Positions 1-36,544 of a stretch of DNA of 36,544 nt are shown piece by piece (position 1 is the first letter of the stretch; each line of letters starts with the position of its first letter). The stretch spans positions 1 to 36,544 of the forward strand of contig CACZIO010000041.1 in the NCBI GenBank assembly GCA_902781215.1. The letters are read 5' to 3'. A program made the translations under genes and the position numbers. Source of the DNA: an uncultured Lachnospiraceae bacterium (GTDB taxonomy: Bacteria > Bacillota > Clostridia > Lachnospirales > Lachnospiraceae). The notes beneath the pieces are model-generated. The model made no database searches, was not told where the DNA came from, and saw only the letters and a list, made by a program, of their open reading frames with translations.

Positions 1-188
1 CGGAACTGTACAGACCACCTGTACTATCTGTGTACCGGACACTTTATTATACCATACAGAACATATTTTCGCAAACACATGTTTGTATCATCTGGAAAAG
101 CCTTTTATCAGGTTTTAAACCTTTTTCGCAGTCAGGAATCATATCCTGTAAAAGATATCTGCACCGTTTTTCATACAGACCCCGCGCT

Positions 189-217
189 TTTAAACAGATG
201 CAAAACGGCGCTATAAT
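189..217 (+). promoter_or_regulatory. possible promoter of the MATE gene
   Basis: A TATAAT hexamer lies at 212-217 and a weak -35 (TTTAAA, 189-194) sits 17 bp upstream. Transcription would start near 223 and give a leader of about 90 nt before the ATG at 314. I recognise no riboswitch in the leader. The stretch before it (1-188) shows no gene I can support. Confidence 0.35.
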
Positions 218-313
218 TGAAGGCTGTAAAAAAACGGACAATCCGACATCGATCCAACATTGAAAGTACAAGTTTGAGCGCAAGAGACCTTACGTGTGGC
301 GTGAAAGGACAAT

Positions 314-1666
314 ATGAACAAAGACCTGACAACCGGGAAACCCGAAACCGTGCTCTGGCAGTTCTGCCTGCCGCTCTTCGGCAGCATCATCTTCCAGCAG
401 CTCTACAACATCGCCGACAGCCTGGTCGCCGGCAAATTCGTCGGCGAGAACGCCCTGGCCGCCGTGGGCAACAGCTATGAGATCACCCTGATCTTCATTG
501 CCTTTGCCTTCGGCTGCAACATCGGCTGCTCCGTCGTGGTCTCGACCTTCTTCGGGGCCAAGCGGATGAACGAGGTCAAGACCGCCGTGTCCACGGCCTT
601 GATCGCCAGCGGCGTCCTGTGCCTGGTCCTGATGCTGATCGGGACCCTCTTCTGCGGAAACCTCCTGGAGCTGATCCGGACCCCGCAGGAGGTCTTCGCG
701 GACTCCAAGCTCTACCTGGACATCTATGTCTGGGGCCTGCCCTTTGTCTTCTATTACAATATCTCGACCGGCATCTTTTCCGCCATGGGTGATTCCCGGA
801 CACCCTTCCTCTTCCTGGCAGCCTCCTCCACGGCCAATATCGCCATGGATATCTGGTTCGTCGCGGGCTTCCACATGGGTGTCGCCGGCGTCGCCTGGGC
901 AACCTTCATCTGCCAGGGCATCAGCTGCTTCCTGGCCCTCTTCTTTGTCATGCGCCGTCTCCGCTCCATCGAGACCAGCGGCCGGTCAGCCCTCTTCTCC
1001 TGGAGCATCTGCGCCAAAATCGCCAAGGTTGCCATCCCCAGCATCCTACAGCAGAGCTTCATCTCCGTCGGCAATATCGTGATCCAGGGCGTCATCAACG
1101 GCTTCGGGCCCGGCGTCATGGCCGGTTACTCCGCCGCCATCAAGCTCAACAACCTCGTGATCTCCGCCTTCACCACCCTGGCCAACGGCATCTCCAACTA
1201 CGCTGCCCAGAACCTGGGTGCCGGAAAGCTGTCCCGCATCCCGGAGGGCTTCCGGGCCGGCATCAAGATGGTCTGGCTCCTCTCCCTGCCGCTCGCGGTC
1301 CTCTATATTTTCTGCGGCAGGCTTCTCCTTCTCTTCTTTATGAGTGACCCCTCCGCGGAGGCCATGCACGCCGGCATCATGCTGCTGCGGATCGTGGCGC
1401 CCTTCTATTTCGTGATCTCCGCCAAGCTCGTGGCGGACGGGATCCTGCGCGGCACCAGCATGATGGTCAGCTTCATGATCGCGACCTTCACCGACCTGAT
1501 CCTCCGTGTCGTCCTGGCCATCGTCCTGTCCGGGACCTCCCTCGGCGCGACCGGCATCTGGTGCGCCTGGCCCATCGGCTGGACCACCGCCACCTGCATG
1601 TCCATCTGGTTCTACATACACGGGCCCTGGAACAGGCAGCCCGGACAGCCGCAGACACGGCCATAA
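314..1666 (+). CDS. MATE family multidrug/Na+ efflux transporter
   Basis: This 450-residue membrane protein has the usual MATE length. It should export cationic or organic compounds in exchange for Na+ or H+ across the cytoplasmic membrane. The family signature is visible near the N-terminus (QQLYNIADSLVAGKFVG, about residues 28-44). About twelve hydrophobic segments follow, arranged as two similar halves; a second IxxGxxNGFGPGVMAGYSAA block near residues 257-275 mirrors the first-half motif. The start follows GAAAGGACAAT, an acceptable ribosome binding site. The gene is transcribed alone, with its own promoter candidate and a strong hairpin terminator about 120 bp downstream. The substrate cannot be read from the sequence. 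The C-terminal tail is short and polar (RQPGQPQTRP), and nothing looks truncated. Confidence 0.93.
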   Translation: MNKDLTTGKPETVLWQFCLPLFGSIIFQQLYNIADSLVAGKFVGENALAAVGNSYEITLIFIAFAFGCNIGCSVVVSTFFGAKRMNEVKTAVSTALIASGVLCLVLMLIGTLFCGNLLELIRTPQEVFADSKLYLDIYVWGLPFVFYYNISTGIFSAMGDSRTPFLFLAASSTANIAMDIWFVAGFHMGVAGVAWATFICQGISCFLALFFVMRRLRSIETSGRSALFSWSICAKIAKVAIPSILQQSFISVGNIVIQGVINGFGPGVMAGYSAAIKLNNLVISAFTTLANGISNYAAQNLGAGKLSRIPEGFRAGIKMVWLLSLPLAVLYIFCGRLLLLFFMSDPSAEAMHAGIMLLRIVAPFYFVISAKLVADGILRGTSMMVSFMIATFTDLILRVVLAIVLSGTSLGATGIWCAWPIGWTTATCMSIWFYIHGPWNRQPGQPQTRP

Positions 1667-1783
1667 GTGTCATAGCGGCACAATCCTGATCATCCATACA
1701 GCAGCAGATATGCCCCATTGGCAAATACATCTCCATATCACCCGAATCAACAAGATCGTCTATAACAAAAATATCACTATATC

Positions 1784-1813
1784 AAAAGGCAGCCTGGCGG
1801 CTGCCTTTTCTGC
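1784..1813 (+). terminator. rho-independent terminator after MATE gene
   Basis: An 11-bp stem (AAAAGGCAGCC at 1784-1794 with GGCTGCCTTTT at 1799-1809, loop TGGC) ends in a short T run. It lies about 120 bp after the MATE stop codon. Confidence 0.8.
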
Positions 1814-2147
1814 GCTCTGCAAGACTATAGATTTTGTTGCCTCTGCCCGTCCGCCATCCCCGGCGTATCTTCAAAACGTTCTCCGGGCCAGGTTCACATC
1901 GCGAAAAACGAAGTATTCCGCTCCGCGGCGCTGCTGCCTCTTCCCTGTCAACCAAGCTAGTAAAGATTGAAAAAAATGCTCGATAGCATTTTTTTCAATC
2001 AAGAGGTTTGCGTCGAAGCGCCGCAACCTCTGCCGGATCCCGTCGCCAAAATCACCAATTTCAAAGCCCTTATCTGATGAGGGACATCATGGTCGGCGCC
2101 TGATCAGGAGGTGTTCTCAGCAGAGCATACCAAATAACCATCTGCAC
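1814..2147. other. gene-free stretch between two terminators
   Basis: About 330 bp bounded by hairpin terminators at 1784 and 2148. It contains a composite palindromic repeat (1965-2031). I found no convincing ORF. A short frame reading MRDIMVGA then stop occurs around 2078-2104, and a good AGGAGGT sequence at 2106-2112 has no start codon at a usable distance. The stretch could be a degraded gene or a small RNA locus ending at the 2148 terminator; neither can be decided by eye. Confidence 0.4.
1965..2031. repeat. composite palindromic element, copy 1
   Basis: A perfect 16-bp stem (left arm 1965-1980, loop CGAT, right arm 1985-2000) has seven A on one arm and seven T on the other. It is followed at once by a second hairpin (AGAGGTT 2002-2008 with AACCTCT 2025-2031). 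The same order of stems occurs at 6868, and on the opposite strand at 24366 and 24713. This copy differs from the others by paired changes in both arms, so the base pairing is preserved. The A7/T7 arms mean the first hairpin could act as a terminator in either direction. Confidence 0.8.
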
Positions 2148-2187
2148 AAAAACCACGGAGAGGTATCATCCCTCCGTGGTTTTTTTA
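2148..2187 (+). terminator. strong hairpin terminator
   Basis: A 13-bp perfect stem (2148-2160 with 2172-2184; CCACGGAG pairs with CTCCGTGG) is followed by T residues. No recognisable gene ends directly before it, so it may close an unannotated transcript from the 1814-2147 stretch. Confidence 0.75.
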
Positions 2188-2341
2188 CTGCCATTGATTC
2201 ATATCTTCTAAGCATTTATACTATATGTATCTAAAAGCATATGCGATGCACACCGGAGCGGACATGTGGCTGATTGCCGCCCTTGATGCCTGCGCCCCGG
2301 CGTGTGGCATTGTTAAAAAATACATAAAGGAGCTTTCACAG

Positions 2342-3187
2342 ATGAAACTGGAAAAAGTCACCGCCGTCTGTTTCAGTCCGACGGGAAACGCCAAAAAGAT
2401 CACCAATGCCATCGCGCAGACCATTGCCAGCCGCGAGGGAATTCCCTTTCATGAGGACGATATCACCCTGCCCTACCTCCGCCGGGGCCTGCGGGAATAC
2501 TCCGCCGGCGAGCTGGTCGTTTTCGGGACGCCGGTCTACGCCGGCCGGATCCCCAACAAGATCCTGCCCGCCGTCCAGACCCTCTTCGAGGGAAACGGCG
2601 CCCTGGCCATCCCGGTCGTGACCTTCGGCAACCGCAGCTTTGACAACGGCCTGATCGAGGTCCGCAACGAGCTGGAGCAGCACGGCTTCCACACGATCGC
2701 CGGAGCCGCCTTCGTGTCGGAACACGTCATGTCCGCGAAACTGGCAGGCGGCCGCCCCAATGAAGGAGATTTCCAGGCGATCTGCCAGTTCGCCCTGGAC
2801 GCAGCCGCGAAGATCGACGCCCTGGAGGAGGGCCCGCACGACGGCATGGCACAGGTTCCCGCCCCCGTCGCGGTCAAGGGCGAGGATCCTATTCCCGGCT
2901 ACTACCGGCCCCTCCAGGCGGACGGCTCTCCCGCCAACTTCCTCAAGGCAAAACCCAAGACCACCGACGCCTGTACGGACTGCGGCATCTGCGCCCGGGC
3001 CTGTCCCATGGGCTCCATCAGCCCGGAGGATTTCCGCACGGTCACCGGCGTCTGCATCAAATGCCAGGCCTGCGTCAAGCTCTGTCCGGTGGGTGCCAAA
3101 TACTTCGACGACCCGGTCATGCTCTCCCACATCCGGATGCTGGAAGACCACTATTCGAGACCCGCGGAGAATGAGGTGTTCCTGTAA
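2342..3187 (+). CDS. EFR1-type flavodoxin/ferredoxin (4Fe-4S) protein
   Basis: This 281-residue protein joins an N-terminal flavodoxin-like domain to a C-terminal bacterial-type ferredoxin domain. The FMN phosphate loop is seen as SPTGNAKKI (residues 12-20). Two 4Fe-4S motifs follow the CxxCxxCxxxC pattern: Cys211/214/217/221 and Cys238/241/244/248. This is the architecture of the clostridial EFR1 family and suggests a soluble electron carrier between low-potential donors and an unknown acceptor. I chose ATG 2342 because AGGAGCTTTCACAG precedes it and the family starts just before the beta-strand leading to the FMN loop. An in-frame ATG at 2225 would add 39 residues that look unrelated. The gene stands alone, with a terminator 110 bp downstream. 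Confidence 0.9.
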   Translation: MKLEKVTAVCFSPTGNAKKITNAIAQTIASREGIPFHEDDITLPYLRRGLREYSAGELVVFGTPVYAGRIPNKILPAVQTLFEGNGALAIPVVTFGNRSFDNGLIEVRNELEQHGFHTIAGAAFVSEHVMSAKLAGGRPNEGDFQAICQFALDAAAKIDALEEGPHDGMAQVPAPVAVKGEDPIPGYYRPLQADGSPANFLKAKPKTTDACTDCGICARACPMGSISPEDFRTVTGVCIKCQACVKLCPVGAKYFDDPVMLSHIRMLEDHYSRPAENEVFL

Positions 3188-3296
3188 GGCTGTACGCCGG
3201 GCAACATCTTCCGCACATACAAAGCATGTGCTGCCGCTTCCGTGCGCATCCTCGCGGAACGTTTCTCTCAGTCGATTCTTCTTTTGACACACAAAA

Positions 3297-3337
3297 AGAA
3301 GCCGTTTGCTGTTTTGTCGGCAAGCGGCTTCTCGTTT
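3297..3337. terminator. bidirectional terminator between EFR1 and HEPN genes
   Basis: A 13-bp stem with one G-U pair (AGAAGCCGTTTGC 3297-3309, GCAAGCGGCTTCT 3320-3332) is flanked by A5 on the left and T5 on the right. It can end the plus-strand EFR1 transcript and the minus-strand HEPN/MNT transcript, whose last codon is at 3338. Confidence 0.75.
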
Positions 3338-3766
3338 TTACTTTATACCATTTTTCTTCAGAATTGTATACCAGTTATTTAATTCTGCCAGACATCTCTC
3401 CAGTGTATCAAGTCTCACTACGAAATGGATGTCATAGCGTCCTTCCGCCTCCCACCTGGTCATGATATACTTTTTCCGCTTCACATATTCAGGAATCATC
3501 AATACGGCTCCCAGGGATTGACCATATGTGATCAGATCATCCAGCGAATGCTTGTACATTTTTGAATGATTGATGCCCAACCCTGATGCGTAAATCTGTA
3601 TTTTAATCAATTTTTCAGCAGCCTGCTGCAAATGGTACGCCGCCTGTCCCCTGAAAAACTTTCCCCTTCGGCCGGGCAGTGTCTTCACCTTTTCGATGAG
3701 GGCTTCTGCCACAAACAAATCAGCTTCGATCTGGCCCAGTGTCAGAGGATTGGCATATCCTGTCAT
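3338..3766 (-). CDS. HEPN-domain protein, toxin-like partner of the MNT gene
   Basis: This 142-residue helical protein carries the HEPN-family pattern AAYHLQQAAEKLIK (residues 42-55) and an RYDIH motif at 110-114 near the position of the family's C-terminal conserved Arg/His. HEPN proteins paired with minimal nucleotidyltransferases usually act as RNase toxins that the partner neutralises by binding or by AMPylation. The canonical RX4-6H ribonuclease motif is not clear here: Arg39-His45 has five residues between but lies in the first helix pair, and Arg110-His114 has only three. Activity is therefore uncertain. I chose the ATG at 3766 because GGAGAG lies 7 nt before it; the ATG at 3784 lacks a comparable site. 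The gene overlaps the upstream MNT gene by 47 nt, so translation is probably coupled. Confidence 0.8.
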   Translation of the reverse strand: MTGYANPLTLGQIEADLFVAEALIEKVKTLPGRRGKFFRGQAAYHLQQAAEKLIKIQIYASGLGINHSKMYKHSLDDLITYGQSLGAVLMIPEYVKRKKYIMTRWEAEGRYDIHFVVRLDTLERCLAELNNWYTILKKNGIK

Positions 3767-4127
3767 AAAGAATCTCTCCTTCATTTATATCATGAAGGAT
3801 CGGACTATTGTTTCTGCCGCCTGTTTTAAAGTACAGGATGTCGTAGGCTTGTGCATGATCATCAAAATCATATAGCTGCCTTGCAAACCGCTCGTATTTT
3901 GTAGAAGCCAACGCCCGGGATGGAACCTGGTTTCCAAAAACCGCGATATCAATGTCCGACCCCTCTGTACATCGTTCCTGTATACTGGATCCAAACAGGA
4001 CAATTCTATCGATGCAGTCACATTTTTGTGCTGCATCCACAATGTTCTTTATATACTTTTTCTTTATCTCGGCAACCTTAATTGTTCTGCCGTTAATTTC
4101 CATCGTGATTACTCTGCACATCTTCAT
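3720..4127 (-). CDS. minimal nucleotidyltransferase (MNT), antitoxin-like
   Basis: This 135-residue protein has a nucleotidyltransferase fold with the exact GSX10DXD signature of MntA-type enzymes: Gly-Ser in LFGSS, ten residues, then Asp-Ile-Asp in GSDIDIAVFG. In characterised HEPN/MNT pairs (type VII toxin-antitoxin) the enzyme transfers AMP to a tyrosine of the HEPN partner. The gene lies upstream of the HEPN gene and overlaps it, which is the common order for such pairs. Start choice is open: ATG 4127 has GGAGAC almost touching it, and the next in-frame ATG, two codons later, has better spacing. A possible -10 (TATACT) lies on the minus strand near 4157-4162. The pair could be a stability or defence module, or a domesticated remnant. 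Confidence 0.82.
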   Translation of the reverse strand: MKMCRVITMEINGRTIKVAEIKKKYIKNIVDAAQKCDCIDRIVLFGSSIQERCTEGSDIDIAVFGNQVPSRALASTKYERFARQLYDFDDHAQAYDILYFKTGGRNNSPILHDINEGEILYDRICQSSDTGPDRS

Positions 4128-4382
4128 GTCTCCGAAGAAAATGTATTGATTTCAGGAGTATACTTCTATCATTTTAGCAGGGTGCTTCCCCGCATGCAAG
4201 AAAGGCAGAATGCCGGCAGAGGTAAAAGCATAGGTTACATATGGAATGGAAAAGGTGTATCATGTCTGTAAACACTCGTCGAGCAGTAAATCCACATGAT
4301 CGCTGTGGACACATTTTTCCTGCTGTTTTCATGTGCAGACTGTAGTATTAACCCAGCATGAAAAGAAAAAGGAGAGGCAGCT

Positions 4383-5639
4383 ATGAAAGGCGCACTTGAC
4401 GGATACAAGATCCTGGATTTCACAACGCTCCTGCCGGGCCCCTATGCCACGATGACCCTGGCGGACATGGGCGCCGAAGTGCTCAAGGTGAGCGGGCGCG
4501 ACAAATACGACCTGGTCGTCAACTGGCCGCCGGTCATCGAGGCCGCGCAGGTGACCGGCGCCCAGGCCTGGCTGGGGCGGAACAAGAAGACCATGTTCCT
4601 GAACCTGAAAAAACCCGCGGCGGTCGAGGCCGTCAAAAAGCTGGTCATGGACTATGACATCGTCGTGGAACAATTCCGGCCCGGCGTCATGACCAAGCTG
4701 GGCGTCGGCTATGAGCAGCTGCGCGAGGTCAATCCCCGCCTCATCTACTGTGCGATCACGGGCTACGGCCAGACCGGCCCCTTTGCCATGAAGGCGGGCC
4801 ACGACATCAACTACCTGTCCCGCGCGGGCATCGCCTGGGCGGCAGGCCGCAAGGCCGGCGGCCCCGGCCTCTACAATTTCCAAATCGCCGACGTCGCCGG
4901 CGGCTCCATGAACGCCGTCTCCAGCATCCTGGCCGCCATCATCTACCGGGAAAAGACCGGGAAGGGCCAGTTCATCGACGTCTCCATGCAGGACAGCGTC
5001 ATTCCCTTCAATTCCATGGACGGCGCCAGCTACTTCGCGGGCGGCCCCATGCCCATGCGCGAGTCGGGCCTTCTCAACGGCGGCGGAATCTACGACTTCT
5101 ACGAGACCTCGGACGGCAAATACATGAGCGTCGGCTCCCTGGAGCCCAAGTTCTTCGCCGCCCTCTGTGAGGGCATGGGCCATCCCGAGTGGAAGGACGG
5201 CAAAGTTCTCCGGACTGACGCCGCCATGGTCAAGGAGACCTTCCGCGCCGTCTTCAAGACGAAGACCCGCGACGAGTGGACAGCTGTCTTCACCGCCCTC
5301 GACGCCTGCGTCGAGCCCGTCATGGACCTCGACGAGGTCTGCCGGGACGAGCACCTGGTCAGCCGGGGCATGTGGCCTGAAGTCGAGGTCCCGATGAGCC
5401 GTTCAGACGCTGCTGCCCCTGCCGGATCATCAGCTGCCGGTCAGGGCACCTCGTCTGATCCGGACACTGCGGTTGCAGGCGCATCCGCCCCTGTCCGCAT
5501 CACTCAGATGGGCTGCCCCATGCACCTGTCCGAATGCCCGCCGCGCTACGACCACGCGGGCTACCCGGAAGGATATCACACGGAAGAAGTCCTGCAGTCC
5601 CTGGGTTACAGCCCGGATGAGATCAGGGATATGACCTGA
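4383..5639 (+). CDS. class III CoA-transferase fold enzyme, alpha-methylacyl-CoA racemase-like
   Basis: This 418-residue protein belongs to the CaiB/BaiF (class III CoA-transferase) family. The conserved N-terminal block LDFTTLLPGPYATMTLADMG and the family Asp (Asp170 in FQIADVAGGSM) are visible. It also carries His140 (GHDINYL), Asp170 and Glu255 (SLEPKFF), which match the catalytic His/Asp/Glu set of the mycobacterial alpha-methylacyl-CoA racemase with constant spacing. Formyl-CoA transferases lack that His. An epimerase acting on 2-methyl- or bile-acid-type acyl-CoA is therefore more likely than a CoA transferase, though the substrate is not readable. An Ala/Ser/Gly-rich stretch (about residues 343-370) interrupts the C-terminal part and looks like a late insertion. 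AGGAGAGGCAGCT precedes the start. It is a single-gene unit with a strong terminator. Confidence 0.88.
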   Translation: MKGALDGYKILDFTTLLPGPYATMTLADMGAEVLKVSGRDKYDLVVNWPPVIEAAQVTGAQAWLGRNKKTMFLNLKKPAAVEAVKKLVMDYDIVVEQFRPGVMTKLGVGYEQLREVNPRLIYCAITGYGQTGPFAMKAGHDINYLSRAGIAWAAGRKAGGPGLYNFQIADVAGGSMNAVSSILAAIIYREKTGKGQFIDVSMQDSVIPFNSMDGASYFAGGPMPMRESGLLNGGGIYDFYETSDGKYMSVGSLEPKFFAALCEGMGHPEWKDGKVLRTDAAMVKETFRAVFKTKTRDEWTAVFTALDACVEPVMDLDEVCRDEHLVSRGMWPEVEVPMSRSDAAAPAGSSAAGQGTSSDPDTAVAGASAPVRITQMGCPMHLSECPPRYDHAGYPEGYHTEEVLQSLGYSPDEIRDMT

Positions 5640-5731
5640 GTCTCTTTTTCTACGGTTCCTGATGACTGCACGCCTTTCATGACAAACGATCACAGGAAAT
5701 GCGGGGGACTCCATTTCTGTATAAATCAAAT

Positions 5732-5775
5732 AAAAGTACCGGACACAGCCCTGCTCCGTGTCCGGTACTTTTGTT
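5732..5775. terminator. bidirectional terminator
   Basis: A perfect 15-bp stem (5732-5746 with 5758-5772, core GTACCGGACAC) has A4 and T4 ends. It closes the acyl-CoA racemase-like gene on the plus strand and the polyprenyl synthase gene on the minus strand. Confidence 0.85.
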
Positions 5776-5805
5776 ATCCTGTATTTGTTCCGGGTCGCCC
5801 CCGCA

Positions 5806-6801
5806 TCACCCCGCCGCGGAGATCTTGCACTTGGCCCGGAGCAGGTCGCGGAAGACATCACTGACCCCGTGATCGGGCAGGTTCCCGATGGCCTGCAGGG
5901 CGCGGTCCGCGTACATCTGCATGTCCGCCGCCGCGCGAGCAAGGCCGCCGGAGGTGGTGACCAGCGTCTTAAGACGGGCGGCATGTTCAAAGCCGAAATC
6001 CCCCTCCTCCGCGGCGTGAAGAAGACAGATGATCTCCGGTTTCGTCTGCCGGTCTTCCATCGCATAGAGGACAGGCAGGGTCATGATGCCCTCGCGGAAA
6101 TCCGCCTGCGTGAGTTTCCCTTCCTCATAGGCGTCCGAGACAAAATCCAGCAGGTCGTCGCGGATCTGGAACATGTAGCCGAAATTGATCCCGAGCTGCT
6201 CCAGCTGCAGCTGCATCTCCTCGCTGCAGCCGCTCTCCACGGCGCCTGCCATACAGGCCAGTCGACAGAGCGCAGCCGTCTTGCCATAGATATTGCGCAT
6301 ATATTGCTCGACCGTCGCCCCCTCGTTCCATCGACATTCCATCTGACCCAGCTCACCGACACACATGGCTTCCACAGCCTCGCCGACCATCTGTCCGACG
6401 CGGGCGAAGCCATCCCGGAACAGGCTCTGGACGATCCGGCTCAGGAGCAGGTCGCCGGCATAGACGGCCATGTCCTTGCCATACTTGGCCTGGGCTGTCG
6501 GCAGACCCCTGCGCAGCGGCGCGTCATCGACAATATCGTCATGAATGAGCGAGGCCATATGCACCAGCTCAACCAGGGCGCCCAGGCGACAGAGCTTGCT
6601 GCGGGCAGCCTCAAAATCCTTCCCGTATCTGCTGGCCATCAGCAGGAGCCTGGGCCGCAGGCGCTTTCCTCTGGACTGCTCCATATCGCGGAGGACCCTG
6701 CTGACAGCGCCCCCGTAACCGGGATCGCGCAGATACTCCGTCAGGTACAGCTCCACCTGCTCCATCTCCTGCTTCAGTTCCTTTTCCTCAAATTGGTTCA
6801 T
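5806..6801 (-). CDS. long-chain trans-polyprenyl diphosphate synthase
   Basis: This 331-residue all-helical protein shows both aspartate-rich motifs of trans-isoprenyl synthases: DDIVD (88-92) and DDLLD (215-219), plus GKRLRPRL (45-52) for pyrophosphate binding. It condenses isopentenyl diphosphate onto an allylic primer. The residues four and five positions before the first motif are small (Ala83, Ser84). In this family that leaves the elongation tunnel open, so a C30 or longer product (quinone side chain or similar) is more likely than farnesyl diphosphate. GGGGAACTG precedes the start. No other quinone or isoprenoid gene is in the window. Upstream lies a composite hairpin repeat (6868-7025), which would fall in a long 5' leader if the promoter candidate near 7135 is used. 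Confidence 0.9.
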   Translation of the reverse strand: MNQFEEKELKQEMEQVELYLTEYLRDPGYGGAVSRVLRDMEQSRGKRLRPRLLLMASRYGKDFEAARSKLCRLGALVELVHMASLIHDDIVDDAPLRRGLPTAQAKYGKDMAVYAGDLLLSRIVQSLFRDGFARVGQMVGEAVEAMCVGELGQMECRWNEGATVEQYMRNIYGKTAALCRLACMAGAVESGCSEEMQLQLEQLGINFGYMFQIRDDLLDFVSDAYEEGKLTQADFREGIMTLPVLYAMEDRQTKPEIICLLHAAEEGDFGFEHAARLKTLVTTSGGLARAAADMQMYADRALQAIGNLPDHGVSDVFRDLLRAKCKISAAG

Positions 6802-6867
6802 CAGTTCCCCTTCATGCTTCGTGCCATGATCCTGCTCACAAGCTCACTGCCATGCCGGAGCACGTAA

Positions 6868-7025
6868 GAGTGAAAAAAACGCTCGATAGCGTTTTTTTCA
6901 CTCCGGATGTTTGTGACGGAGCACAAACATCCTGTGATGCCAACAAAAAATCGCCTCCGCGAGTTTTTCGTTGGCGATGCCTGCGCACTTCGTGCTCCGG
7001 CATGCTGTGGAAGTGCGCAGGCATC
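6868..7025. repeat. composite palindromic element, copy 2 (complete)
   Basis: Four hairpins occur in order: a perfect 16-bp stem with A7/T7 arms (6868-6883, loop CGAT, 6888-6903); an 11-bp stem (6905-6915 with 6922-6932); a near-perfect 16-bp stem (6939-6954 with 6959-6975); and a 15-bp stem (6976-6990 with 7011-7025). A 31-nt block (6974-7004) is found exactly, as reverse complement, in copy 3 (24265-24295). The spacer TGATGC between the second and third hairpins is also shared with copies 3 and 4. No protein is encoded here. Confidence 0.85.
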
Positions 7026-7570
7026 GCTTACTCCTCCATTTTCCGTGTCCTGCAGCTGTAACTCACCGAAAAATACATTCTGTCTTTCCGGATTGTACAA
7101 CATGTGCAAAATACGAATCCTTTTTGAGCCGGCCATTATACAATTTACCCTATTTTTGTCTGTCATTCAACCGCTGTACGACAAGATGTACCATGTTGCC
7201 TACACTAACCAGATGTTGACAATCTCCCCGCCTGCCTCATCCCTATGGGCAGTGTATGGTGCCATCCATAGTGTCCTTCGATGGTAAAAAATACCCGCAG
7301 GCCATGGCTGCAGTTTTTGCAGTCATGATCTGCGGGTTTGATCATTTCATCAAATCGCTGCTTGTTTGCAAGAAATCGCGTTGCCGCTCTTTCCGCCATG
7401 TCCCTCACCAGAGCAGCACATGCGCCAGGGAGTGAGGCTCAAAAGACGTTTGGACTGCCTCGCGGCACATACCTCCGGGGGTTGTTGCATTAGCTGAAAA
7501 GTTCAGCTAGGCAATAGCCCCTTTAAATCGGGCCAGAGGGCCGATTATTTTTATCGACCTTTATTACAAC
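7026..7570. other. intergenic region with hairpins, no supported gene
   Basis: On the minus strand a TATAAT (7140-7135) could serve the polyprenyl synthase gene with a leader of about 330 nt. A perfect 8-bp palindrome (TAGCTGAA AAG TTCAGCTA, 7491-7509) and a hairpin followed by ATTTTTAT (7526-7553) lie near the right end. A minus-strand frame at 7205-7399 (GTG 7408 or ATG 7399; contains DCKNCSHGL) reads like a protein fragment, but I do not recognise it and its ribosome binding site is weak. The region may hold the remnant of a lost gene or mobile element. Confidence 0.4.
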
Positions 7571-7600
7571 AAAAAAGGAAATCCGACATCTGCCGGATTT
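7571..7600 (-). terminator. terminator of tRNA-Ala
   Basis: Read on the minus strand, AAATCCGGCAGATGTCGGATTT folds into a short stem and is followed by CC and a T6 run, 13 bp after the tRNA 3' end. Confidence 0.75.
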
Positions 7601-7613
7601 CTTTCGTAAATAG

Positions 7614-7686
7614 TGGAGACGGTGGGACTTGAACCCATGACCTCTACACTGCCAGTGTAGCGCTCTCCCAACTGAGCTACGCCCCC
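7614..7686 (-). tRNA. tRNA-Ala (anticodon GGC)
   Basis: The 73-nt sequence folds as a standard cloverleaf. The D-arm contains TAGCTCAGTTGGGAGAGC, the anticodon arm is CTACA-CTGGCAG-TGTAG (anticodon GGC, reading GCC), and the T-arm contains GGTTCAAGTCC. The acceptor stem has a G3-U70 wobble pair, the identity element recognised by alanyl-tRNA synthetase. The 3' CCA is not encoded; A73 is followed by CTA. It is a single tRNA with its own terminator. Confidence 0.96.
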
Positions 7687-7957
7687 ATAAGAGTTTTGGT
7701 GTCTTTTCTCAAGACCTTTACTATCATACTAGAAAACACTCCGCGTTTCAACAACTTTTTTCACAAGTTTTTTACAAGTTTAGCTATGTTTTTTGTCCTG
7801 TTTTATGGACATTGTCAAATGCCCCCGGTCTTCTCCCCCGATCTCCGCCTCTTTTTGTCACTGTACAATTGTCTGCTGTCTGCAGCTGAACGGCACAGCC
7901 CCATGCAGGGCGTCATCCGATGCCTGCATCCACATGCAGCGCAATTGTCAAGATTAA

Positions 7958-8012
7958 TTGTTAACTTTCAGGAATATTTCAGGTTGACATTTCGGTCCTG
8001 CCCTCTTATCCT
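7958..8012 (+). promoter_or_regulatory. BirA-type biotin operator overlapping the bioY promoter
   Basis: TTGTTAACT (7958-7966), a 15-bp gap, then GGTTGACAT (7982-7990) match the bipartite BirA operator TTGTTAACC-N14/15-GGTTAACAA at 8 of 9 and 7 of 9 positions. The right half contains the -35 TTGACA (7984-7989). A TATCCT -10 lies at 8007-8012 with 17-bp spacing. Biotinyl-AMP-bound BirA would therefore cover the promoter and repress bioY when biotin is plentiful. Confidence 0.7.
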
Positions 8013-8079
8013 ATGATATGTCACTTGAAATGCTGCTTGTATGATGATCAGACAGACTTTAACTCCGAGGAGAAAAACA

Positions 8080-8667
8080 ATGGACACAACTGCTTCTATG
8101 AATAAGACTCGAAATCTCGTCCTCTGCGCCGTGTGTGCGGCGATCACCTGTGTGCTGGCGCCCCTGTCGATCCCGCTGGCTGCGGGTGTCCCGATCTCTC
8201 TGGCCACCTTTGCCGTGATGCTGGCAGGCGTCCTGCTGGGCGGCCGCCTGGGCGCAGTCAGTCAGCTGGTGTATCTGCTGCTGGGCGCGGTCGGGCTCCC
8301 GGTCTTTGCCGGCTGGACCGGCGGCGCAGACAAGATCTTCGGCATGACGGGCGGCTATCTCGTCGGATATATTCCGCTCGCATGGCTGACCGGCCTCATC
8401 TATAAAAGATGGGGGAGCGCGGCAAAGATGTCCCGCCGGATCACCTTCATGATCCTGGGCATGATCGCCGGCAACGTCGCCCTGTATGTCCTGGGAACGG
8501 TCTGGTTCATGATCGTCACAGGCATGACGCTGGAGGCCTCGCTGGCTGCTTGCGTGATTCCCTTCATCCCGGGCAATTTTATCAAGATGGCCGCAGTCGT
8601 GGTGGTCGCACCGCCGGTCGAGAACGCGATCCGCAGGACAGCGCAGACCAATGAGCCGGCTGTATAG
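8080..8667 (+). CDS. bioY: BioY, biotin-specific S component of an ECF transporter
   Basis: This 195-residue protein has about six hydrophobic segments and BioY family features: LLGAVGLPVFAGWTGG (about residues 68-83) followed by MTGGYLVGY, and PGNFIKM near the C-terminus. BioY binds biotin in the membrane and works with the shared EcfT/EcfA energy-coupling module, which is not encoded nearby. I chose ATG 8080 because GAGGAGAAAAACA precedes it; an ATG at 8041 would add 13 residues without a binding site. The upstream BirA-type operator supports the assignment independently. The DUF1284 gene 35 bp downstream is probably in the same transcript. Confidence 0.92.
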   Translation: MDTTASMNKTRNLVLCAVCAAITCVLAPLSIPLAAGVPISLATFAVMLAGVLLGGRLGAVSQLVYLLLGAVGLPVFAGWTGGADKIFGMTGGYLVGYIPLAWLTGLIYKRWGSAAKMSRRITFMILGMIAGNVALYVLGTVWFMIVTGMTLEASLAACVIPFIPGNFIKMAAVVVVAPPVENAIRRTAQTNEPAV

Positions 8668-8702
8668 CATATACCTGCGCACGGAGGTCATCAGCCACGA
8701 TC

Positions 8703-9164
8703 ATGATCAAATCAGCGAAACTGTCAGCTGCGCCGGCCTTAGACAATAAGACCGATGCCCCTGCCCTGATACACCTGCGCCCCCACCATCTGATGTGCAT
8801 ACAGAACTACCGGGGGCACGGTTACAGCGAAGCCTTTCAGCAGCGGATGGAAACCATCCTCGATGTACTGCGGCAAAGACCCGGATCCGGACTTCCTCCG
8901 ATTCCGCAGATCCGGATCGCGGAGGGCGCGGACGACCTCTGTGCCGCCTGTCCGCACTGTCTGGAGGGAAAATGCGAATCTGACAAGCCGGCTGTTTTTG
9001 ATGGTCTGGTATCGGAGCGCATGAGTCTGGAGACCGGCTGTATGTTGAATATGGAGGATCTTCAGAACACAGAGATGACTCTTCAGCTTCTGGAGGAATG
9101 CTGTCCCGGCTGCTCCTGGCTCGGGCTCTGCCGGGAGATCATCATGGATAAGCAGAAAAAATGA
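8703..9164 (+). CDS. DUF1284 cysteine-rich protein
   Basis: This 153-residue protein begins its conserved region with LRPHHLMCIQNYRGHGYS (25-42), the signature of DUF1284 proteins. Cysteines at 80, 83, 86 and 91, then at 113, 133, 134, 137 and 143, suggest an iron-sulfur cluster or zinc site. The function of the family is unknown. Placement behind bioY under a biotin operator points to a role linked to biotin metabolism, possibly to the iron-sulfur enzymes of that pathway; this is inference from context. The only upstream AGGAGG-like sequence (GGAGGT, 8683-8688) is 14 nt from the ATG, longer than usual. The first 22 residues are not conserved-looking, so the true start is somewhat uncertain. 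Confidence 0.85.
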   Translation: MIKSAKLSAAPALDNKTDAPALIHLRPHHLMCIQNYRGHGYSEAFQQRMETILDVLRQRPGSGLPPIPQIRIAEGADDLCAACPHCLEGKCESDKPAVFDGLVSERMSLETGCMLNMEDLQNTEMTLQLLEECCPGCSWLGLCREIIMDKQKK

Positions 9165-9186
9165 ACCTGTGTCACGCTTTACGATC

Positions 9187-9240
9187 ATGCCGCTCATCAG
9201 AGCGGCAGCCTGAGCCGGCAAGTATTCAGGCTGCGAGCCC
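9187..9240. repeat. partial relative of the composite palindromic elements
   Basis: The stem GCCGCTC (9189-9195) with GAGCGGC (9200-9206) is the same 7-bp stem, preceded by CAT, as the terminal hairpin of copy 4 at 24617-24634. A second small stem (GCCTGA with TCAGGC) follows. The A7/T7 hairpin is absent. The copy sits directly behind the DUF1284 gene. Confidence 0.5.
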
Positions 9241-9311
9241 GTACTTTTTTGATGCTTGATACGCGGGAACTGTGTGCCAGCAGGAGCATGTTCTCCTGAG
9301 TCCCCGCGAAC

Positions 9312-9360
9312 AAAAGACCGCCGGGGCGGCTGTTTTCAGCTGCCTGCCGGCGGTCTTTTT
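9312..9360 (+). terminator. terminator of the bioY-DUF1284 unit
   Basis: A 13-bp perfect stem (AAAAGACCGCCGG 9312-9324 with CCGGCGGTCTTTT 9347-9359) with an additional inner stem (CAGCTG) and a terminal T run. It lies about 150 bp after the DUF1284 stop codon. Confidence 0.75.
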
Positions 9361-9364
9361 CATC

Positions 9365-9427
9365 TTCCCGGTCTTCCCGGTCTTTCCGCTCTTTCCGGTC
9401 TTCCCGGTATTCCCGGTTTTTCCTGTC
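9365..9427. repeat. 9-bp tandem repeat array
   Basis: Seven head-to-tail units of the form TTCCCGGTC, with one to three changes each, lie directly after the terminator T run. Because the period is a multiple of three, all frames stay open through it (Phe-Pro-Val on one strand, Gly-Lys-Thr on the other). I regard those frames as by-products of the repeat and not as genes. Confidence 0.8.
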
Positions 9428-9523
9428 TTTCTCCCGTTTTTTTCAGGTCTCTTCCGTGCTCTCCTCTGTTCTCCTGTCCCGGATCCTGTAAGAGCGGTCA
9501 CGCTCCGTCAAAGGCCTGTTTTT

Positions 9524-10711
9524 TCAATGCAATCCTCTCCCGTCTGTTCCCTCCGGCAGGTCCATTTTCCGGATCATGCAGGCGACCGAATAGATCAGGC
9601 GTTCCTCTGCGGTCTCAAGACTGCAGCCGAGGATCTTTTTGATATTCGTCATGCGGTAGAGAATAGTGTTGCGGTGGATGAACATGGCCTCCGACATGGC
9701 CTTGATGCTGCCGCTGTATCGAAGGTACATTTCCAGGGTCTCCACATATTCCGCATCATGGGCTCGGTCATAATCGACCAGCGGCCGCAGGGCCTCCCCG
9801 GCAAAAGAGCGCAGCAGGGCCGAATCGTCCACCATATAGAGAAGGCGGTAGAGTCCCATTTCCGCAAAAAACTGAAGAGGTCTGCCCGTGGTCCGGGCCA
9901 TGGCTGTCGCTGCCTTCGCGCGCCGGAACAGGACGGAAAGACTGGAAATATCCCTGGCGGGATTGCTGACGCCGATGCAGACCGTGCGGTCCCGCATCTT
10001 TCTCTGAAGCCGGTTGGAGAATTCCTCCAGGATCTGTGCCGCATCCTCCTCCAGGATGGCATTCATGACGATGACAAAGTATCCGTCGTAGTAGAAAAAG
10101 TGGCCGTTGTGCGTGAGGTTGGTCAGATAAAGCTGCATCCGGTAGGCGATCCGCTTGCGCTCGACGGTATCCATGCTGTCCAGGTCTCCCGTCGAGACAA
10201 GCGCCAGCTGGAAAGTGCCGTCCAGATCAAAATAGGGCAGAAGCTCGCGAACATAATTCTCTCCGGCGCCGGGGTTCTCAATCGCCCTGATCAGGGCCGC
10301 TGAGATCTGTTCATCCGCGGAGGACTGCAGAAAGATCCGGATACTCATATCCTTGATCATATCCGCCAGATAGACCTCCCAGGGCACTGTCAGCAGCGGG
10401 AGATCGTTCTCATCACAGTATTTCCTGACTGAATCCGGAATCGTCTTTACATAGTATCCGGTGTTGACGATCAGGCCCGAGGCATTGTGGGCCGTGAGTT
10501 CCTCCGCCAGCCTCTGCATCGCCTCCTCCGTCTGGAAGCCCAGCCCCGTCGTCACGGCCAGCTCCTTGCCCGTAAAATTCTGGATGATGGTCAGGTCCTC
10601 CAGCATGAGCAGCCAGCTGATGGAATTGGACCAGCCGCGCTCTCCCGCGATCAGCTTCATGTCGTACCTGTCCGCCGAAACCACCAGCATATCCTCGATC
10701 GTAAAGCCCAT
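9524..10711 (-). CDS. PucR-type transcriptional regulator
   Basis: This 395-residue protein has a PucR N-terminal domain (about residues 1-120, beginning FTIEDMLVVSADRY), a middle region of the CdaR type, and a C-terminal PucR helix-turn-helix (about 335-370, YLRYSGSIKAMSEAMFIHRN then TILYRM). PucR proteins usually activate purine, amino-acid or other catabolic operons in response to a metabolite. None of the neighbours is an obvious target, so its regulon is probably elsewhere. AGGAGACGTT precedes the ATG. A 9-bp hairpin (10732-10740 with 10747-10755) lies just upstream in the leader and could be an operator or affect translation. Confidence 0.9.
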   Translation of the reverse strand: MGFTIEDMLVVSADRYDMKLIAGERGWSNSISWLLMLEDLTIIQNFTGKELAVTTGLGFQTEEAMQRLAEELTAHNASGLIVNTGYYVKTIPDSVRKYCDENDLPLLTVPWEVYLADMIKDMSIRIFLQSSADEQISAALIRAIENPGAGENYVRELLPYFDLDGTFQLALVSTGDLDSMDTVERKRIAYRMQLYLTNLTHNGHFFYYDGYFVIVMNAILEEDAAQILEEFSNRLQRKMRDRTVCIGVSNPARDISSLSVLFRRAKAATAMARTTGRPLQFFAEMGLYRLLYMVDDSALLRSFAGEALRPLVDYDRAHDAEYVETLEMYLRYSGSIKAMSEAMFIHRNTILYRMTNIKKILGCSLETAEERLIYSVACMIRKMDLPEGTDGRGLH

Positions 10712-11061
10712 AACGTCTCCTCATCTGTTCCAATGCCGCCCGCCACGGCGGCATTACTTGCTGTGCAACTGTGTGTAATACATCTATCAATGTTTGTGCC
10801 GGAGCGCTCAGGTGCACAGATGTCTGAAAGTGTATCTGTGCGGAAACAATCCCTTCTCACTTTTTGGTATTGAGGCGGCAACCCTGCGCATTTTGTGCTC
10901 GCCGCACATAAAGTACCTCTTATATTCTGTATATCAGCCCATAGCTTTGTATATTTTATATGGTATCATGGTCTTAGAAAACAAAGCAAGGGTATTACAT
11001 AGATCACCGATGCGCAGAGCCCGGAAAGCCTGCAGCAGGTCCGGTCAGAAGGAGGTGCACG
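10712..11061. other. intergenic region before the small protein gene
   Basis: The 350-bp stretch holds the pucR leader hairpin (10732-10755) and a GC-rich patch around 10795-10915 whose inverted segments (for example GTGCACAGAT with ATCTGTGC) recall the composite hairpin elements without a clear match. An AT-rich stretch (10915-10970, several TATA-like hexamers including TGGTATCAT) could hold the promoter of the 11062 gene. I see no gene in it. Confidence 0.35.
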
Positions 11062-11235
11062 ATGTCAATCATGGGAGTTGTTTACTACGACAAATACACA
11101 GACTCACACCGCGTCCCCGCATGGGCACGCGCGGAGCGCTACGAGTACTGCGAGGATTTCCTCTCGGAGCGCACAGATTCCAGGAAGGCAGGCCTGTTCC
11201 AGAGGATTGCCGCCCTGATGCTTTCCATCCTCTGA
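11062..11235 (+). CDS. 57-residue small protein, unknown function
   Basis: A short ORF starts 7 nt after the near-perfect ribosome binding site AGAAGGAGGTG (11048-11058). The protein begins MSIMGVVYYDKYTDSHRVPA and ends in a hydrophobic stretch (LFQRIAALMLSIL). The middle is charged and aromatic (WARAERYEYCEDF). The binding site is among the best in the window, which is the main reason to accept the gene. I recognise no family. It is flanked by AT-rich promoter-like DNA upstream and imperfect repeats downstream. It could be a small membrane-associated or regulatory peptide. The first Met and the one three codons later are both possible starts; the first is better spaced. Confidence 0.6.
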   Translation: MSIMGVVYYDKYTDSHRVPAWARAERYEYCEDFLSERTDSRKAGLFQRIAALMLSIL

Positions 11236-11247
11236 ACCACCGGGACC

Positions 11248-11333
11248 GGTTCTCACCGGTTCTTTCTAAATCATTGTAGATGAATCGGCATGGCGGTTCT
11301 CAGCGGTTCTTTTTCATCATTGAAGATGAACCC
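11248..11333. repeat. two imperfect direct repeats of about 39 bp
   Basis: GGTTCTCACCGGTTCTTTCT (from 11248) and GGTTCTCAGCGGTTCTTTTT (from 11295) each continue with a similar ATCATTG(T/A)AGATGAA segment; the offset is 47 bp. They follow the small protein gene. A further GGTTCTC occurs near 11354. The origin is unknown. Confidence 0.55.
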
Positions 11334-11412
11334 GCAATGCATGTTCCCGCCGGTTCTCTCTATGATCGGGGACAGCCTTTCCCCTGAAATCAATCAATAG
11401 AGCGTCAATAAC

Positions 11413-11460
11413 AAAAGATGCCTGCAGATTTCTGTTGCGAAATCTGCAGGCATCTTTTTA
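11413..11460. terminator. strong hairpin terminator downstream of galK
   Basis: A perfect 20-bp stem (11413-11432 with 11439-11458, core GATGCCTGCAGATTTC) with a 6-nt loop and A4/T4 ends. It serves the minus-strand galactokinase transcript, which would first cross the two 80-bp repeats, and can also stop plus-strand transcription from the small protein gene. Confidence 0.85.
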
Positions 11461-11480
11461 TTTTCTGTCATCGGTCGTGG

Positions 11481-11640
11481 CGGCACATCCGCTGAGGTAC
11501 TCATCAGAAACTGCTTCTTCCAGGGGCAGAGCCTCTCAGAGGATTGCGCCTCCTACAGGGCGGAACATCCGCTGTGGTTCTCGTCAGCAACTGCTTCTTC
11601 CAAGGTCTATACTCCTCAAAGTATCGCGCCTCCTACAGGG
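11481..11640. repeat. two tandem 80-bp units containing the galK 3' end
   Basis: Units 11481-11560 and 11561-11640 differ at about 16 of 80 positions. The second unit contains the last 25 bp of galK (11616-11640). The first repeats them, so that on the minus strand RPVGGAIL-stop is encoded again at the equivalent place. The rest of each unit is untranslated sequence behind the gene. This is a tandem duplication of a gene end with its trailer. Confidence 0.85.
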
Positions 11641-12905
11641 CGGATGGAGAGGACATGGCAGCTGCCCTCGCCGATGGCGGCATCAATGGAGCTGCGGAAG
11701 GTCTCGAGGAGATCGAGAGGGACAAAGGCCTGGACGGTGCCGGCAAAGCCGCCGCCGTGGACGCGGTGGGCGCCGCGGCCGCCGAGAAGAACATCACACA
11801 GGGACAGGGCGACGTTGACCGCCTGGTTCTTCACGGCACCTTCCACGCAGGTGTTCTGGAGATACTCGTAGCTGGAGTGGCCGGACTCATTGACGATGGC
11901 AAGGAAGCGGTCGAAATCACCGTCGCGCAGGGCCTGTGCCTCCTGCTGCGCCCGCTCATTGTCAAGCACGAAATGCATGGCGCGCAGGAAGGCGCGGTCA
12001 CCGCACTTCTCGCGGATCTCTGCCGTTCTGCCCATGAGCTGCTGCACCGTGAGCCCGCGCAGGTGCTCCTGCCCGAACAGGGCCGCAACACTCTTCATCT
12101 CCACGGGGATTCCGGCATAGGCATCCGTCAGGTCGGCGTGACTGGACCGGGAGTCCACAATGCACAGGGCATAGCCCTCTTTTGCCAGATTGAGATCGAT
12201 CTTCTCTACAACCGGCTTCTCAACATCCGCAAAGTCAATTGCGACGACACCGCCGACAGAGGATGCGGACTGATCCATCAGGCCGCTGGGCTTGCCGAAC
12301 CAGATATTCTCTGCCTTCTGACCCATTTTCGCGATCTCTACCGCGTCAAAGGAATTCTCACAGTAAAAATCATTCAGAATGACACCGGTCAGGGTCTCGA
12401 ACGCTGCGGAGGAGGAAAGACCGGAACCGCCCAGGACACTGCTGGTGCAGTAGGCGTCAAAGCCGCTGACGGCAAATCCTCTCGCCTTCGCCTGCGCCGC
12501 CATACCGCGGATCAGGGAAGCCGTGGACTCCTTCTCGGATTCGACGGGCTCCGTGTCGGTCAGATTGACCTCGATCATCCCGTAGCCCTCTGAGAAAAAG
12601 CGGATCACATTCGTCCCGTTGGGCGCCGCCGCCGCGACAGCATCCAGATTCACGCTCGCCGCCAGCACACATCCGCACTGATGATCCGTGTGGTTGCCGC
12701 CGATCTCCGTGCGCCCGGGCGCGCTGTAAAGCCCGACCTGCACCTGTCCGTTCTCCGGGAACGTCGATATAAATCCTTCTGTCACCTTCGCCAGACGCTC
12801 CGCATAAACTTCTGTCTGCGGCGCCGCACAGCCATAGACCTCCTCGATCCTGCTGTTCAGTGCTCCCCCGCGGATATCCGCCGCCAGTGTCTTCTTATCA
12901 TACAT
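11616..12905 (-). CDS. galK: galactokinase-like GHMP kinase
   Basis: This 429-residue GHMP-family kinase phosphorylates a sugar, by family galactose to galactose-1-phosphate. Motif 1 reads APGRTEIGGNHTDHQ (62-76), motif 2 reads LGGSGLSSSAAFE (158-170), and motif 3 reads GGRGAHRVHGGGFAG near the C-terminus; MDQSASSVGG carries the expected catalytic Asp. Motif 1 differs from the classical GRxNLIGEHTDY: the Glu and final Tyr that help bind galactose are Asn and His. This is a subgroup I associate with Clostridia, and its true substrate could differ. I chose ATG 12905 because GGGGG lies 8 nt upstream; the ATG at 12911 would be only 2 nt from it. No other Leloir-pathway gene is next to it. The 3' end is duplicated downstream. 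Confidence 0.88.
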   Translation of the reverse strand: MYDKKTLAADIRGGALNSRIEEVYGCAAPQTEVYAERLAKVTEGFISTFPENGQVQVGLYSAPGRTEIGGNHTDHQCGCVLAASVNLDAVAAAAPNGTNVIRFFSEGYGMIEVNLTDTEPVESEKESTASLIRGMAAQAKARGFAVSGFDAYCTSSVLGGSGLSSSAAFETLTGVILNDFYCENSFDAVEIAKMGQKAENIWFGKPSGLMDQSASSVGGVVAIDFADVEKPVVEKIDLNLAKEGYALCIVDSRSSHADLTDAYAGIPVEMKSVAALFGQEHLRGLTVQQLMGRTAEIREKCGDRAFLRAMHFVLDNERAQQEAQALRDGDFDRFLAIVNESGHSSYEYLQNTCVEGAVKNQAVNVALSLCDVLLGGRGAHRVHGGGFAGTVQAFVPLDLLETFRSSIDAAIGEGSCHVLSIRPVGGAIL

Positions 12906-13221
12906 GATCATATCCCCCTTCCTGCAGGAAATTACTCTCTGTTCTCCATTATATCCTCTTTTTTGCCATGTTTTATATGGATAAAAAGAACGAAATTATG
13001 CACTAAAAGCTCTCGCGGTGCGACCGTGTGCACCGCATGCTTGCATGCAGGGGCACACGGGCATAGCGCAAGGCCTTCCCCACTTGCGGGGACCACTCCC
13101 CTACGGTTATAATAAAATTTCAGATATTTCCCCGCAAATCCTCTCCGGTCCCTCCCGGGCACACCGGAGATTTTCACGCGCAGCGCACACCCTGTGCGCT
13201 GATCACGCAGGTATCCATCCT
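12906..13221. other. divergent intergenic region with hairpins between galK and cotH-like gene
   Basis: Plus-strand hairpins occur at 13024-13060 (CCGTGTGC pairs with GCACACGG around an inner GCATGC palindrome), 13078-13091 (CCCC with GGGG) and 13181-13201 (CAGCGCACA with TGTGCGCTG). A TATAAT at 13108-13113 with a poor -35 (TTGCGG, 18 bp upstream) may drive the CotH-like gene. The last hairpin ends about 20 bp before its start codon. Confidence 0.4.
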
Positions 13222-15279
13222 ATGAGAAAAAAATACAGACAATACATACAGCCTCTGCTGCCGGCGATCATGGTCCTGACCTTTGTCCTGATCGTGATCG
13301 CGGCCGTCGGGAGCCACCCCCGCGAACAGATCAGAAACTGGCAGCTGCAGCCGCAGGACGCAGTCCTCGATTTTTACGCAGTGACTGCCGGTTTTCAGGG
13401 CCTGGGCTTCTATGATGCGGACAGCTTTGATGCCGGAAACATCTACTTTCTCCTGACGAGGGATGACGACAGCGGGATCTCCTTTGCCTATGTGCCCGCC
13501 GAGATGGCCGCGGAGCCGCTGCATCTGCGTCTGAACAGCGATGAAAGCGTGCGGATCGAAGCCGCGGACCGCTCCGCACTGGGAGACCTGGAGCTGACCA
13601 AATATGTCACCTCCCTGAAAGGAGATGAGACGGACGCCTCAGGCGGTCTCCTGCCGGGCACTTTTCACGCGGGCGACGAGCTTCCTTTTTTCACAGAGGG
13701 CGCGCCCTACTCCTTTACCCTGCTGGACAGCGACGGGCAGGAGACCGACCACCGGACAGTGGTCTTCCTCTATTCCGAAAATGTGCCCTCCATGTACATC
13801 AACACGGAGAGCGGGTCCATGGAGGCCATCGACAAGGACAAACATCATGAGACCTCCGAGAGTGCCGAGTACCGGATCTGCCTGACGGACGGGGCGCCGG
13901 AGGCGGCGGGGACCTGCACCATCAAGGGCCGCGGCAACAGCACCTGGTCGCAGAACAAGCGCCCCTACAACCTCAAGCTGGACCGGGACAACACGCTTCT
14001 GGAAATGGATGGCTGCACAAAATATGCCCTGATCGCCAATTTCTGGGATTCCACCCAGACCAGGCAGTACTATGCCTTCAAGGCCGCGGCTGAGCTCGGG
14101 CTCGAATACACGCCTCGGGAGCAGTTCGTCAACCTCTATCTCAACGGCCGCTACCAGAGCCTGTATCTGCTCACCCAGCGGATCAATGTAAAGGGAGGGA
14201 CCGTTCAGATCACCGACCTGGACCAGAAAAACCGGAAGGCCAATCCCAACACCAATCTCGATACGGATCAGCTGGAGAGCGTCGTCTTCGACCAGGACGA
14301 GAATGGCCATAAATCCGTCGCCCTGGCCTGGCCCAACGAGCCCGACGATGTTTCGGGCGGCTATCTGATCGAATTCAACGCCCGCTACAAATATGAGTCC
14401 TACTGGTTCCCGACCGCGACGCATCACATGTCCTTCAAGTCCCCCCAGGACCCGTCCGTCGCAGAGTACCAGTATATAACGTCCTACGTCAGGGAGGCCG
14501 AGGCCGCGCTGTTTCAGACGGACAAGGAGGCTTCTGATGATAGTTCCGGCCGGTCTGTCTGGGAATACTTTGACATGGATTCGTGGGCGCGCATGTATCT
14601 GATCCAGGACTTCTTCGTGCAGTCGGACGACGAGTTCTACAGCTTTTATTTCTATAAAAAAAACGGGGACCCGCTCCTCTACTGCGGCCCCGTCTGGGAC
14701 TTTGACCTCTGCCTCGGCAACATGAATGCCGGCGACTACTACCGGACCTCCGCGCAGACCCTCTGGCTGCGGGACGGCAGGAAATACTGGCTGCACCGGA
14801 TGGACCAGTACCCGGAGTTCAGGGAGCGCGTGGCTGAGCTCTATCTGGAGGAGCTCGAGCCGGTCATCCGGGATCTTCTGGACAAAGAATACGATCCGAC
14901 CGTGGACCGCCTGGAGAAGGACACCGGCCTCAACTACCTGCGCTGGCACAAAAACCTCGTCTACCGCGAGAAGACCTCCGCTGTCCGAACGCTCCTGGAG
15001 ACGCGCGTGCAGTTCCTGCACGACTTCTACACAGACCCGGACAGCTTCCACCGCCTGCTCTTCCACTTCGCCTGGGATGACATGTCCTACTATGTCCGGG
15101 ACGGCCAGTCCATGGGCTTTCTGCCGACCGCCGAATACGGCGAGAAGCAGTCCGGCCCCCAGGTGGACGGCAACGGCTTTATCACAGGCTGGCAGGACAT
15201 GTCCTCCGGCTCGCTCCTGCAGCCCGACGAGCCGATCTACGATGACCGGGAGTTCGATCCTGTCTACACATCCGAATGA
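13222..15279 (+). CDS. membrane-anchored CotH-family kinase
   Basis: This 685-residue protein has one N-terminal membrane segment (about residues 12-30) and a large outside region. The CotH kinase domain is marked by IKGRGNSTWSQNKRPYNLKL (from residue 234), LNGRYQSLYLLTQRI, GGYLIEFNARY and the metal-binding GPVWDFDLCLG (about 489-499). CotH of Bacillus phosphorylates spore-coat proteins. Clostridial relatives with a membrane anchor are common, often extracellular, and of unknown substrate. The first about 200 residues after the anchor form an extra, probably beta-rich domain. I chose ATG 13222 since the anchor starts there; the in-frame extension to 13018 would run through a hairpin-rich non-coding stretch. 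The ribosome binding site is weak (CAGGTATCCATCCT). Confidence 0.88.
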   Translation: MRKKYRQYIQPLLPAIMVLTFVLIVIAAVGSHPREQIRNWQLQPQDAVLDFYAVTAGFQGLGFYDADSFDAGNIYFLLTRDDDSGISFAYVPAEMAAEPLHLRLNSDESVRIEAADRSALGDLELTKYVTSLKGDETDASGGLLPGTFHAGDELPFFTEGAPYSFTLLDSDGQETDHRTVVFLYSENVPSMYINTESGSMEAIDKDKHHETSESAEYRICLTDGAPEAAGTCTIKGRGNSTWSQNKRPYNLKLDRDNTLLEMDGCTKYALIANFWDSTQTRQYYAFKAAAELGLEYTPREQFVNLYLNGRYQSLYLLTQRINVKGGTVQITDLDQKNRKANPNTNLDTDQLESVVFDQDENGHKSVALAWPNEPDDVSGGYLIEFNARYKYESYWFPTATHHMSFKSPQDPSVAEYQYITSYVREAEAALFQTDKEASDDSSGRSVWEYFDMDSWARMYLIQDFFVQSDDEFYSFYFYKKNGDPLLYCGPVWDFDLCLGNMNAGDYYRTSAQTLWLRDGRKYWLHRMDQYPEFRERVAELYLEELEPVIRDLLDKEYDPTVDRLEKDTGLNYLRWHKNLVYREKTSAVRTLLETRVQFLHDFYTDPDSFHRLLFHFAWDDMSYYVRDGQSMGFLPTAEYGEKQSGPQVDGNGFITGWQDMSSGSLLQPDEPIYDDREFDPVYTSE

Positions 15280-15389
15280 GATGACGGGACATGGATCCGG
15301 CACGGCGGACCAATGGACAGGTCCGGTCCTTCCCTGCCCTGCGATCCCTTGCGCACGGCGCCGGGATCCCGTCCGGCGACAGCCTTTCG

Positions 15390-16358
15390 TCAGCCAAAGA
15401 CATCCAGCGGGACCTGCCGCCAGACAATGGCGCCGGACCTGTCGTGCTCCAGAATATTCGTGTGCGTAAAACCGCACTCCGCCGCGGTGCGGACGGCGTC
15501 CTCAAAACAGCCGTCCAGAAGCTCCCGCTGATGGGCGTCGCTGCTGATCAGGATCCGGCCTCCCATCTCCCGCAGATGCCTGAGCAGGAAGCGGTTGGGA
15601 TACAGTTCGGCCTTGCGCCCGCGATTGACCGCGCCGCAGTTGATCTCAAACGGGATGTCCTTCGAGACGAGATATTCCATGACCTCCAGCGCAGGCCCGT
15701 AATACCGCGGGCTGCTCTCGTCCAGAACGTGCATCTCGTCATTGAAGCGCGTGATCAGATCAAAGTGCCCGATGAAAAAGGGCCTGGCGAAGTGATCCCG
15801 GATATAGTTGACGATCCCCGCCTCCGTCTCGTAATAGGCCCTGGACAGACGGTAATAATCACCTCCGAACTCCTCGCGGCAGAAGGTCTCCAGCCGCTCC
15901 CGCGTGTCATCGACACTTCCGAGGGTGCCTCCGGAAGGGGCCTCGATGTAATGCGTCGACCCGATCAGATACTCCATGCCGCGCAGGAGCTCTCTCTCCG
16001 CGCCATCCCGCGGCTCATAGAGAACATCCAGCTCTACGCCGCGCAGAATGTCCAGCCCTCCGGGGCACGCTGCCTGCTCTGTTTCGGTCCGGTCTTTTCC
16101 GACCCGGACTTCTTTTTTCCAATCCCTCCCCGGTCCTTTTTCCCCACAGCCGGGGCCACCGGGCCGGTACTCCTCCTGAAGCCGGCGGATCTCCCTGTCA
16201 TAAGCGGCCAGATCCATATGGATCTCGGAATCCATATGGCCGGAAAAACCCAGGTGGGTGAAACCGGACGCCGCCGCCTGCTCCGCCATCTCCCGGGCAG
16301 TATTTTTACCGTCGCAAAAAGTCGTATGGGTATGGAAATTTCCTTTGATTCGCCTCAT
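15390..16358 (-). CDS. PHP-domain phosphatase, histidinol-phosphatase type
   Basis: This 322-residue protein is of the PHP family that hydrolyses phosphate esters using three metal ions. Ligand motifs appear in order: HTH (9-11), GFSGH (His41), GVELD (Glu109), GSTHYI (His136), GHFDLITRF and SSDAH. This set is typical of HisK/HolPase-type histidinol phosphatases. No other histidine gene is in the window, so the natural substrate is unproven. Residues 66-98 form a Gly/Lys/Arg/Glu-rich insertion between the first and second metal-binding parts that is not usual for the family. AGAGGATGAA precedes the ATG. The gene converges on the CotH-like gene, with 110 bp between the stop codons. Confidence 0.88.
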   Translation of the reverse strand: MRRIKGNFHTHTTFCDGKNTAREMAEQAAASGFTHLGFSGHMDSEIHMDLAAYDREIRRLQEEYRPGGPGCGEKGPGRDWKKEVRVGKDRTETEQAACPGGLDILRGVELDVLYEPRDGAERELLRGMEYLIGSTHYIEAPSGGTLGSVDDTRERLETFCREEFGGDYYRLSRAYYETEAGIVNYIRDHFARPFFIGHFDLITRFNDEMHVLDESSPRYYGPALEVMEYLVSKDIPFEINCGAVNRGRKAELYPNRFLLRHLREMGGRILISSDAHQRELLDGCFEDAVRTAAECGFTHTNILEHDRSGAIVWRQVPLDVFG

Positions 16359-16433
16359 TTCATCCTCTCAGCTCTGTAATTTGTGGTATCATGGAGATTA
16401 TCGTAAACGGATAGAAAGAAAAGAGGAACTGCT

Positions 16434-17498
16434 ATGAAACTCTTTCGCAAAAACACAAAGGCCCTGCCTCTGATCCTGGCAGCTATCCTGATCACGGGGT
16501 GCACGGGAACCGGCACCGTCACCGATGCCCCTCCCGAGGAGGATGCCGTCACAGTGCCCGTGACAGATGCATCCGCGGACAATGCGGGCCCCGGAAATGA
16601 TTTTCTCACCGACGCGGCATCGGCAGGCCGGACATCCCCCGGCGGATTCCCGCTGCTGGATGCGGGCGCCGGCTCCACCGGCGCGCAGTTTGCCGATCCC
16701 CTGGCCGATCCGGGTTCCCCGGGCTCCGGCCCTGCGGGTTTCCCTCTCGGCGGCAGCTCCGCAGCCGGAGAGAACACGGAGGCTCCGGAAAATGTCGTGG
16801 TAGACAACCGGCTCGATCAGCGCGAAGATCCCGACACAGCCCTGAAGGAATCCGTCCTTTTCCAGGCTCTGGTCGAGTGTACAGGATGGGGCCAGTCCGC
16901 AGGCAGCTCTCTGCGCGCCGCTTCTGCCGCCACAGAGCTCCTGCGCTGGGCAAACGAGGCGGAGGCCGCCGCTGCCGATCCCGAAATCCTGGAGGCTGCC
17001 GCCGCCGATGAGATCAGCAGACTGATACCGGAAGAACAGGCCGACCTCGTGAGCAACTGGTCCTCCATCTCCTATGACGTCAGCATGATCCTCGACGATT
17101 TTGACGAGATCACCCTGCTCCTCGAGGACGCGGGCAGCCTGGAGTCCGCCCGGGAGGCATCGGAGAACAAGAAGGCCCTTGACAACTGGCGGGCTGCATC
17201 AAAAGCGATCGGAGCGGCCATGGACAAGGCCGCCCCTCTGCCGCTTCCTGCAGATGAAGGTTCAACCACAGATATCGCCAGGCCCGTACCGGCCGGTCAG
17301 AACAGTCTGGACAGTCAGGACAGTCAGGATGAAGACAGTCAGGAAGCTGACAGCACAGATCCGGACCATGCCGTCGTGGCCGATCCCGGCAGTGCCGGTG
17401 CCGGAACGGGAACCGGAGAGACCGACCGGGACAATCATACTTCTGAAGAAGAGACCGATTCCGAGGAAGATTCTGTCATCGTGATCGAAGGGGAATGA
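16434..17498 (+). CDS. predicted lipoprotein with disordered acidic tail, unknown function
   Basis: This 354-residue protein starts with a lipoprotein signal peptide (KLFRKNTKALPLILAAILIT then Gly-Cys; lipobox ITGC, Cys23). After cleavage and lipidation it would sit on the outer face of the membrane. Residues 24-120 are low-complexity (Gly, Ser, Ala, Pro, Asp). Residues 125-275 are Ala/Glu-rich and probably helical, and the tail is strongly acidic with repeated NSLDSQDSQDEDSQ. I recognise no domain. AGAGGAACTGCT precedes the start. It is divergent from the PHP phosphatase (75 bp apart), with a GTGGTATCAT -10 candidate between them, and convergent with the nitroreductase. Confidence 0.75.
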   Translation: MKLFRKNTKALPLILAAILITGCTGTGTVTDAPPEEDAVTVPVTDASADNAGPGNDFLTDAASAGRTSPGGFPLLDAGAGSTGAQFADPLADPGSPGSGPAGFPLGGSSAAGENTEAPENVVVDNRLDQREDPDTALKESVLFQALVECTGWGQSAGSSLRAASAATELLRWANEAEAAAADPEILEAAAADEISRLIPEEQADLVSNWSSISYDVSMILDDFDEITLLLEDAGSLESAREASENKKALDNWRAASKAIGAAMDKAAPLPLPADEGSTTDIARPVPAGQNSLDSQDSQDEDSQEADSTDPDHAVVADPGSAGAGTGTGETDRDNHTSEEETDSEEDSVIVIEGE

Positions 17499-17522
17499 CT
17501 TCTCTTCTCCGGTCACGACCGG

Positions 17523-18056
17523 TCAGAACTGATTGATATGTACTTTTTCAAAGGGGAGACTCTCCGGGCTGCGCACGGGGGTCTCCTCTTCCGGCATTCC
17601 GAGCGCCAGGATCGCCTCCAGCCGGTAGTTGTCAGGAAAGCGGAGAATGGGCCGCAGGAATTCCTCTGTGGTCTCTCCGTCGATCGCATCCCTGTTTCTG
17701 CCCTGGATCCAGCAGCTCCCGACACCGAGCGCCGAGGCCATGAGGTGCATATTGGCCATCACGATGCTGCAGTCTTCGACCCATACATCCGATTTGGTCT
17801 CATCCCCGAGCACCACGATGGCCGCGTCCGCTCCGGCCAGCATGCGGGAGGTTCCCTTGAGCCGGCAGCCGGACAGCTGGATCAGCTTGTCTTTGTCGCG
17901 CACGACGATCAGTTCCCACGGGCGCGCGCCCCTGCCGGACGCCGAGGACAGCCCCGCCATAATGATCTGGTTGAGTTTTTCCATCGGGACCTGCTCCCCG
18001 CTGTAGTTCCTCACACTGCGCCTGCCCAGAAACACATCCATCATCTGTTCATTCAT
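17523..18056 (-). CDS. nitroreductase-family flavoprotein
   Basis: This 177-residue protein has the nitroreductase FMN-binding pattern: RRSVRNYSGEQV (12-23) at the N-terminus, SSASGRGARPWELIVV (37-52), and GVGSCWIQGR in the middle. Small members of this family act as NAD(P)H-dependent reductases of nitro compounds, quinones or flavins; the substrate is unknown here. I chose ATG 18056 (AGGA about 7 nt upstream). An extension to 18122 would add 22 residues that do not resemble the family. It converges with the lipoprotein gene, the stop codons being only 24 bp apart, and no clear terminator lies between them. Confidence 0.87.
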   Translation of the reverse strand: MNEQMMDVFLGRRSVRNYSGEQVPMEKLNQIIMAGLSSASGRGARPWELIVVRDKDKLIQLSGCRLKGTSRMLAGADAAIVVLGDETKSDVWVEDCSIVMANMHLMASALGVGSCWIQGRNRDAIDGETTEEFLRPILRFPDNYRLEAILALGMPEEETPVRSPESLPFEKVHINQF

Positions 18057-18204
18057 AATTTCCTGATAACCTCCTCTTCCTTTTTCATACAGACAGCCGC
18101 TTTTACCGGCTGAACATAGCAATTATAACAACTAACAGCATATGATTCCATGGCTTTCTCTGCGCCGTGTAAAGCGTATGTAAACTGACCGTTAAAAACA
18201 GGAC

Positions 18205-18234
18205 TTGTACAATATGCGGCTGTTCGGGTATAAT
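18205..18234 (+). promoter_or_regulatory. promoter of the DUF3048 lipoprotein gene
   Basis: TTGTAC (18205-18210) and TATAAT (18229-18234) are separated by 18 bp, and the start codon follows 46 bp downstream. Confidence 0.65.
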
Positions 18235-18280
18235 GATTATGTTTGTTTCCCGTTTGCACACCCTTTGAAAGGATTACAGA

Positions 18281-19522
18281 ATGAAAAAACATTTAGCTGT
18301 ACTTCTGTCTGTGGCAGCAGTACTCTCTTTCACTGCGACCGGATGCGGCGGATATTCAACCGTGACAGCGGACCCGGCCACCGTGAAATCAGAACAGAAG
18401 GACGAGACGGAGGCCGCCGCACCAGAGATTTCCGAAGGTCAGGAAGCTGAGGCTGTCGAAACCGCGGCTGCTGATTCCGAAACTCCCACGACCGCAACCG
18501 AGCCCGCCAAGCCCGTGGACACGACCATCCGCAGCGTGCTGACCAATGAAGAGATCAGCGCGGACCTGGCCAAGCAGCGTCCCATCGCGGTCATGTATCC
18601 GATCAACTATGAGGCACAGCCCCAGTACGGCCTGAGCAACGTGGATATCTTCTATGAGATGATCGAGGAAGGCAACATGAGCCGCCAGATGGGCATCATC
18701 CAGGACTGGCAGAACCTCGATATGATCGGCAACATCCGCAGTTCCCGCTCCTATTTCGTCCTGGAGGCCATGCGCTATGACCCGATCATGATCCACTTCG
18801 GCGGCCCGATCGACTGGCTCAAGCCCGTGACCGACCGCCCCGACCTCGACAACCTCAACGGTGTCGGCGGTGTCCTCGGCGGCGACTACGGCGCCTTCTT
18901 CCGCGTCAACAACGGCAAGGCCATGGAGCACACTGCCTACACCAGCGCGGAATACATCCGCAACGCCTGCGCGCTGGCAGGTTACTCCCTGCAGATCCGT
19001 CCCGAGTATTACGAGGACCGTCAGTTCTATTTCAACGCGCCCGACGACCGCAACAAGCTGACCCAGTACGAGGATTCCATCCCCGCCACCACGATCGACA
19101 TGAGCGGCGCCTTCCCCGTGACCCAGTCCTACCTGGTCTACAACGAGGAGGACCACAAGTACTACAAATACCTCTACGGCGAGCCGCAGTGTGACGCTGT
19201 GACCGGCGAACAGCTGGCCTTTGACAACGTCATCATCCAGGAGGCCCGTTTCAACTACGTCGGCAACCATGGCTATGTCGATCTCGACACGGTCGCCCGC
19301 GGCCGCAACGCCTATGTCCTCACCGAGGGCCGCTGCGTTCCCGCCCACTGGTGGCGCAAGGACGTGCACAAGCACACCACCTATTACTACAAGGATAAGT
19401 CCAGGATCCACCTCAACACCGGTAAGACCATGATCTTCATCATCCGGGACCATCTGGACACCTTCGCCATCGACGGCGTCTCCTACCAGACCCAGGGCGA
19501 TCCGCTCACACCGGTGCAGTAA
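18281..19522 (+). CDS. DUF3048 (YerB-like) lipoprotein
   Basis: This 413-residue protein starts with a lipoprotein signal peptide (MKKHLAVLLSVAAVLSFTAT then Gly-Cys, lipobox TATGC). After an acidic linker to about residue 80 it enters a DUF3048 domain: RPIAVMYPINYEAQPQYGLS, then VDIFYEMIEEGNMSRQMGI and IGNIRSSRSYFV. The second DUF3048 part includes AHWWRKD and the usual GKTMIFI segment. YerB-like proteins are surface lipoproteins of unknown function. AAAGGATTACAGA precedes the start. It is a monocistronic gene with a clear promoter and a strong terminator. The linker between lipid anchor and domain is rich in Ala, Glu and Thr. Confidence 0.9.
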   Translation: MKKHLAVLLSVAAVLSFTATGCGGYSTVTADPATVKSEQKDETEAAAPEISEGQEAEAVETAAADSETPTTATEPAKPVDTTIRSVLTNEEISADLAKQRPIAVMYPINYEAQPQYGLSNVDIFYEMIEEGNMSRQMGIIQDWQNLDMIGNIRSSRSYFVLEAMRYDPIMIHFGGPIDWLKPVTDRPDLDNLNGVGGVLGGDYGAFFRVNNGKAMEHTAYTSAEYIRNACALAGYSLQIRPEYYEDRQFYFNAPDDRNKLTQYEDSIPATTIDMSGAFPVTQSYLVYNEEDHKYYKYLYGEPQCDAVTGEQLAFDNVIIQEARFNYVGNHGYVDLDTVARGRNAYVLTEGRCVPAHWWRKDVHKHTTYYYKDKSRIHLNTGKTMIFIIRDHLDTFAIDGVSYQTQGDPLTPVQ

Positions 19523-19576
19523 AGACGTCGGGCGGTCCTTTTACCGGATCACAGACTTCACCATTACGGAAAAAGC

Positions 19577-19617
19577 AACAGCTCACAATGCAGATTGCAT
19601 TGTGAGCTGTTTTTTTG
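19577..19617. terminator. strong terminator after DUF3048 gene
   Basis: A perfect 16-bp stem (AACAGCTCACAATGCA 19577-19592, loop GAT, right arm 19596-19611) runs into T7. Confidence 0.9.
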
Positions 19618-19645
19618 CCGGCAAGGGGCCACGGGGGAAAACCGC

Positions 19646-19721
19646 CCGGGACGGTTCTCCCGGTTTTTCAGGGGACAGGTACCACGGGGACGGTTCTCCG
19701 GTACCACAGGGACGGTTCTCC
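19646..19721. repeat. 22-bp tandem repeat beside nudC
   Basis: Two adjacent units (19678-19699 and 19700-19721) of GGTACCACGGGGACGGTTCTCC differ only at one position in the CACGGG/CACAGG segment. A third, partial copy (GGGACGGTTCTCC) lies at 19648-19660. The core recurs in reverse orientation inside the nudC coding sequence. Confidence 0.85.
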
Positions 19722-19731
19722 GGTCCCTTTG

Positions 19732-20760
19732 TCAGCACTCCAGGCCCTGCTTGAAGCGGGTCATCATCTCATTGGTCAGGCTGTGGTCAGTGGGCTGCAG
19801 GACGATCTCGTCCCGCGTGTGCCATGCGGCCTCCTTGAGTTCATTTTTGTCCATGTGGATGGTGGGATCTCCGTCGACATCGCAGTAGAAGCCCGCCAGC
19901 AGGTCATCCACGATGCCCCAGGGCTGGGACTTGTAGTAGCGGATGTTCTTGACGCGGACGCCCGCCTCCTCCATGACCTCGCGGGCCACGGTCTCCTCGA
20001 AGGTCTCGCCGATCTCGGTGAAGCCGGCGATCAGGGCATAGTGGGCAAAATCCCTGCCCGCATACTTGGTCAGCAGGATCCTGTCCCCGTTCAGGACGCC
20101 TACGATAACAGCCGGAATGATGCGGGGATAGATCAGCCTGCCGCAGGAAGGGCAGCGCAGGGCGCGCTCGGTGTCCGAGTGGACCGTGGGCGTCCCGCAG
20201 GTCCCGCAGAAGCGGTTGTCGCGGTACCAGTTGGACAGCTGGTAGGCCGTGATCGCGGCAAACAGCCGGTGCTGGGGGCCGTAGGCCGCCTGGCGCATGG
20301 TCCGGATGTCCATGAAGGCAAAGCCCTCCGGAATCTCCTCATCCGCCAGGTCCTCGCGAAGCAGGAAGGTCGGCCGCTCGTCGACCGTAAAGAGATAGGT
20401 CAGGTTCAGAACTCCTTCCGTTTCTGTTCCGTTCTCCGTTTTTTCATTGGAAGAAGGGACTGGAGAACCGTCCCCGTGGTTCCTCGCGGCTTCCAGCTCC
20501 GCCACTTCGGGCAGGCGCAGAAAGCGTCCCCGCTCCAGGTAAAACTGTTTCTCATCCTTCCATTCGAGGCCGTTCTCCGGCATGCTGACGCGGCCGCCCT
20601 CAAAGGCCAGTCCCGCCTCTTTCTCAAAGGAATGCCCCGCATTCTTCTTGATCAGGAGCTTGGCCCCGCGGAAGCAGAAGACCGGATTGTCCGGCTTCGG
20701 CTCTGTTCTCTCCGAATACTGATTGCGCAGGGTGTGCGGTCCGATATCCTGAAGCATCAT
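19732..20760 (-). CDS. nudC: NADH pyrophosphatase / NAD-cap hydrolase (NudC)
   Basis: This 342-residue enzyme has an N-terminal domain, a four-cysteine zinc ribbon (CGTC and CPSC; Cys185/188/203/206) and a complete Nudix box, GFTEIGETFEETVAREVMEE then AGV (246-268). SQPW (278-281) is the NudC family marker behind the Nudix box. It splits NAD(H) into NMN(H) and AMP and removes NAD caps from RNA. I chose ATG 20760 because GGAGGAGAGAGACATT lies just upstream; the ATG at 20778 contains this binding site inside its own frame. Residues about 89-117 form a polar linker absent from typical NudC. Part of it (HGDGSPV) is encoded by an inverted copy of the 22-bp repeat found next to the gene. Confidence 0.92.
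   Translation of the reverse strand: MMLQDIGPHTLRNQYSERTEPKPDNPVFCFRGAKLLIKKNAGHSFEKEAGLAFEGGRVSMPENGLEWKDEKQFYLERGRFLRLPEVAELEAARNHGDGSPVPSSNEKTENGTETEGVLNLTYLFTVDERPTFLLREDLADEEIPEGFAFMDIRTMRQAAYGPQHRLFAAITAYQLSNWYRDNRFCGTCGTPTVHSDTERALRCPSCGRLIYPRIIPAVIVGVLNGDRILLTKYAGRDFAHYALIAGFTEIGETFEETVAREVMEEAGVRVKNIRYYKSQPWGIVDDLLAGFYCDVDGDPTIHMDKNELKEAAWHTRDEIVLQPTDHSLTNEMMTRFKQGLEC
20462..20480. repeat. inverted copy of the 22-bp repeat core inside nudC
   Basis: GGAGAACCGTCCCCGTGGT is the exact 19-nt reverse complement of 19681-19699. It is in frame and lies in a linker-coding part of nudC. Confidence 0.85.
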
Positions 20761-20920
20761 AATGTCTCTCTCCTCCATGCTTGCATGTTCTGTCCGGCAT
20801 ATTCCGGCATATGTTTCCGTCCATGTTCAGGCTGACTGCCTGCCGGTCAGCCCGCTGTCAATACTGTCATTTCACTGATTTCCAGTATCCATTCCTTGTT
20901 CTCCGGTATGCTGTTCACTG

Positions 20921-20979
20921 AAAAAAATACCATCAAAACGCATGTCCGTAAAGCAGAAAAGCATGCATTTTGATGGTAT
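20921..20979 (-). terminator. terminator of the metal-resistance operon
   Basis: An 18-bp stem with one G-U pair (20927-20944 with 20962-20979, core ACCATCAAAA) is followed on the minus strand by T7. Confidence 0.85.
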
Positions 20980-20991
20980 GATTTACCTTTT

Positions 20992-21055
20992 TTACCGCCC
21001 TCCGGATCGTTTCCGGCCAAAGCGGAAATATCCCCGCCTGTGGAATTGGCGGTAA
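20992..21055. other. structured trailer of the metal-resistance operon
   Basis: An outer stem TTACCGCC (20992-20999) with GGCGGTAA (21048-21055) encloses an inner stem TTCCG/CGGAA (21011-21027). It lies between the ATPase stop codon and the terminator. Its role is unknown. Confidence 0.4.
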
Positions 21056-21099
21056 CAGGCATCCGACTGTCTCTCTACGGAAAGCTCTGTCATTTTCTA

Positions 21100-23304
21100 T
21101 CACACCAGGGCCCGGATGGCGTTGAGGACACACAGGACCATGACGCCGACATCGGCGAAGATGGCCAGCCACATGTTGGCGATGCCCAGTGCCCCCAGGA
21201 GGAGGCAGGCGAACTTCACGCCGATGGCGAACCAGATGTTCTCATTGACGATGCGGATACACTTGCGGGCGATGGAGACGGCCTGCGCGATCTTTGTCGG
21301 GTCGTCGTCCATCAGGACCACGTCCGCCGCCTCGATCGCGGCGTCAGACCCCAGAGCGCCCATGGCGATGCCCAAATCCGCCCGGGAGAGAACCGGCGCG
21401 TCGTTGATGCCGTCCCCGACAAAGGCCAGGGTGCCCTTGCCCTTTCCGGCCGGTGCAGTGCCCTCTTTGTCCCTGTCTCCCAGCAGGGCTTCCACCCTGC
21501 TGACCTTGTCCTCCGGGAGAAGACGGGCGTGATATTCGTCGATGCCGAGCTCCGCGGCCACATGGGCGGCGATGCCCTCGGCGTCGCCGGTCAGCATGAC
21601 CGTGCGGGTGACGCCGGCCTTCTTGAGCGCGCGGACCGCCTCTGCCGCCCGGGGCTTGATCTCATCGGAGATCACGATATGGCCCAAGTAGTCCTGCCCC
21701 ATGCTGGCATGGACGACCGTGCCGGTCTCCACGGCGGAGTGATCGTCCTCCGCGGGGATCACGACCCCCTGGTCCTGCATCAGCTCCAGATTGCCGACCG
21801 CGACGGGATAACCGTCCAGCTCCGTGATGACACCGCGGCCGCTGATCTCCTTCGATCTGCCGATCCGCACAGACATGAGGGGCTTGCGGTAGGCCTCCTT
21901 GAGGCTGCGGCTGATGGGGTGGCGGGAGTACATCTCCGCCAGGGCCGCGTACTTGAGCAGGCGGTCGGCGGCGTCCTCCATGTCCTCTCCTGCTCCGGTT
22001 CCCATCTGCTGGACCCCTGCTCCGGAGATTCCGGAACTTTCCAAGGTCTTTGCGACGGCATCAGCCTGTGCACCGGGCAGGGCGTTTTTTCCTTCCGCCT
22101 CGCTCCCTGTGTGGGCAGGGCAGACCTTTGTAACGACAAAGTTCCCCTTCGTGAGGGTCCCTGTCTTGTCAAAGACGACCGTTCGGACATTGGCCAGGGT
22201 CTCCATAAAGTTGGAACCCTTGATCAGGATGCCCTTGCTGCCGGCGCCGCCGATCCCGCCGAAAAAGGTGAGGGGGATGCTGACCACGATCGCGCAGGGA
22301 CAGCTGATGACCAGGAAGGTCAGGGCCCGGTAGACCCAGTCGGACCAGAGCGGCCATCCGCCGGCCTTATGGAAGACAAACATGCTGACAAGCGGCCCGA
22401 AAACAGCCAGGGCCAGGGCTCCGTAGCAGACCGCCGGCGTATACCAGCGGGCAAATCTGGTGATAAACTGCTCGGACTTCGCCTTGCGGGTGCCGGCATT
22501 TTCGACCAGGTCCAGGATCCGGGAGGCTGTCGACTCCTCAAATTCCTTGGTCGTCCGCACATGCAGGACACCGGAGAGGTTGATGGATCCGCTCAGGATC
22601 TCCTGCCCCTTCCGGACATCTCTGGGCAGGGATTCGCCCGTGAGCGCCGCCGTGTCCAGCGAGGAAGTGCCGTCCACGACAATGCCGTCGATCGGGACGC
22701 GCTCGCCCGGCTGGATCAGTATGATGCTGCCGATCTCGACGTCATCCGGATCCACCTGCTCGATCTGCTCCGCCCCGCCGCCATCAGCGGATGTTCCAGT
22801 CCCGCCTGAAGCCCCGGTCTCACCTGTGATACCGGAAGAGCCTGCCCCCGCATTCTCCGCTTCCTCCGGCCCGCTCCCTCCTGCGCCGGGCGTCCATCCA
22901 CCCACGACCAGGTTGGCGTAATCCGGCCGGATATCCATCAGGTCGCTGATGTTCCTGCGGCTCCTGCCGACGGCATAGCTCTGGAACAGCTCCCCGATCT
23001 GGTAAAAGAGCATGACCGCCACGCCCTCGGTGTACTCGCCCAGCGCCATGGCACCGACCGTCGCCGCCGCCATGAGGAAATTCTCGTCAAAGACCTGGCG
23101 GTTCCGGATTCCCTTCAGGGCCTTGCGCAGGATATCATACCCCACCGTAAAATAGGGCACCAGGAAGAGGGCGAACCTGACCGGGCCCACAGCCTCCGGC
23201 GGCAGAAAATCCTTCAGCGGCAGCACCGCCAGGACCACCATCAGGACCGCCGCGGCAATGATCCGCAGCAGCAGGTTTTTTTGTTTTTTCGTCATGTTTT
23301 TCAT
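21100..23304 (-). CDS. P1B-type heavy-metal ATPase (Zn/Cd/Pb class)
   Basis: This 734-residue ATPase pumps metal ions out of the cell. TGES (222-225), the membrane CPC motif (335-337), phosphorylation site DKTGT (379-383), HP (462-463) and GDGINDAP are all present. CPC with the C-terminal NIWFAIGVKF and ADVGVMVLCVLNAIRAL segments fits the Zn/Cd/Pb (ZntA/CadA) class. The N-terminal metal-binding domain is absent and supplied as a separate small protein upstream. Two low-complexity insertions stand out: a Gly/Ser/Ala-rich stretch before the actuator domain (about 136-182) and another in the cytoplasmic loop (about 396-445). The start is uncertain between ATG 23304, 23310 (GGAG 4 nt before) and 23295. 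It is the last gene of the operon. Confidence 0.93.
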   Translation of the reverse strand: MKNMTKKQKNLLLRIIAAAVLMVVLAVLPLKDFLPPEAVGPVRFALFLVPYFTVGYDILRKALKGIRNRQVFDENFLMAAATVGAMALGEYTEGVAVMLFYQIGELFQSYAVGRSRRNISDLMDIRPDYANLVVGGWTPGAGGSGPEEAENAGAGSSGITGETGASGGTGTSADGGGAEQIEQVDPDDVEIGSIILIQPGERVPIDGIVVDGTSSLDTAALTGESLPRDVRKGQEILSGSINLSGVLHVRTTKEFEESTASRILDLVENAGTRKAKSEQFITRFARWYTPAVCYGALALAVFGPLVSMFVFHKAGGWPLWSDWVYRALTFLVISCPCAIVVSIPLTFFGGIGGAGSKGILIKGSNFMETLANVRTVVFDKTGTLTKGNFVVTKVCPAHTGSEAEGKNALPGAQADAVAKTLESSGISGAGVQQMGTGAGEDMEDAADRLLKYAALAEMYSRHPISRSLKEAYRKPLMSVRIGRSKEISGRGVITELDGYPVAVGNLELMQDQGVVIPAEDDHSAVETGTVVHASMGQDYLGHIVISDEIKPRAAEAVRALKKAGVTRTVMLTGDAEGIAAHVAAELGIDEYHARLLPEDKVSRVEALLGDRDKEGTAPAGKGKGTLAFVGDGINDAPVLSRADLGIAMGALGSDAAIEAADVVLMDDDPTKIAQAVSIARKCIRIVNENIWFAIGVKFACLLLGALGIANMWLAIFADVGVMVLCVLNAIRALV

Positions 23305-23489
23305 GATCATATATCTCCGCTGATCCGCCGGCCCATGCAGCATGGGCCATGCGGCAGAGCCGAATAGCCGTATGCCCGCAGCCTGCCGGACCAGGCCGTC
23401 TTTCGGCCATCTATCGACAGAAACAGCTGCGGCGCAGACCTCCGTCTTCGCCACAGCCGTGCACATTACAACAGTTCAGATGGGGAGTA

Positions 23490-23708
23490 TCACAGGAAAA
23501 TCTGGCAGTCGTCCTCGACAACCTTGCAGTTTTTGATCACATCCTGCATGACGCTGTCGATGTCCGCGCCGTCCTCAAACTCCACCTTCATCTTCAGTGC
23601 CATGAAGTTTACGACTGCGTCCTTGACACCGGTGGTCTTTTTCGTCGCCTCCTCCATCTTGTTGGCGCAGTTTGCGCAGTCCACGTCGATCTTGTAGGTC
23701 TTTTTCAT
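23490..23708 (-). CDS. HMA-domain metal-binding protein
   Basis: This 72-residue protein is one heavy-metal-associated domain with the metal-binding DCANCANKM motif (Cys11, Cys14). It lies between the metal sensor and a P1B ATPase lacking its own N-terminal domain, so it probably delivers metal to the pump or replaces that domain in trans. A second Cys pair near the C-terminus (Cys61 and Cys68) could also bind metal. AGGAGAAAGATC precedes the start. Confidence 0.92.
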   Translation of the reverse strand: MKKTYKIDVDCANCANKMEEATKKTTGVKDAVVNFMALKMKVEFEDGADIDSVMQDVIKNCKVVEDDCQIFL

Positions 23709-23876
23709 GATCTTTCTCCTGTCCTTGCCGGATCAATGTGATCTCCCGGCATGTTTTTGTTTGAAATATTTTATGCGCACACCCGCGAGGGGGTGTGCGG
23801 GGCAACCTGTGTTCTGAGGTTCTCTTTTCCTGCGTTGTCATGGCTCGTCATCACGCGCCGCAGCCCCGGGGCTTTC

Positions 23877-24254
23877 TCACTCGAGGATGTGCTCCATACC
23901 CTTTTCGATGATGGTGCGGACGTGATCATCGGCCAGATAATAGATGATCTGCTTGCCCTCCCTGCGGCCGCTGACCAGCCGGGCCTGTTTGAGGAGCCGC
24001 AGCTGGTGCGAAATGGCTGACTGGGTCATATTGAGGGTTGCCGCCAGGTCGCACACACAGATATCCGCCTCAAAAAGAGCAAACAGGATCCGGATCCTGG
24101 TCGTATCCCCAAAGGCCTTGAAGAGCTCCGCCAGGTCATAGAGCCTGTCCTCCGGCGGCATCTGCTCGTTCACCAGCTGGACCTTGTCCGCATGGACCTC
24201 TTCTTCATCACAGCATTCGATGCCGTGGGGCATCATTTTGACTTCATTATCCAT
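23877..24254 (-). CDS. ArsR/SmtB-family metal sensor, CadC-like
   Basis: This 125-residue winged-helix repressor releases DNA on binding metal. Two metal sites can be read: an alpha-5 zinc site with the exact D-x-H-x10-H-x2-E spacing (Asp109, His111, His122, Glu125), and an alpha-3N site from ICVCDLA (Cys66, Cys68) plus N-terminal Cys14/Cys15. Both together are seen in CadC-type sensors of Cd, Pb and Zn. The recognition helix region reads MTQSAISHQLRLLKQARLV. It is the first gene of the operon and probably controls itself, the HMA protein and the ATPase. AGAGGTAAGA precedes the ATG. A composite hairpin element lies immediately upstream, leaving little room for a close promoter; I could not find the operator. 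Confidence 0.92.
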   Translation of the reverse strand: MDNEVKMMPHGIECCDEEEVHADKVQLVNEQMPPEDRLYDLAELFKAFGDTTRIRILFALFEADICVCDLAATLNMTQSAISHQLRLLKQARLVSGRREGKQIIYYLADDHVRTIIEKGMEHILE

Positions 24255-24264
24255 TCTTACCTCT

Positions 24265-24401
24265 CATGCCGGAGCACGAAGTGCGCAGGCATCGCAAACG
24301 AGAAATTCACAAAGGTGATTTCTCGTTTGCATCAGGGGAGGTTTGTGCTCTGGCACAAACCTCCGGAGTGAAAAAAACGCTATCGAGCGTTTTTTTCACT
24401 C
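24265..24401. repeat. composite palindromic element, copy 3, directly upstream of the metal sensor
   Basis: On the minus strand, in order: the 16-bp A7/T7 stem (24366-24381 with 24386-24401), the 11-bp stem (24337-24347 with 24354-24364), a 17-bp stem (24294-24310 with 24314-24330), then a 31-nt block (24265-24295) identical in reverse complement to 6974-7004 but without its partner arm. The element ends 11 bp before the sensor start codon. Confidence 0.85.
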
Positions 24402-24612
24402 TTCTTTCCTTGTGTCATCCGGACTTTCTCTTTCAGTAAAACATATGAGCAATTATTCATATGTTTGTCTATATACTACGCCCTGCCCACACTGCTGTCA
24501 AGTGCTATTCGAAAAATACTGCAAAGCTGGTCTTTGGACAAAAAAAACGGGGCCTCCACATCATGACTTGTGAAAGCCCCGGGTTCCGGACGTGTTCCGG
24601 TTCTCTTTCCGA
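24402..24612. other. intergenic region between the two composite elements
   Basis: It contains a 10-bp AT-rich palindrome (AAACATATGA 24438-24447 with TCATATGTTT 24457-24466) and a terminator (24541-24580). No gene is supported. Any promoter of the metal operon should lie here on the minus strand; I cannot identify a convincing one. Confidence 0.4.
24540..24580 (-). terminator. terminator of the PAP2 operon
   Basis: On the minus strand CGGGGC pairs with GCCCCG (24547-24552 and 24575-24580), with inner TGTG/CACA pairs, followed by T7-8. Confidence 0.7.
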
Positions 24613-24616
24613 CCAT

Positions 24617-24744
24617 GCCGCTCGCCAGAGCGGCAGCGCAAGGAGAAAGCCCGCAAGGGTTTCTCCGCTGTTCGCATCACAGGATGCTTGTGCTTCGTCA
24701 CAAGCATCCTGTGTGAAAAAAACGCTATCGAGCATATATTCAAC
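24617..24744. repeat. composite palindromic element, copy 4, at the end of the PAP2 gene
   Basis: Read on the minus strand: a decayed A7/T7 hairpin (24713-24726 with 24731-24744), a 14-bp stem (24679-24692 with 24699-24712), a stem around GGAGAAA/TTTCTCC, then GCCGCTC/GAGCGGC (24617-24634). One arm of the first hairpin overlaps the stop codon of the PAP2 gene (24740-24742), so the element begins within the gene end. Confidence 0.8.
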
Positions 24745-25324
24745 TGTTTTCTCTGCCTGCCTTTTCTGTCCGCTTCACAGCGTCCTTCGCTGCGACTGGA
24801 AAGAAGTGGTCCAGGATCCTCTTGGCGAGAAAAGCAAAAAAGATGCCCATGAGGGTCCCGACCAGCACATCGGTCGGGAAGTGCACGTAGAGGTAGAGGC
24901 GGGACAGGGCGATCAGCGCCGCGAGGATCACGGCAGGGATCCCGATCCGCCGGTCATACCGCAGCATGATCACGCTGCTGGCAAAGCTGGCCATGGAGTG
25001 GCCCGACGGGAAGGAATAATCGTCCGGGATCCCGACCAGCATGTCTATATTCTGATTAATCCAGCAGGGCCGCGGCCGCGCCACGGCATGCTTGAGGATG
25101 ATATTCCCGAAGAGGACGCAGAGCACCAGGCCGACAAACATGGTTGCGCCCAGGCGGCGGTGTTTTTTCCACAATAGAAAGACCAGGGTCAGCGCGATCC
25201 AGAACCAGCCGGCCTCACACAGGAAGGTCACCTTCGGTGCAAACCAGTCAAGCCAGGGCGTCCGCAGATTGGCCTGGATCCAGTCCAGGATCCGAAAATC
25301 CGTCTGCTGTATCATCTCAAACAT
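24740..25324 (-). CDS. PAP2-family membrane phosphatase
   Basis: This 194-residue protein has about five membrane segments and the three PAP2 motifs: KxxxxxxRP (Lys78...Arg85-Pro86), PSGH (106-109) and SRxxxxxHxxxD (Arg142...His148...Asp152). Such enzymes remove phosphate from lipid phosphates such as undecaprenyl diphosphate or phosphatidic acid on the outer face of the membrane. AGGAGG lies 10 nt before the start. It is the third gene of a minus-strand operon, 25 bp behind the membrane protein gene. The last codons overlap a composite hairpin element. Confidence 0.92.
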   Translation of the reverse strand: MFEMIQQTDFRILDWIQANLRTPWLDWFAPKVTFLCEAGWFWIALTLVFLLWKKHRRLGATMFVGLVLCVLFGNIILKHAVARPRPCWINQNIDMLVGIPDDYSFPSGHSMASFASSVIMLRYDRRIGIPAVILAALIALSRLYLYVHFPTDVLVGTLMGIFFAFLAKRILDHFFPVAAKDAVKRTEKAGRENS

Positions 25325-25349
25325 AGGATAGCATCCTCCTCAAATCTCC

Positions 25350-25949
25350 TCAACTCTCCCGCGCCATTCTCCAGATGGTCGCCAGCGGGATGATCCAGGC
25401 AGCGGCCGCGACGCACATCAGAGCCGCCGCAGCAACCGGATACACGGTGATGAGCCGGTTGGTCGTCCCGTAGATCTCCAGGATTCCCCGGAAAATGCAG
25501 CCGACCGTGAGGGCCGCGATCCCGGAAAACCAGGCGTTCCGGCAGATCCTGCCGGGCAGGCAGAAGCCGTCCCATCCGCTGTCCTCATCCGTCACGCCGT
25601 ACGGGATCCCGGCACTGCTCAAATCCTTTTCCTGCTCCGGTGTGCTGTCCGAACTGACCACTTCCCACAGCCAGTATTTTTCCGCAGGTTGTGCAGTCAT
25701 CATGTCTTTATCCATCATATCACAGGTTTGGTGCCGAATCCACTTGACAATCCCATACGCCGGGACCGCCCCCAGCAGCAGGGGAATGGCAAAGGCTCCG
25801 ATCATAAAGGGGGAATAGACCTGGTGGCTGAACATCTCATAGATGCCGCCGAACACCGCACAGACGAGCGCTGCTATGAGGCACAGCTTTGCTTCGCGCC
25901 GCAGGACCTCTGTGTATCCGGTCAGTTCTTTTTTATCCGATATAAACAA
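25350..25949 (-). CDS. four-helix membrane protein, unknown function
   Basis: This 199-residue protein has two pairs of membrane segments (about residues 24-42, 46-70, 140-162, 168-192) separated by a polar loop containing EKYWLWEVVSSD. I do not recognise the family. It appears to start with TTG at 25949: the strong ribosome binding site AGGAAGGTGAG ends 7 nt before it, no ATG is suitably placed, and the site lies inside the preceding gene. The gene overlaps the end of the glycosidase-domain gene by 17 bp, so translation is probably coupled. Confidence 0.75.
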   Translation of the reverse strand: MFISDKKELTGYTEVLRREAKLCLIAALVCAVFGGIYEMFSHQVYSPFMIGAFAIPLLLGAVPAYGIVKWIRHQTCDMMDKDMMTAQPAEKYWLWEVVSSDSTPEQEKDLSSAGIPYGVTDEDSGWDGFCLPGRICRNAWFSGIAALTVGCIFRGILEIYGTTNRLITVYPVAAAALMCVAAAAWIIPLATIWRMARES

Positions 25950-27300
25950 TGTCGCTCACCTTCCTTTCACTCTCGCCGAAACCTCCGGCCGGGTCATTGA
26001 CGACCTCTCCGTTGAAATACATGGTGGAGGAACCGCCGCCGTCCAGGTTGTAGGCGGTCTGCACGCCCAGCTCCTGCATAAAGGTGGCCAGCTCGTAGAG
26101 GGAGAGGCCCTCGCTCTCGCCGGACCGTCCGTCCGAGACCACAAAGACATAGTGCAGCTCATCGATCATGCCGATCGCGGTCCGGGGATTGCTGGCCTTG
26201 GCCTTTCCGACCTCGGAGTTCAGCGCGACGGAAATCTCGCCGTTCTCCAGAAGACCGGGGCCAAAGGAAAAGGCCTGCCAGACGCCCTGATCCACCAGCT
26301 CCTGCGCCGTGACGGTGGAGGGATCCACCACCTTCATGCTGCCGTCGCCGTAGATGCACAGGACCTCATTGGTTCCCGCCGTGTCGCGGTAGACGATGCC
26401 GTTGCGGATGACATACCCGCGCTCCTGCACGCCGTAATAGTCCCCGTTGATGGCCAGGATGGCATCGTGCGCCGCCGCCATGTCCGACGTGCTCTGGGTC
26501 ACATTCTTGCCGTAGGTATCCTGTGCAAAGGCCGTCTTGAGATACTCGATGGAGTTCAGCTGCACATCCGCGACGTGAACCGTGGTCCCGTTGGTCGTAT
26601 AGGTCGTGTAGTTGACGGTCACATTTTCATCCTGATAGGTATTGGTGCTGCCGGCATTGTCCGTGGTCACGGCTGCCGCCTCCTTCGCCGCTTCCTCCTC
26701 ATTGAAGGTGGAGGAAGACCTGCCCGAAGAGCCGCTGCTTCCGGAGGACTTTTTCTTACCGGAGATGCTGCTGCTTGCAGAAGAATCAATATCTGCGGAT
26801 CCATTCACAGCGTCTCCACTCCCGGAACCGCTGACAGAGGGCCTGTCCCCCGAGGGCCGGAAGGCGGATTCTCCGCCGCTGGTACCGTGGCCTTTCTTCC
26901 GGTGTTTTTTGCCGGAGGGCCGCCCGGAGCCGTCTTCACTCCTGTCCGCCCCGGCCTGTTTTGTCGCGGAGGAGGAGGCATCCGTGCCATCACCGCTGTC
27001 CCCGGCGGATGCGACAGATTTGTCGGTTGCTGCGCCGCTTTCCGCGTTTGTTCCCTCTTTTGTCCCTGCGCCGGCTTCTGTATCCCCACCGGCTTCCGCA
27101 TTTGCGCCGGTTTCCGCCTCACCGGCAGCTGTGCCGGTTTCCACCTCTGCATCTGCCTCCGCCTGACGGATCATGGCCGTGTTCATCTGCGTCGCATTCG
27201 TCTGATAGCTGCTGGACAGCACAAAGGTGTCCATCGCCAGAAACACTGTAAATGCCGTGAGGCAGACAGTAAAACCGATCGCCCAAGCATGTTTTTTCAT
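25933..27300 (-). CDS. phosphodiester glycosidase (NAGPA) domain protein, membrane-anchored
   Basis: This 455-residue protein has an N-terminal membrane anchor (about residues 7-30), a very long low-complexity linker (about 36-205; Gly, Ser, Ala, Glu, Lys-rich) and a C-terminal phosphodiester glycosidase domain. The domain shows AAAHDAILAINGDYYG, NPRTAIGMI and the family marker NLDGGGSSTMYFNG near residue 420. Related enzymes cleave sugar-phosphodiester bonds, and bacterial ones are thought to act on wall or exopolysaccharide. I chose ATG 27300 (GAGGTG 9 nt upstream) because the anchor begins there. It is the first gene of an operon with a membrane protein and a PAP2 phosphatase, which together suggest envelope glycan or lipid-phosphate work (inference). 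Confidence 0.87.
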   Translation of the reverse strand: MKKHAWAIGFTVCLTAFTVFLAMDTFVLSSSYQTNATQMNTAMIRQAEADAEVETGTAAGEAETGANAEAGGDTEAGAGTKEGTNAESGAATDKSVASAGDSGDGTDASSSATKQAGADRSEDGSGRPSGKKHRKKGHGTSGGESAFRPSGDRPSVSGSGSGDAVNGSADIDSSASSSISGKKKSSGSSGSSGRSSSTFNEEEAAKEAAAVTTDNAGSTNTYQDENVTVNYTTYTTNGTTVHVADVQLNSIEYLKTAFAQDTYGKNVTQSTSDMAAAHDAILAINGDYYGVQERGYVIRNGIVYRDTAGTNEVLCIYGDGSMKVVDPSTVTAQELVDQGVWQAFSFGPGLLENGEISVALNSEVGKAKASNPRTAIGMIDELHYVFVVSDGRSGESEGLSLYELATFMQELGVQTAYNLDGGGSSTMYFNGEVVNDPAGGFGESERKVSDIVYIG

Positions 27301-27791
27301 AGATCGCATCACCTCTTTTCCTGATTTTCCCGCTGCCTGCAGCATCAGCCGGATCCAATCACTGCAGCAGACTGTCATAAGTCCTGATACACAATCCTGG
27401 TGAACAATCCTGCTGTTCTTTCCGTTCTGCACTGCAGGTGTGGCCTCGCCGGTTTCTCCTGACAGAGCACTCCTGCGCGGGTTCTGATGTTTTTTGTTTT
27501 CTCACAGTGTAAAGGGGCAACCTCAGAATAACCTTAATAAAATCTCAGGAATCCCGGAATTTTTTCGGCAGCTTAATATATAACTGCCGGACTCCCTTTC
27601 GGGGATTCAGTGACAGTGATCGGCAACTGTAAATCGTAAATCGTCTTTTCGGCAGGACAGTATCTTTTACAGGCCAAATAATGCTATAATCGTTGGAGCT
27701 ATCAAGCGCCCGGTGCCCTGCATGCCATAAAAGGTCTCTGCTTTTCGGCATCCGCATCACCATATCAGATCAAATAAGGAGACAGACCATC
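27301..27791. other. divergent intergenic region with thyA promoter
   Basis: An extended -10 (TGCTATAAT, 27682-27690) without a good -35 lies 102 bp before the thymidylate synthase start. I see no convincing gene. A minus-strand frame at 27545-27763 lacks a ribosome binding site and overlaps the promoter. Short inverted segments (for example CCGGAATTTTTTCGG near 27556) may be a terminator or operator. Confidence 0.45.
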
Positions 27792-28670
27792 ATGATGACA
27801 AAAGCAGACCGCTATCTCGTGCGGGACATTCAGAATATCCTGGAAAACGGCTACATGGACGAAAATCCACGCCCTGTCTACGAGGACGGGACGCCCGCCC
27901 ACACGATCAGTGTCAACCACGTCGTGCGCAAATACGACCTGGCAAAGGGCGAGTTTCCTCTCTGCACCCTGCGGCCCCAGGCCTGGAAGACCGGCATCCG
28001 CGAGATCTTCACCATCTACCAGCACCCGACCAATGTGCTCTCCGAGATGCGCGAGCAGGGCGTGACCTGGTGGGATCCCTGGGACATCGGCGATGGCACC
28101 ATCGGCCAGCGCTACGGCGCGACCGTCAGCCGCTATGACCTCATCCATAACCTGATCGAGGACATCAAAAAAGACCCTTACGGCCGCCGCAAGGTCGTCT
28201 CCCTCTGGCAGGAGGCCGACCTGCATGAGACGCCCGGACTCGCCCCCTGCGCCTTCCTGACCATGTGGAACGTGCGCGGCGACTACCTCGATATGAGTAT
28301 GATCCAGCGCAGCGGCGACATGCTCACCGCCTCCGGCGCCGGCGGCATCAACGAGATCCAGTACGCCGTCCTGCAGATGATGATTGCCTGCGTGACCGGC
28401 AAAAAGCCCGGCGTCTTCACCCACTTCGTCGCCAACGAGCAAATCTACGACCGCCACATGGACAACGCCCACGAAATGCTCCACAGGGCCGCTGCCATGG
28501 AGGAAAAGAAGGCAAAGGAGAAGGCTGCCTCCGCAGGCGCTTCCGCCATCCCCGCCATCCTGCTCCACAAGGAGCTCGGCTGCCGCTTCGAGGACATCAC
28601 GATCGACGACTTCGAGATTGTCCACTACAGCCCGCTCAAGCCGCAGCTCAAGTTTGAGCTGGGGATCTGA
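27792..28670 (+). CDS. thyA: divergent thymidylate synthase (ThyA fold)
   Basis: This 292-residue enzyme resembles ThyA, which methylates dUMP to dTMP using methylene-tetrahydrofolate. The catalytic Cys is Cys153 in GLAPCAF, with the Arg of QRSGD (Arg173) and Asp176 as expected, and YGRRKVV supplies the phosphate-binding arginines. Several classical positions differ: the His after the catalytic Cys is Ala, the LGxPFNIxxYA block reads TASGAGGINEIQYA (Asn187 kept), and HxYxNHxxQ reads HFVANEQIY. I associate this variant with Clostridia. A Lys/Glu/Ala-rich insertion (about 236-252) is unusual. I chose ATG 27792 (AAGGAG 10 nt upstream) rather than the distant in-frame ATG at 27693. Confidence 0.85.
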   Translation: MMTKADRYLVRDIQNILENGYMDENPRPVYEDGTPAHTISVNHVVRKYDLAKGEFPLCTLRPQAWKTGIREIFTIYQHPTNVLSEMREQGVTWWDPWDIGDGTIGQRYGATVSRYDLIHNLIEDIKKDPYGRRKVVSLWQEADLHETPGLAPCAFLTMWNVRGDYLDMSMIQRSGDMLTASGAGGINEIQYAVLQMMIACVTGKKPGVFTHFVANEQIYDRHMDNAHEMLHRAAAMEEKKAKEKAASAGASAIPAILLHKELGCRFEDITIDDFEIVHYSPLKPQLKFELGI

Positions 28671-28714
28671 GATGCAATTCCGGACCGGTTTTGTTCCATA
28701 ATATACTTGTTTTC

Positions 28715-28747
28715 GGGAGGGATCCGTTCAGGTTCCCTCCCCTTTTC
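28715..28747 (+). terminator. terminator after thyA
   Basis: GGAGGGA (28716-28722) pairs with TCCCTCC (28734-28740), followed by CCTTTTCG, 45 bp behind the stop codon. Confidence 0.65.
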
Positions 28748-28796
28748 GTTTGAGTTGAAAAGGACGCCAATAACGTCTGTTCTTTTTTGCTTGCCA

Positions 28797-28843
28797 TTCC
28801 CACCTCTCCGGTGGGAACGCCTCGAATAGCAAACTGTTATAAT
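28797..28843 (+). promoter_or_regulatory. promoter with upstream palindrome for the zinc-ribbon gene
   Basis: An extended -10 (TGTTATAAT, 28835-28843) lies 37 bp before the start codon. A palindrome TTCCCACC-TCTCC-GGTGGGAA occupies about 28797-28817, at and upstream of the -35 position. It could be an operator. Confidence 0.45.
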
Positions 28844-28879
28844 CTTCCCATAACGTCAACATACAGAAGGAGGATTATT

Positions 28880-29953
28880 ATGTATTGCAATGAATGCGGA
28901 ACGAAATTTGAAGGAAAATTTTGTCCCAATTGCGGGACTCCTGCAGCGGCTGTTACTCCTCCAGATCCATCAGATGCGCCGCCGCATATGTCTCCAGTTC
29001 CGGGCACAGACCAGCCGATGCGCATGAATTCTCCGGTCCCAGATCCGATTCAGCCTGTTCATAATAATAAGAAAAGCAAGAAAAAGATAAAGGGACCTGG
29101 TATTCTGGTTCCGATTCTGGCCATCGTCGTTCTTCTCGCCGCCTTTGTAGCCCTGACCGGAAACAGCTCCGGAAGCAGCAGCCGCAGTGAAACCACTTCC
29201 GCCAGCAGTGATAATACTCCTGAAAGCAATGGCTCTCAGTCAACCGGTGATGAAGGGGGCTCCTCCGATGAGAGCGGTGCTGTTACGGCTGATGTCCCTC
29301 AGAACGGAAATGGAAATGCAGAAGCACAAAACGCTCCCGAGAAGGTTGTTGATTATGTTGTCAAACAGGAATATTTCAATGATTATGTAACCTCCTATAA
29401 CGCACATAGGGGTAGTGCCTTTGTTGAAATTGAAAATACCGGCAATACAAATTTATATCTTACTGACGGGAAATTTGATATCGAAGATAACAACGGGCAT
29501 CTTCTCAAATCAGAGAGTATGATCAGCACCTGTCCGGACGCGATCCGTCCCGGAGAGACCGGATATTTTTATGATGACTATATCGACCTCGACGATGTTG
29601 ATTCCTCCAATGGATTGGTGTTTGTTCCTCATTATAAAGTTGAAGAGGCTAAATATGAACTTATTGACTATAAGGCTGATGACGTCGGAATCAGAGAGGA
29701 CAGCATGTTTACGTGCAAAGTATCCGGCAGACTCACTAACACATCCGATGAAGAGATCAACATTCTCTATGTGAACGTTATTTACTACGGTACAGACGGA
29801 AATGTTATCGGTATTTCGGGGACAAATCTCACAGATATTGATCCGGGAGAAACTGAGAGCTTTGAGGTTTCCGGGCAATTCTTCAAGGATGCTACCTACT
29901 CTGACATAGCTCAGTATAAGGTTATTCCGAGAGCATGGTACATGCAGTTCTAA
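28880..29953 (+). CDS. zinc-ribbon membrane protein with external beta domain
   Basis: This 357-residue protein begins with a zinc ribbon (CNECGTKFEGKFCPNCG, residues 3-19), a Pro-rich linker, one membrane segment (about 74-92), a Ser/Gly-rich linker, and two repeats of a beta-sandwich-like domain outside the cell. The repeats share a DxxxVEIENTGNTNLY versus CKVSGRLTNTSDEEIN pattern ending in RPGETGYF and DPGETESF, as in FxLYD-type domains. I do not know a function. AAGGAGGATTATT precedes the start. Codon use is clearly more AT-rich than in the neighbours, which suggests separate origin. It lies directly before the kinase cluster but has its own promoter and terminator. Confidence 0.8.
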   Translation: MYCNECGTKFEGKFCPNCGTPAAAVTPPDPSDAPPHMSPVPGTDQPMRMNSPVPDPIQPVHNNKKSKKKIKGPGILVPILAIVVLLAAFVALTGNSSGSSSRSETTSASSDNTPESNGSQSTGDEGGSSDESGAVTADVPQNGNGNAEAQNAPEKVVDYVVKQEYFNDYVTSYNAHRGSAFVEIENTGNTNLYLTDGKFDIEDNNGHLLKSESMISTCPDAIRPGETGYFYDDYIDLDDVDSSNGLVFVPHYKVEEAKYELIDYKADDVGIREDSMFTCKVSGRLTNTSDEEINILYVNVIYYGTDGNVIGISGTNLTDIDPGETESFEVSGQFFKDATYSDIAQYKVIPRAWYMQF

Positions 29954-30025
29954 AATCGGCTGCTTATATAATGATATCATTCTTTCCGGCCAATAATCTT
30001 TTCGCCGGGACAACCCCATATCTTT

Positions 30026-30056
30026 AAAGCGGTCAGGTACTGCCTGGCCGCTTTTC
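30026..30056 (+). terminator. terminator after the zinc-ribbon gene
   Basis: A 12-bp stem (AAAGCGGTCAGG 30026-30037 with CCTGGCCGCTTT 30043-30054, one G-U pair) with a T-rich end. Confidence 0.75.
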
Positions 30057-30167
30057 CATCTTCTGACAAAAGGATATAATTCAAATACCGGGGTCTTCTA
30101 TAGCGAATACATGCCCGTTGTTTTCAGAAAGCCTGATAATTTTCGCTGGTTCCAACATACTGCTCAT

Positions 30168-30176
30168 TGATATAAT
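30168..30176 (+). promoter_or_regulatory. extended -10 promoter of kinase 1
   Basis: TGATATAAT forms an extended -10, 38 bp before the start codon. No good -35 is present. Confidence 0.5.
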
Positions 30177-30214
30177 TCTCTAACGTTAATTGATTTATTT
30201 TCGGAGAAAGACTC

Positions 30215-31435
30215 ATGAACACATCCGACTCCCTGGCACTGTCCTGCTATCAGCAGGTCGCAGTGCTCGACAAAGAACACGACGTCATCCTGGTTCAGCA
30301 CAGCACGACCGGCTCCATATATGTCCGCAAGCGCCTGTCCGTCTACAATATCGACGTCTACCGCTATCTTCTTGACCACCACATCAGAGGGATCCCTGCA
30401 ATCGAGGAGATCGCCTGTCAGGACAAGGACCTGATCGTGATCGAGGAATATATCAGCGGACGGACCCTGCAGGCAATCCTGGACAACGGAAATATGTTTT
30501 CTGCTTCTGAAGCGGTTCGTATTGTGCAACAGCTCTGCATGATCCTGCGGGAGATGCACAGCGCGGAGCCCCCGATCATTCACCGTGATATCAAGCCCTC
30601 CAATATCATCATCACGCCAGATGAAACCATTCGCCTGCTGGACATGAACGCAGCCCGGTTTTCCGCCGTCGACAAGGCGGAGGATACGGCACTGCTGGGC
30701 ACCTACGGCTATGCCGCGCCGGAGCAGTTCGGGTTCGGATCCTCAAACGCCCAGACCGACCTCTACTCCGTCGGCGTCCTCCTGTGTGAAATGATCACGG
30801 GGCATCTGCCCAAAGAAGGCCTTCCGGAAGGAAAAGTTGGAGAGATCATCCGGAAATGCACCCGCATCGATCCGGAGGACCGCTACGCGTCGGTCGACGA
30901 CCTGCTGGAAGTCCTGCACAAGTTCCTGGCTTCTACTGCCCCCATCGACGCGAAGCCAGCTCAGGAGACAGCTCGGGAGATAAATCAGGAGATTCCCCTG
31001 CGTCCCTCCGGCGAGGCCGTCCTGTCTAGTCCAGCCACTTTCACGAAAGCTGCCTCTGTCCCTCCTTCCGGATACGAAGCTCCTGGCCCTGCCCCGGTCC
31101 GCCCCAAAGCCCTTCCGGGCTTCCGCACCGGCAGCCCCACCAATATGGCCATTGCCATCATCGGCTACGCGCTCCTGTTTTACATTGGCCTCACACTGAC
31201 CAGCAGCAACGCGGCATCACCTGTCTTTCTCCTCATGGAGAAGGCAGCCATCATCCTCTGCGGCCTGTTTGTCGTCTTCTTCACCTGCGATTACAAGGGG
31301 ATGTGGGGGCTCTTCAGGATTGACAGGATCCGGTCCCCCAAATGGAAAACAGCCGCCATCATCCTGATCGATTCGGCGGCTGCCCTGATAAGTGTTCTGT
31401 TGACCGGTTTTGCGGCCTCGATGGCCGGAATCTAA
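30215..31435 (+). CDS. atypical membrane-anchored Ser/Thr protein kinase 1
   Basis: This 406-residue protein has an N-terminal kinase domain and a C-terminal membrane module. Kinase features: ATP-binding Lys in YVRK (Lys39), catalytic loop HRDIKPSN (123-130), APE (168-170) and TDLYSVGVLL. Two features are abnormal: the glycine-rich loop is missing (YQQVAVLDKEHDVILVQH stands in its place), and the metal-binding DFG is DMN (143-145). The catalytic Asp and metal-binding Asn are kept, so activity is possible. After a Pro/Ala-rich linker, about three membrane segments (from residue 309) follow the motif LPGFRTGSP. GGAGAAAGACTC precedes the start. It is the first of three paralogs, separated from the second by an opposite-strand regulator gene. 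Confidence 0.88.
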   Translation: MNTSDSLALSCYQQVAVLDKEHDVILVQHSTTGSIYVRKRLSVYNIDVYRYLLDHHIRGIPAIEEIACQDKDLIVIEEYISGRTLQAILDNGNMFSASEAVRIVQQLCMILREMHSAEPPIIHRDIKPSNIIITPDETIRLLDMNAARFSAVDKAEDTALLGTYGYAAPEQFGFGSSNAQTDLYSVGVLLCEMITGHLPKEGLPEGKVGEIIRKCTRIDPEDRYASVDDLLEVLHKFLASTAPIDAKPAQETAREINQEIPLRPSGEAVLSSPATFTKAASVPPSGYEAPGPAPVRPKALPGFRTGSPTNMAIAIIGYALLFYIGLTLTSSNAASPVFLLMEKAAIILCGLFVVFFTCDYKGMWGLFRIDRIRSPKWKTAAIILIDSAAALISVLLTGFAASMAGI

Positions 31436-31561
31436 GTGTTCTACTGACAGTTTTTACAGACTCGGTGGCCGGAATCTGAAGTCAGATTTCACCTTTTGTT
31501 TGTGCGATATTATACCTGAGCGTCAAAAATCACCCGCTGCCCATTGCTCCGCGGAGAATGT

Positions 31562-32008
31562 TCAGCTCTCCCGCAGCTGCGGCTGGCCGTTCTGCTCCAG
31601 CAGGCGGTTGATCTCAGCGGGTTCGCGGGTGCCGGAGCTGATGGCGGAGATCAGGACGGCATCCCGGGGGAAACGAGCGTAGAGGGGAGACATGCCGTAG
31701 ATCTTCAGGGCCCGCTGGGTCTCATCCAGCGTGAATCCCGCGCCCAGGCAGAGCTTGAGGATCGTGTCCCGCTGCCGGGTGTGCTTCTCACCGGAGATCA
31801 GCTTATAGCCATAGCCCTCGGATACATCCGCGCGCAGGAAGACCTCCTGGAAACGCAGGCCTTTTTCCCGCACGGTCGACCGCATATAGGCGGCAAAGGG
31901 ATTGTCCTGCTCCAGGACCTCCTCCGCATTGTTCTTAAAATATGTATCCAGATGCTCCGGTTTTGTTTTTTTCAGAATATTGGTCAGGGTGTTGGTCGTT
32001 TTTTTCAT
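31562..32008 (-). CDS. XRE-like helix-turn-helix protein embedded in the kinase cluster
   Basis: This 148-residue protein has a lambda-repressor-type HTH in its middle (about residues 45-80: LRFQEVFLRADVSEGYGYKL then ISGEKHTRQRD) and a helical C-terminal part with LCLGAGFTLDETQRALKIYG. It looks like a DNA-binding regulator, although it may also act as a kinase partner or substrate; proteins of this type occur beside Ser/Thr kinases in Clostridia as far as I recall. GGAGATAATCA precedes the ATG. It is transcribed divergently from kinase 2, sharing a 118-bp intergenic region, and converges with kinase 1. Confidence 0.78.
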   Translation of the reverse strand: MKKTTNTLTNILKKTKPEHLDTYFKNNAEEVLEQDNPFAAYMRSTVREKGLRFQEVFLRADVSEGYGYKLISGEKHTRQRDTILKLCLGAGFTLDETQRALKIYGMSPLYARFPRDAVLISAISSGTREPAEINRLLEQNGQPQLRES

Positions 32009-32047
32009 TGATTATCTCCGCATCTCCGGTCGCCCGGCGCCCCCTAG

Positions 32048-32056
32048 TGATAAAAT
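32048..32056 (+). promoter_or_regulatory. possible extended -10 promoter of kinase 2
   Basis: TGATAAAAT lies in the 118-bp space between the divergent regulator and kinase 2. No convincing -35 is seen. Confidence 0.4.
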
Positions 32057-32126
32057 AGTATTGATGGCCAAAAGGCGATTCACCAGTCAGCCGCAGCAAT
32101 CGTTCAGCTCATCCGGAGGATTTCCG

Positions 32127-33233
32127 ATGAACATTTCCGACAGATCCGTGCTCTCCTGTTATCGGGAGATCGGCGAGATCAACGCCGAACACGGCGTGAC
32201 CCTTGTACAGCATACCACAACCGGCCTTGTCTATGTCAAAAAAATCCTGACCGTCTACAACACGGAGGTCTACCTCTATCTGCGCGACCACCACATCAAG
32301 GGAACGCCCGAGGTCCTGGAGGTCGTGGAGTCGGACGGACAGCTGACCGTGATCGAGGAATACATCAGCGGCCAGACACTGCGCGAGATCCTGGACCACG
32401 GAAATATTTTTCCGGAGGAGGACGCAGTCGCAATCATTATGCAGCTCTGCCGGATCCTGCAGGAAATGCACCGGGCCCAGCCGCCCATTCTGCACCGCGA
32501 CATCAAGCCCTCCAACATCATCCGGACCTCCGGCGGCAGGATCTGCCTGCTGGACATGAACGCCGCCCGCCGTATGTCTCCGGGCAAAGCGCAGGACACG
32601 CAGCTGATCGGCACCGTCGGCTATGCGGCGCCGGAGCAGTACGGCTTCGGCACCTCCAGTATCCAGACAGACATTTATGCCACCGGCGTCCTGCTCTGCG
32701 AGCTGGTGACCGGCCACCTCCCCAAAGACGGAATCCCGCGCGGGAAGATCGGCCGCATTGTCAGCAGGTGCACGCGCATCGACCCCGCGGACCGCTACAA
32801 GGATATGGCAGAGCTCCTGAGCGCCCTGTCCGCACTCGGCAGCCGGCCCGCACTCGATCCGAGCATGAGGGCCGGCAACTCCTCCGGCTTCCGCTATATG
32901 CTCCCGGGCTTTCGCAGCGGCAACCCGCTCCACTATATCATCGGCGGATTTGCATATTTCGCGCTCCTGGCCCTCAGTCTCACCTACACGGCGGAGGGTC
33001 TTCCCGCCGGCAGCTTTGTCCTGTGGACCGAGCGCCTGCTCTACCTGGTCTGCGGCTTCGGGATCCTGCTCTTCACCGGCAACTATATGGATGTCTGGCG
33101 GAGCCTGGGTCTCACCCGGATCCAGAACACCCTTCTCCGCCTGGCCGCCGTCCTGGCCATCGATTTCTTTCTGGCAGGCGTCATGACCACCTTTATGATC
33201 TTTGCGGCCATGATCCTCAGGCCTTTCTACTGA
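32127..33233 (+). CDS. atypical membrane-anchored Ser/Thr protein kinase 2
   Basis: This 368-residue paralog of kinase 1 has its motifs at identical positions: Lys39 in VYVKK, HRDIKPSN (123-130), DMN (143-145) instead of DFG, and APE (168-170). The glycine-rich loop is again replaced (YREIGEINAEHGVTLVQH). The linker to the membrane module is shorter than in kinase 1. The module begins with LPGFRSGNPLHY and includes a conserved block, LLYLVCGFGILLFTGNYMDV. GGAGGATTTCCG precedes ATG 32127; the in-frame extension to 31902 runs over the divergent regulator gene and is rejected. It probably phosphorylates proteins near the inner membrane face. No extracellular sensor domain is present, so any signal must be sensed by the membrane segments or by partners. 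Confidence 0.88.
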   Translation: MNISDRSVLSCYREIGEINAEHGVTLVQHTTTGLVYVKKILTVYNTEVYLYLRDHHIKGTPEVLEVVESDGQLTVIEEYISGQTLREILDHGNIFPEEDAVAIIMQLCRILQEMHRAQPPILHRDIKPSNIIRTSGGRICLLDMNAARRMSPGKAQDTQLIGTVGYAAPEQYGFGTSSIQTDIYATGVLLCELVTGHLPKDGIPRGKIGRIVSRCTRIDPADRYKDMAELLSALSALGSRPALDPSMRAGNSSGFRYMLPGFRSGNPLHYIIGGFAYFALLALSLTYTAEGLPAGSFVLWTERLLYLVCGFGILLFTGNYMDVWRSLGLTRIQNTLLRLAAVLAIDFFLAGVMTTFMIFAAMILRPFY

Positions 33234-33394
33234 GCGTGCATGGCAGATTGCTGACCGCCGGCTATGCGCCAAATTCTGTATTTGCCTTGCACAATGGTAA
33301 AAAGAAACATCAGGCGTGGTTGCAGCCAGCCGATACCATTTTCCTTGAATAATAGCAAAAAGCATGCCGGACCGATTTCCTACAGGAGGTCTCC

Positions 33395-34657
33395 ATGACT
33401 GAGTCAGAAAAGTCCATACTCTTTTCCTGCCGGGAAATCGCCGTTATGGAACCGGACCGCGGCACCACACTCGTACAGCACGAGCCCACCCGCAGGATCT
33501 ATGTCAAAAAAGAACTCCCTGCCCGGAGCGCAGGCGTCTACCGCTGGCTCCGGCACCATTACATCGAAGGGGTTCCTGAAGTGGTGGAGGTGGTCAATGT
33601 TCCAGTCGCCACGATACCCGGAGAAGCTGGAAAGACCAGAGAATCCGGGCAGCCCGTAAACAGCACAAGCGTATCCCGTCTGACTGAATCTCCGTTTTCT
33701 TCTATCGAATACGCCCTCGAGGAATATGTCAGCGGCCAGACTCTGCGCGAGATCCTGGGCAACGGGAATCTCTTTCCGGTTGAGGAAGCTGTCGACATCA
33801 TGGAACAGCTGTGCCGGACTCTGCAGGCCCTCGGAAACGCCAGGCCTCCGATCACGGGCTGTGACCTGGATCCTGCCAACATTATCCTCACTTCGGATGG
33901 CCTTGTCCGCATCCGCGACCTGCGCAGCGCCGGTCAGACATTCGGTCAGACATTCTCTGACATGTCTGACAATCCACTCCCACCGGTCAGTAAAACCGGC
34001 CGGGCCAGACGCTCCAAAGTGGGAAACACTGACTTCTCCAACGGGCACGTGAAGTCTTTGCAGACCGACCTGCGTGCTCTCGGCGGTCTTTTTTGCCAGC
34101 TGATCACCGGACACCTGCCCGGGAACGAACTGCCCGGCGGAAAACCCGGCCAGATCATCCGCAGATGCATGGAAAGCCATCCATCAAAACAATATCCCGA
34201 CCTGCAAGGCCTTCTGCGGGACCTCGATGCCTGCCGGCCCCACCCGACCGTCGACCACAGCATCACCTCCGACAGCGATGCAGCTGACGCGGCTCCCCGG
34301 AAACATCCCTGCCTGCTGCCCGGCTTCCGCAGCGGCAACCCGCTCCACGTCCTGGCTGCTCTCTTCGCCTACATCCTTCTCATCTGGCTGAGCCTGACCT
34401 TTACCCTGGACAAGTTCCCGCCCGGCTGGCAGATGTGGGTCGAGCGCCTGGTCTTCTTTCTCTGCGGGTCTGTCATTCTCCTCTTTACAGGCAACTACAT
34501 GGATGTCTGGCGCCATCTGCGGATCACGAAGATCCGGACCACCCTGCTCCGGCTCCTGGTCGTGCTCATCATCAATGCCGCTCTCTTCATGCTCTCCATC
34601 CTGGCCATCATTTTCACCGGCCTCGCCCTGGGCGTCTACCACTCCAGCCTGTTCTGA
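33395..34657 (+). CDS. pseudokinase paralog 3 with conserved membrane module
   Basis: This 420-residue third paralog keeps the start (LVQHEPTRRIYVKKEL), EEYVSGQTLREILGNGN and the membrane module (LPGFRSGNPLHV, then LLFTGNYMDVWRHL) but has lost catalysis. The loop HRDIKPSN is GCDLDPAN (155-162), DMN is DLR (175-177), and the APE segment is replaced by a polar stretch. An extra 38-residue linker (about 68-105) interrupts the N-lobe. Lys38/39 and the loop Asp and Asn remain, so nucleotide binding cannot be excluded. AGGAGGTCTCC precedes the start. Retention of a full-length open frame and of the membrane part suggests it works as a partner or regulator of kinases 1 and 2 and is not simply decaying. 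Confidence 0.85.
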   Translation: MTESEKSILFSCREIAVMEPDRGTTLVQHEPTRRIYVKKELPARSAGVYRWLRHHYIEGVPEVVEVVNVPVATIPGEAGKTRESGQPVNSTSVSRLTESPFSSIEYALEEYVSGQTLREILGNGNLFPVEEAVDIMEQLCRTLQALGNARPPITGCDLDPANIILTSDGLVRIRDLRSAGQTFGQTFSDMSDNPLPPVSKTGRARRSKVGNTDFSNGHVKSLQTDLRALGGLFCQLITGHLPGNELPGGKPGQIIRRCMESHPSKQYPDLQGLLRDLDACRPHPTVDHSITSDSDAADAAPRKHPCLLPGFRSGNPLHVLAALFAYILLIWLSLTFTLDKFPPGWQMWVERLVFFLCGSVILLFTGNYMDVWRHLRITKIRTTLLRLLVVLIINAALFMLSILAIIFTGLALGVYHSSLF

Positions 34658-34809
34658 CCCGTCGGCCTGTCCGCAGTTTTATTCAGGCAGGCGGCCTCAC
34701 ACCGGACATCTGCCTCCTGCACCCTGGTCTGTGCTGCCGGATCAGCAAAACCTCGCGCGGTCTTATGCTGTGAGGACGCGCTGATATCCTTACATCCTGA
34801 CCTTACCGG

Positions 34810-34838
34810 TTGACATCCTTCGATCGCAGTTTTATTAT
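34810..34838 (+). promoter_or_regulatory. promoter of the Uma2 gene
   Basis: A consensus TTGACA (34810-34815), 17-bp spacer and TATTAT (34833-34838) lie 57 bp before the start codon. It is the best sigma-A-type promoter in the window. Confidence 0.75.
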
Positions 34839-34894
34839 GTATATACGGTATTTTTGTTCTATCTCTTGTACTGCAGAAAGGAGGATTACAACCA

Positions 34895-35677
34895 ATGACC
34901 AGGACTGAAGATAAAGACTCCCGCCGCGTCACAGGCAATGAAACTCCCCCGAAAATGCCGAAGGGAGACCCGCGGAAAGTGCCGGAAGCAAACCCTAAGG
35001 AACAGTCGGGCGGTCTTCTGAGCGGCATTTCTCTCTCCACGTACAAATATTCCTATGAGGAGCCTCCTGTTTCCATGCTGCATGAAAATGCCCCCTACTA
35101 CGGGATGCAGGAGGACGACACGATCCATACACTGGAGGACTACTACGCCCTGCCGGATGAGCGTCGTGTCGAACTGATCGACGGTCGCTTTTTTGAAATG
35201 ACGGCGCCCCGTGCAATACACCAGGCTGTCCAGATGAAACTTGCCAATCGTTTTGAAAACTACCGCCGGACAAAAAAGGGCGGAAAAGACTGCCAGGTTT
35301 TTCCTGCACCCTTTGATGTCCAGCTGGACAGAGACCAGTACACCATGCTGGAGCCCGACATCAGCATCATCTGCGACAGAGACAAGATTCAGGGTTTCGG
35401 ATGCTATGGCGCTCCGGACATGATTGTGGAGATCCTGTCCATCTCCACCCGGTCCAAAGATATGTATACCAAACTCAGCAAATACAAGAATGCCGGCGTC
35501 CGGGAATACTGGATGGTGGATCCCCTCAAAAAAAAGGTTATCGTCTATCATTTTGAAAACGGAGACGAGATTGCACTGTACGGCTTCGACGCAAAGATAC
35601 CGGTCGGCATCTCCGGCGGAGAGCTGGTTATCGATTTTGCGGAAATCTATGACGAGATCCGTTACCTGTACGATTGA
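34895..35677 (+). CDS. Uma2-family (DUF820) PD-(D/E)xK nuclease-fold protein
   Basis: This 260-residue protein has a polar N-terminal stretch (1-75) and a Uma2 domain. RVELIDGRFFEMTAP (91-105), His109, EPDISIICD (Asp155), APDMIVEILS (Glu179) and YTKLSKYKNAGVREYWMVDP (191-210) form the expected restriction-nuclease-like core. Uma2 proteins are abundant in cyanobacteria and some Firmicutes; their function is mostly unknown, with nuclease activity or a mobile-element link suspected. AAAGGAGGATTACAACC precedes the ATG, and the promoter is strong. The last 43 bp are repeated twice directly downstream, and an IS605-type remnant follows. Confidence 0.88.
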   Translation: MTRTEDKDSRRVTGNETPPKMPKGDPRKVPEANPKEQSGGLLSGISLSTYKYSYEEPPVSMLHENAPYYGMQEDDTIHTLEDYYALPDERRVELIDGRFFEMTAPRAIHQAVQMKLANRFENYRRTKKGGKDCQVFPAPFDVQLDRDQYTMLEPDISIICDRDKIQGFGCYGAPDMIVEILSISTRSKDMYTKLSKYKNAGVREYWMVDPLKKKVIVYHFENGDEIALYGFDAKIPVGISGGELVIDFAEIYDEIRYLYD

Positions 35678-35763
35678 TTATGCGGTAATTTATGGCGGGA
35701 TCAGCTGCCTGTACGATTGACTCTACGGAGATCTATGGCGAAATCAACTGCCTGAGCCAGGCA
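35635..35763. repeat. three tandem 43-bp units derived from the uma2 3' end
   Basis: Units 35635-35677 (inside the gene), 35678-35720 and 35721-35763 have an exact 43-bp period. Each contains a version of GCGGAAATCTATGACGAGAT and the segment CCTGTACGATTGA, which is decayed in the last unit. Conceptually they read DFAEIYDEIRYLYD, then YAVIYGGISCLYD, then STEIYGEINCLS, each ending at or near a stop codon. The copies have diverged, so the event is not recent. Confidence 0.85.
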
Positions 35764-35804
35764 GAACAGTCAATGCCTAAAAGTCAATAAGCATAATACA
35801 ATGC

Positions 35805-35905
35805 GTGAATGACCCACCGCCTACGCCTACGCTTAGAGGCGGGGGCTTCGCGCCGCTTACGCGGACACTGGGCAGACACTTGCCCGCTGTCCCGTTTGAC
35901 CGGGA
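35805..35905 (-). mobile_element. probable right end / omega-RNA scaffold of an IS605-type element
   Basis: Behind the TnpB stop codon (minus strand) lie several hairpins. The last one, CCCACCGCCT (35813-35822) with AGGCGGGGG (35837-35845), resembles the terminal hairpin at the right end of IS200/IS605 elements, where the guide-RNA scaffold of TnpB also ends. If so, the element boundary is near 35805 and the guide would read into the DNA to its left. The exact boundary is inferred. Confidence 0.55.
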
Positions 35906-36544
35906 TTACTTTTGCTGTGGTCCTGCATAGGTCACAGCCCTGACTTTGCCGTACAGGTAACTGCAGTCCATCCCCGCGGGGAAGATCCGTTCATCATATT
36001 TCCGTCCGGTATTGGCCGCGCCGTTGATGTCAGCGTTCATCACCTTCCCGTCGTCCTGCCGGTACAGACCCCGCTTTGTCCTCTTTCCGGAGAAGCTTAC
36101 GCCCTCTGCCTCCTCTTTCCCGTATGTCGGGATCCGGTCTCTGCTCCCGAAGCAGGCCTTTGAGGTATAGCTCTCCTCCTGCAGGATGACACAGATCCCG
36201 TACCGGACATTGTTCCTGTGCCCCATCCCGGCGCCCTGTTTCTGGCCGCTGTTGTATCCGACGATGAGATAGGAAAGATCCCTCTCCTTCATCAGGCGGA
36301 AGATGTAGTGGGCGTACTTGTAGAAGGTATCACGCAGGAAGGCGTCGCGTTTTCTGGAGATACGCTTCATCTGTCCCGTGGCCGGCGGGTGATAAGTCTT
36401 CGGGTCGTGCCCCTTCATCTGCTCAGACCTGAGGAAGGCCATCCTCTTGTTGAACCACTGGTTGCATGCCTTGACCGCTCCGCCCTTGACAACAATGGGT
36501 CCATTCCCCTTGTTGTCTGCGATGGCTGCGAAGTTGTTAAGGCC
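35906..36544 (-). CDS. TnpB (IS605 OrfB-type) RNA-guided nuclease, partial, with probable internal deletion
   Basis: The frame is open from the window edge (GLNNFAAIADNKGNGPIVVK) to 35906, about 212 residues of the C-terminal half. GLNNFA belongs to the first RuvC motif, whose Asp is beyond the edge. IVGYNSGQKQ and QEESYTSKACFGSRD follow, and NADINGAANTGRK contains the third RuvC Asp. Between MGHRNN and the YGICVILQEESYTSK segment I miss about 20 residues usual in this group (a stretch containing a FxxIP...L...YK pattern). An in-frame internal deletion is therefore likely, and the nuclease may be inactive. The zinc-finger cysteines are also absent, as in some relatives. No TnpA is seen; upstream lies outside the window. 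Confidence 0.85.
   Translation of the reverse strand, partial: GLNNFAAIADNKGNGPIVVKGGAVKACNQWFNKRMAFLRSEQMKGHDPKTYHPPATGQMKRISRKRDAFLRDTFYKYAHYIFRLMKERDLSYLIVGYNSGQKQGAGMGHRNNVRYGICVILQEESYTSKACFGSRDRIPTYGKEEAEGVSFSGKRTKRGLYRQDDGKVMNADINGAANTGRKYDERIFPAGMDCSYLYGKVRAVTYAGPQQK

Follow-up and report, generated by a model that had tools for sequence, protein, structure and literature searches.

A family of folded, probably mobile four-hairpin repeats near translation-start-like sites in Lachnospiraceae

The stretch of DNA analysed here (the window) is the 36,544-nt contig C41 of a 3.33-Mb draft genome (G000) of an uncultured Lachnospiraceae bacterium, and it carries four copies, A to D, of a composite repeat. 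Copy A is a full unit of type a at 6868-7013 on the plus strand (154.6 bits under the covariance model); its left neighbour is a polyprenyl synthetase gene on the minus strand (5806-6801), and it lies outside the start region of any parallel gene. Its hairpin 1 (6868-6903) has 16 bp, the loop CGAT and a start-codon-like GTG at unit positions 3-5. Hairpin 2 (6905-6932, 11 bp) has, in and beside its loop, CGGAGCAC, a stretch that complements the 3' arm of hairpin 4. Hairpin 3 (6940-6974, placed by folding) is the variable part, with nested hairpins in some other copies, and hairpin 4 (6977-7003) belongs to a 31-nt end block common to copies A and C. This block (GCGATGCC...GGCATG), which a preliminary description had reported as identical in two distant copies, is real and corresponds to hairpin 4 of type-a units. 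Copy A in turn interrupts an inverted hairpin 4, of which the left half lies at 6850-6867 and the right half at 7013-7027 (both minus strand), and whose intact form, CATGCCGGAGCACGTAAGTGCGCAGGCATC, is found on contig C36 (locus L027). The end at 7025 given previously for copy A therefore takes in host sequence, namely the far half of the split hairpin.

Copy C, also a full unit (24256-24401, minus strand; 156.4 bits), stands immediately 5' of the start codon of an ArsR-family gene (23877-24254, minus strand; PF01022), with a palindrome that by eye resembles an ArsR operator on one side and the ArsR gene start on the other. Copy D (24605-24746, minus strand; 101.2 bits) begins at the end of a PAP2 gene (24740-25324, minus strand; PF01569) and is a chimera of a type-a hairpin 2 and a type-c hairpin 4, with a damaged hairpin 1. 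Copy B (1965-2111, plus strand; 60.2 bits) has an intact hairpin 1 and a nearly intact type-b hairpin 2, and is decayed from hairpin 3 onwards. All four copies had been recognised before, but the two reported at 24265-24401 and 24617-24744 proved to lie on the minus strand, and the limits given here are those set by the model. Over 139 nt, copy A (6866-7004) is 88% complementary to copy C (24265-24403). The three copies that were folded, A, C and D, gave z-scores of -11.0, -11.7 and -5.5. A 14-base core of hairpin 1 matches the window 11 times when up to 3 mismatches are allowed, where 1.83 matches are expected and none of 100 shuffles had as many; with at most 1 mismatch it has 28 strand matches in the genome and none for a reversed-pattern control. 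Elsewhere in the window there are other repeats: three adjacent open reading frames at 30215-34657 that have repeated segments in common, 71-81% identical to a reference copy, and look like tandem paralogues, a 43-nt head-to-tail repeat in three copies at 35630-35758, and an 80-nt head-to-tail repeat in two copies at 11479-11638.

The unit is about 145 nt long and runs from hairpin 1 (16 bp) through hairpin 2 (11 bp), a linker containing TGATG or GATC, hairpin 3, which may hold nested hairpins, and hairpin 4 to a tail (e.g. GGTCGGAAAG) that is often Shine-Dalgarno (SD)-like. In arrays, the following unit starts directly behind the tail of the preceding one. Hairpins 2 and 4 come as matched types a, b and c in the window's genus, and chimeras such as copy D exist. 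For comparison we used two alignments, A3 with 93 distinct copies and A5 with 56 copies found in 14 other genera (18 genomes); site L131 is in both. Hairpin 1 is nearly perfect, 97.6% of its cells being paired in A3. Its loop reads YGAT in 66 of the 72 A3 copies with a clear ungapped hairpin 1, and in 47 of the 56 A5 copies by model columns; an ungapped finder returns YGAT in 14 of the 37 A5 copies with a clear hairpin, a low count because many A5 stems carry an extra base. The possibility that hairpin 1 is an intrinsic terminator was rejected from its sequence: the T run forms part of the stem, with paired bases after it, and several copies have no long T run. A nested hairpin module, ATTTCAAAGCCCTTATATGTAAGGCTTTGAAAT, recurs, as such, as a variant or in part, in the units at L105, L060, L099 and L006 and in the window at 1965-2111; other units hold a second nested module, GGACAAATGCTTTGCATTTGTT, and in G008 a long near-perfect hairpin immediately follows a unit (L119:936-1000).

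A covariance model built from 17 copies (R1) gave 116 matches at E<=1 in the host genome, with 150 of 1275 first-look candidates scored; the weak matches include antisense echoes of the palindrome, and 64 matches reach E<=1e-5, so that the further genomic copies to be sought by such a search do exist. Among 41 genomes, the host included, 17 had matches at E<=0.01, four of them (G008, G010, G014 and G015) with 50-56 each; 10 of the 24 other genomes of the genus had none under stricter filters. A second model (R2), run on 392 genomes of the order, matched 29 genomes in 19 of 174 genera and in two families, its counts per genome being lower bounds because only 8 candidates were scored in each. 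In a named collection, 51 stretches carry the same hairpin, all of them also matched by R2 at E<=1e-5; they come mostly from uncultured Lachnospiraceae metagenome-assembled genomes (MAGs), plus Candidatus Eisenbergiella merdigallinarum, and isolate names such as RUG suggest that many are rumen MAGs. Phage and plasmid collections gave no blastn match with copy A as query, and viral contigs no exact match for one hairpin-1 pattern.

The paired arm changes on which the preliminary description rested hold across the family. Counted as sequences rather than events, in an alignment fitted to the model, A3 has 93.1% of its 4481 cells paired and two-sided changes at 51 of 51 modelled pairs (shuffled mean, 36.3), with 893 two-sided cells against 215.5 (sd 14.5) after shuffling; 0 of 500 shuffles were as high, and sliding the partners gave at most 153. 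Counted and fitted in the same way, A5 has 96.9% of cells paired, two-sided changes at 47 of 51 pairs and 482 two-sided cells against 129.2 shuffled, again with 0 of 500 as high. Selection on the folded form, as proposed earlier, is the simplest reading of these changes. A strand-specific RNA constraint is expected to favour G.U, whereas recent neutral decay or a DNA-level constraint is not. Mispairs number 67 G.T against 80 A.C in A3 and 39 against 36 in A5, and single mispairs have no wobble preference in either alignment. These near-equal counts do not separate RNA from DNA folding, and they also fit a process at the DNA level by which the arms are kept perfect.

A further pairing links separate parts of the unit. 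The loop of hairpin 2 and the 3' arm of hairpin 4 are complementary across several sequence types in both alignments. The longest complementary run in A3 averages 6.71 nt, against 5.07 (sd 0.17, maximum 5.54) over 500 permutations of hairpin 4 and 4.19 with letters shuffled; it reaches at least 6 nt in 63 of the 93 copies and 7 nt in 39, and falls below 6 nt in 30. In A5 the mean is 7.68, against 5.78 permuted (maximum 6.52 of 300) and 4.01 letter-shuffled, with runs of at least 7 nt in 40 of the 56 copies. The match is short in some copies, at 3 nt in both copy D and L049. The A5 matches differ in their letters (e.g. CCGGAGCGT, TTTCTGAGC and CCGAAGCGC), and since the match recurs with letters that change from one lineage to another, common descent of one sequence alone is insufficient to explain it.

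The suggestion that the elements move or recombine is borne out by empty orthologous sites, the nested copy A, a copy within a riboswitch, tandem matches and chimeric units. The site of copy C has no model match at that place in the regions of 20 relatives (elsewhere in the interval G011 retains weak remnants, and a partial match in G015 lies, by its position, beyond the gene). Likewise, two further units are missing at orthologous sites, the one at C4:39820 in G010 and G014 and the one at C4:53873 in G018, G014, G008 and G011. From the nesting of copy A in a hairpin 4 whose intact form is known, its junction can be set at AA|G; no more than 2-3 nt are repeated there. On contig C37, a unit (41584-41756) is inserted within a match to the cobalamin riboswitch aptamer (L006:1324-1714; 63.4 bits over the whole model); as far as sequence can tell, this riboswitch is split in the host by the unit. 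The same unit lies directly 5' of GATGAAGCC, a start-like context (AAG-GATGA) that is yet no gene start, which favours a sequence preference at insertion and not only selection after it. Comparison of copies found no fixed target-site duplication of the kind that, together with terminal inverted repeats, marks a MITE of a known transposon; the ends resemble direct SD-like repeats. In some copies, 10-16 nt that include the SD are common to the left flank and the right end (at least 10 nt in 13 of 47 copies from other genera, less in the rest), and the similarity of the two ends is copy-specific (7.53 against 6.36 over the 47 copies, with 0 of 500 within-genome permutations as high). Duplication or exchange of an SD segment is therefore likely in some insertions, with no fixed rule.

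The earlier reading missed where the units lie: many of them occupy translation-start-like sites, often with a stop codon or SD at the left and a start codon at the right. When neighbouring genes of the A3 copies were called with a trained codon model, 88 of the 93 could be placed, a set that includes a few copies from another family. Both neighbours are parallel to the unit in 62 of these (++; against 7 +-, 6 -+, 6 -- and 7 with one side uncalled). A same-strand start lies within 30 nt downstream in 32 of the 88. On the upstream side, 28 have a same-strand stop at no more than 30 nt, and in 14 the upstream reading frame terminates at the unit's own stop (positions 4-6). In these copies, which stand for the window's own genus, tails match the SD pattern in only 15 of the 32 near-start cases, against 13 of the 56 others. 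For the other genera, 53 of the 56 A5 copies were examined (28 ++, 6 +-, 4 -+, 1 -- and 14 with a side uncalled). A same-strand start within 30 nt is found in 33 of these and NTG at unit positions 3-5 in 50 (in a separate set of rows, 79 of 107), and the upstream frame terminates at the unit's stop in 1. SD-like runs occur at the left in 42, at the right (an 18-nt search stretch) in 49 and on both sides in 39 of the 53, against 9% of random 14-mers from the same loci. A typical right end there is ...GGAATGGAGGTTAGT|ATG and a typical left end SD-NTTA|GTGTGAAA. Because the unit often brings its own ribosome-binding site, genes beside units are probably still translatable.

Taken together, the family is real, widespread and folded, and it is undescribed within the literature and database searches made. 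From sequence comparison, we think it probable, and hold with some confidence, that the units are non-autonomous mobile elements of about 145 nt, present in Lachnospiraceae and at least one further family of the order, which settle at translation-initiation sites or look-alikes of them (AAG-N-RTGA). The folded single strand, as ssDNA or RNA, would be recognised by a mobilising enzyme encoded elsewhere. Insertion between an SD and its start codon may be tolerated because, as we propose, the tail supplies the downstream gene with a new SD, and the NTGA at the left end of the unit could provide a stop/start overlap.

Other explanations must be set against this one. The units could instead be intercistronic RNA elements serving the host, in which the transcribed fold and its loop-arm pair set mRNA processing, stability or downstream translation. 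Such a role would fit the orientation of most units parallel to genes, the SD-like run that ends units in other genera with a start codon soon after it, and the conserved loop-arm pairing. We nevertheless consider it unlikely: the mispairs lack a wobble preference, and dozens of copies per genome, empty orthologous sites, nesting, tandem arrays and a split riboswitch indicate spread rather than a regulon. It is also rather improbable that the complementarity is kept by DNA-level arm correction, through templated quasipalindrome repair or gene conversion, with the fold itself functionless. The equality of G.T and A.C mispairs and the near-perfect arms of hairpin 1 agree with this idea, but it leaves three features unexplained: the YGAT loop, the four-hairpin order common to the genera, and the match between the hairpin 2 loop and hairpin 4 arm, which are separate, non-nested segments.

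The frequent NTG in hairpin 1, and the SD-like run before it in other genera, also bring to mind a cassette like the MIRUs, which insert at start codons with a -4 coupling (PMC12548453, in the portion drawn on here), and in which a short leader frame starting at this NTG would deliver ribosomes to the next gene. We find this very unlikely, as no frame is kept open: the NTG frame is open through the unit in 50 of 107 rows and the next frame in 42 of 107. A small protein gene was rejected as well: although the short peptides that the NTG frame encodes in hairpin 1 resemble one another, no frame is maintained. Least credible of all is a REP/RAYT reading, in which a Y1 transposase would move the units as palindromic repeats. 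The units are indeed dispersed, palindromic, intergenic and of high copy number, Y1 genes are present in the host genome, and on contig C82 an isolated 13-mer that resembles a unit tail but belongs to no unit (L033:928-940) occurs upstream of a partial Y1 transposase gene. But the RAYT-type transposase that the preliminary description suggested looking for gains no support. None of the 11 Y1 loci examined contains a unit at E<=1, and one of them pairs Y1 with an IS605-like OrfB/TnpB gene. The GTAG/CGTC tag is absent, the left-flank base counts of 71 non-tandem copies reading AA|GAGTG. Across the genus, Y1 and elements are out of step: G021 has 13 element matches and no Y1 match, while G012, G013, G019 and G020 have 2-3 Y1 matches each and no element matches. 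More generally, Y1/RAYT, reverse transcriptase and IS110, the families tried as mobiliser, were rejected, since in coarse presence tests on the 25 draft genomes of the genus none of them tracks the element counts.

Returning to mobile elements that settle at start-like sites, one may speculate further, at low confidence, that they are guided by nucleic acid and aimed at translation starts. In this scheme the hairpin 2 loop would serve as the guide. It would base-pair with the right end of the element itself (the hairpin 4 3' arm), and possibly also with target DNA that contains an SD; insertion would then put a fresh SD in front of the gene. The first of these pairings is supported by the loop-arm complementarity described above. 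For the second, the copy-specific resemblance between the two ends is no more than a hint. The repeat family extends over many Lachnospiraceae genera, rises above no Rfam threshold in the units scanned, and combines strong covariation with a long-range pair. Its units are placed where a gene is easily broken. It would offer hundreds of natural insertions in which to study how a parasite survives at gene 5' ends and whether such units are put to use in bacterial operons. A further task that the family clearly defines is to search for its missing mobilising enzyme.

The preliminary description knew of no element with this layout, and database comparison agrees: in Rfam scans of the window and in 38 locus scans (L113 twice), no family exceeded its curated threshold on a unit. 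The above-threshold matches there were one tRNA and one SRP RNA, both outside units, while the L006 riboswitch surrounds one; mir, leader and other matches were sub-threshold. One sub-threshold family is TD-2 (RF03162), which has a similar spacing of three hairpins when read on the opposite strand. It matches the antisense strand of units below threshold (L113 at 40.9 bits, L204 at 37.8, and four matches on G391 units at E 4e-4 to 5e-3), reached its gathering score of 48.7 in none of the 14 genomes searched, gave nothing at E<=1 in the host genome, and produced sub-threshold matches in a Lactococcus lactis control genome as well. We read these matches as a look-alike architecture, though distant kinship is possible. 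The main text of PMC2864571, in the part covered here, does not mention TD-2. A sub-threshold match to Clostridiales-1 at L132 (28 bits, 4309-4458) was set aside, as it lies outside both model matches and within another local repeat; in that locus (G015), a different block (CAGACGATGCTCGCATCAGGCTGTTCGCAGG...) occurs twice about 133 nt apart (4336-4550), with the weak match over its first copy. Titles and abstract openings in the literature, where subscription journals are thinly covered, report no such element in Lachnospiraceae.

Among known repeats, the units share with REP, BIME and REPIN sequences their character as high-copy intergenic palindromes. The units are, however, longer and composite, form head-to-tail arrays, and have neither a RAYT link nor the GTAG/CGTC tags given for REP-type repeats in the portion of PMC3733652 consulted. 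By description rather than sequence, they also resemble bcr1 and other stem-loop repeat families, dispersed intergenic repeats with common predicted folds surveyed in 40 genomes (PMC2267715); the parts of that survey covered here name no Lachnospiraceae genome. The pneumococcal BOX elements, as presented in part of PMC3049150, are modular, folded and intergenic, carry a variable internal module and insert into one another, all of which, again by description and not by sequence, applies to the present units. BOX elements are over-represented between convergent genes (Table 1 of the same paper), whereas our units lie mostly between co-directional genes. MIRUs, in the account of PMC12548453 drawn on above, are apparently mobile and insert at start codons, probably leaving the gene there translatable, and many of the units described here likewise insert at or near start codons, parallel to genes. 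Compared by description, the two differ in that the MIRU carries a reading frame coupled at -4 nt and the present units keep none open, and in that four covarying hairpins and a loop-arm pair are features of our units. On these comparisons the behaviour of the family seems nearest to that of MIRUs, and its modular make-up nearest to that of BOX.
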